The notes beneath the pieces are model-generated. The model ran no database searches, had not been told where the DNA came from, and saw only the letters and a list, made by a program, of their open reading frames with translations. Source: Methylovulum psychrotolerans (GTDB lineage Bacteria; Pseudomonadota; Gammaproteobacteria; Methylococcales; Methylomonadaceae). Taken from it: 64,000 bases of DNA. The stretch spans positions 823,959 to 887,958 of the forward strand of contig NZ_PGFZ01000001.1 in the NCBI RefSeq assembly GCF_002923755.1, in the 5' to 3' direction. Positions 1-64,000 of this stretch are shown here, in pieces. A program made the position numbers and the translations under genes. Numbering within the stretch: the first letter of the stretch is position 1; each line of letters begins with the position of its first letter.

Positions 1-384
1 CCCGTCAGCCGTGGTCACTTGTTGGCCGACATCAGGGTATCGCGCCGACACCAAGCTGACAAACCAAGTCGGCGGCGCGTCGCTGATATGCTTAGGGACT
101 GCACTAAAGCGCAGCACCTCGCCGCTAGCCTTCTGCAACTGGATATGTAAGTGGCGGGTTTGCTCAAGCGACACAAAACGCGGCAACCAAGTGCTGACAT
201 CGACCGCGCTCTGCCCGCCCTGCGGGAAGTTCAGTTGGATAAGCTGGGCGGCAAGGTTCAGCGACGAATCTATCTCCTTGCTAACCGCCGTCCGTGCTTG
301 CCAAACGGCGACCGCGCCGCCCAGCACCAAAATCATCAAGCTAGTCAGAATAATGCGCAGGTTAATTTGATGGCGTAAACTCAT
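1..384 (-). CDS. Sensor histidine kinase, N-terminal part (LapD/MoxY N-terminal domain), cut by window edge
   Basis: Only the first 128 codons are in the window; the frame stays open to base 1. The ATG at 384 is followed by a hydrophobic segment at residues 8-28 (NLRIILTSLMILVLGGAVAV) and then WQARTAVSKEIDSSLNLAAQLI. This matches the LapD/MoxY N-terminal domain of membrane sensor kinases, in which one TM helix precedes a periplasmic sensor region. In methylotrophs MoxY-type kinases are linked to methanol oxidation control, but the kinase domain is outside the window, so a LapD-like protein cannot be excluded. The start lies 16 bp after the stop of the upstream membrane protein gene, so the two are probably co-transcribed. 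Confidence 0.7.
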   Translation of the reverse strand, partial: MSLRHQINLRIILTSLMILVLGGAVAVWQARTAVSKEIDSSLNLAAQLIQLNFPQGGQSAVDVSTWLPRFVSLEQTRHLHIQLQKASGEVLRFSAVPKHISDAPPTWFVSLVSARYPDVGQQVTTADG

Positions 385-400
385 AGGCACCCCCCAACGG

Positions 401-1075
401 CTAATGGATAACATGCCACTGGCTCAAAGCAATAGCTTGCCAGACCTGCTTGGTGGGTGGGGCAACCCATGCCAGTAAGGCCGTTGCCGCCAATAATAAT
501 AATGATACGGAAAAGTTCCTATAATGGTATAGCTTCAAAGCCGTACCAAACGATTTTTTCATGCGCTTATTACTTAAATCAACACTGTACAGCTCATCTA
601 AGAGCAAATGGACAATAAAGCCAAAGGCGACAAATAAACCGTTCAACCATACTTGCAACACACTCCAATGCAGTAAATAATAGCTGATATCCGCTGCCAT
701 TAGGCCAAAAAACGCCGCCGCCAACAGCGAGTGGAACACGCCGCGATGCTCGGTGAAACGGTTAAATAAGGCGAACAGGCCATAGCGCGTCAACGGATAC
801 GCCGCCAACGCCAGAGCCAGGACTATATAAGCATCATAGCGGTATTGTAGGGTTTTAGCGGTTAGGCTCACCGATATTAACGCTAAGACGGTAAATAAGA
901 GGCGCACTGGCCTGGAATTACTGGCATCAATGTCCGGTAACATGCCGCCGACTGTCCCTAACAAGGTCAGCCACAGGGTTTGATCCATGCTAATTAAGCG
1001 TATATACGCCATCAGCGAAGCCGCTGCCGCACTGGCAACGGCGGCTACAGCGACATGGGTTTTAAAGTTTGCCAT
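401..1075 (-). CDS. YdjM/DUF457-type membrane-bound metal-dependent hydrolase family protein
   Basis: A 224-residue integral membrane protein with several hydrophobic helices. It starts MANFKTHVAVAAVASAAAAS and carries the family signatures: an early His (KTHV), GGMLPDIDA near residue 45, HRGVFHSLL near residue 113 and a late VHLLLDEL. This His/Asp pattern is typical of the YdjM (LexA-regulated inner membrane) / DUF457 group, annotated as putative metal-dependent hydrolases; the biochemical function is unknown. It diverges from the phosphomannomutase gene across 106 bp and runs into the sensor kinase gene 16 bp downstream. Family call is good; no substrate can be inferred. Confidence 0.8.
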   Translation of the reverse strand: MANFKTHVAVAAVASAAAASLMAYIRLISMDQTLWLTLLGTVGGMLPDIDASNSRPVRLLFTVLALISVSLTAKTLQYRYDAYIVLALALAAYPLTRYGLFALFNRFTEHRGVFHSLLAAAFFGLMAADISYYLLHWSVLQVWLNGLFVAFGFIVHLLLDELYSVDLSNKRMKKSFGTALKLYHYRNFSVSLLLLAATALLAWVAPPTKQVWQAIALSQWHVIH

Positions 1076-1107
1076 AAATTCTGTTGAAAGGGCGCGGGTA
1101 AAATGTA

Positions 1108-1136
1108 TTGGTCATAAAATAGTTGCCTATTATACT
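1108..1136 (+). promoter_or_regulatory. Sigma-70-like promoter for the phosphomannomutase gene
   Basis: TTGGTC (1108-1113), a 17-bp spacer and TATACT (1131-1136). Expected transcription start near 1143, giving a leader of about 40 nt before the ATG at 1182. A second TATAAT at 1172-1177 is too close to the start codon to serve this gene. Confidence 0.6.
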
Positions 1137-1181
1137 GGCGGATGCTTACTGATATTTTCTTAATACTCTACTATAATTCTA

Positions 1182-2552
1182 ATGATGCCATTAACTTGCT
1201 TTAAAGCCTATGATATTCGCGGACGCTTACCCGATGAGCTGAATGCCGACATCGCCTACCGTATTGGCCGCGCTTATGCCGAACACCTCCAGCCTAAAGC
1301 GGTGATTGTCGGGCGCGACATCCGTCTGTCCAGTGACGAAATGGCGGCGGCTCTCAGCCAAGGCCTAGTGGATGCAGGGGTTAACGTCTATGATATTGGG
1401 CTATGCGGCACCGAAGAAGTTTATTTTGCCACTTTCGCCTACCAAAACCAAGGCGTGGCAATGGACGGCGGCATTATGGTCACTGCCAGCCATAACCCCA
1501 AAGACTATAACGGCATGAAGCTGGTGCGCGAACTCAGCAAACCGATTAGCGGCGATACCGGCCTGCATGACATCAAAGCGCTGGCCGAGCGCAACGCCTT
1601 TGCCGCCCCCAGTGCGACACCCGGCACCATCACGGCGATAGACATCAGTGCCGCCTATACCCAACATTTATTGGGCTATCTGGGTGGACAACCGCTGCGG
1701 CCTTTAAAAATCGTCGTCAATGCGGGTAACGGCGCGGCCGGACATGTCATCGACTGGTTGGAACCTGCCTTGGCTCCGTTAGAATTTATTAAGATCCACC
1801 ATGCCCCGGATGGCAACTTCCCTAACGGCATCCCTAACCCGCTGTTGCCGGAAAACCGCGCCAGCACCGTCGCAGCGATTGTCGGCCAACAAGCGGATTT
1901 GGGCATTGCCTGGGACGGCGATTTTGACCGCTGTTTTTTATTTGACGAAACGGGACGCTTTATCGAAGGCTACTACATCGTCGGCCTGCTCGCCGCCGCC
2001 TTCTTAAAATTGAACCCCGGCGCGAAAATCGTCCACGACCCGCGCCTGACCTGGAACACTATCGATATTGTCAACAGCTTGGCCGGCACCGCCATCCAAA
2101 GTAAAACCGGCCACGCTTTCATTAAGGAACGGATGCGTAGCGAAGATGCCGTGTACGGCGGTGAAATGAGCGCCCACCATTACTTCCGCGACTTTGCCTA
2201 CTGTGACAGCGGCATGATCCCCTGGTTATTGGTCGTCGCCTTAATAAGCCAGACGGGCAAATCCTTATCACAGCTAGTGGACGAACGGATGCGGCTCTTC
2301 CCTGCCAGCGGCGAGATCAACCGCACTATCGCTGACCCGGCGGCAATTTTGGCCAAAGTCGGGCAACACTACCAAGCGGATGCCTTAGCCGTCGATTTTA
2401 CCGATGGCCTAAGCATGGAATTTGCCCAATGGCGCTTTAACTTGCGTTGCTCAAATACTGAACCACTGGTCAGGCTCAATGTCGAATCCCGCAACGACAC
2501 CCCGTTGATGCAGGCGAAAACAGCCGAGCTATTGGCTTTATTAAGCGCTTAA
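1182..2552 (+). CDS. manB: Phosphomannomutase / phosphoglucomutase
   Basis: Interconverts hexose 1- and 6-phosphates, supplying mannose-1-P or glucose-1-P for GDP-mannose and polysaccharide synthesis in the cytoplasm. The 456-residue protein has the usual length and all phosphohexomutase landmarks: [11 protein letters not shown] at the N-terminus, the active-site serine loop [12 protein letters not shown] near residue 105, the metal loop WDGDFDRC near 245, the sugar-binding GGEMSAHH near 325 and the phosphate-binding loop [11 protein letters not shown] near 427. Two consecutive ATGs (1182, 1185) are both possible starts. It stands as a single gene with its own promoter. It is a plausible supplier for the glycosyltransferase block around 30-37 kb. 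Substrate preference (mannose or glucose) is not settled by sequence alone. Confidence 0.93.
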
Positions 2553-2632
2553 ACCAGCCCTAAAAGCACTTTCCCATTAACATAATGCCTTTTGATAGCT
2601 TAAGCCATAAGCGACCGTGGCGGGATAACCGT

Positions 2633-3418
2633 ATGAACATACTGGATGAATTAAGACAGAAAGCCGAAGAAAAAAAACGGGCGCTGCACGAGCATAAAAC
2701 CCAGGAAGCCCAGCATGAAAAAACTTATCAAAAAATATTATTGCCCAAAATGCAATTTTTGTTTGATAGCTTCCAGGAATTGATCGAGTATCTCAATTTT
2801 CTCGAAGAACCGGTGCTGGTACCGCATTATTCCCCTAAATACCCGCATTTTGGCACTTTGTTTCAAAGAAACTACAAAATCAATACGGATGGGCGTATGG
2901 GCATGGCCGATTATAATCGGCTCATGCAAATTAATGTCCGTTTCCTGTGCGAAGCAGAAGGCAGTTTTAGCTATACCTTAAACGGCAAATCCCTCATTGA
3001 TAAAGAACATGCTTTCTTATTTGATAGGGGCTTACGTTTCCAACAAAAAAATAGGGGCATGGACGGGGCTTTATTTATTGTCGAGCGGAAAATTCCAGTG
3101 CATTTCCGGATCATGGTCGACTATAAAAAAGCCGTATTAAAAGTAGGTATTTTTAACCATGAAAACTTCCAAGTTTTTCAAAAAACCTTTATGCCGGAAC
3201 AATTGGACGACTGCTTCTTAGATACCTTGCTCGGCTATTTTATGCGCCGCGACAACCGCTTTATCCATCCTGACATTTCCGCCCAAGATAGGGCCGCCAT
3301 CTTGGACTATATCGCCCCTTTTCACAATGGCGGAGACAGAGACGGCGATATGCTTGCCGAACCCACCCCCAAAATTGCCGACCCGATCAAAAACCTGTTC
3401 AGTAAATTCCAACGCTAA
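2633..3418 (+). CDS. Conserved hypothetical protein with coiled-coil N-terminus
   Basis: I do not recognise the family. The ATG at 2633 (MNILDELRQKAEEKKRALH) is preferred over an upstream ATG at 2585 because the 16 residues between look non-native and a GGCGGG purine stretch precedes 2633. The 261-residue product is soluble, with no signal peptide or TM segment. A charged Glu/Lys/Gln-rich helix of about 45 residues likely forms a coiled coil. A mixed alpha/beta body follows (SFQELIEYLNFLEEPVLVP, FERGL-like LFDRGLRFQQKN), ending in a short Pro/Gly tail and KNLFSKFQR. It lies 80 bp after phosphomannomutase and may be co-transcribed. Function unknown. Confidence 0.65.
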   Translation: MNILDELRQKAEEKKRALHEHKTQEAQHEKTYQKILLPKMQFLFDSFQELIEYLNFLEEPVLVPHYSPKYPHFGTLFQRNYKINTDGRMGMADYNRLMQINVRFLCEAEGSFSYTLNGKSLIDKEHAFLFDRGLRFQQKNRGMDGALFIVERKIPVHFRIMVDYKKAVLKVGIFNHENFQVFQKTFMPEQLDDCFLDTLLGYFMRRDNRFIHPDISAQDRAAILDYIAPFHNGGDRDGDMLAEPTPKIADPIKNLFSKFQR

Positions 3419-3620
3419 ACGCACGGTACCGCAAGTGTTTCAGGCATCACGGTACCGCCACCCTTTTCATTGCTAGCCCTAGTAAGCTTGCCAAACCAGC
3501 GCTAACCATGACTTTTTAGGCATTTTTCTTGGCAGAGCGTAACATCAGACTGTAACTTGCACGGAATTTAGGTAAGATTGTCGTCCACATTAACCCCATC
3601 GAACGACTGAGTCACAGATA

Positions 3621-4634
3621 ATGAAGAAAGCCATTGTTTTAACAGGTATCACCACTACCGGCACCCCGCACTTGGGCAACTATGTCGGCGCGATACGCCC
3701 GGCCATTGCCGCCAGCAAAAACGCCGATGTCCTGCCGTTTTATTTTTTAGCCGATTACCACGCGCTGATTAAATGCCAAGAGCCGGAACGGGTCAGACAA
3801 TCCAGCCTAGAAATTGCCGCCACTTGGCTGGCCTTAGGATTGGATACCTCTAACGCGGTATTTTACCGCCAGTCGGATGTGCCGGAAATATTGGAACTAT
3901 CATGGCTGCTGACTTGCGTCGCCTCCAAAGGCTTGATGAACCGCGCCCACGCCTACAAAGCGGCAGTGGCCGATAACGAGCAAAGCGGCGAACACGACCC
4001 CGACAAAGGCATCACCATGGGGCTGTTCAGCTACCCGATTTTAATGGCCGCCGACATATTGCTGTTCAACGCCAATAAAGTCCCGGTCGGTAAAGACCAA
4101 ATCCAACACATCGAAATGGCCCGCGATATGGCGGCGCGTTTCAACCATATCTATGGCGAACATTTCATCCTGCCGGAAGCCTTGCTGGAAGAACACGGCG
4201 CGACCTTGTCCGGTTTGGACGGGCGTAAAATGAGCAAAAGCTACAACAACACTATCCCGCTGTTCGAGCCGGAAAAAAAGTTACGCAAACTCATTAACAA
4301 AATCAAAACCAACTCGCTGGAACCGGGCGAACCCAAAGACCCCGAAGGCTGCACCCTGTTCAGTATTTACCAAGCCTTTGCGACCCCGCACGAAGTTACC
4401 CACATCCGCCAACGCTATGCCGAGGGCATCTCTTGGGGTGAAATGAAACAAGTGCTGTTTGAACATATCAACAACCATATTACCCCGGCGCGTGAGCGTT
4501 ACGAAGCCCTGCTCCAAGCCCCTGAGCATATCGAAGAACAGTTACAGGAAGGGGCGCAAAAAGCCCGCGACATCAGCGTTCCCTTTATGCAAAAACTGCG
4601 TAAGGCGGTGGGGATTTCCAGAATAAGTGCGTAA
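3621..4634 (+). CDS. trpS: Tryptophan--tRNA ligase
   Basis: Class Ic aminoacyl-tRNA synthetase that charges tRNA-Trp. The 337-residue length is normal. The HIGH-equivalent is TPHLGNY at residues 15-21 and the KMSKS loop is [11 protein letters not shown] near residue 200; [12 protein letters not shown] and the [15 protein letters not shown] nucleotide/Trp-binding segment are typical. The ATG at 3621 directly precedes KKAIVLTGI, matching the usual family N-terminus. It is flanked by 200 bp on each side, so probably a single transcription unit. Confidence 0.97.
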
Positions 4635-4785
4635 GCCCTAAAGCTGACCTTAGGGATGTACAGAAAATAATATCGGCTAATCACAAGGCAGCTTCCCATT
4701 TGGCGCGTGAGCATCTTGCCTGCAAGATACCCATGCCCCAAAACCCGTGCCTATAAAAGACGACAAAGAAATGATGTAAATGAGG

Positions 4786-4824
4786 CGTTACCGCACGGCG
4801 GCAAGCATCCGCCGTGCGGTAACG
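4786..4824. terminator. Perfect 16-bp inverted repeat between convergent trpS and RTX genes
   Basis: Arm CGTTACCGCACGGCGG (4786-4801), 7-nt loop CAAGCAT, and an exact reverse-complement arm at 4809-4824. The stem is very GC-rich and lies 18 bp from the end of the RTX gene. No T-run follows on either strand, so it is not a classical intrinsic terminator. It may act as a bidirectional transcript end or RNA 3' stabiliser. Confidence 0.5.
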
Positions 4825-4842
4825 CCCGAAAGTTATGCCGTT

Positions 4843-7308
4843 TTAGACAACGACAAAATCCATAGCGGTCAGCGCCAGCCCCGTACCGATAATGGCAAAC
4901 GCTTGCGCCTCAACTGCGCCGTTACCATCGGCATCATAAAGCAACGTCCCTGCGGCAGTATCATAAAGAACATGATCGTCAGCATCTTCAAGGCCGCCGT
5001 TACCGATGATTTTAAACGCACTTTTAGTTAATGCACCTGGTGTCAATGCCGTAAAAACGGCATCTTCCAATCTAATGGTATCGTCAGCAACGCTAAAATC
5101 GCTAATAGTGTCGATATTGCTTTGCCCCAAACTGGTATTGAAAGCAAACGAGTCCAGACCCAAACCGCCTACCAGCAAGTCGTTGCCCAACCCGCCATTC
5201 ATACTGTCATTGCCATAACCACCATTGAATACATTGTCCCCAGTGTTACCAATGAGAATATCGTCCCCGTTGCTGCCGATGATATTTTCGATATTGATTA
5301 AGGTATCGGTACCAGCCCATTTCGTATCTTGACCCGCCGTAATTTTTAAATTGATCAGCACACCCAGCAAAGCAGAAGCATACGATACAGTATCGTTACC
5401 TGCACCACCGTCCAGGAAATCATCACCACGCCCGCCTTCCAGGCTGTCATTCCCCTCTAAGCCATACAGACGGTTATCGCCATCACTGCCAATGATGCTA
5501 TTATCCGACCCATTACCGAACCCGATCACATCTTTGCTGTGTTGCTGAAAAATTAAGCGCTCAACATTCGCCGACAAGCTAAAATCTACCGAACTGACTA
5601 CTGTATCGCTACCTTCATTTTGCTTTTCCGACACAGTGTCGGTGCTGCTATCGACGAAATAGACATCATCGCCCTCGCCGCCACTGACGCTGTCAGTGCC
5701 CAACCCTCCCGACAAGCCATCATTAGCGGACGTACCCACTACAACATCATCTGCGTTAGTGCCGACAACGAAATTCGTTAACGCTTCACTGTCCGCAAAC
5801 GTAAATTGGTCAACCCTAGAAGACGCACCCAAAAAGTAGTTTTTAAGCGTAATCTGCATGATATTTTGGTTGCCAATAACCAAATTATCGCCAAAGCGGC
5901 TTAATCCCGTCATTTGCGAAAGCGGGGCTGCATCAACAACAACATCAAATCCCTCATCAGTATCGTAATTATCAATCACTATCGAGCTATATGCCACATT
6001 ATAAGTATCGTTACCTTGTCCGCCTATCAAGGTACCTTGACCAAGGTAACTGCTTAACGTGTCGTTACCTTCGCCGCCATCAAGAACATTAGTACCAAGA
6101 CCGCCATCAAGAGAATCATGACCCAGCCCCCCTATTAGGACATCATTACCGTCCTCACCTTGCAGGTTATCATCTTCCGAACCGCCATCCAGCCTGTCAT
6201 TGCCTTGGCCACCCAATAGAAAATCCACCCCTGCCTTACCCAATAAAACATCATCGCCATCATCACCTTGCAGGGTATCGTCATCTGAGCCGCCATCCAG
6301 CTTATCATTGCCAAAACCGCCATAAAGTATGTCCAAGCCCGTTCCGCCTAGCAAGACATCATCACCGTCATCACCTTGCAGGGTATCGTTATCCGAGCCG
6401 CCATCCAGCTTATCATTGCCAAAACCGCCAGTAAGCCAGTCGAAGCCCGTTCCGCCTAGCAAGACATCGTCGCCGTCATCACCTTGCAGGCTATCGTTAT
6501 CCGAGCCGCCATCCAGCTTATCCGCACCCAATCCGCCAGTAAGCGTGTCGAAGCCCGTCCCGCCCAACAGGACATCATCACCGTCATCACCTTGTAGGGC
6601 ATCGTCGTCCGAACCGCCATCCAGCTTATCCGCACCCAAACCGCCAGAAAGCGTGTCGAAGCCCGTCCCGCCCCGCAAAATATCATCCCCCTCATCACCT
6701 TGCAGGATGTCGCCGTCAGAACCACCATTTAATCTATCATTACCCAAACCGCCGGAAAGGAAATCAAATCCTGCCCCACCCAACAGCACGTCATCACCAT
6801 CCTCACCAAACAGATTGCCACCGTCCGCGCCGCTATCCAGTTTGTCATCACCTAAGCCGCCATAAAGGGAATCAAATCCTGCCCCACCCGTTAGGCGGTC
6901 ATCACCATCATCGCCATAAAGCATATCGTCATCGGCACCGCCATCTAGGCTATCATTACCCAAACCGCCCGACAGGAAATCAACGCCCATCCCACCGCGC
7001 AGGACATCATCACCCTCTTCGCCGGACAAGGTGTCATTATCCTCTTCCCCATCCAGTTTATCGTCACCCAAACCGCCGCTGAGCGTGTCAAATCCTAGCC
7101 CGCCCAATAGCCGATCATTGCCTTCATCACCATAGAGGACATCGCCATCCAACCCGCCATCCAGTTTATCATCGCCCAAACCGCCGCTGAGCATGTCAAA
7201 CCCTAGCCCGCCCAACAGCCTATCATTGCCGCCATTACCAAACATCGAATCATCTTCATCCGTACCGATATAGGTATTATTATTATCATCACCGATATAA
7301 TCCGCCAT
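4843..7308 (-). CDS. RTX-type calcium-binding repeat protein (hemolysin-type repeats), probable type I secretion substrate
   Basis: An 821-residue protein made mostly of glycine- and aspartate-rich nonapeptide repeats (GGxGxDxLx type), from about residue 10 to 420, again near 510-545 and 595-740. Such repeats bind Ca2+ and fold into beta-rolls. There is no N-terminal signal peptide (MADYIGDDNNNTYIG). The last ~80 residues are hydrophobic and acidic (SFAFNTSLGQSNIDTISDF, ending MDFVVV), as in the uncleaved C-terminal signal of type I secreted proteins. No catalytic domain is visible, so a structural or surface-layer-like role is as likely as a toxin. No type I exporter is in the window. The ribosome site GGAGATGG lies just before the ATG. 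Confidence 0.88.
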   Translation of the reverse strand: MADYIGDDNNNTYIGTDEDDSMFGNGGNDRLLGGLGFDMLSGGLGDDKLDGGLDGDVLYGDEGNDRLLGGLGFDTLSGGLGDDKLDGEEDNDTLSGEEGDDVLRGGMGVDFLSGGLGNDSLDGGADDDMLYGDDGDDRLTGGAGFDSLYGGLGDDKLDSGADGGNLFGEDGDDVLLGGAGFDFLSGGLGNDRLNGGSDGDILQGDEGDDILRGGTGFDTLSGGLGADKLDGGSDDDALQGDDGDDVLLGGTGFDTLTGGLGADKLDGGSDNDSLQGDDGDDVLLGGTGFDWLTGGFGNDKLDGGSDNDTLQGDDGDDVLLGGTGLDILYGGFGNDKLDGGSDDDTLQGDDGDDVLLGKAGVDFLLGGQGNDRLDGGSEDDNLQGEDGNDVLIGGLGHDSLDGGLGTNVLDGGEGNDTLSSYLGQGTLIGGQGNDTYNVAYSSIVIDNYDTDEGFDVVVDAAPLSQMTGLSRFGDNLVIGNQNIMQITLKNYFLGASSRVDQFTFADSEALTNFVVGTNADDVVVGTSANDGLSGGLGTDSVSGGEGDDVYFVDSSTDTVSEKQNEGSDTVVSSVDFSLSANVERLIFQQHSKDVIGFGNGSDNSIIGSDGDNRLYGLEGNDSLEGGRGDDFLDGGAGNDTVSYASALLGVLINLKITAGQDTKWAGTDTLINIENIIGSNGDDILIGNTGDNVFNGGYGNDSMNGGLGNDLLVGGLGLDSFAFNTSLGQSNIDTISDFSVADDTIRLEDAVFTALTPGALTKSAFKIIGNGGLEDADDHVLYDTAAGTLLYDADGNGAVEAQAFAIIGTGLALTAMDFVVV

Positions 7309-7639
7309 ATTGCCATCTCCAAACGTAATTTAAGAAAGGTAGGATACAAATTTAAGCCGCCTATGTAGCACAAAAAATGTGCTATTCCAGCAGCGGGCGG
7401 ATTGTAAACAACAGCCACCAAAATACCTAGGAAATACTTCACTTGTCCGGTAAAAAACGACTCGGCACAGCGAAAGCACTTAAAATACGGCATATCGGAC
7501 TTAAACCCTAGCCGCATTGAAAGCCATAGTTTATTTATCTTGCCATTCACCACTAAGAACAGAGGACACGAAAAAAACAGCCCAAATAACGTCACGCCTT
7601 TCGTGATAAAGCGTTTTTTAACCATGGGTTCCTCAACCC
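7309..7639. other. Non-coding leader region of the RTX gene
   Basis: 331 bp between yigZ and the RTX gene, both on the minus strand. It holds a small perfect hairpin (TAGCACA 7366-7372, TGTGCTA 7378-7384) in the presumed RTX leader. An open frame crosses it on the minus strand, but it overlaps the RTX start out of frame and looks non-coding. No convincing promoter was found. Confidence 0.4.
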
Positions 7640-8242
7640 TCACCCCGATCCGGCAACGTATACCGCTTCCCGTCCATCTCCCGCAAAAGCCGCCAACAAC
7701 ACCGCCACCTGCCCAGCGGGCACCTGCACCTGCACCTTGACCTGCCCGGCGAAATCTTGCGCGACAATGCGCCCGTCGAGCTTTTTCAACAAATATTCCA
7801 AGGGCTGGATTTGCTTGTAATCCAACGTCAACGGCACGGTGACCCAATCGATATACGGACACAGCTCGGCGGCGGCGATCACTTGACTGGCGGTATTGCT
7901 ATAGGCGCGGGTCAAGCCCCCTGCTCCCAGCTTAACGCCCCCGAAATAGCGCACCACCACCAGCAAGACGTTAATCAGTTCCTTACCTTCCAATTGCTGA
8001 AAAATCGGCTTGCCCGCCGTGCCGGTCGGCTCACCCGCATCATGGAAGCGGTAGATGATGCCATTGGCGGTTTTCATGCGGTACGCATAGACAATATGGC
8101 TGGCATGGGGATGCACATCGGCAAAGCCCTTAAGATGGCGCGGCACGTCCTGCTCATCAGCACACGGGATCAATGCCCCAATAAACCGGGATTTTTTCAG
8201 GACAATCTCTACACTGGCGGGATTTTTAACGGCAATCATCAT
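7640..8242 (-). CDS. yigZ: YigZ / IMPACT family protein
   Basis: A 200-residue protein of the UPF0029/IMPACT family, conserved and possibly RNA- or translation-related. Family motifs are clear: SRFIGALIPCADE near residue 18, ASHIVYAYR near 48, the highly conserved DAGEPTGTAGKPI near 68, and VVRYFGGVKLGAGGLTRAY near 95. A C-terminal DUF1949-like domain follows. Its ATG overlaps the moaE stop codon (TAATG), which points to translational coupling with the molybdopterin genes. That linkage may be incidental. Physiological role is not established by the sequence. Confidence 0.9.
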   Translation of the reverse strand: MMIAVKNPASVEIVLKKSRFIGALIPCADEQDVPRHLKGFADVHPHASHIVYAYRMKTANGIIYRFHDAGEPTGTAGKPIFQQLEGKELINVLLVVVRYFGGVKLGAGGLTRAYSNTASQVIAAAELCPYIDWVTVPLTLDYKQIQPLEYLLKKLDGRIVAQDFAGQVKVQVQVPAGQVAVLLAAFAGDGREAVYVAGSG

Positions 8243-8700
8243 TAAGGGGCGCGATGATAGCCATCGGTATTCTTACCCACCCAACGCTCGTCGGCTGACA
8301 GCAAGCGTTCTTTTTTCCAGAACGGGGCTTTAGATTTTAACGCCTCCATAATGTAACGGCAGGCATCAAAGGCATCCCCCCGGTGCGATGTCCATACCGC
8401 CACCAACACAATCGGGTCATTGGGCAACAACTCGCCGACCCGATGGATAATTAACGCATCCAGCACTTGCCAATGCCGCCCCGCTTCGGCGACAATCGCC
8501 GCTAACTGCTTTTCGGTCATACCCGGATAATGTTCTAAGGTCATGGCTTGCACACCGCTGCCCTCGTTAAAATCCCGCATCGTACCGACAAAAACACTGG
8601 TCGCGCCAACTTGCCCGGCCAGGCCTTGCGCGGCTTGTTGGTAGGCTTGGAGTTCTTGCCAAGGGTCGAAGCCTGCTCCCGTCACAATAACCGTCATCAT
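8242..8700 (-). CDS. moaE: Molybdopterin synthase catalytic subunit
   Basis: Large subunit of molybdopterin synthase; with thiocarboxylated MoaD it inserts the dithiolene sulfurs into cyclic pyranopterin monophosphate. The 152-residue protein has the normal length and motifs: GATSVFVGTMRDFNEG near residue 35, LEHYPGM near 54, HRVGEL near 86, VAVWTSHRGDAF near 99 and the Lys-rich active region LKSKAPFWKKE near 125. The start overlaps the moaD stop (TGATG). The ribosome site GGAGG is formed by the two C-terminal glycine codons of moaD. Confidence 0.95.
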   Translation of the reverse strand: MMTVIVTGAGFDPWQELQAYQQAAQGLAGQVGATSVFVGTMRDFNEGSGVQAMTLEHYPGMTEKQLAAIVAEAGRHWQVLDALIIHRVGELLPNDPIVLVAVWTSHRGDAFDACRYIMEALKSKAPFWKKERLLSADERWVGKNTDGYHRAP

Positions 8701-8939
8701 CAGCCTCCGGTGACGGGCGGGAAAAAGGCCACTTCATCACCTGCCCGGACAGGGCTGTCCAAGTCGGCATAATCCATATTGACCGCCGCTAAGATATTGT
8801 CCGGCAAGGGTTGTTGGGGATTGGCGGCAGTCCAGACTTGCCGTACCGACGCGATGCCGACGGCGGGCAAGGTCTCATCCGAACGCCCCAACTGTTCTTT
8901 TAAACTGGCAAAATAACGTACTTTAATTGACATATTCAT
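8700..8939 (-). CDS. moaD: Molybdopterin synthase sulfur carrier subunit
   Basis: A 79-residue ubiquitin-like protein ending in FPPVTGG. The C-terminal Gly-Gly is adenylated by MoeB-type enzymes and converted to a thiocarboxylate. Typical start MNMSIKVRYFASLKEQLG and DEVAFFPPVTGG end. First gene of the moaD-moaE-yigZ unit and divergent from moaC across 68 bp, so one intergenic region likely controls both sides. No moaA or moaB is present in the window. Confidence 0.93.
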   Translation of the reverse strand: MNMSIKVRYFASLKEQLGRSDETLPAVGIASVRQVWTAANPQQPLPDNILAAVNMDYADLDSPVRAGDEVAFFPPVTGG

Positions 8940-9007
8940 TCACGCGGCTACAAAATCTAAGGATAATGTCAGACACAACCAACATTTTGCGCTAATTTTA
9001 CCGACAA

Positions 9008-9484
9008 ATGACCCAACTCACCCATTTTAATCAAGCTGGCGAAGCCCACATGGTCGATGTCGGCGACAAAGCCGTTACCCAACGCACCGCCATTACCGAA
9101 GGCTACATCGACATGCAGCCGGAAACCTTAGCGCTGATTATCGGCGGCGGCCACAAAAAAGGCGATGTCTTAGGGATAGCCCGCATCGCCGGGATTATGG
9201 CCAGCAAAAAAACCGCCGACCTGATCCCGCTCTGCCACCCGCTAGCCTTAACCCATGTGGATATTGCCCTAAGCCCCAATACCGAACTTAACCACATCCG
9301 CTGCCAAACCACCGTCAAAACTCAAGGCCAAACCGGCGTGGAAATGGAAGCGTTAACCGCCACCGCCTGCGCCTTGTTGACCATTTACGACATGTGCAAG
9401 GCAGTTGACCGGGGCATGGTTATCCATTCGCTACAAGTGCTGGCAAAAGCGGGCGGCAAATCGGGAACTTGGCAACGGACGTGA
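9008..9484 (+). CDS. moaC: Cyclic pyranopterin monophosphate synthase
   Basis: Converts 3',8-cyclo-7,8-dihydro-GTP to cyclic pyranopterin monophosphate in molybdenum cofactor synthesis. 158 residues, normal length. Landmarks: [16 protein letters not shown] at residue 15, the [20 protein letters not shown] stretch near 50, the LIPLCHPL active-site histidine motif near 72, GVEMEALTA near 111 and [11 protein letters not shown] near 126. The start [18 protein letters not shown] is standard. Divergent from moaD. Confidence 0.97.
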
Positions 9485-9552
9485 AGCCCGGCCACCAGCA
9501 TCCGTATCCTGACCGCTCACCTCCTATTTAAAACTTATCACAGGGATTCCCT

Positions 9553-10602
9553 ATGCCAATGACTTTAGAAGAACTCGCCCAAGCGTGTAACGCCCGTATT
9601 GAAGGCGGCGACCCTACGGCTTTGCTGACCTCGGCGGCAGACATTAGCTCCGCACAACACGGGCAAGTCACGCAACTGACCAATAGCCGCTACAACAAAT
9701 ATATCAAAGGCTCGGCGGCCAGCGCCTGTTTTGTCGCCGAAGGCTTCGCCCTGCCCGACGTGCCGCCTACAATGGCCTTATTGGTCTGTGCCGACCCGGA
9801 AATGGGCTTTATCCATGCCATCACCTTGCTGCACCCGGAACGCCATTACCCACCCGCCATTGCTCCGCAAGCCGTGTTGGCAGATACCGTTAGCCTAGGC
9901 ATAGGCGTATCCATCGGCCCTTATGCGGTATTGGGCGAGCATAGCCAAATTGGCGACCATAGCGCGGTGTTGGCCGGAGCTTATATCGGTGCCCATGTCA
10001 CCATCGGCAAGCATTGCCGCATCCATCCCTACGCGGTTATTTATGACGATGTGGTCATTGGTGATCATGTGATCATCCATGCCGGGGCGGTCATCGGTGC
10101 CGATGGCTTTGGCTATAAATTCCGCAACCACCAGCATATCAAAGTCCCGCAAGTCGGCAACGTGGTACTGGGCGATCATGTCGAAATCGGCGCCAACACC
10201 TGTATCGACCGGGGGGCATTGGGCAGTACCACGCTAGGTATAGGCAGCAAAATTGATAACTTGGTACAGATTGGCCACAACAACAAAATCGGCCGCCATG
10301 TCATCATGTGCGGGCAAGTCGGCGTATCCGGCTCGTGCCAAATTGACGACTACGCCATACTCGCCGGCAGTGCCGGCATCGCCGACCATGTCCATATTGG
10401 CCAAGGGGCGGTGGTGATGGCCCGCGCGGGCGTGGCGGGAGACATAGCCGCCCAAACCCAAGTCTTTGGTAGCCCGGCTAAAGATAAGCGTGTCGCTTAT
10501 AAAGAACAGGTTGCCCTCAGCAAATTGCCGGAGTTACTGAAAAAAGTCAAATACTTGGAAGAGCAGCTAGAGCAACTGCAACCGCAAACCGAGAGCCGCT
10601 AG
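9553..10602 (+). CDS. lpxD: UDP-3-O-acylglucosamine N-acyltransferase
   Basis: Third acylation step of lipid A synthesis: transfers a 3-hydroxyacyl chain from ACP to UDP-3-O-acyl-glucosamine. The 349-residue length is normal. An N-terminal uridine-binding domain (1-100) precedes a left-handed beta-helix of hexapeptide repeats (about 105-320), with GADGFGYKF near 183 and the catalytic-type QIGHNNKIG histidine near 240. A C-terminal coiled helix (LLKKVKYLEEQLEQLQ) follows. The usual neighbours (bamA, skp, fabZ, lpxA) are absent; here it follows moaC. It is therefore an orphan or second lpxD copy. SD AGGGA precedes the ATG. Confidence 0.93.
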   Translation: MPMTLEELAQACNARIEGGDPTALLTSAADISSAQHGQVTQLTNSRYNKYIKGSAASACFVAEGFALPDVPPTMALLVCADPEMGFIHAITLLHPERHYPPAIAPQAVLADTVSLGIGVSIGPYAVLGEHSQIGDHSAVLAGAYIGAHVTIGKHCRIHPYAVIYDDVVIGDHVIIHAGAVIGADGFGYKFRNHQHIKVPQVGNVVLGDHVEIGANTCIDRGALGSTTLGIGSKIDNLVQIGHNNKIGRHVIMCGQVGVSGSCQIDDYAILAGSAGIADHVHIGQGAVVMARAGVAGDIAAQTQVFGSPAKDKRVAYKEQVALSKLPELLKKVKYLEEQLEQLQPQTESR

Positions 10603-10944
10603 TTACGGTTGCCGTTACCGCCTGATGTGGCTAATACGACCGCATCAGGACGGCGTCCAATCTTTTTAACCGGCCGCAATTGATTACCATTGATAGTGCA
10701 ATTATCCGCTAATGTCATGATAAAAAGGCAATATTAGCGCTTAAACCCCCTAATTGAGCGGATATAGCCCGCTATAGACGATACGCCCAACAACTATTTA
10801 ATAACTGGCCTTACCTTTAATTATTCTCAAATACGAACTATTCTTATTTACCCCCCTCCTGTAACCAAGCTGTCATCTAAACCTTATAAAATAGCGGGTG
10901 AATGACTCACTCTCCTGCTTTTTGTACAGTTTTTTAGGTTGTCT
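10603..10944. other. Intergenic region upstream of the partner-switching genes
   Basis: 342 bp without a gene. It holds a weak hairpin just after lpxD (CCTGATG 10621-10627 with CATCAGG 10643-10649, extendable by one wobble pair), with no T-run. The AT-rich stretch 10730-10940 must contain the promoter of the downstream operon, but no good -35/-10 pair could be fixed by eye. Confidence 0.4.
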
Positions 10945-13047
10945 ATGCTTAGTCGTACCCAAAACAAACGCGACCTTAACGGTTCCGTCACCTTCACAGC
11001 CCCTAGCGTTATGGAATTGACGCAGACTGTTAAGCCTATCACCTTGGATATGGCAATACTGGATGTGCTGGGCTTATTCCAGGAAAATCCGGAACTGGCG
11101 GCATTACCCGTCGTCACCGACGAGCAACTGTTTTTTGGCATTATTTCGCGGCGCAACTATCTTAACCTGATGACCCGCGCCTTCGCCCGCGAATTGTACG
11201 CGCGTAAGCCGCTGGCCATCTTGCTGGAAAGCAACAGCGACATCTTTGTCGCCCCCATGATCGTCGATGTCAACGACCGTATCGACAAAGTCATCGCCAA
11301 CTTCCTCAACAAAGACCCCAGCATCCGTTACGAAGCCTTGCCCGTTATTGATGACAAAGGCATCGTCGGCGTTGTTAAGATCGCCGATATGATGCTGAAA
11401 ATCTCCCAATCCCAAGGCAACCTGATCGAGACCATGCAGCAATTAAGCGCACGGCTCAATGACGAAGTCGCCAATGCGGCGGCCCTACAGCAAAACTTAT
11501 TACGCCCGGCACAGATCCGCTTACAAGGCATAACCGGGCTGGCCACCATGCTCACCTCCAGCGAAGTGGGCGGTGACTTTTATGACTATTACATCGTCGC
11601 TCAGCGCTGGGCAATTATTTTAGTCGGCGATGTCAGCGGCCACGGTATCGCCGCCGGCACCATCGTCTGCGCCGCCAAAGCGGCGGTTAATTTCTTGGAA
11701 GCCGAGCAGGAAAAAGAACCGCATAAAATCCTTAGCCGTCTTAGCCACATCATTTTTAACACCGCCCACCAATCCTTGCTGATGACCATGTTCGCCATCT
11801 GCTTGGACACCCAAACGGGAGAATTGCGCTACGCCAATGCCGGCCACCAATTCGCCTACCTCTACCGGCCCATGCTGGGAATTTTAGACTGCCTGGAAAT
11901 CGGCGGCCTGCCCTTAGGTAAAAACGCCGATACCGAATACGAACAAGCGGCCACCGAAATGGATGTGGGTGACCGCTTATTTTTATATACCGACAGCATT
12001 GTCGAAGAAGAGAATGCCGCCAACGAATGTTTCGGTTATGAACGCCTAGAAGCCCTCTTGACCGACCATGCCGACAGCGACATTGCCACTTTACACGACA
12101 TTATTTTGCTTAAGCTGACTAACTTTTTACAACGCAGCACTTTTGAAGACGACTTGACCTTATTTTCCGTTGACTATCTGGAAAAAACCTACGACACTGC
12201 CACCACTGAAAACACCCTTACCGCCAAAGCCCAAGATTCGGAGCAAACTTATCTGTTCGATGCCGATTACCGCGCCAATCCCGTCGCCGTGTCCAGTAAG
12301 CTTAACCGCCAAGAAGTGGTGTTCTTGGCAAATAACCGTTTTGCCGATTTAATCCCCAGCCTATCCCAACAGGGCATCCGGCGGATTCTCCCCCAAGACC
12401 GTCCCATTAACCACCAACTCGGTTGGGATATTTTACTCAGCCAACATGAGAAACCTTGGCCAGATGATTTAGCCATGTTGTTGCGCCACCCCGAACAACG
12501 CCGCGAATTTGATTTCACCCATAGCGATGACAAAGCATTTATAATTGCCGAAGTGGATGCATGGTTACAAGAAATGGCGACAGGTGACCCTGACCGCCTA
12601 GATGCCGCCGTGTTCTTATTGGACGAACTGATTGAAAATGGCTTATGCGCCGCTCCGCGTGACGGCAAAGGCCGCGCCTTATACACCAAAGGCACTTCGC
12701 GCGAATTGGCCGAAGATGAAAAATTACGCTTAGATGTCTCACTACAAGGCAATTTATTGGGCATCTCTCTGACGGATTCTTGGGGAACGTTAACCCCCCA
12801 AGTCTTTTTAAACCGTCTGACCCGTCATATTGAAGGCTTAGGTTTGGATGCCGGCATAGGTGGCGGTGGCCTGTACCTGATCTGGCGCATGTCCGATTAC
12901 CTGCAAATGCGGGTACTGCCAAACCGGCAAACCCAAGTATGCGTTTTCCTTGATTTGTACAATCCTTTTGACCCAGAGGCGGATAAAGGTTTCCAATTCC
13001 TTTACCATACCGAATTATTTGAGGCGATTAACCATGAATACATCTAA
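10945..13047 (+). CDS. CBS-domain / PP2C-type (SpoIIE/RsbU) phosphatase with C-terminal RsbW-like ATPase domain
   Basis: A 700-residue cytoplasmic regulator. Order of domains: a CBS pair (about 20-150), a linker helix, a PP2C/SpoIIE phosphatase (about 165-405), a poorly recognised region (about 410-530) and a GHKL HATPase like the anti-sigma kinase RsbW (about 530-690). Phosphatase metal motifs are GGDFYDY near 208, GDVSGHG near 228 and FEDDLTLF near 400. The kinase N-box is DELIENGL near 558 and the glycine loop GIGGGGLYL near 638. Phosphatase and kinase of a partner switch thus sit in one chain, as in HsbR-type proteins, with CBS (nucleotide-sensing) input instead of a receiver. The ATG at 10945 is preferred to an in-frame TTG at 10939. 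It overlaps the STAS gene by 14 nt. Confidence 0.88.
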   Translation: MLSRTQNKRDLNGSVTFTAPSVMELTQTVKPITLDMAILDVLGLFQENPELAALPVVTDEQLFFGIISRRNYLNLMTRAFARELYARKPLAILLESNSDIFVAPMIVDVNDRIDKVIANFLNKDPSIRYEALPVIDDKGIVGVVKIADMMLKISQSQGNLIETMQQLSARLNDEVANAAALQQNLLRPAQIRLQGITGLATMLTSSEVGGDFYDYYIVAQRWAIILVGDVSGHGIAAGTIVCAAKAAVNFLEAEQEKEPHKILSRLSHIIFNTAHQSLLMTMFAICLDTQTGELRYANAGHQFAYLYRPMLGILDCLEIGGLPLGKNADTEYEQAATEMDVGDRLFLYTDSIVEEENAANECFGYERLEALLTDHADSDIATLHDIILLKLTNFLQRSTFEDDLTLFSVDYLEKTYDTATTENTLTAKAQDSEQTYLFDADYRANPVAVSSKLNRQEVVFLANNRFADLIPSLSQQGIRRILPQDRPINHQLGWDILLSQHEKPWPDDLAMLLRHPEQRREFDFTHSDDKAFIIAEVDAWLQEMATGDPDRLDAAVFLLDELIENGLCAAPRDGKGRALYTKGTSRELAEDEKLRLDVSLQGNLLGISLTDSWGTLTPQVFLNRLTRHIEGLGLDAGIGGGGLYLIWRMSDYLQMRVLPNRQTQVCVFLDLYNPFDPEADKGFQFLYHTELFEAINHEYI

Positions 13048-14611
13048 GTTAAAAATACTGCCGCAACCGTCTGCCGACAAATTGTCGCAACAATTTTTTC
13101 TGGTCGGCACTGTCGATATCGAAGCCGTCGATATTTTGGAGACGCTCTATATCCTCCCCCCCGACTGTACCGTAGAACTTAACTTTTCCCAAGTGGATCG
13201 GGTCAACTCGATGGGCTTGGCACAACTGCTGAAATTGTTTGAACTATGGCAACACCGCAATAACCAAATCCGCGTCACCAATGTCAACCGCATGATCGGT
13301 GTATTGTTTAAAATGACTGGCCTGACCCGATTTTTGGCGGAAGACCTAGGTATGGAAATTGCCAAAGCAACTCCCGCCGTAGCTACGTCTGAGCCTGCCG
13401 CCGTACCACCGACTATCTTAACGTCAGAAAAACTGCAAATCCAGCCACAGCCCTCACGCACCAACCCTGAGCAACGTTTCAAACTGTATGGCATGGTCGA
13501 TGTTAACGCTGTTGATGCCTTACAAACCCTGTATATAGTGCCGCTAAACGCCTCAGTAACCTTAGATTTTAGCGAGGTCGCGCGGGTCAACTCGATGGGC
13601 TTGGCACAATTGCTCAAACTGTTTCAGCATTGGCAAGAGCGGGATATTAGCATCCGCGTGGTCAATGCCAACCGAATGATCGGCGTATTGTTCAAAATGA
13701 CTGGACTGACCCGTTTTCTGGCTGATGAAGCCCCTTCCAAAGCCACTATCGTGCCGCCAGGCAGTGCCGTACCGCAAGCCCGTGCCACCGAGTCCAGCGT
13801 TGCCGCCCCAGTGCAACGCCGCATCAGTGATGCCCCTGCTATCATCCAAGCCAACACCAGCGACAAACTGAACCTCTGGGTCAGTGCGCAAAGCAGCCAA
13901 CAAATGAACGGCTGGTATTTCTTCAACACCTACCTGCAACGCCATTTAGGCCGCGAAGTGCATCTAGAACTCAGCCACGGCGCTATGACGGAGCGGCGCA
14001 AAAAAATTGAAGAAATGGACATCGTCTTCACCAAACCGTTTGAAGCGACGCGCCTGATGCTGGAACACCAGTATAAGCCCCTGCTGCGGCCTATCGACCA
14101 AACCGATGAAGTCACCCTTCTGGTGCGTAGCGAAGACAAACGGGTCACTTTAGCGGACTATCAAGGCGGCAAGATCGTCACCGCCGCCCAAGACAACTTT
14201 GTCTATCTGCTGGGCCGCTTCTTATTGGAAGAAAGCGAAAGCTCACTCAGTGACATGGAGTACATTTTCTCCGGCCATGATATTAAAGCCTTGCAAATGT
14301 TACTGAAAGGCTCGGCGGACATCCTGTTCATGCTCAGCGATACCTACCAAGGCCTATCCGGCCTGACCCGCAAAATGCTCCGCGAAATCGACCAAAGCGA
14401 AACCGCCTTCGCTTTCCATATTTTCAGCGTTTCGCCCCGCTGCGAAGCCGTAGGCACGGCCTTGGCCGAAGTTCTGCTGGACATGAACCAAGACAGCCAA
14501 GGCCGACAGGTCTTAGCCGATTTAGGTATCCCTGGCTGGGTCAAACCCACCCCGGACGAATGCGATATGCTGGCGATGCTGTTCAACCGCTACGCCCCAG
14601 TCGCCGCGTAA
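13034..14611 (+). CDS. Two STAS (anti-anti-sigma) domains fused to a PhnD-like substrate-binding domain
   Basis: A 525-residue protein. Two tandem STAS domains (about 1-115 and 130-240) share RVNSMGLAQLLKLF and NRMIGVLFKMTGLTRFLA almost word for word. The serine of NSMG (near residues 57 and 186) sits where RsbV/SpoIIAA antagonists are phosphorylated. After a Pro/Ala linker, residues ~275-525 resemble PhnD-type phosphonate/phosphate-binding proteins (LNLWVSAQSSQQM, DIVFTKPFEATRL, LLVRSEDKRVTLADYQGGKI). There is no signal peptide, so the binding domain is cytoplasmic. The ATG at 13034 (GAGGCG site upstream) overlaps the phosphatase/kinase gene, strongly implying that the two proteins work together. 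This fusion is unusual; the target and ligand are unknown. Confidence 0.85.
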   Translation: MNTSKLKILPQPSADKLSQQFFLVGTVDIEAVDILETLYILPPDCTVELNFSQVDRVNSMGLAQLLKLFELWQHRNNQIRVTNVNRMIGVLFKMTGLTRFLAEDLGMEIAKATPAVATSEPAAVPPTILTSEKLQIQPQPSRTNPEQRFKLYGMVDVNAVDALQTLYIVPLNASVTLDFSEVARVNSMGLAQLLKLFQHWQERDISIRVVNANRMIGVLFKMTGLTRFLADEAPSKATIVPPGSAVPQARATESSVAAPVQRRISDAPAIIQANTSDKLNLWVSAQSSQQMNGWYFFNTYLQRHLGREVHLELSHGAMTERRKKIEEMDIVFTKPFEATRLMLEHQYKPLLRPIDQTDEVTLLVRSEDKRVTLADYQGGKIVTAAQDNFVYLLGRFLLEESESSLSDMEYIFSGHDIKALQMLLKGSADILFMLSDTYQGLSGLTRKMLREIDQSETAFAFHIFSVSPRCEAVGTALAEVLLDMNQDSQGRQVLADLGIPGWVKPTPDECDMLAMLFNRYAPVAA

Positions 14612-14633
14612 CAAAGTCCAGCCCCCCCATAAA

Positions 14634-14661
14634 CCCGCTACCCAAGCCTTTGGGCAGCGGG
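14634..14661 (+). terminator. Hairpin after the STAS gene
   Basis: CCCGCT (14634-14639) pairs with AGCGGG (14656-14661), continuing after one A/C mismatch with CCCAA/TTGGG around a 4-nt loop. A weak T/C-rich tail follows. Likely transcript end of the partner-switching operon. Confidence 0.5.
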
Positions 14662-14719
14662 CATACCTTGCTTTCCCCCCAGCAAAATCAGCCAATATCA
14701 AGACTCACGCTTTACTGGC

Positions 14720-14746
14720 TTGACAGATTACAGTAGTATTGATACC
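14720..14746 (+). promoter_or_regulatory. Possible promoter upstream of glnS
   Basis: A perfect TTGACA (14720-14725) is followed by TGATAC or GATACC around 14740-14746. The spacer of 14-15 bp is short for sigma-70, so the -10 assignment is uncertain. Confidence 0.35.
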
Positions 14747-14837
14747 CGTCTTGCGGACTTTCCACAGCGTTCCGCCCCCCCATTAACCCTCAATGACAAG
14801 TTTTTGAATTATTTCAATAACTAATAATAACATTTGC

Positions 14838-16502
14838 ATGTCTACACACGAACCCTCACTAGCCCCCAACTTCATCCGGCAAATTATTGCCAACGACCTG
14901 AAAACCGACAAACATAAAGGCCGGGTCGCCACCCGTTTTCCGCCGGAGCCGAACGGTTACCTGCATATCGGCCACGCCAAATCGATATGCCTTAATTTCG
15001 GCATGGCGATAGAAAACAACGGCACTTGCAACCTGCGCTTTGACGATACCAACCCCGAAAAAGAAAGCGACGAATATGTGCAATCCATCATGCGCGACGT
15101 GCAATGGTTAGGCTTTAGCTGGAGCGAACTGCGTCACGCGTCCGACTATTTCGAGCAATTGTACGGCTACGCCGTCGTCCTGATCGAAAAAGGCTTGGCC
15201 TACGTCGACAGCCTGTCCGCCGAACAAATCCGCGCCTACCGTGGCACGCTGACCGAACCGGGCAAACCCAGCCCCGACCGCGACCGCCCGATTGCCGAAA
15301 ACCTCGACCTGTTCCAACGGATGCGGGCGGGCGAATTTGCCGACGGGCAGTATGTGTTACGCGCCAAAATTGACATGGCCTCGCCTAACATCAATATGCG
15401 CGACCCCGCCATCTACCGGATCCGCCGCGTCCACCACCAACGCACCGGCGACGCGTGGTGCATTTATCCGATGTACGACTACACCCACTGCATTTCGGAT
15501 GCGCTCGAACACATCACCCATTCGCTGTGTACCCTAGAATTTGAAGACCACCGCCCGCTCTACGATTGGGTGCTGGAGCAAGTGGAAACCCCCAGTCATC
15601 CGCAACAAATCGAATTTGCCCGCTTACAATTGGAATACACCATCGTCAGCAAGCGCAAACTGAATTTGTTGGTCACAGAAAAACACGTCAACGGCTGGGA
15701 TGACCCACGGATGCCGACCTTAGCGGGTTTGCGCCGAGCAGGCGTGACCCCCAAAGCTATCCGCGATTTTTGCGAACGCATCGGCCTGACCAAGCAAAAT
15801 TCTTGGATAGAAATGGGGGTGCTGGAATACTGCATCCGCGAAGACCTGAACGAAAACGCCCTGCGGGTCATGGCCGTACTGGCGCCATTGCGCGTAGTCA
15901 TCACCAACTACCCCGACGGCCAAACCGAAAACTTGGAAATCAGCAACCATCCGCAACGCCATGAACTGGGCAAGCGTAGTGTGCCGTTTGCGAAAACCAT
16001 CCTGATCGAACAAGATGATTTTGCCGAAAACCCACCGCCCAAATACAAACGTTTGGTGCTGGGCGAAGAAGTGCGGCTACGCGGCTCTTATGTCATCCGC
16101 TGCCATGAGGTGGTTAAAGATGCCGACGGCAATATCACCGAACTGCGCTGTAGCTACGACCCCGACACCTTAGGAAAAAACCCCGAAGGCCGGAAAGTCA
16201 AAGGCGTTATCCACTGGGTATCCGAAGCCCACGCCCTGCCCGCTGAAATACGCTTATACAACCGCCTGTTCAGCGTCCCGCAACCGGATAACGAGGCCAA
16301 CTTCCTGGATGCTTTAAACCCCAATTCCTTAGAAGTCTTGAGCGATTGCCGTATCGAAGCCAGCCTGGCCGAAGCCACGGGCGAGCACCGCTACCAATTC
16401 GAACGTACCGGCTATTTCTGCTTGGACACCGTCGATAGCGTGGACGGCAAAAAGGTGTTTAACCGCACGGTCACCCTACGCGACGGCTGGGTTAAGGACT
16501 GA
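14838..16502 (+). CDS. glnS: Glutamine--tRNA ligase
   Basis: Class Ib synthetase charging tRNA-Gln. 554 residues, the normal bacterial GlnRS length. HIGH motif in [17 protein letters not shown] near residue 35, [11 protein letters not shown] near 68, and the KMSKS equivalent [10 protein letters not shown] near 272. It is followed by two C-terminal beta-barrel anticodon-binding domains ([20 protein letters not shown]). GlnRS is typical of gamma- and betaproteobacteria. Its presence suggests direct Gln-tRNA charging, though a GatCAB pathway elsewhere cannot be excluded. Stands alone with a hairpin terminator 20 bp after the stop. Confidence 0.97.
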
Positions 16503-16521
16503 TAGGCAAATCGGCATAACA

Positions 16522-16562
16522 CCACAGGTTGGGCAAACCGCTGGCGCTTGCCCAACCTGTGG
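16522..16562 (+). terminator. Strong hairpin after glnS
   Basis: A 15-bp perfect stem, CCACAGGTTGGGCAA (16522-16536) with its reverse complement at 16548-16562 and an 11-nt loop, followed by a pyrimidine-rich CCTTCTTCTC. The T-tract is imperfect, but position and stem length fit a terminator of glnS. Confidence 0.65.
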
Positions 16563-16684
16563 CCTTCTTCTCATTGGTGCCGAAACCGCGTTTTAAAAAA
16601 GAGCTACGGCTGTACGGTTAGGGTTTATGCCCCCTGACATTAACCTCTCTCACCACCCGCTTGCTTACCCTTTTGGAAGCCTTT

Positions 16685-17041
16685 ATGAAACCTCTGTTAA
16701 AAATTCTTTTGGTACTGGCCTTACTCAGCACTTACGATGCCAATGCGTCCAGCTACCCTGCCCGCTTTAGCAGCAAATTCGGCAACGGCGTTGCAAATGC
16801 CGTAACAGGCATAGCCGAAGTGCCTAAAACCATTATCATCACCAAGCGCAGACAAGGTTGGGCTTATGCGGCCACCGCCGGATTTTTCACCGGCATGGTT
16901 TACATGGTAGCGCGTACCCTAAACGGTGCTTACGATATGGCGACATTTCTCATCCCCACCAAACCCATCGTCACCCCCGATTATATCTGGCAGGATTTCG
17001 ATAAAGAAACCTCTTTCCGGCCTAAGTGGGAACTGCGTTAA
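16685..17041 (+). CDS. Exosortase-system-associated protein, TIGR04073-like
   Basis: A 118-residue exported protein. The ATG at 16685 has GGAAG upstream and begins a signal peptide (MKPLLKILLVLALLSTYDANA). The mature part has RFSSKFGNGVANAVTGIAEVPKTI, a Gly-rich hydrophobic stretch (AATAGFFTGMVYMVART), LNGAYDMATFLIPTKPIVTPDYIW and a Phe/Pro tail. This layout matches the small TIGR04073 family found in genomes with exosortase/PEP-CTERM systems. No exosortase gene is in the window. Role unknown; likely periplasmic or envelope-associated. Confidence 0.7.
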   Translation: MKPLLKILLVLALLSTYDANASSYPARFSSKFGNGVANAVTGIAEVPKTIIITKRRQGWAYAATAGFFTGMVYMVARTLNGAYDMATFLIPTKPIVTPDYIWQDFDKETSFRPKWELR

Positions 17042-17045
17042 ATAG

Positions 17046-17160
17046 CCCCCCAGCCTCCGCATTCCCTGAGCGAAGCAGAAGGACTCTCCCTTGGCAGGGA
17101 GAGGGGCGTTTTCCCCTTGATTTTCGCCTGTACGACGGGAAAGGCGGAGGGCTGGGGTGG
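17046..17160. repeat. Palindromic REP/MITE-like intergenic element
   Basis: Imperfect terminal inverted repeat: the CCCCCCAGCCTCCGC type at 17046-17060 against GCGGAGGGCTGGGGTGG at 17144-17160, about 115 bp in total. An internal perfect hairpin has CTCTCCCT (17084-17091) and AGGGAGAG (17096-17103). It resembles dispersed extragenic repeats. It lies between two convergent genes and codes for nothing convincing. Confidence 0.5.
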
Positions 17161-17242
17161 GGTTCAACACGCTGTGTTGCAATGGAACACCTACTTAATT
17201 TCATGCACATTCCTATAAGGCCATCGGCAATGTTACCCGGCT

Positions 17243-17758
17243 TTAGCGCACAGGCGGCGGCGGTGGCAATCCGGGTGGCGGTGGCGGTATATCGTCAGCT
17301 ACCGGCGCCGCCGAACGCGGTGCTTGCATAATCTGCCCATCCATAGGCACTTGATGGCCTTTAGCGTACATACATTGGACATAGCCATTATCATAAGCTT
17401 GTTGCGCCGCCGATTGGGAATCGCCAGCCGCACCCGACCCGACCACACTGCCCAACAACAACCCGCTACCCGCCCCAATCACCGCCCCGCGCCCACCACC
17501 AAACGCCGCTCCCGCCGCTGCGCCTAACGCCGTACCGACTACCGCACTGGTGACCCCACTACTCATCCCAGCCGAATTGCTGTCTACCCCACCCGACTGA
17601 AAAAAAGCAAATTGGCGGCACACCGCATCATCATTACGGAATTGCTCGAAAGATAGCCCATTACCCGGCAAAACCATCACACTGGGCCCTTCCGGCACAC
17701 TGGCACAACCACTGACCGCTAACAACAGTATCGGCACACTTTTCAACTTTATAGACAT
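17243..17758 (-). CDS. Glycine-zipper lipoprotein
   Basis: A 171-residue lipoprotein. The ATG at 17758 with AAGGAG upstream is preferred to a longer frame. Signal peptide MSIKLKSVPILLLAVSGC ends in a lipobox (AVSGC), then ASVPEGPSVMVLPG. The middle (about 75-125) is a glycine-zipper membrane region (GTALGAAAGAAFGGGRG, IGAGSGLLLGSVVGSG), followed by AYDNGYVQCMYAKGHQVP and a poly-Pro tail. Such proteins sit in the outer membrane or periplasm. It starts 11 bp after the stop of the Gly/His-rich gene and is probably its operon partner. Specific role unknown. Confidence 0.75.
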   Translation of the reverse strand: MSIKLKSVPILLLAVSGCASVPEGPSVMVLPGNGLSFEQFRNDDAVCRQFAFFQSGGVDSNSAGMSSGVTSAVVGTALGAAAGAAFGGGRGAVIGAGSGLLLGSVVGSGAAGDSQSAAQQAYDNGYVQCMYAKGHQVPMDGQIMQAPRSAAPVADDIPPPPPGLPPPPPVR

Positions 17759-17769
17759 AAACAAACTCC

Positions 17770-18366
17770 TTAACGGGGCGGGGGGACTGTCGGCGGCACA
17801 CGCTGCCAACCGTCCGGGCATTCTCTGACAGTAGGATAATAGCCTTGCGGATCATCGCAGTAATACCAAGAACCGGACGGATAATCCGGGGCCGCTTGCT
17901 GCTGGATATAGACGGGCGGCGTGGGCGGCACAGTAATCACCACAGGCGGCGGCGCATAATAATTGCGGTACGGATAGCCGTAATAGGGATAAGTATAATA
18001 CGGTGCGCCAAAATAAAAGCCCAAACGGTTACCGCCATAGCCATAGCCGCCATAGCCGAAACGGCCACCATACCCGCCGTATCCGAAGCGACCACCTCCA
18101 TATCCGCCAAAATGACCGCCACCGAAATGGCCATGATCATGGTCACCACCCCCAAAGTGGCCGCCGCCCCCACCACCACCGTAACCGCCTCCGCCACCAT
18201 GGTCACCACCTCCATGTCCACCGGCTCCACCATAACCGCCTCCATGCCCACCGCCTCCACCGCCCCCGCCTCCATGGCCTCCGCCATGACCTTCTGCCCA
18301 ACAACCCTCACTAGACAAGCCGCCCAGTACAACCAGTAACACTACCGCCAAGGTATATTTTTTCAT
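17770..18366 (-). CDS. Exported Gly/His/Tyr-rich protein
   Basis: A 198-residue protein with a signal peptide (MKKYTLAVVLLVVLGGLSSE). A low-complexity region (about 25-110) is rich in Gly with regularly placed His and Tyr (GGHGGG, HFGGGDHDHGHFGGG, YGGYGYGG). Then follow a Tyr/Pro-rich segment and a Cys-containing tail (WYYCDDPQGYYPTVRECPDGW) seen at the end of many small envelope proteins. The His-rich part could bind metal ions, but that is inference from composition. Upstream partner of the lipoprotein gene. Confidence 0.7.
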   Translation of the reverse strand: MKKYTLAVVLLVVLGGLSSEGCWAEGHGGGHGGGGGGGGGHGGGYGGAGGHGGGDHGGGGGYGGGGGGGHFGGGDHDHGHFGGGHFGGYGGGRFGYGGYGGRFGYGGYGYGGNRLGFYFGAPYYTYPYYGYPYRNYYAPPPVVITVPPTPPVYIQQQAAPDYPSGSWYYCDDPQGYYPTVRECPDGWQRVPPTVPPPR

Positions 18367-18597
18367 CGCCTACTCTTGTTTAAACCACCGTGACCTATCG
18401 ACAGCAATAGGCTATACAAGTGCCTTCGCGGATTAACTAAACTGCATAAGCTAGGTTTTTAGGCTAAAAATGGCAAGCGTGTAAAAATACAAGTGACCAT
18501 AAGACGCTCAAAACGGAGAAGCATTATTTTTGCACCATTGCAAAAAGCATCCGTGTTAATGTAGGGGCTCAAGTGGGAATTACTCAGCAAAACCCAT

Positions 18598-18626
18598 AAA
18601 AAAGCCCCTTAAAAAAGGGGCTTTTT
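18598..18626 (-). terminator. Intrinsic terminator of the tandem-repeat protein gene
   Basis: The stem AAAAGCCCCTT/AAGGGGCTTTT is perfect, with A/T tracts on both sides; the T-run on the minus strand follows the stem. It lies 25 bp after the stop of the minus-strand gene at 18651. The symmetry would also allow activity on the plus strand. Confidence 0.88.
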
Positions 18627-18650
18627 GACCGCAACCGCAATAGGCCGAAA

Positions 18651-19883
18651 CTAGGCGATTAACGGTATGACACTGCTGGCATCCGCAACACCAATATAGC
18701 TTAAGGAGGCATCATTTCCGACTAACGGCAGACTGGCATCAGCACTCAAAGAGGTTGAATCTTGTAAGGCCGTGCCATTAGCATCAAAAGATATAAACAT
18801 ATCAACTTGTGCTATCGTGAATATACAAGCATAAGTACCCCAGGTACTACTATAATCAGGCGTATAAGCCGATAAATCTATATTGCCGTCGTCTAACGAA
18901 ATAATGGTGTCATCGGTTGCCGCACTGCTGTCGGTCGTATCAGTGCCAGCATCCGCAGCAACTGCGCTATCCCCGTCAGAAGAAACATCTACCAGACTGC
19001 TTATCTCTATGGGCTCATCAAAAATAACCCAAGATATTATGCCATAAGTTGCCGTGCCGCCATCCGTAATGTCCACAATGGCAGGGTCAGTCATAGCACC
19101 GCCGTCCGTGCCGTCCACACTAGCGGTGTCGGTCTGGTCGGTTATCGCGCCGCCGTCCGTGCCGTCCACACTAGCGGTGTCGGTCTGGTCGGTTATCGCG
19201 CCGCCGTCCGTGCCGTCCGCACTAACGGTGTCGTTTTGGTCGGTCACAGTGCCGCCGTCCGTGCTGTCTACACTGCCGAGGTCGGTCAGGTCGGTTATCG
19301 CGCCGCCGTCCGTGCCGTCTACACTGCCGAGGTCGGTCAGGTCGGTTATCGCGCCGCCGTCCGTGCTGTCTACACTGCCGAGATCGGTCAGGTCGGTTAT
19401 CGCGCCGCCGTCCGTGCCGTCTACACTGCCGAGGTCGGTCAGGTCGGTTATCGCGCCGCCGTCCGTGCTGGTGGTATCGGGCATATCAGTCACGATTACG
19501 GACGAATAAAAATTAACCATTTCAAAAACAGCGCCATGAGACATCATAATGGTATCCGCACCACTATCAATCACAGTTGCATTTATATCGGAAGGCGACC
19601 CACCAGTAGCATCAACAGGGCTATCGTTACCTGCCACCACTTCATCCGCTGTGCTGTCACTACCAATAACTGGCGCAGTGCTGGTTGCCGCATTATCAGC
19701 CGCCGCTGTAGCAACGGTATCCGTTTGTCCGGTATTCATCGTGCTGTTGTCCGTAGTATCGGCACTGTCAATTGCTGCGGGGATAATGCTGGGTAACGCC
19801 GTATCGGTATTATTCTGTGGAGCCGGTGTTTGGCTATCGAAAATAATTGTCGCATCAGCCAGATTTTTAAGTTGGGTCGCCAT
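18651..19883 (-). CDS. Asp/Thr-rich protein with 17-residue tandem repeats
   Basis: A 410-residue acidic protein of unknown family. No signal peptide (MATQLKNLADATIIFDSQ). Residues ~1-130 are Asp/Thr/Ala-rich and disordered. About eight repeats of TDGGAITDLTDLGSVDG type follow (residues ~140-275), in two subtypes (LTDLGSVD and QTDTASVD). A region with more hydrophobic residues (YGIISWVIFDEPIEISS; WGTYACIFTIAQVDMFISFD) lies before the C-terminus SYIGVADASSVIPLIA. DG-rich repeats and a hydrophobic acidic C-terminus suggest a secreted, possibly Ca2+-binding protein exported by a type I system, but this is inference. The gene has an intrinsic terminator. Confidence 0.6.
   Translation of the reverse strand: MATQLKNLADATIIFDSQTPAPQNNTDTALPSIIPAAIDSADTTDNSTMNTGQTDTVATAAADNAATSTAPVIGSDSTADEVVAGNDSPVDATGGSPSDINATVIDSGADTIMMSHGAVFEMVNFYSSVIVTDMPDTTSTDGGAITDLTDLGSVDGTDGGAITDLTDLGSVDSTDGGAITDLTDLGSVDGTDGGAITDLTDLGSVDSTDGGTVTDQNDTVSADGTDGGAITDQTDTASVDGTDGGAITDQTDTASVDGTDGGAMTDPAIVDITDGGTATYGIISWVIFDEPIEISSLVDVSSDGDSAVAADAGTDTTDSSAATDDTIISLDDGNIDLSAYTPDYSSTWGTYACIFTIAQVDMFISFDANGTALQDSTSLSADASLPLVGNDASLSYIGVADASSVIPLIA
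19085..19475. repeat. 51-bp in-frame tandem repeat array
   Basis: About seven to eight copies of a 51-bp unit containing GCGCCGCCGTCCGTGCCGTC on the plus strand, inside the Asp/Thr-rich gene. Adjacent copies are nearly identical, and the array falls into two subfamilies. Near-identity at DNA level suggests recent expansion and likely length variation between strains. Confidence 0.85.
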
Positions 19884-20103
19884 GTCTGCCTTATTGTTTA
19901 AAGGTGAAAAATATGCTGGATTATGGGAAGGGGTAAAATACCGTTTACTTTGTCAAATTATTGTTATCTTACTACTATACTACGACCTATTACTCTTGTA
20001 AATCCCAGCTTTATTATACAGACCCTATTATGAATGGATTATTAACTAAAGCACCTAATTCTCAACCCGTAGAAAAACCAGCCAGTGCCACGCGTTAACG
20101 CCC

Positions 20104-23100
20104 CTAGCGATTTTGCAATTGGCCAATGAGCACAGTAACGGCTTGCTTAAGCGTTTCAACCAGATCGCTTAAATCGGCTACCTCGCCGCTACGCGCCGCA
20201 TTCTCCAATATACTGGCCGCCGTTTTTGCCGTATCGGCACAAAAATGCCCTAAAGTCCCTTTAATGGTATGCGCGGCATTTGCCACCGCCACCGCTTGCC
20301 CCTGCGCTGCCATTAACACAGCCAATTGCTTAGCGCCTTCTTCCAAAAACAAGCTAATCATCTCATCCAGCAACTCCTGATCACCATCCAACTGCTTCAG
20401 GGCGCGGGCTTCATCCCAGACAGGCACTTGTGTGGTGGCAAGACCCGGGTCGGGTACGCCGCCATCATCAGAGCCACCTAAAGTCCGCGCCAAAACCGCT
20501 TGTAATTGTTCACTCACAATGGGCTTGGTCAAATAATCATCCATCCCCGCCGCCAGACATTTTTCCCGCTCGCCCTCCAAGGCATTCGCGGTCAAGGCAA
20601 TAACCGTCTGGCGTGGCCATGCCTGACGGCGTTCCAACAAACGCAGTTCACGGGTGGCACTATAGCCATCCAGTACAGGCATCTGGCAATCCATCAAAAT
20701 CAGGTCATACGGCTGATGGGCCAGTTTATCAAGGGCGACCTGCCCGTTTTCGGCAATTTCAGGCACTAGGCCAAATTTTGCCAATTTGGCCGTAATGACT
20801 TTTTGGTTAATCTTATTATCTTCAACGACCAGAACATCTTTACCCCGATAACAGGGTACAGGCGGCTCAGCGGCGGCCTCTGGCGGCAGCGCATCGACAC
20901 AGTGCAGGGCATTAACGATAACGTCAAACAATTGCAGCTGCCGGACCGGCTTTAACAAACGCTGCACAATCGCGGTGTTTTGGTAATCATCGCTATTAAA
21001 CTGATCCCCTGAAGAGATCAAAATAATAGGGATGGCGGCTAAAGTGGGGATATGCGCCAGACATTTCGCCAACGTCAAACCGTCCATAATAGGCATTTGT
21101 ACATCGAGTAAGATCAAATCATAAATAATCCCATGCAAGGCGGAGGTTTGCAATTGCATCAGCGCGGCACTACCGTTATCGACTTCCGAAACGGCCAATC
21201 CCCAACTCGCCAAATAATTAGCCAACACTTCGCGGTTGGTGGCGTTATCATCGACCACCAATGTGCGCTTGCCGGACAAATCGCACGACAACTGCCGCGT
21301 CTCTTGAGTTTGGGTATAGGTCAGCGGTAAGGTAAACCAAAAACAAGTACCAGCGCCCGGATGACTATCCATACCGATATGCCCCCCCATCAGCTCGACC
21401 AAGCGCTTGCTGATTGACAAGCCCAGACCGGAGCCACCGAAGCGCCGTGACGTGGCACTGTCCGCCTGCGAGAAAGGCTTGAATAACTGGCGTTGCGCCT
21501 CTGGGGAGATACCGATACCCGTGTCGCGGACCTCAAAACGCACTTCATCTTGATTCATTGTCAGTGGCGTGCGGCTGACTTTAATATAGATTTCGCCTTG
21601 TTCGGTAAACTTGACGGCATTGCCCACCAAGTTGGTCAATACTTGGCGAATGCGCATAGGGTCGCCAAGCCACTGTAAAGGCATAGGCACGGGTAAGGCG
21701 CAATTCAGTTCTAAACCTTTGCCGTACGCCCGCACGGCCAATAAGGCGCAAATATCATCAACCAAATCGGCCAGATTAAACTCGATCTGCTCAACCGCAC
21801 ACTTACCCGCCTCCAGCTTAGAGTAATCGAGAATATCATTAATAATATCCAATAAGGCTTCGGCGGAGCTGCACGCGGTATCCACCCAATCTTGTTGGGT
21901 AGGGCTCAGTTTGGTCTCGCGCAATAAATCTAACATACCTAACACCCCATTCATGGGGGTACGGATCTCATGGCTCATATTCGCCAAAAACTCGCTTTTT
22001 ATCAATGAAGCCTGCATCGCCAAGTCGCGGGCCGTTTCCAAAGCCACTTTGGTTTCTTCTTGCCGGACAGCTAAAGCCATCATTTCACCCACTTGCTTTA
22101 ACATGGTCAAACGGCTTTCAGTCTGTAAAGGATAACAGTCGGTAAATAAAAACAGCGTACCCAAAACTTCATTACCTAATACTAAAGGCACAACGTAATG
22201 CCCATGCGCCTGCATATCCAGCAGTTGATACTGGTCGCTGACACTACAATAACAGTCATCGGCCACCAATACTTCGCCGCTCTGCAATACTTGTCCCGAT
22301 AAAGAGGCTCGGTGATCGAGGCGCTTTTCCCTATCGAGAAACGCTGGGGTTAAGTCGCCGCTCAACACAAACTCAACCAAAGCCAGCGGATCATCGGCTG
22401 AACGTAACAACACGCAGCCCTTATGAGCCAAGTCGAAGGCCTTAAGATTGAACAGAATAAGCAACACTTGCCCAAAGCGCGTCGCTAAGGGGATGGTTTT
22501 CTGCAACACTTCAGAGACGTTCAGCAATACCACACTATCGGTAATATCACGTTGTATCTGCACATAACCAGACAATACGCCAGCGTTATCGAAGACTGGA
22601 GAAATGCCGACATCGGCATTATAAAGACTGCCGTCTTTATGGCGGTTAACGATTTCGCCTTGCCAATGCTCGTCATTCGCCAACTTAGCCCACATTTGCT
22701 GGTAAAAAACGGCATCATGGACACCAGACTTTAGCAAATCAATAGGACGGCGGCCTAAAGACTCCTGAAAGCTATAGCCGGACAACTGGGTAAAAGCAGG
22801 GTTTATCCATTCAATCCGCGCGTCGCGGTCAGTGATGATAATAGCGTTGGAGGTCGCTTTTAAAGCGGCAATCAGCAATTGGTTACGGGTTTCAATATCG
22901 GCACGGTGCAAAACATACTTGATTAACCGTACCAAGCCCTCGTAACCCGCATCATCTTTGACGACATGGGCTTTTGCGCCCGCCTTCAACGCCGCTTGGG
23001 CAAGCGGGTCATCATCGTTGCCCAATAACACAATGACAGGTAAAGCTTGATTCTGTTGATGGAAGGCCTGTAAAGTCGGCAAACCTTGGGAATCGGCCAG

Positions 23101-23361
23101 CGATAAGGCCAAAACAATGACATCAAAATGAAATTCAGCCAATTTAGGCAAAGCCTCGTCTAAAGACTGCACCCAAACAATTTCAAAACGCATATCCCTA
23201 GCCCTGGAATCCACGGTTTTGGTGGGGGCTTGCTCGGCACTGCCCGCACGGACGACCTCGAAAGGAATTTCTTTAAATTGCCGCAGGCATACTTGGACAC
23301 GCTGTGCCGCTATAGGGTCATCTTCAACTAACAGCACGCAAATGAGTTTAGAACGGATCAT
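20104..23361 (-). CDS. Hybrid sensor histidine kinase / response regulator (REC-PAS-GAF-HisKA-HATPase-REC-REC-Hpt)
   Basis: A 1085-residue cytoplasmic phosphorelay kinase. Domains in order: a receiver-like domain (6-155), PAS (160-275, WINPAFTQLSGY), GAF (285-440), HisKA with H-box NMSHEIRTPMNG near 463, HATPase with DTGIGI and GGSGLGLSISKRL, two receivers with phospho-acceptors in LILLDVQMPIMDG (~754) and LILMDCQMPVLDG (~889), and a C-terminal Hpt (HTIKGTLGHF near 1030). The first receiver has VIVLALSLADSQG where LLDLSLPDS is usual: the phospho-Asp is replaced by Ala, and about 28 residues are inserted near residue 40, so it is probably a pseudo-receiver. No TM helix. The partner is unknown. 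Confidence 0.92.
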   Translation of the reverse strand: MIRSKLICVLLVEDDPIAAQRVQVCLRQFKEIPFEVVRAGSAEQAPTKTVDSRARDMRFEIVWVQSLDEALPKLAEFHFDVIVLALSLADSQGLPTLQAFHQQNQALPVIVLLGNDDDPLAQAALKAGAKAHVVKDDAGYEGLVRLIKYVLHRADIETRNQLLIAALKATSNAIIITDRDARIEWINPAFTQLSGYSFQESLGRRPIDLLKSGVHDAVFYQQMWAKLANDEHWQGEIVNRHKDGSLYNADVGISPVFDNAGVLSGYVQIQRDITDSVVLLNVSEVLQKTIPLATRFGQVLLILFNLKAFDLAHKGCVLLRSADDPLALVEFVLSGDLTPAFLDREKRLDHRASLSGQVLQSGEVLVADDCYCSVSDQYQLLDMQAHGHYVVPLVLGNEVLGTLFLFTDCYPLQTESRLTMLKQVGEMMALAVRQEETKVALETARDLAMQASLIKSEFLANMSHEIRTPMNGVLGMLDLLRETKLSPTQQDWVDTACSSAEALLDIINDILDYSKLEAGKCAVEQIEFNLADLVDDICALLAVRAYGKGLELNCALPVPMPLQWLGDPMRIRQVLTNLVGNAVKFTEQGEIYIKVSRTPLTMNQDEVRFEVRDTGIGISPEAQRQLFKPFSQADSATSRRFGGSGLGLSISKRLVELMGGHIGMDSHPGAGTCFWFTLPLTYTQTQETRQLSCDLSGKRTLVVDDNATNREVLANYLASWGLAVSEVDNGSAALMQLQTSALHGIIYDLILLDVQMPIMDGLTLAKCLAHIPTLAAIPIILISSGDQFNSDDYQNTAIVQRLLKPVRQLQLFDVIVNALHCVDALPPEAAAEPPVPCYRGKDVLVVEDNKINQKVITAKLAKFGLVPEIAENGQVALDKLAHQPYDLILMDCQMPVLDGYSATRELRLLERRQAWPRQTVIALTANALEGEREKCLAAGMDDYLTKPIVSEQLQAVLARTLGGSDDGGVPDPGLATTQVPVWDEARALKQLDGDQELLDEMISLFLEEGAKQLAVLMAAQGQAVAVANAAHTIKGTLGHFCADTAKTAASILENAARSGEVADLSDLVETLKQAVTVLIGQLQNR

Positions 23362-23481
23362 GGTTTTAGGCTATTTTAAAAAAATTTTGGGCCACCAACC
23401 GACCCGACAACGGCTATTGACAACCAGCCTAAATAGCCGCACCGTGCAAGCGGCCCACACCAAGGCAAACAATCCGGGCAC

Positions 23482-24420
23482 TCACCACGGCTGCGGCGGA
23501 GAAATCAAACCGCCTTTCGTCTCTTGCCACGCTTGCCGCCATAACTGCACCATCAGCCTCGCTTCAGCGGCGGCATTCGGAGCACGGCGGCCATTACGCC
23601 ACGCCTTAAACCTATAGCAATTTTGCGCCAATGCTTTCACTAACTGCGCATACAATACACCATGCCATTTCTGGTAATACAACAGTTGGCTACGCATCCG
23701 CCACAAAGCCAGCAGCTTATCACCGTCCACCCTAGTACCCGCCCTAGCGTCGCCCAAAAGGGTCACTTGTAAATCCGGCCAATAATACACCTTAAAATCG
23801 GCATCATGGATACGCCGACATAAATCAACCATACCGTAATACATAAAAAACCGCGAATCGAACAGCCTAATTTCGGTCAATAGGCTGCGGCGTAAAATCG
23901 TAAAACCGCAAGGCAAGCAATCAACGGCGGCCGCCTCGGCAGGATTCGCCCCAAAACGCACAAACCGACCCCAAAAATGGGATGCAGACAAATCAGCTAA
24001 CGCCAAAATTTCATTGAATAACGACGGAAACAACTGTGCCGACAGCAATGTTTGCCCATGCCGGTCTTGCAGCAGCGCCCCGCCTATCCCGGCATCAAGC
24101 ACTTTTTCCATAGACTTAACAGCACTCTGTAACAGGTCGGGCGGCAGTGCCGCCGACGGATCCAACAAAATCACATAACGCCCCCGCGCCAAAGTCAAGG
24201 CCAGATTATGCGCATTAGCAAACCCTAAATTATAATTATTCGCTAACACTTGTGCTTCAGGATAAGCATGACGGATAAGATCAACGGTATTGTCAGACGA
24301 CGCGTTATCGACCACAATCAGCTCGAAATCCCCCAACGATTGGGCGCGTAAGCTCTCCAAACACGCCCGCAAATACGGCGCACTATTCTGCGTCACAATA
24401 AAAACAGAAGCAGTAATCAT
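23482..24420 (-). CDS. Glycosyltransferase family 2 (WbbL-like)
   Basis: A 312-residue GT-A fold enzyme. It opens MITASVFIVTQNSAPYLRAC with the nucleotide-binding LIVVDNASSDNTVDLI near residue 34 and NYNLGFANAHNLAL near 62. The acidic metal motif region is LLDPSAALPPDLL near 92, and FFMYYGMVDLCRRIHDADF near 196 fits the rhamnosyltransferase/WbbL type. No TM segment. It probably adds a sugar to a surface polysaccharide. It stands apart from the main glycosyltransferase block and follows 120 bp upstream of the hybrid kinase gene on the same strand. Confidence 0.85.
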   Translation of the reverse strand: MITASVFIVTQNSAPYLRACLESLRAQSLGDFELIVVDNASSDNTVDLIRHAYPEAQVLANNYNLGFANAHNLALTLARGRYVILLDPSAALPPDLLQSAVKSMEKVLDAGIGGALLQDRHGQTLLSAQLFPSLFNEILALADLSASHFWGRFVRFGANPAEAAAVDCLPCGFTILRRSLLTEIRLFDSRFFMYYGMVDLCRRIHDADFKVYYWPDLQVTLLGDARAGTRVDGDKLLALWRMRSQLLYYQKWHGVLYAQLVKALAQNCYRFKAWRNGRRAPNAAAEARLMVQLWRQAWQETKGGLISPPQPW

Positions 24421-24602
24421 AAATTCCCCTTATCAGGCGGATAGTAAAACGGGAATATCTGTATAGCATAACCCATGAGTTTTTACACCGCTATTAGCGG
24501 TCACGCCCCCCCTAAGACCCTACTTGCCAAAACTGACAAGGCAAATATCCCATTTCACCTTAAAAATTGCAATAGCGCAGAATACCGCGCAACCCCTAAA
24601 TT

Positions 24603-24630
24603 TTGACAATAGCACGAAAACCGATAAGCT
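24603..24630 (+). promoter_or_regulatory. Sigma-70-like promoter for the small exported protein
   Basis: Perfect TTGACA (24603-24608), 16-bp spacer, TAAGCT (24625-24630). The ATG at 24676 has GGAG 8-12 nt upstream. Confidence 0.6.
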
Positions 24631-24675
24631 GACAGTCATCGCACCCCACATAATAACAACAACCGGAGCAACACA

Positions 24676-25056
24676 ATGAAGAACGCCAAACACAGCCTAG
24701 GATTTTTAGTATTGATGCTAGCCAGCACCACCGCTTGGCCTTACGGCAGCAGCAGTAGCACCAAAGCCTGTAGCAAACCCAAATTCACCGCGTTTGCGCC
24801 AGCGGACAATGCCGAAGTGGCGGCACAAAGCCATTTTAGCTTTAACGCCTCAAAAAACACCTATCCCAGCACCCTGACCGTCACCGTCAAAGACCTGCCC
24901 ACCCAACTCAGCATCACCCCCGATAACGACGGCAGCTTCCAAGTCAGCGGCACCCTCCCCGCCGCCTTAAGCAACACCTATGCGCGGATTGTGATCAACG
25001 CCGAAGCGCAAAACAACTGCAAAGGTTCGGATGGCTGGTTGGTAAAAATTAAGTGA
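24676..25056 (+). CDS. Small exported protein of unknown function
   Basis: A 126-residue protein with a signal peptide (MKNAKHSLGFLVLMLASTTA, cleavage before WPYGSSSS). The mature part has two cysteines (KACSKP and NNCKGS) likely to form a disulfide. The pattern of PADNAEVAAQSHFSFNAS and TLTVTVKDLPTQLSIT suggests an immunoglobulin-like beta sandwich. I do not recognise a named family. It has its own good promoter and a ribosome site (CCGGAGCAACACA then ATG). Periplasmic or secreted. Confidence 0.65.
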   Translation: MKNAKHSLGFLVLMLASTTAWPYGSSSSTKACSKPKFTAFAPADNAEVAAQSHFSFNASKNTYPSTLTVTVKDLPTQLSITPDNDGSFQVSGTLPAALSNTYARIVINAEAQNNCKGSDGWLVKIK

Positions 25057-25068
25057 TCAACGTAGCGC

Positions 25069-25215
25069 CTATACTTCGGATAAGGGCAAAAACAGCGCTT
25101 TGGCATTGATTGGTGACGGATAAAATCCACTCGCATCATAAAAGCACGCCGTTTGCCCGGAAAGCGCGTGAACCAGAAAAGCGTTGACACCAACAATTTC
25201 GGAAATGTAGACCAT
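25069..25215 (-). CDS. Possible 48-residue ORF or gene remnant
   Basis: An ATG at 25215 opens a 48-codon frame ending in TAG at 25071-25069. The product starts MVYISEIVGVNAFLVHAL and continues SGQTACFYDASGFYPSP, ending ALFLPLSEV. Composition is protein-like (balanced hydrophobics and Gly/Pro) compared with the other frames here. The frame is closed by TAA six codons before the ATG, and no clear ribosome site is seen. It could be the C-terminal remnant of a decayed gene. Convergent with the exported protein gene. Confidence 0.3.
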   Translation of the reverse strand: MVYISEIVGVNAFLVHALSGQTACFYDASGFYPSPINAKALFLPLSEV

Positions 25216-25523
25216 ACGCAAAACCGCATCTTATGCCCCGTGGGTATGCCGGAATGACGACGCTTCCTTAATTTTTTGATGAAAATATTAGGGCGTTAGC
25301 CTTGCAAAAACTTATGTCAAAAAGCTTCTGCATCATCACTTAGCTTATCTGGTGGCTGCTTGCGGTTTCTTCGGTAGTTAATCTGTGTCCTCACACTATC
25401 TAGCCGCCCCAACACGGGCGAGAAACGGGCAGAAATAATCCTCGCCACGATAAAAGCAAACAGCCGTTCTATTTATACCGCAGCTTGCTAACCTAGCACA
25501 CCATAAGCAAGCCCCAATAACAC
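25216..25523. other. Intergenic region downstream of corA
   Basis: 308 bp between the small remnant and corA. No terminator hairpin with a T-run, no promoter pair and no convincing reading frame were seen. Confidence 0.4.
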
Positions 25524-26513
25524 CTACAGCCATCCCGACCGCTTCAAACGCCGATATAACAACAAACTACCCAGCAAAACGCTACCCATCACCAACGGAT
25601 AGCTGTACTCCCACGCCAGTTCAGGCATATAGCGGAAATTCATCCCATACCAACTGAACACCATCGTCGGGATGGCAAGTATCGCCCCCCAGCCCGCCAA
25701 GCCCTTCACCACCTCGTTTTGCCGGACGCTTTCAAAGGTCAGATGGACATGCATGGCTGAAACCAGCATCTCACGCATACCGTCAATAGCTTGGTCGACA
25801 CGTTTAATATGGTCGGCAATGTCACGGAAATACACTTGCACGTCCTTAGGCACAATACCGCTGTGAAAGCGCATCAGCTCATTACAAATATCAATCATCG
25901 GCATGATCGCCGCCTTCAGCAGCAGCAATTCCCGTTTTAACTCATACAAATCTTCCAAGGTCTGACGGCTGGAGCGGTTCTCAAAAATCGCCAGTTCCAA
26001 ACCTTCAAAGCGTTGCTGTAGGCCGTCAATCACCGGCATATAATTATCGACGATAAAATCCATGATCGCATACAAGACAAAGCCGGGGCCTTTGGCGAGC
26101 TGGTGCGGCATGGATTCGCAACGCTGGCGGATTTTCCGGTGATCCAGCGACGCGCCATGGCGGACGGTGACGACAAAACGGCTCCCGACAAAAATATGGG
26201 TTTCGCCAAACTCGACACTGTCCACCGTCAACAACGCGGTATGCAAAACCAAAAACACCGAGTCGCCATATTCTTCTATCTTAGGCCGCTGATGGGCGGC
26301 ACAGGCATCTTCAATCGCCAATTCATGCAAGCCGAATTCTTCTTGTATTTTCAGCAACAACTCAGTGTCGGCTTCCCGCAACCCCAGCCAAACAAAGGTT
26401 TCCGGGTGTTTTAGCACTTCGCTAATATCTTCGATGGTGACATCGCCAAGACTGATGCCGCGCCGATAAGCTACACATTTCATAATCATGCTGGGATCCG
26501 TATTAAAACTCAA
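25524..26513 (-). CDS. corA: CorA-family magnesium/cobalt transporter
   Basis: A 329-residue CorA-type divalent cation channel. A large cytoplasmic N-terminal domain (AIEDACAAHQRPKIEEYGDSVF region and long helices) is followed by two C-terminal TM helices (GWGAILAIPTMVFSWYGMNF and LVMGSVLLGSLLLY). The YGMNF selectivity motif sits near residue 289. The start assigned is TTG at 26513, because GGAGG lies 5 nt before it and directly follows the stop of the upstream lipoprotein gene. An ATG at 26489 has no good ribosome site. The two genes are clearly one operon. Confidence 0.92.
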   Translation of the reverse strand: MSFNTDPSMIMKCVAYRRGISLGDVTIEDISEVLKHPETFVWLGLREADTELLLKIQEEFGLHELAIEDACAAHQRPKIEEYGDSVFLVLHTALLTVDSVEFGETHIFVGSRFVVTVRHGASLDHRKIRQRCESMPHQLAKGPGFVLYAIMDFIVDNYMPVIDGLQQRFEGLELAIFENRSSRQTLEDLYELKRELLLLKAAIMPMIDICNELMRFHSGIVPKDVQVYFRDIADHIKRVDQAIDGMREMLVSAMHVHLTFESVRQNEVVKGLAGWGAILAIPTMVFSWYGMNFRYMPELAWEYSYPLVMGSVLLGSLLLYRRLKRSGWL

Positions 26514-26522
26514 AAAGCCTCC

Positions 26523-27731
26523 TTATTTGGCAATAGTGATACTGGGCGCGTCTTGTTGCGACAATTCGCTCATGGTCATTTGAAACACCTGATACAACAG
26601 GCGAAAACCCTCGCGGTTCCATTGATAACCCACCTCCGGCTTAACCGCATAATAACGGCCAGCAAATTTAACGCTTAAATCCGCCTGCTTTGGCTCGTTA
26701 TCCGATACTATAACCGCCAAGGTCTGGGCAGGGTTTTCTTTAACGGGCGGCGTTTGCGGATGTTGGGCAACCGCGTATTCGGGGCTGTCACTGATGCCTT
26801 GGCCAATAAAGTTTAAGACATTATGAAAACTGCGCAGGCGCAATGTCCCGTGCCAAGGCCACTCGCCACCCGGATAGCCCGGACGGATATCAACCATAAT
26901 TTCATTGCTGTGCAGGCTGTCCGCTTCTTGTTGCAATTGCTCGCGTTCCGCATTACTCAGGCTGACCGGATTGTAGTTGCTTAAGATGATATGTCCGGTA
27001 ACGCGTTTAGTCAGCTTAAGTTGCTGGTGTTCAATATCGTAGTGTACGGTAAATTCGTTTTGCAGGTCTGAAAATTGGTCGGTGCTAAAGGTCGCCGCTG
27101 GCAACACCCAGCTCCTGTCAAACAGCAAAGGATTCACATATAAAGCATGGCGGTCTTGTATCGCCGACAAATGCAGCATGGCTTGCCGGAATGTCCGATA
27201 GCCTGGCGCATCGGCAGGCTGGTTCGGGTAAACCTGATCGCCCTTGGCATCAGTCAGGCGCAATTCATCAATCAGCAGGCGCAAAATCAAATCCACATCC
27301 GCCCCCTGCCGCAACAGCATAGTAAGCTTAGCTTCTTGCAAAGGTTCCAACAAACGGCGGGTAAACTCCTCCCCCTCCATCGGCACGATGCTGATGGTCG
27401 GGTTCTCCGAGATACTGCCGCCAAACGACGGCACCAATAAAGCCCCGCTATCGCCCGTAAATGCAGGCCCCGCCCCGGCGGTAAACTGAAAGCCGAAGGT
27501 CGCGGCAATATTAGAGATGCCCGTAAAGTGCATGGGCTGGTGCTGATGGGCGCGGGCGATATTCAGCAACAATTGCTTAGATAGGGTTTCGGTAATGGAT
27601 TTGTCATAAGAAATCACCGCATCATCGAGCAAGGCGGGCGAAGACACGCAGCCTTGCAAACAGCAAAACCAGCCTAATAACACTAACCGTTGCAGTTTCT
27701 TGCTAGGGTGTTGGCAAAACAAAGTCATCAT
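26523..27731 (-). CDS. Outer-membrane-type lipoprotein of unknown function
   Basis: About 402 residues from one of two consecutive ATGs (27731/27728); a GTG at 27758 lacks a ribosome site. Signal peptide with lipobox (RLVLLGWFCCLQGC), then VSSPALLDDAVISYDKS. The body has LSKQLLLNIARAHQHQPMHFTGISNIAATFGFQ, a typical opening of a conserved but uncharacterised lipoprotein family. A second region has LRLRSFHNVLNFIGQGI near 290 and a C-terminal REGFRLLYQVFQMTMSEL. It is followed 9 nt later by corA, suggesting a joint envelope or ion-homeostasis role, which is only an inference. Confidence 0.7.
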   Translation of the reverse strand: MMTLFCQHPSKKLQRLVLLGWFCCLQGCVSSPALLDDAVISYDKSITETLSKQLLLNIARAHQHQPMHFTGISNIAATFGFQFTAGAGPAFTGDSGALLVPSFGGSISENPTISIVPMEGEEFTRRLLEPLQEAKLTMLLRQGADVDLILRLLIDELRLTDAKGDQVYPNQPADAPGYRTFRQAMLHLSAIQDRHALYVNPLLFDRSWVLPAATFSTDQFSDLQNEFTVHYDIEHQQLKLTKRVTGHIILSNYNPVSLSNAEREQLQQEADSLHSNEIMVDIRPGYPGGEWPWHGTLRLRSFHNVLNFIGQGISDSPEYAVAQHPQTPPVKENPAQTLAVIVSDNEPKQADLSVKFAGRYYAVKPEVGYQWNREGFRLLYQVFQMTMSELSQQDAPSITIAK

Positions 27732-27977
27732 GGCGTAAATTAAAGGACTGGTAAGCACTCAAAAAAAATAGATAGGCAACCCATTATATAGCGTTCCGTG
27801 TCAAGCAAACGACAATAAAACACAGGCTAAACGTTGGCCTTGCAGCCAAATGGGCATCAGCTTTTCAAGAGGAGGCGTGGATTGAAATACAGTTGCTGCT
27901 ATTTGTCAAAATAGTCCAAAGTTTAAAAAAAGATTTCAATACCCGGTAAAATACATCACCTATTTTGGAGTAACGAC

Positions 27978-28565
27978 ATGTTAACTATAAAAAATATCGG
28001 TTTGACCAGCGTGGAAGACTATTTGAAATGGGAACTGACCAGCGAAGTCAAGCATGAATTGATTGACGGGCAAGTTTATGCAATGGCTGGAACGAGTGCT
28101 AATCATGAAAGAATATCGGTAAATGTTTTATCAGAATTTAGACACCACTTGAAAAACTCACCCTGCGAACCTTTTGGTTCAGATATGAAATTAAGAATCC
28201 ATTCAAATTTTTTCTATCCTGATGTGATGGTAGATTGCAGCTTTGACAATTCCGAACCTTATTTCACCACAACACCTATCATCATTGTTGAAGTCCTGTC
28301 CAAAACAACCCATAAAATAGACAAGACCATCAAACTGATGGCGTATATAAACATCCCCAGCCTAAAAGAATATGTGATCATCGAACAAGACATGGTGGAT
28401 ATTCAGGTCATCAGGAGAAGCGAAGGGTGGCTACAGAAACATTACTTTTTAGGCGATGAAATCACTTTTGAGGCCATTGGCTTAACCTTATCTGTAGCAG
28501 AAATATATCATCGTGTACAAAATGACGATATGCTGGAATTCCTGAACAGCACAGCTAGACAGTAG
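27978..28565 (+). CDS. Uma2 family (DUF820) putative endonuclease
   Basis: A 195-residue protein of the Uma2 restriction-endonuclease-like fold. Motifs: YLKWELTSEVKHELIDGQVYAMAGTS near residue 15, HERISVNVL near 43, the catalytic-type PDVMVDCSF near 76 and IIIVEVLSKTTHKID near 98, LKEYVIIEQD near 120. The family expands in cyanobacteria and some proteobacteria; its in vivo role is unclear. It is visibly more AT-rich than its neighbours, consistent with acquisition by transfer. GGAG precedes the ATG at good spacing. No partner gene. Confidence 0.85.
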   Translation: MLTIKNIGLTSVEDYLKWELTSEVKHELIDGQVYAMAGTSANHERISVNVLSEFRHHLKNSPCEPFGSDMKLRIHSNFFYPDVMVDCSFDNSEPYFTTTPIIIVEVLSKTTHKIDKTIKLMAYINIPSLKEYVIIEQDMVDIQVIRRSEGWLQKHYFLGDEITFEAIGLTLSVAEIYHRVQNDDMLEFLNSTARQ

Positions 28566-28647
28566 CCCAGTATGTTAGGCTTTATTGTTCCCCCAGCTTT
28601 CGGGAAAGGGCAATTTTCCGCTGCCTTGGGTACCAGCGATCCCTGCC

Positions 28648-30840
28648 CTATTCCCCCGCCGACACCACCACAAACCCATACGCAGGTATGGCAAAACCCA
28701 ACTCCCCTCCCTGAGCCGCCAACGGCGTTTCCAAAATCCGCACCTGCTCAGCATCTTCGTTATTATCAGTCGGTGCCGCACTCGCCAATGTTAACAACCG
28801 CCAATGTTGCTTGTCTGCCCCATCTGGAAACCGGACTTTAATCGTTTGTACATCCGGCTTAGCGGAAACGGCGGCTAACGCCCAGCCTTTAGGGGTTTGT
28901 AACGCCGTTAAGGTCAGCGCCTTATCTTCCGGCTCTAAAGGCCTAAGCGGATACACTGCCGCAGGTAACACCCTGTTCAGCATTTCCATTGCCAAGCCCG
29001 TCGGCCTCAGGCGGGGGCTAGCCCCCAGATCACGGACAATCCCCCATAATTTGACCAACTCACGCGGGTTTTGCTGACCTTCGACAAACGCATCGTATTG
29101 CGCCAAGGTATATAAACATTGTCGGGATATGCCCGCATTTAGCCCGGTCAACAAACGCTGGGCCAACGCTGCCCCCGCCGCCGCACTGGTGGTCGCGGTA
29201 TTGCGGCTGGCTACAGAGGCCGTACCTGAGGTGGTGTGCAAATTGACCTCATAAACCGATAGCTCCTTACCCTGCATCCGTGTGGCATCGCGGGTCTCAC
29301 GGTAAAAATCATCTTGGCTAAACAATTTGCTTAACAGGTCATCATCAGCATTGAGTTTAAACAAAAAATACGGCGCGACCGCCAAGGTTTGGGCATTACT
29401 GACACCGCCGAGATATTTGGCTGATAGCCACGGGTTGACATACTGGCCATTGACCACGGTATGTAAGGCGGAATGGTGGTTTGCCCCTTCCAACAAATAC
29501 CGGAACGCACGGGTAGCCGCTTCGCCATGCGCCTGATAGGCGGGAATACCCGCCGGACGGAACACGGAGTTCCAATTTTCGTTGCCGAACTCCACCAGCA
29601 CTTCTTTAAAATGCCACACGTCGGCTTGGCTAGCCAAATAACGTCCAAACTGCTGCAATTCTTCATCCCCTAGCGTCGGCGGCACAACCACCCACGGTTG
29701 CGCCCCCACCGTCGCGGCCAACTGCAAAAATTCCGGCAAACCATAACTAAAGGTGCTTTCCGCGCCAGGACGGTAACGGCTGGCGCGTCTGGCAAAGCTA
29801 TCGGCAATGCGGTTAGCAAAGGTATCGCCCAATTGGCCTTGCCAATCACGCAAATAGCCCGGCTGCAAACGTTTAAGAGCCGCGACCACTTCCGGGCGGA
29901 ACGCCCCCTCAGCGGCGTTAACCACAGCCCCCAACTCAATATCATCGACAATTATCTGGCCTTCCGTACCCTCAACCCGCAAGCTTAACGATAAAGTACC
30001 CGCCGCGCCGACATCTTGAGCGGTAAATTCACGCTTAAGCTGCTGCCACTGCCCACTAGCCGATAGGGTTTCCTGAAAAAAAGCCGGCCCGCCGTTTAAG
30101 CGGCGGAAACTGACCGTCAGCTTAGCCCCAGGGGACTTTTGTTTCAGCCACAAGCGCAATTTCCATTTACCGTTAACGGGCAACAGCTTCCCTGCCCTAT
30201 CCCCGATGCTATCCAAATAAGACAATACCTCCACAGGCTTGCCCGCCAAGGGACTCAGTGCCAGCGACCTTAAGCCAGGGCTGTCCGGGTGGACATCATC
30301 CGAGACCACTGTCAACTGCCCCGGCAATAAGCCGTTATCAAACCACCACTGGCTAGGCAAACGCCTATCATTGGTCAGGGTCAAGCTGACCACATCGCCG
30401 GGACTTAACGGCGGGGCATTACCGATGACGGTAAATTCCGGCAAGCCCATTTTGCCTACCGCTTTAGAATCGAACAGTAACCCTTGCTGTCCGACCGCCC
30501 CGCCGCTACGCACATCGTAACGCGCCCCCGCCCAAAAACCATCGGGGCGTTTCGTCCAGGCGGTATCATCGCTAAAACTTACACCATCCGCTGCCTTCAC
30601 CAGCACAATGGCGCGGTCAATAATGCCCTCAAAGCCCGGATTTTTTAAGACATTCGCGGATAACTGCCCCGCTCCCCAAGCCACCCATTCACCCAAATTA
30701 ACGCCCAGACGCGGCACTTGGGCACTGATCGCCTGAGGTTCGACCTGATAATGCCGCTCAGGACTAGCCGCCAGCACCGGACAGCAGAAAACCACGCAGC
30801 AAAAAGCATAACCATAGCGGCTAAAGTGCGTCCTACCCAT
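28648..30840 (-). CDS. Exported glycoside-hydrolase-like protein of a polysaccharide cluster
   Basis: About 730 residues. The ATG at 30840 (GGAAAG upstream) starts a signal peptide (YAFCCVVFCCPVLAAS). A TTG at 30864 or an ATG at 30852 are alternatives. An N-terminal region LGVNLGEWVAWG is followed by a beta-sandwich, carbohydrate-binding-like part (about 80-310), then a TIM-barrel-like part with VEFGNENWNSVF near 425 and YEVNLHTTSG near 525. The two glutamates fit the acid/base and nucleophile of clan-A retaining enzymes such as arabinofuranosidase-like GH51/GH39 groups. It ends the glycosyltransferase operon, so it may trim or depolymerise the exopolysaccharide made there. Exact family not fixed. 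Confidence 0.7.
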   Translation of the reverse strand: MGRTHFSRYGYAFCCVVFCCPVLAASPERHYQVEPQAISAQVPRLGVNLGEWVAWGAGQLSANVLKNPGFEGIIDRAIVLVKAADGVSFSDDTAWTKRPDGFWAGARYDVRSGGAVGQQGLLFDSKAVGKMGLPEFTVIGNAPPLSPGDVVSLTLTNDRRLPSQWWFDNGLLPGQLTVVSDDVHPDSPGLRSLALSPLAGKPVEVLSYLDSIGDRAGKLLPVNGKWKLRLWLKQKSPGAKLTVSFRRLNGGPAFFQETLSASGQWQQLKREFTAQDVGAAGTLSLSLRVEGTEGQIIVDDIELGAVVNAAEGAFRPEVVAALKRLQPGYLRDWQGQLGDTFANRIADSFARRASRYRPGAESTFSYGLPEFLQLAATVGAQPWVVVPPTLGDEELQQFGRYLASQADVWHFKEVLVEFGNENWNSVFRPAGIPAYQAHGEAATRAFRYLLEGANHHSALHTVVNGQYVNPWLSAKYLGGVSNAQTLAVAPYFLFKLNADDDLLSKLFSQDDFYRETRDATRMQGKELSVYEVNLHTTSGTASVASRNTATTSAAAGAALAQRLLTGLNAGISRQCLYTLAQYDAFVEGQQNPRELVKLWGIVRDLGASPRLRPTGLAMEMLNRVLPAAVYPLRPLEPEDKALTLTALQTPKGWALAAVSAKPDVQTIKVRFPDGADKQHWRLLTLASAAPTDNNEDAEQVRILETPLAAQGGELGFAIPAYGFVVVSAGE

Positions 30841-30866
30841 GCTTTCCAACATCAGAGGCAACAAGC

Positions 30867-32093
30867 TTACCCCTTAAGCCGCTTGTCAAAAGCCGCCAAC
30901 AGATGCTGCGTATTATTATATAAATCATACTCCGCCAACACCTTACGCCGTCCGGCTGCTCCTAAGCGGCCACGCAACCGGGCATCGGTCGCCAAAGCAC
31001 GGATAGCAGCCGCTAAACCATCACAATCCGAAGCGGCGACTAACAAGCCATCCTCACCGTTTTGGATCAGCTCAGGCACACCCGTAATCGCCGTGGTGAT
31101 ACAAGGGATTTCCACCGCCATCGCCTCCATCAATACCACTGGCAAACCTTCGGCAAAACTGGGCAGGACAAACATATCAGCCGCTTGGTAAAACGCCAAA
31201 ATATGGTCTTGATCGACCGCGCCAGTAAATTCGACTTGACCGCTAATCCCTAATTGCTCGGCATAAGCTTGCAGGCTTTCGGCATCCGGCCCCATGCCGA
31301 CCAAGGTCAACTTGACCGGAAAGCCTTGGCTGTGCAATTGCGCCACCGCCGCCAGTAAAATCGCTTGGCCTTTGGCAGGTGTCAAACGCCCGACACACAA
31401 CAATTCGGCCAAATAAGGCGTAGCAGGGCGCGAAGTCCGATTGGGGGTAAAACGCTGGGTATCGACCCCCAAACGGCAGACATCAAACTTCGGCCATGCC
31501 TGTACAGGCGACAGCTTCATCACTTGGCTACGCGCATAATGGCTGATGCAGAAAATAAAATCCGCCGCCAAAATTTTCTCCGGCAAGTTATAGCCCGCCG
31601 CATCATAAAATTCATCAGGGCCGTGGACAGTAAAAGAAAACCCCGTGCCGAACACCGTTTTTACCAGCATCCCCACCGACGCGGCGGGGGTGGCGAAATG
31701 CACATGCAGATGCTTAAGCTGGCGGCTACGCAACCACTGGCCGACCAGTACGGCCTCGACCAGATAAAAACCATGATACAACAAGCGCTTAATATCCCAA
31801 CCGCCCAACTTAATGGCATGGCGTACGCCGCGCCACAAACCGCCCGGATGGGTAAACAACGTTTTGCCTAACGCCAAGGCCGCTTTCAACATCCCTTGGG
31901 CTTTAACATAAAAAACCTGTTCCGCTTCGCCACGTTCAATCTCGGTCAGCTTATCCAAGGGGCGATCAGGGGCGTTAATCGAAGCGACGGCAATCGCCAT
32001 ACCCGCTTGGCGCAATTGCAACACCTCACGCAAAATAAAGGTGTGCGAATAGGCCGGATATTGACTGACTAAATAGGCGATAGAATGGCTCAT
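30867..32093 (-). CDS. Glycosyltransferase family 4
   Basis: A 408-residue GT-B enzyme. The ATG at 32093 overlaps the stop of the preceding glycosyltransferase gene (ATGA) and gives the usual start MSHSIAYLVSQYPAYSHTFI. N-terminal acceptor domain with HVHFATPAA near 122 and TVHGPDEFYD near 146. C-terminal donor domain with LLCVGRLTPAKGQ near 223, FVLPSFAEGLPVVLMEAMA near 307 (the E-x7-E signature) and TGVPELIQNGEDG. It resembles colanic acid-type (WcaL-like) transferases. Co-transcribed with the neighbouring GT4 and the glycosidase-like gene. Confidence 0.88.
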   Translation of the reverse strand: MSHSIAYLVSQYPAYSHTFILREVLQLRQAGMAIAVASINAPDRPLDKLTEIERGEAEQVFYVKAQGMLKAALALGKTLFTHPGGLWRGVRHAIKLGGWDIKRLLYHGFYLVEAVLVGQWLRSRQLKHLHVHFATPAASVGMLVKTVFGTGFSFTVHGPDEFYDAAGYNLPEKILAADFIFCISHYARSQVMKLSPVQAWPKFDVCRLGVDTQRFTPNRTSRPATPYLAELLCVGRLTPAKGQAILLAAVAQLHSQGFPVKLTLVGMGPDAESLQAYAEQLGISGQVEFTGAVDQDHILAFYQAADMFVLPSFAEGLPVVLMEAMAVEIPCITTAITGVPELIQNGEDGLLVAASDCDGLAAAIRALATDARLRGRLGAAGRRKVLAEYDLYNNTQHLLAAFDKRLKG

Positions 32094-33355
32094 TGGCGTA
32101 CTTCCAATAATTGACGGTAAAACCCGATAGCGGCGGCGATTTTCGCCGCCCAACTGAAATTGTCCTCAACCCGGCGGCGACCTTCTGCCCCCAAAGCTTG
32201 CCAATGTTGCGGACGCTCATAGACATCCGTCAATGTGGCAATCAGACCCTCCACCACCGCCGCCTTACCTGTGGCGGGCAACTTTACTCCCACCGCCGCA
32301 TCGACAATTTCCGAAGGCCCACCAAAATCAACAGCAATCACCGGACGCGCCACCGCCATCGCCTCCAGCAACACCGCTCCGCCGGATTCGCGCACCGAAG
32401 GCAAGCAAAACACATGCGCCTGCTGCATAATCTGCGCAACCTCAGCTAAGGGCAAATTCCCCGTAAAACGGACAGTATCGCTTAAACCCAGTTCTGCGGT
32501 CATTTGCTCCAAGCGGCCCCGCTCGGAACCTTCGCCGACTATCGTCAATTGCACCGGAAAAACCAAAGCCTTTACCGCTTCCAATAACATCGGCACACCT
32601 TTAAACGGCAACAACCGCCCGGTAAACACCACTTGTAACGGATTGCTGGCGGAAGCGGTGGGCGGATAGGGTGCGGGCGGGAATAAGTCCAAATTAACGC
32701 CATTTTCCAACAAATAGCGGCATTTGCTCTGATATTGTACGGGTATCGCCGCAAAAGTGGCTTGGGTGGCGGTAAAAATCAGTGCCGCATGACGGGTAGA
32801 CCCCACCAACCTATCAAACACCCGCCCCAAATTGCGTAAGGAATACAGCCATTTTGACTCTGCCTGCATAATTTCCGGGAACGTATTAGGCGATGCCAAA
32901 CCGCCGTTCCAAGGCCCCAGCACCAAAGGCAAACCGAGCTTATACAAACGGGTAGCCGCCAACGGCGAAACAGGGGTCACCGCATGGACAATATCAAACG
33001 CTTGCCCCGCTTTCAGGCGTTGGCGCATCTGCCGGACAGACAGCCAGTCATAAACGAAAAAATCTAACGAGGCGATCAGAAACTTAGGATGCTCACTACG
33101 CGGAAAGCACCAGCCCGCAAAGCGGTACAACGGCCCCGCAAACCATTCGCTATCAATATAAATAATCTCGGAATCCGCCAACGGCGCACCCGCAGCCGCC
33201 AACGCCGGACGGTTGCGGCTATGGGTCAGCAAAGTAACATGGCAAGATTCGCTCAAGCGGCTATACCACTCCCAGCCAATCTGCGATACCGACCCCATCC
33301 CGACACCACATTGATAAGCTGACAGTAACAGACGGATTTTATTGTTATTATTCAT
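32090..33355 (-). CDS. Glycosyltransferase family 4
   Basis: A 421-residue GT-B transferase. N-terminal MNNNNKIRLLLSAYQCGVG, then FDIVHAVTPVSPL near 115 and LVLGPWNGGLASP near 138. Donor-binding domain with VVFTGRLLPFKGVPMLLEA near 240, HVFCLPSVRESGGAVLLEAMA near 315 and FGGPSEIVD near 345. It is the first of two overlapping GT4 genes, suggesting successive steps in assembly of one repeat unit. Sugar specificity cannot be read from the sequence. Confidence 0.87.
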   Translation of the reverse strand: MNNNNKIRLLLSAYQCGVGMGSVSQIGWEWYSRLSESCHVTLLTHSRNRPALAAAGAPLADSEIIYIDSEWFAGPLYRFAGWCFPRSEHPKFLIASLDFFVYDWLSVRQMRQRLKAGQAFDIVHAVTPVSPLAATRLYKLGLPLVLGPWNGGLASPNTFPEIMQAESKWLYSLRNLGRVFDRLVGSTRHAALIFTATQATFAAIPVQYQSKCRYLLENGVNLDLFPPAPYPPTASASNPLQVVFTGRLLPFKGVPMLLEAVKALVFPVQLTIVGEGSERGRLEQMTAELGLSDTVRFTGNLPLAEVAQIMQQAHVFCLPSVRESGGAVLLEAMAVARPVIAVDFGGPSEIVDAAVGVKLPATGKAAVVEGLIATLTDVYERPQHWQALGAEGRRRVEDNFSWAAKIAAAIGFYRQLLEVRQ

Positions 33356-33436
33356 GGACTGCCTATTTATTGAAAAGGCGTTAAAAATTTATACTGATTA
33401 AGCTTATCCGTCTTCTGCCTTCATCAACCACTTAAA

Positions 33437-34285
33437 CTACTTCTTCCCCTTAGGGATAATCTGCAACAGCCGCCGGATATGCCGCTCGGTGACAAAAGCC
33501 AGAAAAAACAACTGCAAAAAATTTTCCGCGACAATCGTATCCAAACCAATTTTTTCCGGCACCAATTCCTTACGCGTCCCGAACAGTTTATCCCAACCAG
33601 ACAGGACAATGCCATAATTGCTGTCATGCTCTTTGCGTAAGGCGGAATGGTGGACACGGTGCAAAGACGGCGTGATGATGAATTGGGAAATCAGGTTTTC
33701 GTATTTAAAAGCCAAATTGGCATGGTGAAAAAAGATAAAAAACAGTTCGATAATCTCAATCGCCAAGACCACATAAGCATCCACGCCAATAATCATCACA
33801 AACAGGCATTTATATAAAATTTCCAAGAACAGGTCAAAGACATGAAAACGGAAGCCCGTCGACACATTAAAGCTTTTGTCGCTGTGGTGGACTTTATGGA
33901 AACGCCATAGCCATTCATACTTATGGCTGACCAAATGCCAGAGATAAATCGAAAAATCGAACAAAACAAACGATAACAGCCATTTTAACGGGCCATTAGC
34001 CATCTCGCTTAACAAGCCAAAGCCGGAAAAGCGTTGGGCGATAAAAAACAGCGACGAAGCGCGTAAAGCGGTCAGGATAACATTATTAAACAAAAATGCC
34101 GTCGTATTGGTGACAAACGATTCCTTACTGATTTTATTCGTAAATTTTCGGTAAGGTTGGATATGCTCCATCACCATCAGCACAGCAAAAGCCAGCATCG
34201 CCAAGCCAAACAGCACTTCATTAAACAACAAACTGGCCTGTTGGCTGGCTTCTGCCAACAGCGCGGGGGATTCTGCCGGACTCAT
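33437..34285 (-). CDS. Fatty acid hydroxylase / sterol desaturase family membrane protein
   Basis: A 282-residue membrane di-iron enzyme family member. Several TM helices and the conserved histidine clusters HLVSHKYEW near residue 117, HKVHHSD near 130, FHHANL near 187 and HRVHHS near 208. The GFRFHVFDLFLEILYK segment is also typical. The family hydroxylates or desaturates lipids; bacterial members modify fatty acids, sterols or hopanoid-like lipids. It lies between the LOV gene and the glycosyltransferases on the same strand with gaps of 69 and 81 bp, so it may act on a lipid carrier or membrane lipid linked to the polysaccharide system (inference). Confidence 0.85.
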   Translation of the reverse strand: MSPAESPALLAEASQQASLLFNEVLFGLAMLAFAVLMVMEHIQPYRKFTNKISKESFVTNTTAFLFNNVILTALRASSLFFIAQRFSGFGLLSEMANGPLKWLLSFVLFDFSIYLWHLVSHKYEWLWRFHKVHHSDKSFNVSTGFRFHVFDLFLEILYKCLFVMIIGVDAYVVLAIEIIELFFIFFHHANLAFKYENLISQFIITPSLHRVHHSALRKEHDSNYGIVLSGWDKLFGTRKELVPEKIGLDTIVAENFLQLFFLAFVTERHIRRLLQIIPKGKK

Positions 34286-34354
34286 TATGATACCTATAGG
34301 ATGATGGTTTGTGTCGGCTTAGCCAATGCCAAGCCGCTATCTGGCATTGCCCGA

Positions 34355-34816
34355 TTACTCGCCCTTACCCGAAAGGGCACCCAACAAATTAGTCAGCTCC
34401 GCTATCTCATGCTTAGCATTGACTTGATACGTCACATCGTACTGCACACCCAGATAATAAATCACCCGGCCTTTACGGTCATACAAAGGGCTTATTTTCA
34501 GGTGGTTATAAAACAGCTCACCGTCTTTACGGTAATTGCGTAACGTCACCTCAACGCCTTGCCCGGCTTTCATTGCCTCGGCAATCAGATAACGCTCCGG
34601 CTGCTCCCTGTCCACGCCTTGCAAAAAACGGCAATTATGGCCGATGATGTCGTCATTGCCATAGCCTGTCAAACGCTCAAATGCCTTATTGGCATAGACA
34701 ATAGGCGCCCCTTCAATATCCGGGTCGGCCAAAGTCACCCCATTGACGCACTCGTCTAAAATGGCGGAGAGGATTTGTGGTATTAAGCCATTATCTTTTT
34801 CAACAACAAAACTCAT
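34355..34816 (-). CDS. Short LOV blue-light photoreceptor protein
   Basis: A 153-residue single PAS/LOV protein. The flavin-binding signature GHNCRFLQGVDRE near residue 59 includes the photoactive cysteine. Other LOV landmarks are ITLADP-like VTLADPDIEGAPIVYANKAF, FERLTGYGNDDIIG, RNYRKDGELFYNHLKISPLYD with the flavin-contact Asn, and YYLGVQYDVT. A C-terminal J-alpha-like helix (HEIAELTNLLGALS) is the only output, so it likely signals by dimer change or binding a partner. It starts 2 nt after the stop of the SRPBCC gene (GGAG site) and is followed by the desaturase and glycosyltransferase genes. Confidence 0.9.
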   Translation of the reverse strand: MSFVVEKDNGLIPQILSAILDECVNGVTLADPDIEGAPIVYANKAFERLTGYGNDDIIGHNCRFLQGVDREQPERYLIAEAMKAGQGVEVTLRNYRKDGELFYNHLKISPLYDRKGRVIYYLGVQYDVTYQVNAKHEIAELTNLLGALSGKGE

Positions 34817-34818
34817 GG

Positions 34819-35310
34819 TTACGCTCCAAGATTGTGATAGGCCTCAATATCATCCGATAAGAGTTTTTTAATATTTTCGACGGTGTTTTCCGCGCCTTCT
34901 TCAATAGCGGAACGGATCAGCTTTTCAAATGGCCGCATGAACAATTCCAGTTCCAACAGCGCGAAACTAAAAGTCAATAAGGTTGCGCCGCTAGCGTCCG
35001 GCTCCAGATAATAGGTATTCTGATACGGCGCGGTAAGGCCTTTGAAGGTCAGCTTGATGAAGGGATGAAATTCGGTGATTTCAAAAACGGATTTTATTTC
35101 CTGCCCTTGGTCACGGCGCAATTGCTCGGCTTTAGCGCCGACAAACACCGTCAAACCGTTAAGGGGTTGGAATTGCGTAACTTCCAACGCCCATTTTGGG
35201 TAATTTTCAAAAAAACGCTCGCCAATAAAAATAAAAATATCGGTGCTTGGCTGATTAATCAGCACACTGGCCTCACCCACTACGGGCTTTGTCGTGTCAA
35301 ACGGAAACAT
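34819..35310 (-). CDS. SRPBCC (START/polyketide-cyclase-like) family protein
   Basis: A 163-residue soluble protein with the SRPBCC helix-grip layout. It has an N-terminal strand EASVLINQPSTDIFIFIGE, a central beta-sheet (LTVFVGAKAEQLRRDQGQEI, EITEFHPFIKLTFKG, YQNTYYLEPDASGATLLTFSF) and a long C-terminal helix (LIRSAIEEGAENTVENIKKLL). Such folds bind hydrophobic ligands. SD AGGAGA precedes the ATG. The stop is separated by two bases from the LOV gene start, so the two are translationally coupled and may form a functional pair. Ligand unknown. Confidence 0.75.
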   Translation of the reverse strand: MFPFDTTKPVVGEASVLINQPSTDIFIFIGERFFENYPKWALEVTQFQPLNGLTVFVGAKAEQLRRDQGQEIKSVFEITEFHPFIKLTFKGLTAPYQNTYYLEPDASGATLLTFSFALLELELFMRPFEKLIRSAIEEGAENTVENIKKLLSDDIEAYHNLGA

Positions 35311-35416
35311 GTTTTTTTCTCCTAGCTTAACGCCATTTTTAATTTTTATTCGGCTGTCGTTTCATTCTATCCTTAACTTCGCCAATAGCAAGCCCGACCT
35401 TCAGCGTATCCCCCAA

Positions 35417-36040
35417 CTACCCGGCACTTTCCTCCGGCGGGAAAAAATACGCACAACGTAAACGGGTCAATTCCTCCGTAGCCGGGGCAAAATTATCCGC
35501 CGCCAACAAGTGCCGCCACGGCAACGCTTCGGTGCGCTCTTCACAACGCTGAAGATAGGCATCGACCGTACCGATAGGCTTGGCCGGTACGCCGCCGACG
35601 ATAGTATTGGGCGGCACGTCGCGGGTGACGACCGAACCCGCCGCGACAATGGCATTAGGGCCTATCGTCACATTCGGCATGATAATCGCCCGATGGCCAA
35701 TAAACACGTTATCGCGTATGTCTATCTTGCCGACGCTATCCAAACACCGTCCGGTCATTTTTTTCAGCATATTGATAGAGCCATCATGCCCGAACAAGGT
35801 GCAACCGGTCATCCGCACATTATTACCTAGCCGGACATGCTTAGGGTCAGTGATTTCGACATTCATCTGAACGACACAATCCTCACCCATCTGATACAGG
35901 ATATGGTGGCGCTTTAAAAACTGCGCCCATTCCTCGCCGTCAGGCCGACAAAACTTGCGGTACAGGCCGACAAAACGCCCCGACTGCATGGCATTTTTCC
36001 TCAAAAAAGCACACCATAATTTACGCAACAGTAAGCGCAT
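35417..36040 (-). CDS. Left-handed beta-helix acyltransferase (WcaF/colanic acid acetyltransferase-like)
   Basis: A 207-residue hexapeptide-repeat transferase. The coil region spans about 75-160 ([60 protein letters not shown]) and ends in [13 protein letters not shown], a standard close for O-acetyltransferases that use acetyl-CoA. The N-terminal 60 residues are basic, the last 40 alpha-helical. It probably decorates the polysaccharide of this cluster with acetyl groups. It diverges from the flippase gene and may head the long minus-strand operon, 106 bp from the SRPBCC gene. Confidence 0.8.
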
Positions 36041-36101
36041 CAGTAACCCCCTTATAATTATTGTTATGCCGCAACTTTACGGCATCTTAATCCCGCCTGT
36101 A

Positions 36102-36128
36102 TTGATAACCGGGCAACAAGGCTATACT
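36102..36128 (+). promoter_or_regulatory. Possible promoter of the flippase gene
   Basis: TTGATA (36102-36107) and TATACT (36123-36128) with a 15-bp spacer, shorter than optimal. Lies 36 bp before the ATG at 36164, in the region divergent from the acyltransferase gene. Confidence 0.4.
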
Positions 36129-36163
36129 CTACGCCAACGCCTATTAAAATTACAGTGACGACT

Positions 36164-37714
36164 ATGAAAAAGCCCCGTTCAGGCAATTCTTTTTTCCGTA
36201 ACACCTTAGCGCAAACCGCAGGCCGTTTGTTATACCTGTTAACGCGCGTCGGCCTGCCGCCGTTAATTCTGCATTATGTGTCACTGGAAGAATACGGTTT
36301 GTGGGCGACCTGTTTTTTATTGATAAGCTACGTTAGCATGGGCGCGTTTGGTGTGTCTAACGTCTATATCCGCTATGTCGCCGAATACAACGCCAAAAAC
36401 CAGCACGAGGCCATTAGCGGCCTAGTCAGCACAGGCTTACTGCTAACATTCACCTTCAGCGTGCTAGCGTTGTCAGGCATTTGGCTGGCTATGCCGTGGC
36501 TGCTGCAAACCTTCAAGGTCGCACCGCACTTACAGCACACCGCGCAAGTGCTGATCCTCGGCACCTTAGCGACCATGTTGCTGGATATGACCCTCGGCGC
36601 GTTTGCCTATATCTTGCACGGGCTACAAAAAATCGCCCAGCAAACCCTGGTCTGGATTATCAGCTTCTTACTGGAAACCGCCTTAATCGTCACCTTACTG
36701 CTCCTGCATTACGGTATCGAAGCGTTGCTCTGGGCGTTTTTCGCGCGGTATATTTTTTCCACGCTGGTGTATATCGCCCTGTGTTACCGTGCCATCCCTG
36801 ACTTGCGCATCAGCCTATGGCTGGTCAACCGCAAATTTTTCGGCACCTTCTTAAAATATGGTGGCATCTTGCAAGTGTCCGGCTTGCTGAGTGTCGCCAT
36901 GTATTCTATTGAACGGGTACTGGCAGGTTACTTAAGCGGCTTGGCGGCGATTGCCGTTTTAGATTTGGGGCAAAAATTTCCGGTCATGGCCAGCCAAGTG
37001 TTTTCCTCCATGAACGCCAGCTTCCTGCCCGCCATCACCGAAGCCCATCATTTAGGCAAACAGGAAGACATCCAACGCCTGTACACCCAAGGTTTACGTT
37101 ACCTGAACTTGCTCAATGGCTTGGCGATGGGCTTTCTCGCCCCGTTTGCAACCTGGCTGATTATTGCGTGGATAGGCAACTCTACCACAATGAACATGGC
37201 CGACACCGTCAAAGTGCTGGCCTGTGCTTGTGCGGGTTATCAGTTGCACGTCCTGACCGGCCCCTTATCGGCGTATTATCAAGGCATCAACCACCCTGCC
37301 CGCACCTTTGGCTACATCGGCTGGCAAGCGGCTTTTGTCGGTGTCGGCTTAATCACCGTCTGGCAGTATTTTAGCTTTACTATCGTCACCATCGCCGTAC
37401 TGGTCATGGCTGCGCGTATCCTCAGCGCCTTGATTTACCTGTTGGTCGGCAATTTCCGCTTAAAGCTTACGCTCTGGCGCTTTATCCGCTCGGTACTCAT
37501 GCCCGGCATCATACCCTACCTGTTCGGCTATGGCTTAATGGCCGCACTGCTGCCGTGGCTAGGGTTATTACAAGCCAACCGCTGGCAATGGATCGGTATT
37601 TTAGGGGTACTGGGCGTAGCTTACGTTTTGCTGACGGCAGGCTTTTTCTATGCCTTTATGTGCGGACCGGAAGAACAAGGGCAAATCCGGCAGAAATTAC
37701 GGCGGCGAGGGTGA
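36164..37714 (+). CDS. Polysaccharide flippase (Wzx/MATE-like, MOP superfamily)
   Basis: About 516 residues with 12-14 predicted TM helices, of the O-antigen/exopolysaccharide flippase type. The first segment NTLAQTAGRLLYLLTRVGLPPLIL and EEYGLWATCFLLISYVSMG are typical. The central FFGTFLKYGGILQVSGLLSV and LDLGQKFPVMASQVFSSMN match the second half of the MOP fold. It likely moves undecaprenol-linked repeat units across the inner membrane. A GTG three codons upstream (36155) is an alternative start. No Wzy polymerase was recognised nearby. Confidence 0.87.
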   Translation: MKKPRSGNSFFRNTLAQTAGRLLYLLTRVGLPPLILHYVSLEEYGLWATCFLLISYVSMGAFGVSNVYIRYVAEYNAKNQHEAISGLVSTGLLLTFTFSVLALSGIWLAMPWLLQTFKVAPHLQHTAQVLILGTLATMLLDMTLGAFAYILHGLQKIAQQTLVWIISFLLETALIVTLLLLHYGIEALLWAFFARYIFSTLVYIALCYRAIPDLRISLWLVNRKFFGTFLKYGGILQVSGLLSVAMYSIERVLAGYLSGLAAIAVLDLGQKFPVMASQVFSSMNASFLPAITEAHHLGKQEDIQRLYTQGLRYLNLLNGLAMGFLAPFATWLIIAWIGNSTTMNMADTVKVLACACAGYQLHVLTGPLSAYYQGINHPARTFGYIGWQAAFVGVGLITVWQYFSFTIVTIAVLVMAARILSALIYLLVGNFRLKLTLWRFIRSVLMPGIIPYLFGYGLMAALLPWLGLLQANRWQWIGILGVLGVAYVLLTAGFFYAFMCGPEEQGQIRQKLRRRG

Positions 37715-37809
37715 TGGTTAGCGGCGACAGCCCCGCTATAAACACCCCTGCAACGGCCTTAGCCTTGGCTACCGCTAACACCGCCTATTACAAAACCAAT
37801 GCCTGTCGG

Positions 37810-38145
37810 TCAAACTTCCGGTTTGGCGGCAAAGCTATGCACCCACACCAAGTGGTCGTCATCCCAGCTCATACCCGTGTGCATTTTTAAGATAATGTCC
37901 TTATACATGGCCAAACCCGGAAAGCCTTCCGCACGGGCATCCTCATCGGTCATATCCCCCAGACGTTGGCGGCTTAAATCGGTGATAATAAAGGCCATGC
38001 CTTCTAAGTCGAAACACTCACCGACCCAACCATACACACCATCACGGCGTTGTTGGGTCTTAGCGCCTGCCTTAACAGCGGCGACTAATTTAGGCTGAGT
38101 GACCAGACGCTCGATTGCACAGGTTTTGGGCGGTAAATTTTCCAT
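37810..38145 (-). CDS. ASCH-domain-like protein
   Basis: A 111-residue protein starting at the ATG at 38145 (AAGGAA site). Basic and acidic residues are mixed with QPKLVAAVKAGAKTQQRRDGVYG, then FDLEGMAFIITDLSRQRLGDM, TDEDARAEGFPG and a C-terminal DHLVWVHSFAAK. This fits the compact beta-barrel ASCH fold related to PUA domains, thought to bind RNA. It follows tusC by 91 bp on the same strand, near sulfur-relay genes for tRNA modification. A role in tRNA metabolism is therefore possible but unproven. Confidence 0.65.
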   Translation of the reverse strand: MENLPPKTCAIERLVTQPKLVAAVKAGAKTQQRRDGVYGWVGECFDLEGMAFIITDLSRQRLGDMTDEDARAEGFPGLAMYKDIILKMHTGMSWDDDHLVWVHSFAAKPEV

Positions 38146-38236
38146 AGCGGATTCCTTGTCAATAAAACCAGCCATTATAAAAGGTTTATGGCGCAAATCC
38201 CCATAAAGGCTTATTTTTATCAGTAAAGATGTTAGA

Positions 38237-38593
38237 TCAAGCCGAAAAAATCACCTCAAAATCCTGCATAAACGCGGCGATAGCCTGACGTGGCAACACT
38301 TGCACAGGCAAGGCCAAATCATCGGCCACCAAGCCATATTCCGCCAAGGTTTCGGCTTCGGTGTACAGATCGGTGACATCATACAAGGCTAACGCCGCCA
38401 AACTAGCGGCGGTATCCTTAAAACCATAACCCTCAGGCTGCTGATGCCGCTTAAGGGCAAACACCCCCGCGTCCAACCATAACACACTGACAGCTTGGTC
38501 AAACGCCGCCGTGGTGAGGATAATATCGAGCATTTCTTGGACAAACGCGCCGCTATGGGCGGGTTTGCGCAACACAAACAAATACTTTTTCAT
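38237..38593 (-). CDS. tusC: Sulfurtransferase complex subunit TusC (DsrF-like)
   Basis: A 118-residue DsrE/DsrF-fold protein. It begins MKKYLFVLRKPAHSGAFVQEMLDIILTTAAFDQAVSVLWLDAGVF, the family opening, and has LYDVTDLYTEAETLAEYGL in the second half. TusC is part of the TusBCD hexamer that relays sulfur from TusA to TusE for 2-thiouridine at wobble positions; related Dsr proteins act in sulfur oxidation. Starts 1 nt after the tusD stop. A tusB gene is not next to it. Confidence 0.85.
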   Translation of the reverse strand: MKKYLFVLRKPAHSGAFVQEMLDIILTTAAFDQAVSVLWLDAGVFALKRHQQPEGYGFKDTAASLAALALYDVTDLYTEAETLAEYGLVADDLALPVQVLPRQAIAAFMQDFEVIFSA

Positions 38594-38594
38594 C

Positions 38595-38984
38595 TTAACC
38601 CCAGACGATAAAACGGTCGGCCTCTAAGGTCGCGGCCAGCAATTGCCCCAAGCCGCCGATACGGAAGCCCTCCGCGACATCATCATCCTGCTTGCCTTGC
38701 CGCCACGCCTCATCGGCACACAATAAACCGCGCCGTTGCGCGGCGGAAATGCACACCACTAAATCAATTTGGTGTTCCCGCGCCAAAGCCTGCCATTGCA
38801 GCGTTTGCGCGGGTTCGTCATCGGGCGGTGTGGCATATTTCAGGGCATGGTAAATGCCGTCATGGTAAAAAAACACCTGCCGGATCTGATGGCCCTGTGC
38901 CAAGGCGGCGTTAATAAACGCGCAGGCACTACGCCCGGCATTGGCTTGGTAAGGGCTGGAATTGATTTGCAAAACAAATTTCAT
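38595..38984 (-). CDS. tusD: Sulfurtransferase complex subunit TusD (DsrE-like)
   Basis: A 129-residue protein from the ATG at 38984 (MKFVLQINSSPYQANAGRSA). FYHDGIYHAL near 43 and DLVVCISAAQRRGL near 78 are family features; the cysteine in VVCISAA is the one that carries the persulfide in TusD. Earlier in-frame starts give a non-homologous leader. First gene of the tusD-tusC-ASCH group. Confidence 0.88.
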   Translation of the reverse strand: MKFVLQINSSPYQANAGRSACAFINAALAQGHQIRQVFFYHDGIYHALKYATPPDDEPAQTLQWQALAREHQIDLVVCISAAQRRGLLCADEAWRQGKQDDDVAEGFRIGGLGQLLAATLEADRFIVWG

Positions 38985-39205
38985 AATTTCTACGATGCGG
39001 CGGCAAGCCTGAATTAACAAAAGCCTAATAATATGATTTTAATGGCAATTAACTACCGTAATGGCAGTGGCGACAAGGGTGGGGATGATTTATAATCAGA
39101 ACTTATTATTTTACCCGTTTGCGCATCCTAAAAACTATCTCCGGCCTCAGCGGTCTGTTAGTTTAACGTTATGTTCCACCCCTCTTCTCTTGCCGATACT
39201 CCACC

Positions 39206-40663
39206 ATGACACTGAAACCTGCCACACTCCTGTTAGGGCTAAGCCTCGCCCTTTTTCCCAGCACCCACTACGCGTTGGAAAACGGCAAAATCGACCTGCC
39301 GGAACTGGGCGACTCTTCCGGCTCGTTGCTGACTGGCGAAGAAGAAAAAGAATTGGGCCAAGCTTTTTTCCGTAGCCTGCATTCCCAAATCACCGTCAGC
39401 CAAGATGCCGAAATCCAACAGTATATCCAAACCTTAGGGCAGCGCTTAGTCGCACACAGCGACGCGCCCGCCTACCCGTTTTATTTTTTTGTGGTTATGG
39501 AAAACGACATCAATGCGTTTGCCGGCCCAGGCGGCTATATCGGGGTCAATTCGGGGCTGATTTTAATGACCGAAGCCGAAAGCGAACTGGCTTCGGTTAT
39601 CGGCCATGAAATCGGCCACGTTACCCAGCGGCATCTATACCGTAGCGCGGAAGCCGCCAGCCGCATGTCCATCCCGACCATGGCCGCGACGCTGGCGGCG
39701 ATTTTACTCGGCACCCAATCCGCTGCGGCGGCACAGGCGGCCGTTATCGCCGTCCAAGCGGGCAACGCCCAATTCCAAATCAACTTTACCCGCGAACACG
39801 AGGCCGAAGCCGACCGGGTAGGGATGCAAACTTTGGCGGGTGCGGACTTTGACCCGCGCAGTATGCCGACATTTTTTGAGCGGATGCAGCAATCGACACG
39901 CTTTTATGGCCAAAACGTGCCGGAATTTTTACGCACCCACCCGGTCACCACCTCGCGGATTTCCGACACCCGTGGCCGCGCCGAAACCTATCCCTATAAA
40001 CAATACCCCGATTCGCTGGCGTATCAGCTCATCAAAGCCAAAATCCGCGTCATCACCTCTACTGATGATACCGATACCCTAAAATATTTCCAGTCACATC
40101 TCAACCAAGGTACCGCCGACCAACGTTTGGTCGCCCGTTACGGCTTAGGCTTAAGCATTCTAAAATTGCAGAAGTTTAAAGACGCGGAAGCCATTTTCCA
40201 AGAGTTGCACAAAAACTTCCCCAACCAGATGCAATATGCCACGGCACTGGCGCGGACAGCCTTAGAGGCACGCGATTTCAGCACGGCGGTGCTACGCTAC
40301 AGGCAACTGTCGGAGCAATACCCCGAAAATGAAGCCCTCAAGCTCGACTATATCAGTGCCCTGATTAAGGTCGGCAAAGCCGAACAGGCCAAAGACAACT
40401 TAAGCCAACTCAACCTCAACACCCAGCGGTTGCCGATTTATTGGGAACTGCTGGCGCAAGTCTATAGCCGCCTCAACCAACCCGCCGAATCGCACCGCTA
40501 TCTGGCAGAATATTATTATGCGACCGGACAAGTGCGCGATGCTATCCTGCAAATCCGTCTGGCGCAAAAATCCAAAGGCCTGACCGAACGATTGTCGGCG
40601 ATTTTGGCCGAACGGCTTAATTTTTTCATGACCGAGGAAATACAAGCGCGACAAAACCGCTAA
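39206..40663 (+). CDS. bepA: M48-family periplasmic metalloprotease with TPR repeats (BepA/YfgC-like)
   Basis: A 485-residue exported protease/chaperone for outer membrane protein and LptD quality control. Signal peptide MTLKPATLLLGLSLALFPSTHYA. The zinc site HEIGH near residue 134 is in SVIGHEIGHVTQRH, with the downstream glutamate in REHEAEADRVG near 197. NAFAGPGGYIGVNSGL is the conserved pre-motif. Residues ~290-470 hold TPR-type helices. Length and architecture match BepA. Monocistronic in appearance. Confidence 0.93.
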   Translation: MTLKPATLLLGLSLALFPSTHYALENGKIDLPELGDSSGSLLTGEEEKELGQAFFRSLHSQITVSQDAEIQQYIQTLGQRLVAHSDAPAYPFYFFVVMENDINAFAGPGGYIGVNSGLILMTEAESELASVIGHEIGHVTQRHLYRSAEAASRMSIPTMAATLAAILLGTQSAAAAQAAVIAVQAGNAQFQINFTREHEAEADRVGMQTLAGADFDPRSMPTFFERMQQSTRFYGQNVPEFLRTHPVTTSRISDTRGRAETYPYKQYPDSLAYQLIKAKIRVITSTDDTDTLKYFQSHLNQGTADQRLVARYGLGLSILKLQKFKDAEAIFQELHKNFPNQMQYATALARTALEARDFSTAVLRYRQLSEQYPENEALKLDYISALIKVGKAEQAKDNLSQLNLNTQRLPIYWELLAQVYSRLNQPAESHRYLAEYYYATGQVRDAILQIRLAQKSKGLTERLSAILAERLNFFMTEEIQARQNR

Positions 40664-40816
40664 AGCGTTATGACGTTAACTGAACGCAAGCTTAACAAAA
40701 CGCAGTCTTTGCCGCCGACTTTTAAATTTTTTTATTTTATCGACTCGCTAACAAATTCTATTTATTAGGCTTTTTATTTATTACAGATTTTTTACAAATA
40801 AACTGTTTCCATTTTA
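40664..40816. other. AT-rich intergenic stretch between bepA and the small RNA candidate
   Basis: Part of the 423-bp gap between bepA and ubiX. It has no hairpin with a T-run, so no clear terminator for bepA. The rest of the gap holds a promoter, a structured segment and a terminator, described separately. Confidence 0.4.
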
Positions 40817-40846
40817 TAGACAGGGTAGTTTTCGTCAGGATACAAT
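40817..40846 (+). promoter_or_regulatory. Promoter for the intergenic RNA candidate
   Basis: TAGACA (40817-40822), 18-bp spacer, TACAAT (40841-40846). Predicted transcription start near 40853. No protein gene follows on this strand before a strong terminator at 41003. Confidence 0.5.
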
Positions 40847-40852
40847 AGCTCA

Positions 40853-41027
40853 CCTTTTAGAGAGTTAGACCAGCATAAAAAGCTGGCTAAGAAGGGGGAG
40901 GAGGAGCCGCAAGGCTCAATATAACAATAATAAAAATCAGTCAATTTAGTTGGGTTAAGTTAAATTTTTTAACTAATAATAACAATAATAACGACTCAAT
41001 ACGCCCGCTTTATGCGGGCTTTTTATT
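40853..41027 (+). ncRNA. Candidate small RNA, about 175 nt
   Basis: The unit runs from a promoter to an intrinsic terminator with no reading frame. It contains hairpin CCAGC/GCTGG (40870-40886, 7-nt loop), a purine-rich stretch AAGGGGGAGGAGGAG, hairpin GAGCC-GCAA-GGCTC (40904-40917, GNRA loop), an AU-rich unstructured part with two AATAATAACAATAATA-like copies, a weak AGTTAAA/TTTAACT hairpin and the terminator. The exposed GGA triplets could bind CsrA-type proteins or pair with mRNAs; this is inference. It matches no RNA family I recognise. Confidence 0.5.
41003..41024 (+). terminator. Intrinsic terminator
   Basis: GCCCGC (41003-41008), loop TTTAT, GCGGGC (41014-41019), then TTTTT. Classical rho-independent terminator on the plus strand. 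Confidence 0.88.
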
Positions 41028-41050
41028 GCCCGGCATTTTTGCCGGGCAAT
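41025..41050. terminator. Second hairpin between the small RNA and ubiX
   Basis: Perfect 10-bp stem ATTGCCCGGC (41025-41034) / GCCGGGCAAT (41041-41050), with a 6-nt ATTTTT loop. No T-run on either side. Probably marks the end of the convergent ubiX transcript or stabilises it. Confidence 0.45.
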
Positions 41051-41086
41051 CCTGCAAACCACTAAAAACCTCGCCCCTAGCTACCG

Positions 41087-41662
41087 CTACAGCCCCTCCC
41101 AAGGCGTATACAACCCCGTCACGTCAACCCCAAACATATCCAACACCCGCCCGACCGTTTCATTAACCATCGCCATCATCGAGTCGGATTTGCTGTAAAA
41201 CGCCGGCATCGGCGGAAACATAATGCCGCCCATTTCGGTGACGCTGGCCATATTGCGGATATGGATCAGGTTCAACGGCGTTTCGCGCGGCATCACCACC
41301 AACCGCCGCCGCTCTTTCAGCACCACATCGGCAGACCGGGAAATCAGGTTATCGCCAAAACCGTGCGCAACGGCAGCCAGGGTCTTCATGGAACAAGGGG
41401 CGATAATCATACCCTCCGTCTTAAAGCCGCCACTGGAAATGCTCGCGGCAATATCATTAATGCCATGGGTGACATCGGCAAGCTCATACAAGGCGGCACG
41501 TTTCATGCCCAACTCGTGCTTAAGATTGACCACCCCCGCCGACGAGATAATCAGATGGGTTTCCCACTGTTCCTGCGCCTGTAACACTTGCAGCATCCTA
41601 ACCCCATAAATGGCCCCAGTCGCCCCGGTCATGGCGATAATCAGACGTTTTTTCGCGCTCAT
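41087..41662 (-). CDS. ubiX: Flavin prenyltransferase
   Basis: Makes prenylated FMN, the cofactor of UbiD-type decarboxylases in ubiquinone synthesis. 191 residues. Motifs: IIAMTGATGAIYGVRML at residue 8, IISSAG near 38, IIAPCSMKTLAAVAHGFGDNLISRSADVVLKE near 86, and VVMPRETPLNLIHIRNM near 122. The C-terminal PPMPAFYSKSD is also conserved. Its start overlaps the pip stop (ATGA). UbiD is not in the window, but ubiG is. Confidence 0.95.
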   Translation of the reverse strand: MSAKKRLIIAMTGATGAIYGVRMLQVLQAQEQWETHLIISSAGVVNLKHELGMKRAALYELADVTHGINDIAASISSGGFKTEGMIIAPCSMKTLAAVAHGFGDNLISRSADVVLKERRRLVVMPRETPLNLIHIRNMASVTEMGGIMFPPMPAFYSKSDSMMAMVNETVGRVLDMFGVDVTGLYTPWEGL

Positions 41663-42618
41663 AACGGCGCACCAAAACCACCTTGGCGGGCAAAGTCATC
41701 CGTGGCGGTGACCAGCGCGTCGATCATTTCCTCATGCTGGGCGACATGCCCTGCGTTGGGCAGGATGACATAATCGGCGTTAGGCAAGGCTTGATGCAGT
41801 TTATGGCCAGCTTCCAGCGGACAGAGAAAATCTTGGCGGCCATGAATAATCCGTGTCGGTATGGCCTGCAATACCCCGCACCGCGCCAGAATCTGATTTT
41901 CTGCTATAAAATAACGGTGGCGGGCAAAATTCAATTCCATGCGGATTTGCTCAAACGTGCGTCCGGTGATCTCCATATCCCTAGACGGATAAGCTGTCCC
42001 TAAGGCAGTCAACGCCCCCCAAGCCAACCATTCCTTAGCGACCCGCGTTTGCAGTGCGGTATCCTCACCCCAAAAAACCGCATACAAGGTAGCCAACAAA
42101 TCCCCGTTGTGCGGATCCGGCAAACTGTCGAGCAGCTTTTGCCATTGCTCAGGGAAAATCCGGTTGGCGCCGTCTTTGGCATACCAATCCAAATCCTGTT
42201 GCCGTGCCAGAAAAACCGCACGGATAACCAGGCCGGACACCCGCACCGGGTAGTGTTGGGCATACAACAAGGCCAACGCCCCGCCCCAAGAGCCGCCAAA
42301 CACCAGCCATTGCTCCAGCTTTAAATGCTGGCGGATACGCTCCATATCATCCAGCAAATCCTGCGTGGTGTTACCCTCCAACTCGCCAAACGGCAACGAT
42401 TGCCCACAAGCGCGTTGGTCAAACAAAATGATATGGTAGCGTTCGGGGTTAAAAAACCGCCGATGGTCGGGCTTGGTGCCGGAACAGGGGCCGCCGTGTA
42501 AAAAAACGACCGGAATACCGTCAGGGTTGCCGCTTTGTTCGACATACACCGAATGCGGCGAACTGGTTTCTAAGAAAAAGGTGAGGAAAGGTTGGAGTTC
42601 TGGGTAGAGAGTCTTCAT
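41659..42618 (-). CDS. pip: Proline iminopeptidase (S33 alpha/beta hydrolase)
   Basis: A 319-residue alpha/beta hydrolase that removes N-terminal proline from peptides. Motifs: VVFLHGGPCSGTKPDHRRFFNP near 38, ILFDQRACGQSLP near 65, and the nucleophile elbow VFGGSWGGALALLYAQ near 106 with Ser as nucleophile. The acid/base pair lies in GRQDFLCPLEAG and NAGHVAQH. Length is normal. Little or no Shine-Dalgarno is visible. Overlaps ubiX by 4 nt. Confidence 0.92.
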   Translation of the reverse strand: MKTLYPELQPFLTFFLETSSPHSVYVEQSGNPDGIPVVFLHGGPCSGTKPDHRRFFNPERYHIILFDQRACGQSLPFGELEGNTTQDLLDDMERIRQHLKLEQWLVFGGSWGGALALLYAQHYPVRVSGLVIRAVFLARQQDLDWYAKDGANRIFPEQWQKLLDSLPDPHNGDLLATLYAVFWGEDTALQTRVAKEWLAWGALTALGTAYPSRDMEITGRTFEQIRMELNFARHRYFIAENQILARCGVLQAIPTRIIHGRQDFLCPLEAGHKLHQALPNADYVILPNAGHVAQHEEMIDALVTATDDFARQGGFGAPL

Positions 42619-42640
42619 GAGGTAAAGGAGAGTCAGTTAA

Positions 42641-42916
42641 TCATTGATAATGATAGCGGCAGGCAAGAATAGTCAAGTGGCTATCATTCACCACATAGAC
42701 CAAGCGGTTGGTTTCATCAATGCGCCGTGACCAAAAGCCGGCTAAGTTTTCGCGCAGCGGTTCCGGCTTGCCTATGCCGGTAAACGGTTTTTTTTGCGTA
42801 TCGGCGATGAGTTTGTTGAGGCGTTTTAGGATTTTTCTGTCCTGTTCCTGCCAATATAAATAATCTTGCCAAGCCGCATCTGTCCACGCCAAACAGTGGT
42901 TGGCCGGCCTATTCAT
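42641..42916 (-). CDS. yoeB: Txe/YoeB family toxin (mRNA interferase)
   Basis: A 91-residue RelE-fold toxin that cleaves mRNA in the ribosome. Family motifs: AWTDAAWQDYLYWQEQDRKILKRLNKLI, PFTGIGKPEPLRENLAGFWSRRIDETNRLVYVV, and the C-terminal ACRYHYQ, which includes the catalytic His/Tyr region. The ATG at 42916 overlaps the antitoxin stop by 8 nt, ensuring coupled translation. All key segments are present, so it is likely functional. Confidence 0.95.
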   Translation of the reverse strand: MNRPANHCLAWTDAAWQDYLYWQEQDRKILKRLNKLIADTQKKPFTGIGKPEPLRENLAGFWSRRIDETNRLVYVVNDSHLTILACRYHYQ

Positions 42917-43163
42917 CCGGCAACTCACGCTCGGTTAGCAGTCCGGCCTGATATTGCTCAATTGATTTGGCGAGATGGGCCGCATTGGCTGGGGATTTGA
43001 GCAGGTGGACAGTTTCCATCAAACTCGTGTAGTAATCCAAAGACATCACCACAGCATCAGCGGCATCACGGCGGGTGATAACTGTACAATCGGCATCGTT
43101 GATGACATCATCGAGCACGGACTTTAAATTATTTCTTGCTTGGGTAAACGAGAGGATACGCAT
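42909..43163 (-). CDS. yefM: YefM/Phd family antitoxin
   Basis: An 84-residue antitoxin and autorepressor. It opens MRILSFTQARNNLKSVLDDV and has TVITRRDAADAVVMSLDYYTSLMETVHLLKSP, the DNA-binding and dimerisation part. The C-terminal helix (AHLAKSIEQYQAGLLTERELPDE) would wrap the YoeB toxin. First gene of the pair. A TTGTAC/GTACAA operator lies upstream. Confidence 0.95.
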   Translation of the reverse strand: MRILSFTQARNNLKSVLDDVINDADCTVITRRDAADAVVMSLDYYTSLMETVHLLKSPANAAHLAKSIEQYQAGLLTERELPDE

Positions 43164-43177
43164 AGCCCACCTTGTAG

Positions 43178-43197
43178 TTGTACTTTAATCTGTACAA
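43178..43197 (-). promoter_or_regulatory. YefM operator-like inverted repeat
   Basis: TTGTAC (43178-43183) and GTACAA (43192-43197) separated by 8 bp, 15 bp upstream of the yefM start. The GTAC core matches the TGTACA-type sites bound by YefM in other bacteria. Confidence 0.6.
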
Positions 43198-43245
43198 GTC
43201 TAAAGCAAAGCACACGACAGCTCAATAAAAACCTGTTTTGCGGGC

Positions 43246-43278
43246 ATAAAAAAAGGAGGGCTGTTACGCCCTCCTTTG
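43246..43278 (-). terminator. Intrinsic terminator of the porin gene
   Basis: 10-bp perfect stem AAAGGAGGGC (43252-43261) / GCCCTCCTTT (43268-43277) with a 6-nt loop, followed on the minus strand by a run of T. It lies 25 bp after the porin stop. Confidence 0.9.
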
Positions 43279-43302
43279 TTGGCCGGGTTTTAAGCGTTGT
43301 GC

Positions 43303-44247
43303 TTAGAAACCGATACCGAGGTAACCACCAGCAGTTACGCCGTTGGTGTTGATGCCGTCAACATTGTCTGGGGCGTAGTGGTAACGGGCATCCGCACCGA
43401 CATACAGGTTTTGCCAGACTTTATAGTCAGCACCCAGACCGAACTGCATACCTGGGTTTAATACGGTAATCGCGTCAGATGGTGGGCTGATGACGCTCAG
43501 TTCGAAACCGACAGGCACTACCCATGGTCTGAACGCTTGGCCTTTGAAGAATTTGATTTTTGGTGAAGCCGCTAAAGTCAATTGGTTGACAGTTGCGGTT
43601 TGGGTGTTAACGCCAGGCAGTCCTGTAGCAGCGCCTATCGCTGGGGTAATGCCGTTAGCGGCACGGTCGCCCAATTCTTTATAATCAAACATCAATTCAG
43701 CAAACACTTCAGTGCCGCTCATCATGCCAAACAGATTGTCATTCAGGCTCCAGTCAAAACCAGCGCCAAAGTACCATGCATCTTGATTACCGATCGCGCC
43801 ATTCAATACACCACCTGAATTGCCGCCTGCTGCGGTAGGATCCAATGTGCCGCCTCTGTTGCTGTCTGCGTGACCATAACCGCCACGGAAGAATACCATA
43901 TTGTTTTTGGCGTTAGACTTAGGCTCAGCCTTAACCGTGTTCATCCATTGGTCCAACTCTTGGACTTTGGCAGAATCTGGGTCAACCGCAGGGCGGTTAA
44001 CTTGTGAGCGCAAAGATTGCACTTCATATTGCATGGCTTGCAATTGCGCTTCTAAGGCTTCAACACGGGCATTGGAGCTAGGCACTGCATAACGTTGCAC
44101 TGAGCTGCTAGTGGAGTAGCTGCTGGTGACACTGCGTTTGTATTTTTTGGCTTTAGATTTTGCATCCGCTTGCGGCGCAACTAACAGGCCTGCCATGGTT
44201 AATGTTGCGGTAGCGATAGCAAGAACTAATTTAGTTTTTTTCATCAT
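43303..44247 (-). CDS. Outer membrane beta-barrel protein (OmpA-like/porin family)
   Basis: A 314-residue outer membrane protein. Signal peptide MMKKTKLVLAIATATLTMAG to ADA. A basic Ser-rich part follows and then a coiled coil (ARVEALEAQLQAMQYEVQSLRSQV, about 60-83), which could trimerise or reach the cell wall. Residues ~115-314 alternate as amphipathic strands (MVFFRGGYGHADS, AWYFGAGFDWSLND, TEVFAELMFDYKEL, FGLGADYKVWQNLYVGADARYHYA), ending GYLGIGF with the terminal Phe used by BAM. The strong promoter and terminator suggest high expression. Confidence 0.8.
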   Translation of the reverse strand: MMKKTKLVLAIATATLTMAGLLVAPQADAKSKAKKYKRSVTSSYSTSSSVQRYAVPSSNARVEALEAQLQAMQYEVQSLRSQVNRPAVDPDSAKVQELDQWMNTVKAEPKSNAKNNMVFFRGGYGHADSNRGGTLDPTAAGGNSGGVLNGAIGNQDAWYFGAGFDWSLNDNLFGMMSGTEVFAELMFDYKELGDRAANGITPAIGAATGLPGVNTQTATVNQLTLAASPKIKFFKGQAFRPWVVPVGFELSVISPPSDAITVLNPGMQFGLGADYKVWQNLYVGADARYHYAPDNVDGINTNGVTAGGYLGIGF

Positions 44248-44319
44248 CGTTTCGACCTCGTGAAGGTTGTTTATAGTTATCTTTTGTTAAAATACAACAA
44301 AATGTCTGTGACGGAACAC

Positions 44320-44348
44320 ATGTTAGCAGTAAATCTATTTCCCCACAA
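44320..44348 (-). promoter_or_regulatory. Promoter of the outer membrane barrel gene
   Basis: On the minus strand TTGTGG (44348-44343), 17-bp spacer, TAACAT (44325-44320). It gives a leader of about 65 nt before the ATG at 44247. Confidence 0.5.
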
Positions 44349-44603
44349 GCATTAACGTAACTTTTTATTAACAAATATTTTATTATTTATCAACAGGTAA
44401 CAGCAAAAATCAGCTAAAACAAGCCTTATGTCTGCGAAAAACAACAAATAATCCCCCCACCCAAGGCCCGCAATACTTTTTCGGACACTGTCAGTTTGGC
44501 TTATAATCGGCACTGAACGCGCCTTTACCCCACTACTTTACTAACTTTGGCCTTAACGCCAAGCAGAGCCACTGGGGCGGCACACTTACACTTACAGACA
44601 TCC
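44349..44603. other. Divergent intergenic region, thiO side
   Basis: Together with 44248-44348 this makes a 356-bp gap between divergent genes. It holds a TATAAT (44502-44507) suitable for thiO. No thiamin pyrophosphate riboswitch motif was recognised. Confidence 0.4.
44502..44507 (+). promoter_or_regulatory. -10 element for thiO-pyrD
   Basis: A consensus TATAAT about 100 bp upstream of thiO. The -35 region is poor (TTTCGG or TTCGGA at 16-17 bp). Confidence 0.4.
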
Positions 44604-45704
44604 ATGACCCTAACTCCAGACATTACCCTTATCGGCGGCGGCATCATCGGCTTACTGACCGCCCGCGAATTCCATAACGCCGGCGCCCGCGTCACGCTCA
44701 TTGAAAAAGGCTTTATCGGCCAAGAATCCTCTTGGGCCGGCGGCGGCATTTTACTGCCAATCTACCCTTGGCGACAAGCCGAAGCCATTAGCGACCTGGT
44801 ATTGCAAAGCCTGAAAATCTACCCTAATCTGATGGCGCAATTGTTCGCCGATACCGGACTGGATCCCGAATGGACCCCCTGCGGCATGTTAATCACCCAA
44901 AACCCCGATGATCAGGCGGCAATAAGCTGGTGCCAACGCTATGGCGTTACTTATAGTGCGCCGGAGGAAGCCTACTTTGCATATCTCAACAGCAATCCCA
45001 GTAAGCCGTTATGGTTACCTGACATTGCCCAAGTACGCAATCCCCGGCTGCTAAAAACCTTGCAACAAGATTTGCGTAACAAAGGCATCACGGTTTATGA
45101 ACACTGCGAACTGACCGGCCTGCACTGCCGTAACCAGCACGTCGAAGCCATTGACACCACGCGCGGACGCTTTGCCGTCAACCATCTGGCCATCACCAGC
45201 GGCGCGTGGAGCGGCGGACTGTACCAACGCCTGTTTGCAGGGCTTACCGACACCTTACCCGATATTGCCCCGATTAAAGGCCAGATGCTGCTGTTCGATG
45301 CCCAGCCCGACACCTTGCCGTTTATGGTGCTGGAAGGCGACCATTATCTGATCCCCCGCCGTGACGGCAAAATTCTGGTCGGCAGTACCGTCGAACATGA
45401 CGACTTTAACAAAACCACTACCGCCACCGCCAAAACCGACCTGAACCAGTTTGCCTTAAACCTGTTGCCCGCGCTGCACAACTACCCTTTGGTCAAACAT
45501 TGGGCAGGCTTACGCCCAGGCACAACCCAAGGCATACCCTATATCGCCCGACACCCTGATATTGATAACGTCAGCATCAATGCCGGGCATTTCCGCAATG
45601 GTTTGGTCATGGGGCCGGCCTCGGCACAATTGCTGGCCGATTTAGTGCTAAACCGCCCGCCCCACATCAACCCTGAGCTATACCAATTCGGCAGGTTGCA
45701 ATAA
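44604..45704 (+). CDS. thiO: Glycine oxidase (FAD-dependent)
   Basis: A 366-residue flavoenzyme that oxidises glycine to iminoglycine for the thiazole ring of thiamin. The ATG at 44604 places the dinucleotide-binding motif ITLIGGGIIGLLTAREF at residue 8. QESSWAGGGILLPIYPWR near 44 is the ThiO-specific segment. VGSTVEHDDF near 270 and HWAGLRPGTTQGIPYI near 310 complete the DAO family pattern, with a C-terminal GHFRNGLVMGPASAQLLADL. No thiS/thiG follow; pyrD is next, 69 bp away. Confidence 0.9.
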   Translation: MTLTPDITLIGGGIIGLLTAREFHNAGARVTLIEKGFIGQESSWAGGGILLPIYPWRQAEAISDLVLQSLKIYPNLMAQLFADTGLDPEWTPCGMLITQNPDDQAAISWCQRYGVTYSAPEEAYFAYLNSNPSKPLWLPDIAQVRNPRLLKTLQQDLRNKGITVYEHCELTGLHCRNQHVEAIDTTRGRFAVNHLAITSGAWSGGLYQRLFAGLTDTLPDIAPIKGQMLLFDAQPDTLPFMVLEGDHYLIPRRDGKILVGSTVEHDDFNKTTTATAKTDLNQFALNLLPALHNYPLVKHWAGLRPGTTQGIPYIARHPDIDNVSINAGHFRNGLVMGPASAQLLADLVLNRPPHINPELYQFGRLQ

Positions 45705-45773
45705 CCCCTTTTTTAAAACCAACGGGGACAACAGCATCGTCTTTTGCCCCCGTATTACCTATAAGCCCACCTT

Positions 45774-46787
45774 ATGAACCTTTACCCGCTATTACGTCCC
45801 CTGCTCTTTGCGCTAGACCCGGAAACCGCCCACGAAGTCACCTTAAAACTGCTCCAAACCGCACACCGCACCGGACTAGCCCAGCTAACCACCCCTCGCT
45901 TGGCCGACCACCCCGTCGAAATTATGGGTTTAACCTTTAAAAATCCGGTCGGGCTGGCCGCAGGTTTAGACAAAAACGGCGATTATATTGATGCCCTCGC
46001 CGCCTTAGGCTTCGGCTTTATCGAAATCGGCACCGTCACACCGCGCCCCCAACCCGGCAACCCCAAGCCGCGCCTGTTCCGGCTTCCCGAACACCAAGCC
46101 ATCATCAACCGCATGGGCTTTAATAATCTGGGCATAGACCATTTGCTGCAACAAGTCAGCAACAGCGCGTACCATGGCATATTGGGCATTAACATCGGCA
46201 AAAATTTTGACACCCCGATTGCCGATGCGGCGGACGATTACCTGATTGGCCTACGCAAAGCCTACCCGCTCGCCAGTTACATCACCATTAACATCTCTTC
46301 ACCCAACACCCAAAACTTACGCCAGTTACAGCAAGGCGACGAGATCAAAAACCTCATCGCCCGCCTAAAAGAAGAGCAGCTCAGGCTGCACCAGGAACAA
46401 GGCCGCTATGTGCCCTTAGTGGTGAAAATAGCCCCTGATTTAAGCGACGAAGAAATCCGCCACATCGCCCAGCTCTTAAAAAGCTACGCCATTGACGGGG
46501 TCATCGCCACCAATACCACCATCGTCCGCGCCAACATCGCGGGCCATGCCTTAGCGAAGGAAACCGGCGGTTTGAGCGGTGCGCCGGTTAAGGAGCAGGC
46601 GACTTATGTCGTGCGCGGCTTGGCGGCAGAACTGAATGGGACGGTGCCGATCATCGCGGCAGGTGGGATTATCAGTGCGGAAGATGCCCAAGAAAAACTC
46701 GCGGCAGGCGCAAGCTTGGTGCAAGTGTATAGCGGATTAATTTATCGCGGCCCACAGCTAGTGGCGGACGTGCTAGCAGGACTCTAG
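45774..46787 (+). CDS. pyrD: Dihydroorotate dehydrogenase (quinone), class 2
   Basis: Membrane-attached FMN enzyme oxidising dihydroorotate with ubiquinone in pyrimidine synthesis. 337 residues, normal length. The N-terminal helix MNLYPLLRPLLFALDPETAHEV marks class 2. FKNPVGLAAGLDKNGDYIDAL near 56, FIEIGTVTPRPQPGNPKPRLFRL near 82, NRMGFNNLG near 111, and TINISSPNTQNLR near 172 with the catalytic serine are all present. VIATNTTI and IIAAGGIISAEDA complete the FMN site. Probably co-transcribed with thiO. Confidence 0.97.
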   Translation: MNLYPLLRPLLFALDPETAHEVTLKLLQTAHRTGLAQLTTPRLADHPVEIMGLTFKNPVGLAAGLDKNGDYIDALAALGFGFIEIGTVTPRPQPGNPKPRLFRLPEHQAIINRMGFNNLGIDHLLQQVSNSAYHGILGINIGKNFDTPIADAADDYLIGLRKAYPLASYITINISSPNTQNLRQLQQGDEIKNLIARLKEEQLRLHQEQGRYVPLVVKIAPDLSDEEIRHIAQLLKSYAIDGVIATNTTIVRANIAGHALAKETGGLSGAPVKEQATYVVRGLAAELNGTVPIIAAGGIISAEDAQEKLAAGASLVQVYSGLIYRGPQLVADVLAGL

Positions 46788-46798
46788 GCTACTGCCAT

Positions 46799-46825
46799 TA
46801 CGGCAAGGCGAAAAACCTTGCCGTA
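46799..46825. terminator. Hairpin between convergent pyrD and the DUF2063 gene
   Basis: TACGGCAAGG (46799-46808) and CCTTGCCGTA (46816-46825) form a perfect 10-bp stem with a 7-nt loop. No T-run. Likely a shared transcript end. Confidence 0.5.
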
Positions 46826-46850
46826 CCGTGAACGGCTGGCTTAAGCCACG

Positions 46851-47597
46851 CTAAGCGGCAATTACAATACCCTTTTCCGCCAAGCCCCTTAATATCTGCA
46901 AACCGCCGTTAATCACCAACTCAGGTTGGGGATGCTGCATTTCGGCGGCAATTTGCTCAAGGCTGGCAATGGCTGGGCTTTGCCCATTATCCTGCAAGAG
47001 CGCTAACAGGCGGTAGGTCATCGGCGTAATCTCCAGAAATTGGACATCATCCAAGACGTTACGGTAGACGATTAAAAACGTCGCTTGGGCGGGGGCTTCG
47101 GTAGGTAAAAACGTCGGGGCGATTTTATGGACGGGGTATTGATAGGCTAAAGGCCAAGCGACGGGTGATAAGGCTAACACCTGCCTCGCCAAGTCGTCCG
47201 GCAGCAGGGTAATGGCCGGATTGGGTTCTTGGGCAACGGCGACCGCCATTTCCGCCCACTCATAATGCGCCAACTCCAGCAAAAACGGAAAGTCCCCGGC
47301 ATTATCGCGCTCCTGTTGCAGATAAGCCAAAAACTCTTCAGGTATCTGCGAGAAATACGGCGAACTGCAAGCATGGCGGGCGAAGAAATCCTGCGCCAAC
47401 GCGTACCATTGGGCATCATCAAGCAATTGCCTTATCACCGGAAAATTGCTGGCCAAAAAATTGTCGATATTATTAAACAACAACTCCCGATACATCGCCA
47501 TACGCGGTGGCGGCACATCGGCAGGCACAGGCTGGTGGTCGGGGTCGCGGATATGGGCGACAAATTTGCGTTGCGTCGCGGCAAAATCGGTTTTCAT
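46851..47597 (-). CDS. DUF2063 protein, HvfC/BufC-type partner of an MNIO enzyme
   Basis: A 248-residue protein starting at the ATG at 47597 (MKTDFAATQRKFVAHIRDP), the family's normal N-terminus. An N-terminal DUF2063 DNA-binding-like domain (MAMYRELLFNNIDNFLASNFPVIRQLL, ending near residue 95) precedes a mixed domain (LELAHYEWAEMAV near 111, LAYQYPVHKIAP near 150, LEITPMTYRLLALLQ near 188). Proteins of this family bind the precursor and assist the DUF692 enzyme. It lies 8 bp after the DUF692 gene, third in the precursor-enzyme-partner order known from hvfABC and bufABC operons. Confidence 0.88.
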   Translation of the reverse strand: MKTDFAATQRKFVAHIRDPDHQPVPADVPPPRMAMYRELLFNNIDNFLASNFPVIRQLLDDAQWYALAQDFFARHACSSPYFSQIPEEFLAYLQQERDNAGDFPFLLELAHYEWAEMAVAVAQEPNPAITLLPDDLARQVLALSPVAWPLAYQYPVHKIAPTFLPTEAPAQATFLIVYRNVLDDVQFLEITPMTYRLLALLQDNGQSPAIASLEQIAAEMQHPQPELVINGGLQILRGLAEKGIVIAA

Positions 47598-47605
47598 CGC
47601 AGCCC

Positions 47606-48457
47606 TTAAGCGGATTGTTGGGCATGATGGTGTTGCCATGCCGCTTGTATGGATTTGATCGTATCGACTTCGCGGATCAGTTCGGCCATCTGAGGGATAT
47701 TAAAATCACGCTCCAGCAAGGTCGGAAACACGCCATGCCATTCGTAAGCCTTGCCCAGCAATTTCCACACGGGGTCGATAATTTCCGCACCGTGGGTGTC
47801 CACCAAAAAATCTTCGGCTTCCACATAATGCCCGGCAATATGGGCATAGACAATACGCTGTGCGGGAATGGCCTTTAAAAAGGCCTCGGCATCATAGCCG
47901 TGATTGACACTGTTGACATAAATATTATTCACATCTAACAGCACGTCACAATCGGCTTCCTGCACAACAGCATTAAAAAATTCGAGTTCAGTCATTTCCT
48001 GACCGGGGGCGGCATAGTAAGACACATTCTCAATCGCCATTTTTTGCTCAAGAATATCCTGTACGCGCCTGATGCGTGCCGCAACATGACGGACAGCCTC
48101 AGCGGTAAAAGGAATAGGCAGCAGATCATACAAATGCCCGCCTTGGCTACAATAGCTCAGATGTTCGCTATAAAGCCTGATGCCATGCTCACGCATGAAC
48201 CGCTTAACAGCCAGAACAAAGGTCTCATCGAGCGGGTCAGTACTGCCTAAAGACAGCGACAAACCATGACAGACAAAAGCACAGCGTTCGGTCATGGCAC
48301 GAAATTGCTTGCCGAGCTTACCGCCCATGGTTATCCAGTTTTCGGGAGCGACTTCATAAAAATCGACCGCAGCAGGCGGCGAACCGACAACTTCACTCAA
48401 AAAACTACGCCGCAAGCCTAAGCCAGCCCCCTTCAAAGCGGGTTGTATCGTGTCCAT
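47606..48457 (-). CDS. DUF692 / MNIO family multinuclear iron RiPP-modifying enzyme (HvfB/BufB-like)
   Basis: A 283-residue TIM-barrel enzyme from the ATG at 48457 (MDTIQPALKGAGLGLRR). A longer frame adds a leader unlike the family. Metal-ligand-type motifs are FYEVAPENWI near 33, CHGLSLSLG near 59, LYSEHLSYC near 91, MAIENVSYY near 141, VLLDVNNIYVNSVNHG near 175, HIAGHY near 210 and LLERDFNIP near 256. MNIO enzymes with two or three irons convert peptide cysteines to oxazolone/thioamide or 5-thiooxazole groups that bind copper. The precursor gene is directly upstream, and an attenuator-like hairpin separates the two. Confidence 0.92.
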   Translation of the reverse strand: MDTIQPALKGAGLGLRRSFLSEVVGSPPAAVDFYEVAPENWITMGGKLGKQFRAMTERCAFVCHGLSLSLGSTDPLDETFVLAVKRFMREHGIRLYSEHLSYCSQGGHLYDLLPIPFTAEAVRHVAARIRRVQDILEQKMAIENVSYYAAPGQEMTELEFFNAVVQEADCDVLLDVNNIYVNSVNHGYDAEAFLKAIPAQRIVYAHIAGHYVEAEDFLVDTHGAEIIDPVWKLLGKAYEWHGVFPTLLERDFNIPQMAELIREVDTIKSIQAAWQHHHAQQSA

Positions 48458-48483
48458 CAGAACACCTGTGCAAAAATTAAAGG

Positions 48484-48513
48484 AAAAAAGGGGGACAGCA
48501 ACCGCTATCCCCC
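48484..48513 (-). terminator. Intrinsic terminator/attenuator between the RiPP precursor and its enzyme gene
   Basis: On the minus strand GGGGGATAGC (48513-48504), loop GGTT, GCTGTCCCCC (48499-48490), then six T (48489-48484). The stem is 10 bp with one U-G pair. It lies about 100 bp after the precursor stop and 26 bp before the enzyme's ATG. Partial read-through would give much more precursor than enzyme mRNA. Confidence 0.8.
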
Positions 48514-48616
48514 CATTTAGGAAGGGGCATGAAATATTTGTAGCCATCCAAGTTTTGGTAACCTGAAAAGTCTTAACCGATATAATTACCCCAAACCGTC
48601 CTGGCTTATAAACCTT

Positions 48617-49228
48617 TTAGTGTTTCGCAGGTGCAGCAGGTACGGCAGGTACAGCTTTAGTGGCGGCACAAGCGCCTTCTTTGCCTTTCATCATCTCGCC
48701 ACAGCCTTGCATCGCTTCACCGCAACCTTTCATTTGCGCACCACAAGAACCGTCTTTAGCTTTTTCGGTTGGGCATTTTTGCATGGCTTCGCCGCATTGC
48801 GCCGCACACTTGCCTTCTGGCATTTTGCCGTTAGCCGAACCGCATTTGCCTTCTTTACCTTTCATCATTTCACCGCAAGTGGCTTCCATGCCTTTTTTCA
48901 TTTTTTCGCCTTCCATCATGGCCGCGCACTTACCTTCACCGCATTTGCCTTCAGCCGCTTTCGCAGGCGTTTTAGCACCCGCACAAGCGCCTTCGGCCGC
49001 TTTTGCCGTACCGCCCATATTCATGGACGCGCCGCATTTCATTTCGGCTGGCTTGGCTTCCGCTGGTTTGGCTTCAGCAGGCTTTGCTTCGGCAAGCTGC
49101 ATATAACCGGATGACAACTCAGTCATGCCGAAAGGGTTAGTTTCCGCACTGACAGAGGCTGAAAAAGAGGACATGATGGCTACGCCCATAGCAGCGATCA
49201 ACGGTGATTTATTGTTAGTTATTTTCAT
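48617..49228 (-). CDS. HvfA/BufA-type Cys-rich RiPP precursor (copper metallophore / bufferin-like)
   Basis: A 203-residue low-complexity protein. Signal peptide to about residue 28 (MGVAIMSSFSASVSA), then the family-typical TNPFGMTELSSGYMQLAEA and a PAEAK x3 linker. The core has 13 cysteines: EGKC appears four times (EGKCGEGKCA, KEGKCGS, PEGKCA), with variants EGAC, DGSC, EATCGEMMKG, MKGCGEAMQGCGEMMKG and AAQCGEAMQKC. Lys, Gly, Glu and Met are abundant. EGKCG cysteines are the known sites of MNIO modification in HvfA. The genes for the DUF692 enzyme and DUF2063 partner follow. Good ribosome site (GGAAGG). Periplasmic or secreted copper binding is inferred. Confidence 0.88.
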   Translation of the reverse strand: MKITNNKSPLIAAMGVAIMSSFSASVSAETNPFGMTELSSGYMQLAEAKPAEAKPAEAKPAEMKCGASMNMGGTAKAAEGACAGAKTPAKAAEGKCGEGKCAAMMEGEKMKKGMEATCGEMMKGKEGKCGSANGKMPEGKCAAQCGEAMQKCPTEKAKDGSCGAQMKGCGEAMQGCGEMMKGKEGACAATKAVPAVPAAPAKH

Positions 49229-49263
49229 GGTAAATCCTTCCTAAAAGTGGATTGTGTAATAAA

Positions 49264-49325
49264 ACGGCACGGGGCCCGTGTCGCCGTGCATGTCCAAGTA
49301 TACCCGAACACGCGGTAAATATAAG
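49264..49325 (-). promoter_or_regulatory. Promoter and leader hairpin of the RiPP operon
   Basis: TATACT on the minus strand at 49302-49297 with a weak CTTATA (49325-49320) 17 bp upstream. Immediately after the expected start lies a GC hairpin (ACGGC..CACGG / CCGTG..GCCGT, 49287-49264) followed by TTTATT. It could be a leader attenuator for the precursor gene, or the terminator of nth. Confidence 0.4.
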
Positions 49326-49391
49326 GGGATTGCAAAAAATTACAATGTTTAAATCGGGGTATCCGCCGCCAAAATGCCTGTCCAATCTAGG

Positions 49392-50048
49392 CTAATGGAC
49401 ACTAAGCACCTGAGCGGCAGACGTTTTCTCTGGATATTCACATAAGTCAGCCAGCACACATTGGCTGCAACGCGGCTTTCTGGCGGTGCAGGTATAGCGC
49501 CCATGCAAAATCAGCAAATGGTGGGCGGTTTGCTTATAGTGTTTTGGAGTCGATTTATCTAACTTTTGTTCCACTTGCAGAACATTTTTGCCGACTGCCA
49601 GACGGGTTCGGTTGGCGACCCGGAAAATATGGGTGTCGACAGCGATGGTCGGCTGCCCAAACGCCGTGTTAAGAATCACATTAGCCGTTTTACGCCCTAC
49701 CCCCGCTAACGCTTCCAATTGCTCACGGGTATTTGGCACTTGCCCGCCATGCCTGTCTAACAATTGCTGGCATAAAGTCATGATATTTGCGGCCTTGCTG
49801 TTAAATAGGCCAATAGTTTTAATATACGCTTTTAAGCCATCCAGCCCCAGCGCCAGCAGACTTGCCGGAGTATTGGCGACCGGGAACAACTGCGCGGTCG
49901 CCTTATTAACCCCCTTATCGGTCGCTTGCGCAGACAGCACTACGGCAATCAGCAATTCAAAATCGGTACGGTAATTCAGCTCGGTGGCCGGTTCAGGAAT
50001 CGCGGCGGCGAGGCGCTCAAACAACGCCAAGCGTTTGCTGGCGTTCAT
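49392..50048 (-). CDS. nth: Endonuclease III
   Basis: Base-excision repair glycosylase/AP lyase for oxidised pyrimidines. 218 residues. Helix-hairpin-helix LEALAGVGRKTANVIL near residue 110 with the catalytic Lys, VDTHIFRVANR with the catalytic Asp near 138, and a C-terminal [4Fe-4S] motif CTARKPRCSQCVLADLC (C-x6-C-x2-C-x5-C). MNASKRLALFERL is a normal start. The ATG is only 3 bp from the end of a palindromic repeat element, and no Shine-Dalgarno is visible. Its leader must therefore come from the element. Confidence 0.96.
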   Translation of the reverse strand: MNASKRLALFERLAAAIPEPATELNYRTDFELLIAVVLSAQATDKGVNKATAQLFPVANTPASLLALGLDGLKAYIKTIGLFNSKAANIMTLCQQLLDRHGGQVPNTREQLEALAGVGRKTANVILNTAFGQPTIAVDTHIFRVANRTRLAVGKNVLQVEQKLDKSTPKHYKQTAHHLLILHGRYTCTARKPRCSQCVLADLCEYPEKTSAAQVLSVH

Positions 50049-50051
50049 AAA

Positions 50052-50374
50052 TAACTAACGTTACGCAGTAACGTCGCTTTTATCCCGTTTGCCGCGCCGA
50101 GCATCGCAGGTTTTGTCGGGATCAGCCCGAAGGGGCGCGGCAGGGATGCCGCGCGTCGGCAGGAGGGCAGGAGCCCTCTCTGCCGACCCCCGACAAAACC
50201 GAGAAGCGCAGGATCAAGCGGCAATCGGGCCGCCTTTTCTTTGGATACTTTCTTTTGGCGGAGCAAAAGAAAGTATCTCGCCTTCGGGTGCGAAAACCCG
50301 ATTAAAAAACCTCGCGATAGCGACTCATTATTTGTTTTTTTAAATCGCAGAATAGGTCTGTGTAACATCAGTAA
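50052..50374. repeat. MITE-like palindromic element, copy 1 (about 323 bp)
   Basis: Terminal inverted repeats TAACTAACGTTACGCAG (50052-50068) and CTGTGTAACATCAGTAA (50358-50374) are close to the perfect ends of copy 2 at 62402. The interior has nested stems: GTTTTGTCGGG with CCCGACAAAAC, GCGCGGCA-GGGA-TGCCGCGC, GTCGGCAG..GAGGGC-AGGA-GCCCTC..CTGCCGAC, and a 14-bp stem GATACTTTCTTTTG/CAAAAGAAAGTATC. No transposase. It lies between the DUF6882 gene and nth, and spurious frames inside resemble commonly mis-annotated hypothetical proteins. Confidence 0.9.
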
Positions 50375-50388
50375 ACAAACACCCGGCA

Positions 50389-50874
50389 TCAGTGCAATGT
50401 CCTAGGTGTCAGTATCCGCAAGGCGTTGATCGCCAAAAAGATATACAGACCATTTTCGGTAGGGGCGCGGTAACAGCCCATCGCCCCCAAATGCTTAACG
50501 ACAATCGCCATCATTTCCCACACCATCGGCTCATCCAACTCAAACGCCGCTTCATTGGCAAACAGGGGGAAACCGGTTATTTTTGCCAGCTCCTTAATGG
50601 GCAAGGCCTTTTCGCGCAAAGACTTCAATATGGGCGGATTGCTCCAACCCCATTTCCAACTGTGGTTGGGTGCAGAATAACTGCCCAAATTGATAATGTC
50701 CGCTTCAACCGCAACTCGGTCATTACCGTCAAAAAACTGCAACAGCTCGGCTTCCTGGTCACACCACCAACTCGCCCATTGGCCCAAGTCATAAACGTCC
50801 TGTAAGTGATCTTGCTTGACCGTCAGCTCAGCCAAGGCTTGCGTCAGCAAATCACCAAATTCTTCGTTAGTCAT
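50389..50874 (-). CDS. DUF6882-like hypothetical protein
   Basis: A 161-residue soluble protein from the ATG at 50874; a GTG three codons upstream is the alternative. The pattern WASWWCDQEAELLQFFDGNDR, VEADIINLGSYSAPNHSWKWGWSNPPIL and the alpha-helical rest fit a DUF6882-type family of unknown function. No signal peptide or TM segment. It follows the mtiP gene by 21 bp on the same strand and is probably co-transcribed with the purine-salvage genes. No function can be assigned. Confidence 0.7.
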   Translation of the reverse strand: MTNEEFGDLLTQALAELTVKQDHLQDVYDLGQWASWWCDQEAELLQFFDGNDRVAVEADIINLGSYSAPNHSWKWGWSNPPILKSLREKALPIKELAKITGFPLFANEAAFELDEPMVWEMMAIVVKHLGAMGCYRAPTENGLYIFLAINALRILTPRTLH

Positions 50875-50895
50875 CGCTATCACCCAGACCCGGAG

Positions 50896-51636
50896 CTACT
50901 GCCCGGCAATAAAGGCCTGCAAAAGCTGGGCGGTATTGGCCATACCCAGATGCAGATTTTGCTCAATCTCCGCCATGGTGATTTCACCCGCACTTTTCCC
51001 CGCCGCCCAATTGGCAATCACTGACACCGAGGCATAATTCATCCCCAATTCCCTGGCTAACGCCGCTTCCGGCATTCCGGTCATGCCCACTACATCGCAA
51101 CCGTCACGCTCCATACGGGCAATTTCGGCAATAGTCTCCAAACGCGGGCCTTGGGTACAGCCATACGTTGCCTGCGGACTAATGGCGATACCGGCCTGGG
51201 CGGCCGCGCCGATCAGGGCATTACGCAAACTGGGGCTGTACGGGAAAGTAAAATCGATATGGGTGACCGGATAATTTTCGTCTTCAAAAAATGTCTGGAT
51301 CCGGTTATAAGTATAATCAATGAGTTGGTCAGGAAAGGCGATATGCGCCGGTACCATCGCTTCGGTAATGCCACCGACAGCGGCAACCGCGACAATATCC
51401 TCAACACCCAATTGCTTTAAGCCCCAGATATTCGCCCGATAATTGATTTTATGCGGGGCAAGGGTGTGCGGATTACCGTGCCGCGCCAAAAAAATCACCG
51501 GATGACCATTAAACTCACCAATAAGAAACTCGGCGGAAGGATTGCCGTAAGGGGTTTTTAAGGTTTCACGCCGACTGATATTAAAACCGCTGAGCTGGGT
51601 CAGGCCTGTGCCGCCGATAAAAGCCAATTTCGTCAT
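50896..51636 (-). CDS. mtnP: S-methyl-5'-thioinosine phosphorylase (MTAP/PNP family)
   Basis: A 246-residue purine nucleoside phosphorylase of the MTA/MTI type. MTKLAFIGGTGLTQLSGF start, IFLARHGNPHTLAPHKINYRANIWGLKQLGV near 50, DQLIDYTYNRIQTFF near 100, and YGCTQGPRLETIAEI, DVVGMTGMPEAALARELGM near 180. Length and the gammaproteobacterial context favour methylthioinosine phosphorylase, which releases hypoxanthine. MTA itself is the alternative substrate. Next to it is a hypoxanthine phosphoribosyltransferase gene, a matching next step. The ATG at 51636 has AGGAG upstream within the end of hpt. Confidence 0.85.
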   Translation of the reverse strand: MTKLAFIGGTGLTQLSGFNISRRETLKTPYGNPSAEFLIGEFNGHPVIFLARHGNPHTLAPHKINYRANIWGLKQLGVEDIVAVAAVGGITEAMVPAHIAFPDQLIDYTYNRIQTFFEDENYPVTHIDFTFPYSPSLRNALIGAAAQAGIAISPQATYGCTQGPRLETIAEIARMERDGCDVVGMTGMPEAALARELGMNYASVSVIANWAAGKSAGEITMAEIEQNLHLGMANTAQLLQAFIAGQ

Positions 51637-51640
51637 ACAT

Positions 51641-52192
51641 CTACTCCTGATTGTCTGTTGGGCAAGCGTAAATGCCGGGGGCATTGCGCAAATAGCCCTT
51701 ATAATCCATACCGTAACCGAACACATAGCGGTCAACAACCTCAAGGCCGACAAAATCCGCCCGAATCGGTTTGGCACGCCCTAACAGTTTATCGGCCAAG
51801 ACCGCGCAATAGACTGCCACTGCACCCTGTCCCAAACAAAAGGCATGGATTGCCGCCAAGGTAATACCCTCATCCAGAATATCATCAATAAGCAACACAG
51901 TGCGGCCTTGCAAAGGCAAGCGCGGTTTCAGCACCCATTCAACCGTACCGCCGGAAGTCTGGTTCCGGTAGCGGCTCGCATTAATGGCATCGACATTCAG
52001 AGGCATGGTCAGACGGGTCAGCAACTGTCCCGCCACCACCACACCGCCATTCATCACACACAACACCAAAGGGTTAGTGCCGGCCAATTGGCGGTTGATT
52101 TGCGCCGCCATAGCATCTAATGCCGCTTCGACTTCTTGTTGGCTGTGCAGTAGCTCGGCATGGTCTTGGATAAATTGAATGTCGTTAAGCAT
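51641..52192 (-). CDS. hpt: Hypoxanthine-guanine phosphoribosyltransferase
   Basis: Converts hypoxanthine or guanine and PRPP to IMP or GMP. 183 residues. The PRPP loop is TVLLIDDILDEGITLAAI near residue 98 and the pyrophosphate-side NGGVVVAGQLL near 49. VGLEVVDRYVFGYGMDYKGYLRNAPGI near 148 binds the base. It lies between nagZ and the nucleoside phosphorylase gene with gaps of 9 and 4 bp. The direct linkage suggests recycling of hypoxanthine made from methylthioinosine. Confidence 0.9.
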   Translation of the reverse strand: MLNDIQFIQDHAELLHSQQEVEAALDAMAAQINRQLAGTNPLVLCVMNGGVVVAGQLLTRLTMPLNVDAINASRYRNQTSGGTVEWVLKPRLPLQGRTVLLIDDILDEGITLAAIHAFCLGQGAVAVYCAVLADKLLGRAKPIRADFVGLEVVDRYVFGYGMDYKGYLRNAPGIYACPTDNQE

Positions 52193-52201
52193 GAGCGATA
52201 G

Positions 52202-53221
52202 TTATGATAATTGTTCGGTAAACTGTTTAATAAGGCCACTAATGATCTGCCATTTTTGCGCTTGGTGCAGTTGTTCACGGCCCATTAACGGCTTGCCTTT
52301 CATCCGTAATAAGCGTTGCTCACGGACAGGGTCATCGGTGACCGGCAATGTCTCCAAGACTTGTTCGGCGGCGCTAGGGTTATTGCACACCAAAATCATA
52401 TCGCAACCCGCCGCCTGGGCAAGGCGGGCGCGTTCGGGGAAGCCCCCTACCGAAGCGGCCCCTTCCATGCTTAAGTCGTCGCTAAAGACGACCCCATTAA
52501 AGGCCAGTTCTTGGCGTAAGATTTGTTTTATCCAAAACGGCGAAAAGCCTGCGGCCAAGGGATCGACATTAGGATAGACGATATGCGCCATCATCACCGC
52601 CTCCATACCTGCCGCAATCAATTGCCGGAACGGCTGCAAATCTTGCATACGGATAGTTTCCAAGTCCCGCTCATCAACGGGTAAGGCCAGATGCGAATCG
52701 GCCGCTACCGCCCCGTGACCCGGAAAATGTTTGCCGGTCGCCGCCATGCCCGCCACTTTCATGCCTTGGCGAAACAGCCCGGCCAACTCGACGACTTCCA
52801 AAGGATCGCGGGAGAAAGCCCGATCGCCGATAATGGTGCTGATGCCGCAATCAACATCCAGCACCGGTGCGAAACTAAAATCCACATCGACAGCCCGCAA
52901 TTCCGCCGCCATCAGCCAGCCTGCCGATTGCGCCAAGGCTTTATTTTCGGCAAAACGGGCTACTGGCGGCAAGCGGGTAAAACCGTCCCGAAACCGCTGT
53001 ACCCGACCGCCTTCTTGATCGACCGCGATCAAAATATCCCCGCGCCGCGCCGCCCGGATAGCCCTTATAAGCGCGGCCACTTGGTCGGCATCTTGAAAAT
53101 TACGCGCGAATAAAATCACCGCACCGACATTGGGATGCCCAAGCAAATCGTGTTCGTGTGCGGTTAAGGCCAAGCCGGCAAGGTCGAGCATGACCGCCCC
53201 GATAGGGAGAGGTTCTTTCAT
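52202..53221 (-). CDS. nagZ: Beta-N-acetylhexosaminidase NagZ
   Basis: Cytoplasmic GH3 enzyme of peptidoglycan recycling that removes GlcNAc from anhydro-muropeptides. 339 residues. IAVDQEGGRVQRF near 65, FAPVLDVD near 117, the catalytic-loop KHFPGHGAVAADSHLALP near 163 and the nucleophile Asp in VVFSDDLSMEGA near 250. The start MKEPLPIGAVMLDLAG is standard. First gene of the nagZ-hpt-mtnP-DUF6882 group. Confidence 0.95.
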   Translation of the reverse strand: MKEPLPIGAVMLDLAGLALTAHEHDLLGHPNVGAVILFARNFQDADQVAALIRAIRAARRGDILIAVDQEGGRVQRFRDGFTRLPPVARFAENKALAQSAGWLMAAELRAVDVDFSFAPVLDVDCGISTIIGDRAFSRDPLEVVELAGLFRQGMKVAGMAATGKHFPGHGAVAADSHLALPVDERDLETIRMQDLQPFRQLIAAGMEAVMMAHIVYPNVDPLAAGFSPFWIKQILRQELAFNGVVFSDDLSMEGAASVGGFPERARLAQAAGCDMILVCNNPSAAEQVLETLPVTDDPVREQRLLRMKGKPLMGREQLHQAQKWQIISGLIKQFTEQLS

Positions 53222-53436
53222 AGTTATTGTTTAACAGATTAGATTATGTTTGTCGTATCAAGCCTATCCATATCAAGATAGGCGGTGAAGTTTTATCGCC
53301 TACCTAAACATATTAGAAAGCCATAGTTTTAAGCACATTATCGATGGAAGGCAACCTCATAGCGATAAGTTTCTTTGCATCCTTAATACTACCTGCAAGA
53401 AGCTGAAAGGTTCAACATAACCAGCGGCAAATGCTT

Positions 53437-55188
53437 TTATTGCAAAACCTTCTGGCCGCGGCTAACAAAACAGCTATTTCCCGTTATTTGTTTGGCGGAC
53501 TTTTTAGCAACGGCGGCCAAGTCGGCAACTTCGACATGAGATTGGCAGCGCTCTGTCATATTGGGGGCAACAACGCCTACCGACAAACTGATCAGCGGGA
53601 AAAAACAGCCGGCACCGGCGCGGTCTTCGGCATAGATCCCCCCTGCCTTAACATCGTCGGCACGGTAATGGTGCGGCACTTGTTCGGCAAAACTGGCCAA
53701 CATCTCTTCGCAACAACCCAGCCAATCTTCACCCGTGAACACGACAATAAAATCATCGCCGCCAATATGACCTACCAACCCACAACGGCTACTCACCGCG
53801 CGTTGTAACGTATCGGCGACCGCTTTGATAATACCGTCACCCGCATTGTAGCCATAGACATCGTTAAAAGGCTTGAAATTGTCCAAGTCAAAATAACCCA
53901 CCGCAAAAGCCTGCTGTTCCGCCAACAAACGGTTAATATAATCATTAATCGGCACACTACCCGGCAATAATGTTAGCGGATTGGCATGTTGGGCATGGTG
54001 GATTTGTTGGCGGGTAATTTCTTCCAACAAATCCCAAACCGTGCCGATACCGGCATACTCACCGTTATGCGTGACAATAAACACCTTATCATGGTCGGCA
54101 TTCGAGGTAAGCTGCTGACTGACAATTTCCACAGGAGTATATTGATCAAAACTTAACGGCGGCTTATCGAGAAACGACCGGACACTTTTTTTGCCATATA
54201 ACTCTAAACCATACCGGCTAGAAAACAGTTTGGCAAAAAACCGCTCGCGCAACAGAACCCCCACCGCTTGTACGCCATCGACTATCGGCAAAAAATTCAA
54301 TTCTGGATTATGCTGAAACCAGTCCAGCACATCAGCCACTGAAGTGCCAGACGGCAAGGCGCTGAGATGTTGGGTAATCTGTGCGACCGCCACCATCCGC
54401 AAAGGTTGGATTGAGACGCGCCGGCTTCCGGTCATCTGAAATAACGCCGCATCCAACGCCCCTAAAGGCACGGAAGCTGGTTTGGCAAAATAAAACCCCT
54501 GCATATAGCGGATACCCAAACGCTCCAGCGCCCTAAACTCATCGGTGGTCTCGACCCCTTCAGCAATCACTTGGCAGTGCATGGAACTGGCAATAGTTTG
54601 GATGGAGCGGACAAAATGGGTTTTGACGGCATCATTGTGCAGGCCTTCAATAAAATGCTTGTCGATTTTGACATAATCAGGCCGCACTTCCGTCCATAAT
54701 CTCAGCCCCGAATAACCGGCCCCCAAATCATCCAGGGCAATCTGAAACCCCATGTCACGGCAGTGCCGGATCACGTTGCGCATCCGTTCATAATTATCGG
54801 TAACCTGATGCTCGGTAATTTCGATCACTACCGAAGCCGGCTTAAGCCCCAGGTGGGCATGGAAATGGCGGGTAATCGCCTCCTTAAAATCCGGATGTAA
54901 CAAGACATTGGGGCTAACATTAATAAACAGCTTTTCCGGCAAATTCAAATCGGCATAATGCCTTAGGCTAATTTCACGCGACAAATATTCCAACTTACCG
55001 CTTAAATTAACTTGATCCGCCGTGGCGAACAGCACAAAAGGCGTATACAACGGGCTACCCGATGGGCCGCGTATCAGCGCCTCATAACCGATAATTTTTT
55101 GGTGCGTAACAGAAACGATAGGCTGAAAATAAGGTGTCAGGTGCTCATTCTCAAGGATCTTGACTAATTCGTCATGTAAGGCGGACAT
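53437..55188 (-). CDS. EAL-CBS-GGDEF cyclic di-GMP protein
   Basis: A 583-residue cytoplasmic protein. An EAL phosphodiesterase domain (about 1-240) has YEALIRG near 35, INVSPNVLLHP, IEITEH, ALDDLGAGYSGL near 152 and IAEGVETTDE near 211. A CBS pair follows (about 255-385) and a GGDEF domain (about 405-575) with YFDLDNFKPFND and HIGGDDFIVVF (GGDDF) near 478. EAL motifs look intact; DDLGAG replaces the usual DDFGTG, and GGDDF is a tolerated variant. So both activities are possible, tuned by a CBS ligand such as ATP/AMP. Domain order EAL-CBS-GGDEF is a known architecture. Monocistronic in appearance. Confidence 0.93.
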   Translation of the reverse strand: MSALHDELVKILENEHLTPYFQPIVSVTHQKIIGYEALIRGPSGSPLYTPFVLFATADQVNLSGKLEYLSREISLRHYADLNLPEKLFINVSPNVLLHPDFKEAITRHFHAHLGLKPASVVIEITEHQVTDNYERMRNVIRHCRDMGFQIALDDLGAGYSGLRLWTEVRPDYVKIDKHFIEGLHNDAVKTHFVRSIQTIASSMHCQVIAEGVETTDEFRALERLGIRYMQGFYFAKPASVPLGALDAALFQMTGSRRVSIQPLRMVAVAQITQHLSALPSGTSVADVLDWFQHNPELNFLPIVDGVQAVGVLLRERFFAKLFSSRYGLELYGKKSVRSFLDKPPLSFDQYTPVEIVSQQLTSNADHDKVFIVTHNGEYAGIGTVWDLLEEITRQQIHHAQHANPLTLLPGSVPINDYINRLLAEQQAFAVGYFDLDNFKPFNDVYGYNAGDGIIKAVADTLQRAVSSRCGLVGHIGGDDFIVVFTGEDWLGCCEEMLASFAEQVPHHYRADDVKAGGIYAEDRAGAGCFFPLISLSVGVVAPNMTERCQSHVEVADLAAVAKKSAKQITGNSCFVSRGQKVLQ

Positions 55189-55433
55189 CTGCTGTTTTTA
55201 ATTGTAAATGCCTAAAGGCGCTAAGGATAGAATTTGTTGGCGGCAATAGCAAGAAATCACCAAGAATTTCATGGGATCTGCCAACTGCGTCACACTTACC
55301 GACAAAGCCCCCCCTTAAAACACCCGGCATATAAAAACTTTAGCACTTATTTTTCCTCAAGTAAATAAGAGCTACCTTAAAAATAATCTCTCCACGATTT
55401 AAATCTGAAGAGCTACGCAGGGCGGCCTATTTT

Positions 55434-55982
55434 TCAATACAAACCCAACTGCAATTTAGCCACTTCCGACATCATGTCACGCGACCAGGGCGGATCTAGG
55501 ACAACTTCGACATTAACGCTGCCGACACCGGGCAAAGCACGGATACCCCGCTCGACGTCGCCTTGGATCACCGGCCCCATGCCGCAACCTGGCGCCGTCA
55601 GGGTCATAATGACCTCAACGGCATAATGGCCGTCCGTCATGGGCGTGACCTTACAATAATAGACCAGACCCAATTCGACGATATTAACCGGAATTTCCGG
55701 GTCATACACCGTACGCATCACTTCCCAGCAATTTTGTTCGATCGCCTCGGCACTGTCCTCCGACACCAAGGTTTGCAACCGCTGCGGCTGCCGCCCTAAG
55801 GCATCGGCATCGCCTCCGGCAATACGCACCATGTGCCCATAGTCGGTGATGACGGTAAAGCTATCGCCCAAGGCCTGATGGACAGTGACCATCATGCCTT
55901 GCCGTAACATCCCGGTGGTACCGTCGGGGATGGTGACAATATCGACATCACGGGTTAAAACAACGCTTTCTTTATCTGTCAT
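55434..55982 (-). CDS. sufT: Fe-S cluster assembly protein SufT (MIP18/DUF59)
   Basis: A 182-residue protein. An N-terminal SufT-specific part (VVLTRDVDIVTIPDGTTGML, about 1-70) precedes a DUF59/MIP18 domain with VYDPEIPVNIVELGLVYY near 90 and MTLTAPGCGMGPVIQGDVE near 125. The single conserved Cys of APGCGMG is present. SufT aids Fe-S cluster maturation. No other suf gene is nearby; it follows yciK by 25 bp on the same strand and may belong to the ubiG-mupP-yciK unit. Confidence 0.88.
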   Translation of the reverse strand: MTDKESVVLTRDVDIVTIPDGTTGMLRQGMMVTVHQALGDSFTVITDYGHMVRIAGGDADALGRQPQRLQTLVSEDSAEAIEQNCWEVMRTVYDPEIPVNIVELGLVYYCKVTPMTDGHYAVEVIMTLTAPGCGMGPVIQGDVERGIRALPGVGSVNVEVVLDPPWSRDMMSEVAKLQLGLY

Positions 55983-56007
55983 AGTCGCTTCTTATTCAGT
56001 CGTATTT

Positions 56008-56736
56008 TTATAAATGGAACGTACGCGCATCAATCGTTTGCCCTGTCACCCCAAGGCTCTGCGCACTAAACAGGTATAGGTAAACCGCCGCCAACGACTC
56101 CATGGCCGGCAGACGGCTTTTATCCTCGGCAGGATACGCCCGCTTTCTGAGCGGCGAATTGACCGGCCCCGGAATCAGCGTATTGACCCTGACGGTATTG
56201 GCGGATTCCAATTCCTCGGCCAGAATTTTCGCAAAACCTTCCAAAGCGATCTTGGCCACGCCGTAAGCGCCCGAATAGGCCGGTGCAGTGCGGGCCGAAG
56301 AATCGGAGGTCATTACTACCGAAGCGTGCGGGCTTTTTTCCAATAACGGCAATAACATCCGGCACAGCAAAAAAGGCGCGTTCAGATTGACATGCAGGCT
56401 TTGCCACCAATCCTTGGTGCTGATTTGTGACAGCGGCGTAAAATGGCTGAACTCGACCGCCGAATGCAGCAAGCCCTGCAAAGCCCCATATTTTTCCTCA
56501 ATCCTATCCGCCAACTCCTGATAGTCGCTTTCATTCGCCCCGGCCAAATCAAACGGATACATAATCGGCTCCGGTCCGCCCGCATCAGTAATGGCATCAT
56601 AAACCGCTTCCAGTTTGGGGATGTGCTTGTCCAGCAAAATGATATGCGCACCGTGCTTGGCTAAAGCCAAAGCCGCTGTCGAACCTAAGCCGCCGCCCGC
56701 ACCTGTGATCAAAATAACATTATCGTTCAGTAACAT
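56008..56736 (-). CDS. yciK: YciK-like short-chain dehydrogenase/reductase
   Basis: A 242-residue SDR. The ATG at 56736 overlaps mupP by 10 nt and gives MLLNDNVILITGAGGGLGSTAA with the NAD(P) motif. The catalytic YxxxK is in AYSGAYGVAKIALEGF near residue 156, with the Ser in VVMTSDSSART. LHVNLNAPFLLCRMLL and VNTLIPGPVNSPLR are SDR features. The order ubiG-mupP-yciK is shared with pseudomonads. Substrate unknown. Confidence 0.88.
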   Translation of the reverse strand: MLLNDNVILITGAGGGLGSTAALALAKHGAHIILLDKHIPKLEAVYDAITDAGGPEPIMYPFDLAGANESDYQELADRIEEKYGALQGLLHSAVEFSHFTPLSQISTKDWWQSLHVNLNAPFLLCRMLLPLLEKSPHASVVMTSDSSARTAPAYSGAYGVAKIALEGFAKILAEELESANTVRVNTLIPGPVNSPLRKRAYPAEDKSRLPAMESLAAVYLYLFSAQSLGVTGQTIDARTFHL

Positions 56737-57407
56737 AAAGCGGTATCTATCCAAGTTAAAAGTTCTGTCGGAGCACTAATTAGCGCGTCGGCTCCCCATG
56801 TTTCCGGCCTGTCATCCGGTTTGAGATAACCATAAACCGCCGCCAGCGTCTTCATTTGGGCATTTTTACCCGCGACAATATCATGATGGGCATCACCGAC
56901 ATAAACGCACTCCCACGGTTGCACGGCCGCCCGGCGGCACGCTTCCAGCATCGGTTCGGCATGGGGCTTAGGGTGGGCCGTGGTATCGCCGCTGACGATA
57001 CAGGCCGCACGTCCTGCCAATTGCAAGGCCGCCATTAACGGTAACGTGAAGCGTTCGCGCTTGTTAGTCACCACTCCCCACTTGAGGCCACGCGCTTCCA
57101 GTGCCGCTAAAGTCTCGGCCATACCGCTAAAAAATACGCTGTATTCGGCGATGTTGTTTTGGTAGCACTCCAGCATCGTGTTTAACAACGCCTCTTGCTC
57201 AGCCGCCGTGGCGCTATCGCCTAGGCAATCTTTAATCATCGCCGCCGCACCGTAGGAGATGAACGGCCTGACCGCCACCGGATCAACCGTGGCAAAACCG
57301 TGCTGACGGAAAGCCTGGTTAAGGCAAGCCAGCAAATCGGGCGCCGTGTCCACTAAAGTGCCGTCCAAATCAAACAGCACACAAGCGAGCTTAAAATCAG
57401 TCGCCAT
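56727..57407 (-). CDS. mupP: HAD phosphatase, N-acetylmuramic acid 6-phosphate phosphatase MupP (or phosphoglycolate phosphatase)
   Basis: A 226-residue HAD hydrolase. Motif I VLFDLDGTLVDTAPDL near residue 11, motif II WGVVTNKRERF near 111, motif III/IV HPKPHAEPML and VYVGDAHHDIVAGKNA near 165. Sequence alone fits the Gph family. The location between ubiG and yciK, as in Pseudomonas, favours MupP, which dephosphorylates MurNAc-6-P in cell wall recycling. NagZ in the same window supports such a pathway. Starts 6 bp after ubiG. Confidence 0.82.
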   Translation of the reverse strand: MATDFKLACVLFDLDGTLVDTAPDLLACLNQAFRQHGFATVDPVAVRPFISYGAAAMIKDCLGDSATAAEQEALLNTMLECYQNNIAEYSVFFSGMAETLAALEARGLKWGVVTNKRERFTLPLMAALQLAGRAACIVSGDTTAHPKPHAEPMLEACRRAAVQPWECVYVGDAHHDIVAGKNAQMKTLAAVYGYLKPDDRPETWGADALISAPTELLTWIDTALCY

Positions 57408-57413
57408 AACGGT

Positions 57414-58121
57414 TTACCCGGTACGCTCAAAAACGGCGATATAATTCACGCCGATGTCTTTACCCAAACTAAATTGCTTATTCAGCGGGTTATAGCCGAT
57501 ACCGACCATACCCTGCAAACTTAAACCCGCTGTCCGTGCCGTCTGGCATAACTCAGACGGCTTAATGAAAGTCTTATAATCGTGCGTTCCCTTAGGCACC
57601 ATTTGCAGCAGATGCTCCGCCGCCAAAATGGCTAACAGATAAGCCTTAGGCTGGCGGTTTAATGTCGAAAAAAACACCTTGCCGCCCGGCTTTACCAAGC
57701 GGCTACACGCCGTGATAATTGAACCCGGATCAGGGACATGTTCAAGCATTTCCATGCAAGTCAGATGGTCAAATCCGGCCGGCTCCTGTTCGGCCAAAGC
57801 TTCGGCGCTGATTTTTTGGTATCTGGCGGTACTGCCGGACTCCAAGCCATGCAAATCAGCAATATCCACCAACTCCTCGCTCAAGTCGATGCCGAGAGCA
57901 TGGGCGCCGTGTTGCGCCAACGCTTCAGTTAAAATGCCGCCGCCGCAACCGATATCAACGATGCGCTGGCCCGCCAGATTGGCATAGCGTTGGATAAACG
58001 CCAGCCGCAAGGGGTTAATGTCATGCAAGGTTTTAAATTCGCCTTGCGGATCCCACCAACGCTCGGCCATAGCGCCGAATTTATGGATTTCATGTAAGTG
58101 TACGTTATCTGTTGTCATCAT
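57414..58121 (-). CDS. ubiG: Ubiquinone biosynthesis O-methyltransferase
   Basis: SAM-dependent enzyme doing both O-methylations in ubiquinone synthesis. About 235 residues from the ATG at 58121 (an adjacent ATG at 58118 is equally possible). HEIHKFGAMAERWWDPQGEFKTLHDINPLRL is the UbiG signature; the SAM site is VDIGCGGGILTEALAQHGA near 53 and CMEMLEHVPDP near 122. VPKGTHDYKTFIKPSEL is also typical. First gene of ubiG-mupP-yciK-sufT and divergent from aroQ. Confidence 0.95.
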   Translation of the reverse strand: MMTTDNVHLHEIHKFGAMAERWWDPQGEFKTLHDINPLRLAFIQRYANLAGQRIVDIGCGGGILTEALAQHGAHALGIDLSEELVDIADLHGLESGSTARYQKISAEALAEQEPAGFDHLTCMEMLEHVPDPGSIITACSRLVKPGGKVFFSTLNRQPKAYLLAILAAEHLLQMVPKGTHDYKTFIKPSELCQTARTAGLSLQGMVGIGYNPLNKQFSLGKDIGVNYIAVFERTG

Positions 58122-58231
58122 TGTGCCAAACGCTATAATCAATTGTCATTAGTTTACTCTATTGCTAGGTTATTCGTCATTTTACGCGATGTTTTTCTTG
58201 CGGTGGGCTATTTTAGGCAAAAAACAATAGA

Positions 58232-58259
58232 TGGACAAAATCTGCTAAAACGGTAAAAT
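58232..58259 (+). promoter_or_regulatory. Promoter of aroQ-accB-accC
   Basis: TGGACA (58232-58237), 16-bp spacer, TAAAAT (58254-58259). About 48 bp before the aroQ ATG, in the 185-bp region divergent from ubiG. Confidence 0.55.
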
Positions 58260-58306
58260 TGTAGGGCTAAATGACCCACTAACCCCGTCAACCAGCACCT
58301 ACTTTA

Positions 58307-58753
58307 ATGGCAACCATCACCGTACTAAATGGCCCCAACCTCAACCTTTTGGGACTGCGCGAACCTAGCCATTACGGAAACAAAACCTTGGCGGATATCC
58401 AGGCCTCCTTAACAGAGCAGGCCGACGGGCTTGGCCATCGCTTGCCGTTTTACCAAAGCAACGCCGAACATGAACTCATCGGGCTTATCCACCAGGCCTA
58501 CCGTGACGGCGTTGATTTTATCATCATCAACCCAGCCGCCTTTACCCATACCAGCGTCGCGCTCCGTGACGCGCTGCTGGCAACGCAAATCCCTTTTATA
58601 GAGGTTCACCTCTCCAACGTATATGCACGTGAGCCTTTTAGAAAACATTCCTATTTTTCAGATATTGCCAAAGGCGTTATTTGTGGACTGGGAGCAACCG
58701 GATACGCATTGGCCTTGCAGGCCGCGCATCAACTATTAGCCGAGAGACAATAA
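58307..58753 (+). CDS. aroQ: 3-dehydroquinate dehydratase, type II
   Basis: Third step of the shikimate pathway. 148 residues. [21 protein letters not shown] at the start, [17 protein letters not shown] near 48, [19 protein letters not shown] near 73, [22 protein letters not shown] near 96 with catalytic His. The order aroQ-accB-accC is common in gammaproteobacteria. accB starts 5 bp after the stop. Confidence 0.97.
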
Positions 58754-58758
58754 AAACA

Positions 58759-59205
58759 ATGGATATTAAAAAAATTCAAAAACTGATCGAGTTGGTCGAA
58801 AAATCGGGCATCGCCGAACTGGAAGTGCAAGAAGGCGAAGAAAGCATCCGCATCAGCCGCTATTCCGCCGCACCTACCCAGATTGCCTACCCGCAACAAA
58901 TGCTCCCGGCCAGCCCAGTTCCCGCCCCTGCCGTCCCTGTAATCGCCCCTGCCGAAGAAACGGCGGTCAGCGGCCATGTCGTCAAATCGCCAATGGTCGG
59001 CACATTTTACCGTTCCGCCTCACCTGGCACCAAAGTGTTTGTCGAAATTGGCCAAACTGTCCAAACCGGCGACACATTGTGCATTATCGAAGCGATGAAA
59101 ATTCTTAACCAAATTGAAGCCGACCACAGCGGTGTCATCAAGCAAATCTTAGTGGATAACGCCGAACCTGTCGAATACGGACAGCCTTTATTCATCATTG
59201 AATAA
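58759..59205 (+). CDS. accB: Biotin carboxyl carrier protein of acetyl-CoA carboxylase
   Basis: A 148-residue BCCP. N-terminal [23 protein letters not shown], a Pro/Ala linker (about 45-75) and a C-terminal biotinyl domain with the biotin lysine in [13 protein letters not shown] near residue 113. The usual EAMKM/EAMKL appears here as EAMKI. The ATG at 58759 fits the family; an upstream in-frame ATG lies inside aroQ. Works with AccC, encoded 18 bp downstream, in fatty acid synthesis. Confidence 0.97.
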
Positions 59206-59223
59206 CACGGGAAAAAAGAAGAT

Positions 59224-60567
59224 ATGTTCGATAAAATTGTTATTGCCAACCGCGGCGAGATAGCCCTGCGTATCTTACGCGCCTGTAGGGAACTGGGCGT
59301 TAAAGTGGTCGCTGTCCACTCCGAAGCTGACCGCGATTTAAAACACGTCCGCCTAGCCGACGAATCGGTATGCATAGGCCCCGCCGCCTCCGCCGACAGT
59401 TACCTGAACATTCCGGCGATTATCAGCGCTGCCGAAGTCACCGATGCCGAAGCCATCCATCCAGGCTACGGGTTTCTATCGGAAAACGCCGATTTCGCCG
59501 AAAAAGTCAAACAAAGCGGCTTTGTCTTCATCGGTCCCAATGCCGACACCATCCGTATGATGGGCGACAAAATCTCCGCCAAAAACGCCATGCTGGCAGC
59601 GGGCATCCCTTGCGTCCCAGGTAACAACGACCCGCTTTCCGACGACAATAAAAAGAACCTTAAGCTGGCGCAAGAAATCGGCTATCCGGTCATCATTAAA
59701 GCCGCTGGCGGCGGCGGCGGACGCGGGATGCGTACCGTCCACACCGAAGCCGCGCTGATCAACGCCATTGCCATGACCAAAGCCGAAGCCGGCAGCGCGT
59801 TCGGCAACCCGACCGTGTACATGGAAAAGTTTCTTGAAGACCCCCGCCATATCGAATTTCAGGTCATGGCCGACTCCTACGGCAACGCCATCCACTTAGG
59901 CGAGCGCGACTGCTCCATGCAGCGCCGCCACCAAAAAGTCGTTGAAGAAGCCCCGGCTCCCGGCATTACCGAAGAACAACGTCGGCTTATTGGCGAACGT
60001 TGCGCCAAAGCCTGTATCGACATCGGCTATCTCGGTGCCGGCACCTTCGAATTCTTATACGAAAAAGGCGAGTTTTACTTCATCGAAATGAATACCCGCG
60101 TCCAAGTTGAGCATCCGGTCACGGAAATGGTCACCGGTTTTGATATTGTCAAAGAGCAGTTGCGCATTGCCGCAGGCGAACGCCTGTCCATTACCCAAGA
60201 CCAAGTCAAAATCCAAGGCCACGCAATTGAATGCCGCCTCAACGCCGAAGACCCGCAAACTTTCATGCCCTGCCCTGGCAAAATTGAGCAATTCCACATG
60301 CCGGGTGGCCCCGGTATCCGTTGCGAAACCCATATTTACAACGGTTACAAAGTGCCGCCCTATTATGACTCGATGATCGGCAAGCTGATTGCCCACGGCG
60401 AAACCCGTAGCAGCGCGATTGCCCGCATGAACACCGCCTTAAGCGAAATCATTATTGACGGCATCAAAACCAACATCCCGCTGCAACAAGACATCATGAA
60501 CGACAGCGCCTTTGCCGCAGGTGGACAAAACATCCATTATTTGGAAAAGAAGTTGGGGCTTTATTAA
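59224..60567 (+). CDS. accC: Biotin carboxylase subunit of acetyl-CoA carboxylase
   Basis: ATP-grasp enzyme that carboxylates biotin on AccB. 447 residues. [20 protein letters not shown] start, [16 protein letters not shown] near 79, the ATP-binding glycine loop [11 protein letters not shown] near 160, and [31 protein letters not shown] near 275 with catalytic Glu/Arg. The [13 protein letters not shown] segment follows. Length normal. Last gene of the aroQ-accB-accC operon. Confidence 0.98.
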
Positions 60568-60628
60568 TTTATAAGCCCGTAGGACGGATAAGCGTTGGCC
60601 TTAGATGCGTGCCAGCACTTGTCCATCT

Positions 60629-60691
60629 ATACTTCAAACGGTCAAGTTTTCGATTTTTAGGATTAACCGAAAACTTGACTGTTCAGAGTAT
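60629..60691. repeat. Long inverted repeat downstream of accC
   Basis: GTCAAGTTTTCG (60641-60652) and CGAAAACTTGAC (60668-60679) are perfect, extended to 16 pairs with one G-U (60637-60683). After a 3-nt internal loop ATACT (60629-60633) pairs with AGTAT (60687-60691). Loop of 15 nt. No T-run. Could be a transcript end or a small mobile palindrome. Confidence 0.6.
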
Positions 60692-60697
60692 ATACTC
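60686..60697. promoter_or_regulatory. Perfect 12-bp palindrome GAGTATATACTC
   Basis: Operator-like palindrome, flanked by ACTG and CAGT-like ends, overlapping the edge of the inverted repeat. It lies 145 bp upstream of prmA. Candidate regulator site only. Confidence 0.3.
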
Positions 60698-60783
60698 CAG
60701 TTCCGACCGGATACCTCAGAGAAATAGATAGCCCGTAAAAATCCCCCTGACAGAGACCGCATGGGAATACACCCTCTGTGATG

Positions 60784-60805
60784 GGTAGCCAACTTGTAGG
60801 CTACC
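60784..60805 (+). promoter_or_regulatory. Leader hairpin before prmA
   Basis: GGTAGCC (60784-60790) and GGCTACC (60799-60805) form a 7-bp stem 36 bp before the prmA ATG. A second pairing CAGAG/CTCTG encloses the segment just upstream. Confidence 0.35.
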
Positions 60806-60841
60806 GATTTCCACCCCGTCCACCCTCACCCCCCACCCACT

Positions 60842-61720
60842 ATGGCCTGGCATCAACTCACCGTTATCACCCACGAACACCTAGCCCCTAAGCTTGCCGA
60901 TTTTTTCGACCAGTTAGGCGCAGTGTCGGTCACTTATATGGATGCCGAAGACGAGCCGGTTTACGAGCCGGCCATCGGTGAGACCAAAATCTGGACGCGC
61001 ACCCAAGTGATCGCCCTATATGAGCTCGATGCCGAACCGGAACAGTTAAAAGCGACCGCCTACCAGCAATTTTCGCCGCAAGACTTGTTCGATTGGCAAT
61101 ACGAAGAAATTGCCGACCAAGTCTGGGAACGGGCGTGGATGGAATTTTATCACCCGATGAAATTCGCCGACCGGCTTTGGGTCTGCCCGACAGGGCAAGA
61201 ACAGCACGAACCCGGAACCGTCTGCCTGACCCTAGACCCCGGTTTGGCGTTTGGCACAGGCACGCACCCAACTACCGCATTATGCCTGGAATGGCTGGCC
61301 AGCCATGACCTGACGGGCAAAACCGTCATTGATTATGGCTGCGGTTCCGGCATTCTGGCGGTGGCGGCTGTGTTACTGGGCGCCAAACACGCTTACGCAG
61401 TCGACATTGACCCGCAAGCACTGACCGCAACCCAAGACAATGCCGCAAAAAATAACGTCCAAGCGCAAATAAGCGGCTATCTGCCCGAACAGTTCACGCC
61501 TGTACTGGCCGATGTGGTGTTGGCCAATATCTTGGCCAAACCGCTGATTGATCTGGCCACGCCTATTAGCGCTTTAGTGGCGGCGGGTGGGCAATTGGTC
61601 TTATCAGGGATTTTGCATGACCAAGGCGACGCGGTCATGGCGGCTTACCAACAGGCCATCGCCTTTAACCCGCCCCGGCAACAAGAGGACTGGCTAAGGC
61701 TGGACGGCGGCAAACGCTGA
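60842..61720 (+). CDS. prmA: Ribosomal protein L11 methyltransferase
   Basis: A 292-residue SAM methyltransferase that trimethylates L11. N-terminal L11-binding domain (MAWHQLTVITHEHLAPKLADFF), WERAWMEFYHPMKFADRLWVCPT near 98, LDPGLAFGTGTHPTTALCLEWL near 137, and SAM motif VIDYGCGSGILAVAAVLLGA near 160. VVLANILAKPLIDLA near 222 is also typical. Normal length. Followed 9 bp later by the DUF3426 gene. Confidence 0.96.
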   Translation: MAWHQLTVITHEHLAPKLADFFDQLGAVSVTYMDAEDEPVYEPAIGETKIWTRTQVIALYELDAEPEQLKATAYQQFSPQDLFDWQYEEIADQVWERAWMEFYHPMKFADRLWVCPTGQEQHEPGTVCLTLDPGLAFGTGTHPTTALCLEWLASHDLTGKTVIDYGCGSGILAVAAVLLGAKHAYAVDIDPQALTATQDNAAKNNVQAQISGYLPEQFTPVLADVVLANILAKPLIDLATPISALVAAGGQLVLSGILHDQGDAVMAAYQQAIAFNPPRQQEDWLRLDGGKR

Positions 61721-61729
61721 CCTGCCGCG

Positions 61730-62404
61730 ATGTTTACCCGTTGCCCTAATTGCTTGGCAGAACAGACGCTGACGGTAGAACAATTGCGCATCACCCGCGC
61801 CATCACTTATTGCCCGCACTGCGCCAGCCATTTTGATGCCTTAGAACAATTAAGCGCGAGGGCAATGGCCGCGCCAGAGACGGAACCCGCACCGCCCCAA
61901 GAGCCGACATCGGCAACGGACACACCCAGCGTTTTGCCCTGGGAAAAACCGACCGCCATCGCCAGCCCGCACTGGCGGTCGGGTGTTTACGGAGGCGTAC
62001 TGCTGCTCATCGGGCAACTGGGCTATTTTCACAGCCATGCCATCAGCAATAATGCTACCGTACGCCGTTTATGCCAGCCCCTAAGATGCCCGCTACCGCC
62101 TTACCGTAACGCCGCCGAATTGGCGGTTATACACAATGTACTGGAACCTTTGGCTAGCCACGGCTATTTGTTTAAAGCCCTAGTCAACAACCAAGCGGCT
62201 TTTTCCCAAGCTTACCCGACCATTGTCCTGACGCTGCAAGATTATGGCGGCAACGCCGTCGCCCAGCGCCGCTTTAAACCCGAAGATTACCTGCTCAACC
62301 CACAAAACGCACTGATACGGCCCGATGCCACCGTGGAACTGAGCCTACATATCGCCCCGACCACCCAAACCGTGGGCGGCTATACATTTGATTTGACGTA
62401 TTAA
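61730..62404 (+). CDS. DUF3426 zinc-ribbon membrane protein
   Basis: A 224-residue protein. The N-terminal MJ0042-type zinc ribbon has CPNCLAEQ near residue 5 and CPHCASHF near 28. A Pro/Ala/Glu-rich linker leads to one TM helix (SGVYGGVLLLIGQLGYF, about 84-100) and a periplasmic DUF3426 domain (CQPLRCPLPPYRNAAELAV near 112, FSQAYPTIVLTLQDYGGNAVAQRRFKPEDYL). A prmA-DUF3426 pairing is common in proteobacteria. The TAA stop is the first three bases of a palindromic element, so the native 3' end may have been altered. Confidence 0.88.
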   Translation: MFTRCPNCLAEQTLTVEQLRITRAITYCPHCASHFDALEQLSARAMAAPETEPAPPQEPTSATDTPSVLPWEKPTAIASPHWRSGVYGGVLLLIGQLGYFHSHAISNNATVRRLCQPLRCPLPPYRNAAELAVIHNVLEPLASHGYLFKALVNNQAAFSQAYPTIVLTLQDYGGNAVAQRRFKPEDYLLNPQNALIRPDATVELSLHIAPTTQTVGGYTFDLTY

Positions 62405-62725
62405 CTGATGTTACGCAGTAACATCTTTCTCCCGTTTGCCGCGCCGAGCATCGCAGGTTTTGTCGGGATCAGCCCGAAGGGGCGCGGCAGGGATGCCGCG
62501 CGTCGGCAGGTGGGCAGGAGCCCACTCTGCCGACCCCCGACGACAAAACCGAGAAGCGCAGGATCAAGCGGCAACCGGGCCGCCTTTTCTTTGGATACTT
62601 TCTTTTGGCGGAGCAAAAGAAAGTATCTCGCCTTCGGGTGCGAGAACCCGATTAAAAAACCGTCGCGATAGCGACTCATTATTTGTTTTTTTAAATCGCA
62701 GAAAATGTCTGCGTAACATCAGTTA
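62402..62725. repeat. MITE-like palindromic element, copy 2 (324 bp)
   Basis: Perfect 17-bp terminal inverted repeat TAACTGATGTTACGCAG (62402-62418) / CTGCGTAACATCAGTTA (62709-62725). The interior is almost identical to copy 1, including the 14-bp stem GATACTTTCTTTTG (62594-62607) / CAAAAGAAAGTATC (62614-62627). It differs by a GAC insertion near 62540 and by a compensatory pair change (T62511:A62524 instead of A:T in copy 1). No coding capacity for a transposase and no clear target duplication. Its right end is 5 bp from the rlmI ATG. Confidence 0.92.
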
Positions 62726-62730
62726 TTAAT

Positions 62731-63927
62731 ATGGCACATCCTGTACTTTATCTAAAAAAACACGAAGACCAACGCCTGCGCAAAGGCCATTTATGGGTGT
62801 TCAGCAACGAAATCGACACCCAACGTTCGCCTTTAGAAGCATTTACCCCTGGGGACTTGGCGCAAATCCACAGTGCCGACGGCAAAGCCATGGGTACGGC
62901 TTACGTCAACCCCAACACCCTGATCTGCGCCCGGCTGCTGTCGCGCAAAGCCAATCTGAAATGCGGGCAAAACTTTTTTAAAGACCGCCTCAGCACCGCC
63001 CTAGCATTACGCGAAAAAGCCTTTGCCCAACCCTATTATCGGCTAGTATTCGGCGAAAGCGACGGCTTGCCGGGTGTGGTCATCGACCGCTTCGGCAGCG
63101 TCTTTTCGGTACAAATCACCACCGCAGGTATCGAGCAACGTAAAACGGCCCTACTCGACGCACTGGTCGAACTGTTCACCCCAACCGCCATCGTCTTAAA
63201 AAACGACAACGGCCAACGCGAATTGGAAGGCTTGTCTTTGGAGTCGGAAATTGCCTACGGCGAGCTGCCGGACACCCTGACCATTGAAGAAAACGGCGCA
63301 CACTTTAACATCAATATCGTTGATGGGCAGAAAACCGGCTGGTTTTACGACCACCGCAACAGCCGCGCCCAATTGGCAAGCATGGCGAAAGGCTTGCGCG
63401 TACTGGACTTATTCTCTTACACCGGGGCATGGGGCATTCCGGCGGCGCAAGCGGGCGCTGCCGAAGTGACTTGCGTCGATGCCTCGGAAGGTGCGTTGAC
63501 ACTGGCGGCAGAAAGTGCCAGACTCAACGGCGTGGCGAAACGGATGCAGTTTGTGCGTAGCGACGTGTTTGAGTTTTTAAAGCAGGCACGGCTGGATAAC
63601 GAACTCTACGACATTATCGTCCTTGACCCGCCCGCCCTAATCAAACGCAAAAAAGATTTTAAACAAGGTTACGAAGCCTACCGCCGCCTCAACCATCTGG
63701 CCTTACAAGTGCTGGGAAAAAACGGCATACTCGTATCCGCCTCTTGCTCTTTCCACTTAAGCCGTGATAATTTGCAGGAAATTTTACGTTCATCGGGGCG
63801 GCATATCGACCGCCATCTGACCTTTTTCGCCAGCCTAGGTCAAGGTCCAGACCACCCGATTGATCCGGCCATACCCGAAACAGACTACCTAAAAACGTTT
63901 TTTTGTTCAGTATCATCCAGCTTGTAA
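62731..63927 (+). CDS. rlmI: 23S rRNA (cytosine-1962-C5)-methyltransferase-like protein
   Basis: A 398-residue rRNA methyltransferase. An N-terminal PUA domain (LYLKKHEDQRLRKGHLWVFSNEI) precedes a central EEHEE-like domain with FGESDGLPGVVIDRFG near 108. The SAM-binding Rossmann fold has GQKTGWFYDHRNSR near 199, VLDLFSYTGAWGIPAAQAGA near 225, IIVLDPPALIKRKKDF near 295 and LVSASCSFHLS near 340 with the catalytic Cys. It methylates C1962 of 23S rRNA in E. coli. The ATG follows the palindromic element by 5 bp, with no Shine-Dalgarno. Confidence 0.92.
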   Translation: MAHPVLYLKKHEDQRLRKGHLWVFSNEIDTQRSPLEAFTPGDLAQIHSADGKAMGTAYVNPNTLICARLLSRKANLKCGQNFFKDRLSTALALREKAFAQPYYRLVFGESDGLPGVVIDRFGSVFSVQITTAGIEQRKTALLDALVELFTPTAIVLKNDNGQRELEGLSLESEIAYGELPDTLTIEENGAHFNINIVDGQKTGWFYDHRNSRAQLASMAKGLRVLDLFSYTGAWGIPAAQAGAAEVTCVDASEGALTLAAESARLNGVAKRMQFVRSDVFEFLKQARLDNELYDIIVLDPPALIKRKKDFKQGYEAYRRLNHLALQVLGKNGILVSASCSFHLSRDNLQEILRSSGRHIDRHLTFFASLGQGPDHPIDPAIPETDYLKTFFCSVSSSL

Positions 63928-63966
63928 AGCCATTAAAGCGTAAACGCATTGAGGCAACTTGCCACT

Positions 63967-64000
63967 ATGGAAACAGACCCTTGCGCCCTGTGCGGACAGC
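63967..64000 (+). CDS. Start of a CxxC protein, possibly an HNH endonuclease, cut by window edge
   Basis: Eleven codons are visible (METDPCALCGQ). The early CALCG motif resembles the first zinc pair of small HNH endonuclease-like proteins, but the diagnostic His part is outside the window. Other zinc-ribbon proteins fit equally well. Confidence 0.35.
   Translation, partial: METDPCALCGQ

Follow-up and report, generated by a model that had tools for sequence, protein, structure and literature searches.

A captophorin-type operon with a diversified cysteine-rich precursor in a Methylovulum methanotroph

Introduction

Captophorins are peptides in which Lys-Cys sites are converted to copper-binding 5-thiooxazoles, as described for fontiphorin, oxazolin and gonophorin (PMC13097082). 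In oxazolin from Haemophilus influenzae (HvfABC; NF050188/NF003818/NF050145) six cysteines are modified, and the chemistry performed by HvfBC has been published (PMC13419390). Fontiphorin from Fontimonas thermophila (FonABC) derives from a minimal three-gene cluster lacking DoxX and carries seven modified sites in Lys-Cys repeats (PMC13097082). The broader Buf_EGKCG/oxazolin family is defined by Antoine et al. (PMC12452194), with a Sec signal, repeats and up to 58 Cys. Published relatives bind copper and have genes responsive to excess copper, gold or oxidative stress (PMC12452194, PMC13097082). Methanobactin (MbnABC) also combines MNIO chemistry on Cys, copper and a methanotrophic host.

Here we describe an operon from Methylovulum psychrotolerans that resembles each of these systems in part. 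It shares with oxazolin the types of MNIO and DUF2063 protein, a signal peptide and EGKCG sites; however, its precursor possesses 13 Cys, only four of them in EGKC, together with a CGExMxxC module. As in the fontiphorin cluster DoxX is missing, and the enzyme retains Arg-Arg and Asp-Phe residues at matching motifs, whereas the Lys of the fontiphorin repeats often gives way to Ala, Thr, Ser, Gly or Gln before Cys. The lineage-wide shift from Lys to Ala or Ser that we report, and the CGExMxxC module, do not feature in those parts of the text of Antoine et al. that we consulted. The operon differs from methanobactin in the signal-peptide-like start of its precursor and in its DUF2063-type partner.

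Results

The hvfABC operon

The window, by which we mean the whole 64,000-nucleotide stretch of DNA analysed, contains an hvfA-hvfB-hvfC operon comprising a precursor gene, an MNIO gene (formerly DUF692) and a DUF2063 gene:

48617..49228, minus strand: hvfA, RiPP precursor, 203 aa, 13 Cys; above the cut-off of NF050137, below that of NF050188
47606..48457, minus strand: hvfB, MNIO (MbnB_TglH_ChrH, PF05114), 283 aa from the start common to relatives; profile matches, aligned to 3bww
46851..47597, minus strand: hvfC, DUF2063/RRE partner protein, 248 aa; PF09836, PF22106, NF050145; 3dee

The mechanical open reading frame of hvfB begins at 48547, with relatives aligning from 48457, and that of hvfC begins at 47639. 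Solved structures exist for relatives of both HvfB (3bww) and HvfC (3dee). The operon is flanked upstream by an endonuclease III gene on the same strand (49392-50048) and downstream by a dihydroorotate dehydrogenase gene on the opposite strand (45774-46787); an hvfX/DoxX gene is absent from it.

HvfB scored 441 bits against NF003818 (HvfB; cut-off 360) and 352 bits against PF05114, and HvfC scored 314 bits against NF050145 (HvfC; cut-off 142) in addition to matching PF09836 and PF22106, which bears out both partner genes of the original prediction. The precursor exceeded the cut-off for the KCGExKCG_twice domain (NF050137; 23.6 bits, cut-off 19.5), fell below the equivalog cut-off that marks HvfA, or oxazolin proper (NF050188; 37.6 bits, cut-off 95), and gave no Pfam match up to E 0.1. 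With an HvfB-type MNIO, a DUF2063 partner of the PME1/HvfC type and a Cys-rich precursor bearing EGKCG-like repeats directly before the MNIO gene, the precursor belongs, judged by its sequence, to the Buf_EGKCG/oxazolin (‘captophorin’) peptides. The locus had been labelled HvfA/BufA-type, of which the Hvf half stands. For bufferin 1 (BufA1/BufB) there was no DUF2282 match in the precursor, and the enzyme reached only 267 bits against the BufB model NF050167 (cut-off 310). A methanobactin enzyme was similarly discounted, HvfB scoring 51 bits against the MbnB model TIGR04159 (cut-off 325); the genome shows no sign of such an enzyme, its sole MNIO match being of the HvfB type.

The operon is real and lies where it was first placed. 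It cannot be ascribed to chance because of these profile scores, because a Cys-rich precursor precedes the MNIO gene in 72 of the 81 family loci examined (window included), and because the dN/dS of hvfA is low (0.06-0.14 against four Methylovulum relatives). By this measure hvfA is under purifying selection, dN/dS analysis likewise places hvfB under strong constraint, and the operon looks functional. The closest relatives of the MNIO are Methylovulum records with up to 90% identity, and a single pmoA-type match in the genome agrees with the methanotrophic host that had been proposed.

Sequence features of the precursor

Two N-terminal elements of HvfA were delineated among 17 aligned precursors, the window included:

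49145..49228, minus strand: signal-peptide-like N-terminus, residues 1-28 (...VSA, then E), read from the sequence; Ala28 and Glu29 invariant
49100..49138, minus strand: NPFGMTELSSGYM leader motif, residues 31-43, nearly invariant

The NPFGMTELSSGYM motif is a probable recognition element. The signal-peptide-like start, TNPFGMTELSSGYM and the 13 Cys, four of them in EGKC, are as originally predicted, although the three PAEAK linkers proposed reduce to two exact units with LAEAK and PAEMK at their flanks. The Cys contexts already listed (EGAC, DGSC and ATCGEMM among them) are present; the list was nevertheless incomplete, omitting EMKC, AAQC and MQKCP. Thirteen Cys do not make the peptide an outlier, since at least 13 occur in 16 of 73 other family reading frames (range 4-17, counted over whole mechanical ORFs). 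An AlphaFold model gave no confident fold for HvfA (mean pLDDT 43.7), with only weak helices at 114-122, 140-150 and 162-180. Met and Cys at 166-169-173-176-179/180 are spaced such that they would fall along a single helical face, in a model that is too weak for use.

Diversified Cys contexts are a family trait

Comparison of precursor motifs across related genomes, which had been suggested at the outset, revealed that the diversified Cys contexts are a trait of the family and not a quirk of the window gene. In Methylomonadaceae precursors (651 Cys in 72 precursors; the set combines the window with the 80 loci closest to its MNIO, less nine of the 81 that had no ORF fitting the precursor pattern) the residue before Cys is Ala in 39%, Lys in 24% and Ser in 19% of cases. 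By comparison, Lys accounts for 89% in a class-wide sample (317 Cys, 45 precursors, from 60 mostly best-scoring loci of genomes above the HvfC cut-off, 15 of which lacked a fitting ORF and were dropped; L197, counted among the 45, belongs to the order of the window genome). Median Lys-Cys fractions are 0.19 for the family and 1.00 for the class. A second family set, in which 28 of 30 other loci yielded a precursor and the species are partly those of the first set, gave Ala 36%, Ser 23% and Lys 17%. Other families of the order have a median fraction of 0.86, with one precursor below 0.5 and a median of four Cys (23 precursors, L220 having been removed by hand as its chosen ORF is not a precursor, and L222 being without an MNIO). 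Left uncounted are precursor-like ORFs that missed the pattern at two loci of the order (L218, L221) and at L232-L234 of the family. Several precursors from these other families have Val or Asn before some Cys.

The window precursor has a Lys-before-Cys fraction of 0.46, and 65 of 73 family precursors have the same fraction or less; the description ‘unusually diversified’ therefore holds against the class and not against the family. A general loss of Lys does not account for the shift, Lys elsewhere in the peptides being no rarer in the family (0.149) than in the class (0.138). Lys precedes at least half of the Cys in eight of the 72 family precursors, including three of the most Cys-rich (L077, L084, L092). 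In a quick MNIO tree, built without bootstrap from sets that included 23 order precursors (L197 having been moved there) and 22 of the remaining 44 class precursors, the family forms one side of a single branch (SH-aLRT 99). A single clean origin of the shift was not shown on this tree, the low-Lys label needing 10 changes and the two-module label seven. One class precursor (L164) has Ser before all of its core Cys, which suggests that Ser in this position is accepted by the enzyme.

Enzyme specificity and the predicted state of each Cys

In FonB, residues Arg15, Arg16, Asp249 and Phe250 have reported roles in specificity or catalysis (PMC13097082). Their counterparts, placed by the motifs GLGLRR and ERDFNIP rather than by alignment to FonB, recur in 81, 81, 81 and 80 of the 81 enzymes from the family and in 56, 58, 60 and 56 of the 60 from the class. 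Changed specificity sites as a cause of the Lys-to-Ala/Ser shift were thus not seen in the family enzymes. According to that report, FonBC tolerates Ala, Arg or Thr at the position preceding Cys and Ala at the one following, rejects Pro at every position, leaves a charged residue after Cys unprocessed in the motifs tried, and modified one unusual Cys-Tyr substrate once. Given this tolerance and specificity residues that look canonical, most of the window Cys need no new enzyme property, and the more tolerant enzyme once invoked for the non-EGKC contexts is unnecessary for most sites.

By analogy with FonBC, Cys 65, 82, 96, 101, 118, 129, 141 and 187 should be modified, their preceding and following residues each being accepted singly; for Cys82 and Cys187, with Ala on both sides, the reported acceptance concerns one side at a time. 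Modification of Cys 145, 162 and 169, whose contexts fall outside those tried with FonBC, is plausible. The Cys chemistry expected at the outset is supported through published relatives, and the accompanying suggestion that part of the core is unmodified is supported for Cys152 and perhaps Cys176.

The C-terminal CGExMxxC module

These two Cys close the paired motifs of a C-terminal module:

48668..48817, minus strand: C-terminal module, residues 138-187, with CGEAMQKC and CGEAMQGC
48773..48775, minus strand: Cys152 codon, Cys then Pro, predicted unmodified; following residue in 17 aligned motif-bearing precursors P4 A4 S1 D7 E1
48701..48703, minus strand: Cys176 codon, Gly next in the window; following residue in the same 17 precursors G5 A2 S7 V1 K1 T1

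Of the 72 family precursors, 18 carry two copies of CGExMxxC and two more carry one, versus none of the 45 class precursors. Gly or Ala comes next at 14 of the 38 second Cys of this motif, compared with 611 of 613 other family Cys (the Fisher p of 9e-32 is too small, as related sequences were treated as independent). The alignment of 17 consists of the window precursor plus 16 of the 17 others with the module twice (L042 was left out); in it Gly never follows Cys152 and follows Cys176 in five. Eleven of the 13 window Cys are present in all 17 precursors, Cys101 in 16 and Cys96 in four, the presence of the module Cys being partly a matter of choice. Met149, 166, 173 and 179 are identical throughout, Met149 and Met173 lying inside the motif by which the sequences were chosen. 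A check within the genus that was free of this choice gave 12 precursors from 15 loci, some of the same species as the alignment; 11 of the 12 have 13 Cys and the module twice, and the other, L255, has nine Cys and no module. Here the second Cys of the first pair is followed by Pro or Ala and that of the second pair by Gly, Ser, Thr or Ala. Three loci gave no precursor, two having a short upstream stretch and one an MNIO of 40% identity.

On the FonBC analogy Cys152, followed by Pro, should stay unmodified, and Cys176 possibly does so too in the window, where Gly follows and its state is uncertain. In the four relatives with Ala after the Cys152 counterpart, that Cys could be a substrate, since FonBC accepts Ala. 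That Cys is retained at positions predicted to escape the enzyme suggests that it serves there as a plain thiol or disulphide. In bufferin 1 an outer disulphide stands beside modified inner Cys, according to the legend of Fig. 3 in PMC12452194.

Expression elements

Two candidate elements were found around hvfA:

48489..48514, minus strand: terminator-like hairpin between hvfA and hvfB; 11 pairs, 7 GC, T-run
49289..49345, minus strand: upstream block similar in close Methylovulum relatives by alignment, with a promoter-like TTGTAA-N16-TATATT; scan weak

The hairpin is the longest of eight terminator-like sites in the 3.5 kb scanned, where 4.9 were expected. It has counterparts in four close relatives (L033, L034, L035, L036) and in none of 10 others examined individually; across the family, counterparts occur at 17 of 71 loci (window included) versus 1.5 expected from mononucleotide shuffles. 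It is probably an attenuator, letting more precursor than enzyme be made. Promoter-like sites were near chance (five found, 3.3 expected), so no regulator is named.

A second precursor elsewhere in the genome

Searching the genome with HvfA revealed a second, canonical precursor, a 110-aa ORF (G000:C1:311310-311609) some 559 kb from the window operon, with four Cys in EGKCGEGKCG, EGKCG and EGSCG. Like the window precursor it passes NF050137 (36.9 bits) and fails NF050188 (39.8 bits). An HvfX gene lies 85 bases beyond it (NF050144, 139.9 bits, cut-off 80; DoxX in Pfam) and no MNIO stands beside it, the genome totals being one MNIO match and one HvfC match. The same arrangement of a precursor immediately ahead of DoxX, and no MNIO match within the stretch examined, recurs in G024, G050, G500, G502 and G497, and an MNIO is present at the corresponding loci of G089 and G501; some of the loci compared are short stretches. 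G000, G024 and G050 are near-complete genomes with a single MNIO match each. The dN/dS of the second precursor is 0.15-0.30 in nine of 10 pairs, one pair not being computable, and matches to the distant-locus DoxX protein, some weak or partial, occur in 10 of 20 genus genomes.

With a single MNIO and a second precursor lacking its own, the window HvfBC, the only such pair in the genome, probably serves both precursors, or else the second peptide works unmodified. One pair with several precursors is known in kind, since genomes encoding multiple precursors alongside a single MNIO pair are noted by Antoine et al. (PMC12452194).

Discussion

We consider it very probable that a captophorin operon accounts for the locus as a whole, embracing its chemistry, export, copper buffering, attenuation and a second substrate. 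HvfC would bind the leader of HvfA in the cytoplasm and hand the precursor to HvfB, a multinuclear iron enzyme, which would convert each Cys lying after Lys or a small residue and before Gly or Ala to a 5-thiooxazole with the loss of four hydrogens. After export by Sec, the modified HvfA would bind periplasmic Cu(I) and serve chiefly to buffer copper excess, a function that we adopt as the default because published relatives respond to excess copper, gold or oxidative stress. In the methanotroph family the residue before Cys has drifted from Lys to Ala or Ser, unmatched by change at the reported specificity sites of the enzyme. The hairpin would probably keep precursor in excess of enzyme, and the same HvfBC pair would probably also modify the distant four-Cys precursor. 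Several observations sit less comfortably with this explanation, namely the failed HvfA equivalog cut-off, a promoter scan near chance, the missing hvfX/DoxX gene in the window operon, the lack of a confident AlphaFold fold and the Lys-rich precursors found in eight of 72 cases in the family.

Were the enzyme of this lineage to have loosened its after-Cys rule, Cys152 and Cys176 would also be substrates and all 13 Cys would be modified. The retention of both in 11 of 12 genus precursors chosen without the motif, the FonBC-acceptable Ala after Cys152 in four of 17 aligned precursors, and the single Cys-Tyr modification by FonBC would favor such a change, which we nevertheless judge unlikely: FonBC rejects Pro everywhere and leaves the tested charged-after-Cys motifs unprocessed (PMC13097082), and of the 81 family enzymes all retain the Asp249 counterpart and 80 the Phe250 counterpart. 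At the other extreme, it is highly improbable that HvfA functions largely in its unmodified form, as a metallothionein-like protein rich in Cys and Met. Many Cys contexts are indeed unlike EGKCG, and Met149, 166, 173 and 179 do not vary among the 17 aligned precursors (149 and 173 inside the selecting motif), but hvfB and hvfC are adjacent and intact, hvfB is strongly constrained, and eight of the 13 Cys have flanking residues that a published relative accepts.

A different question is whether the product serves particulate methane monooxygenase (pMMO), by delivering or storing its copper, rather than protecting from excess. HvfC scores above its cut-off in 143 of 151 family genomes, in 108 of 121 genomes of an order sample holding many of the same family, and in 89 of 276 genomes of a class sample (the window genome and two others of its order among them), with completeness filters that differ among the three samples; the genome also combines a pmoA-type match with a sole MNIO that is of the HvfB and not the MbnB type. 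Near-universality in a pMMO-dependent family is compatible with copper supply or storage, although presence alone is no demonstration of it, and many further families represented in the class sample have peptides of this sort. The studied relatives, moreover, act in copper excess (PMC12452194 and PMC13097082), and we find the supply reading rather doubtful.

Returning to the captophorin explanation, we offer one extension tentatively, as possible without being the likelier outcome. HvfA may be a hybrid metallophore in which up to eleven thiooxazoles are combined with two long-retained unmodified Cys; together with the conserved Met149/166/173/179, these Cys would provide copper sites of mixed thiolate/thioether/thiooxazole character or a disulphide. 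A single HvfBC pair would serve two very unlike precursors, the 13-Cys and the distant four-Cys, HvfX-paired peptides, constituting a two-part periplasmic copper store in pMMO-dependent bacteria.

Copper governs methanotrophs; nonetheless, a peptide system that nearly every genome of the family carries was discussed for them in none of the open-licence papers that we saw, and none of these describes the window variant. The operon is of a known kind, and its peptide has drifted from the textbook sequence in an orderly way within the family. The precursors of the family constitute a natural substrate panel for a young enzyme class, bearing site by site on which Cys are modified and which are spared, and also on whether one enzyme pair acts on an unlinked second precursor.

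Other features of the window

A repeat of approximately 236 bases occupies positions 50085-50320 of the window, with another copy at approximately 62432-62671. Across the M. psychrotolerans genome the repeat has 43 matches, many of which are shorter or more diverged, the best other copies being 96-98% identical to that at 50085-50320. A DUF6882 protein is encoded at 50389-50883, and a toxin-antitoxin pair of the YoeB/YefM type (PF06769, PF02604) is located at 42641-43163.

Additional precursor genes in the host genome and its family

The host genome carries a second precursor on the same contig:

Locus L237, 1501-2461 (contig C1 of host genome G000, near 311310-312267): second precursor and HvfX/DoxX

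This precursor is canonical, possessing 4 Cys, and is paired with HvfX/DoxX; no MNIO gene adjoins it, and a P-II gene lies close by.

In other family members, a second precursor adjoins a more distant MNIO (56-58% identity) at L232-L234 (genomes G494, G117 and G089), with GCSGK/GGCSG contexts occurring in two of these three loci. Loci L063 and L064 present a tandem pair of precursor genes upstream of the MNIO gene, encoding peptides of 117 aa with 4 Cys and 209 aa with 9 Cys.
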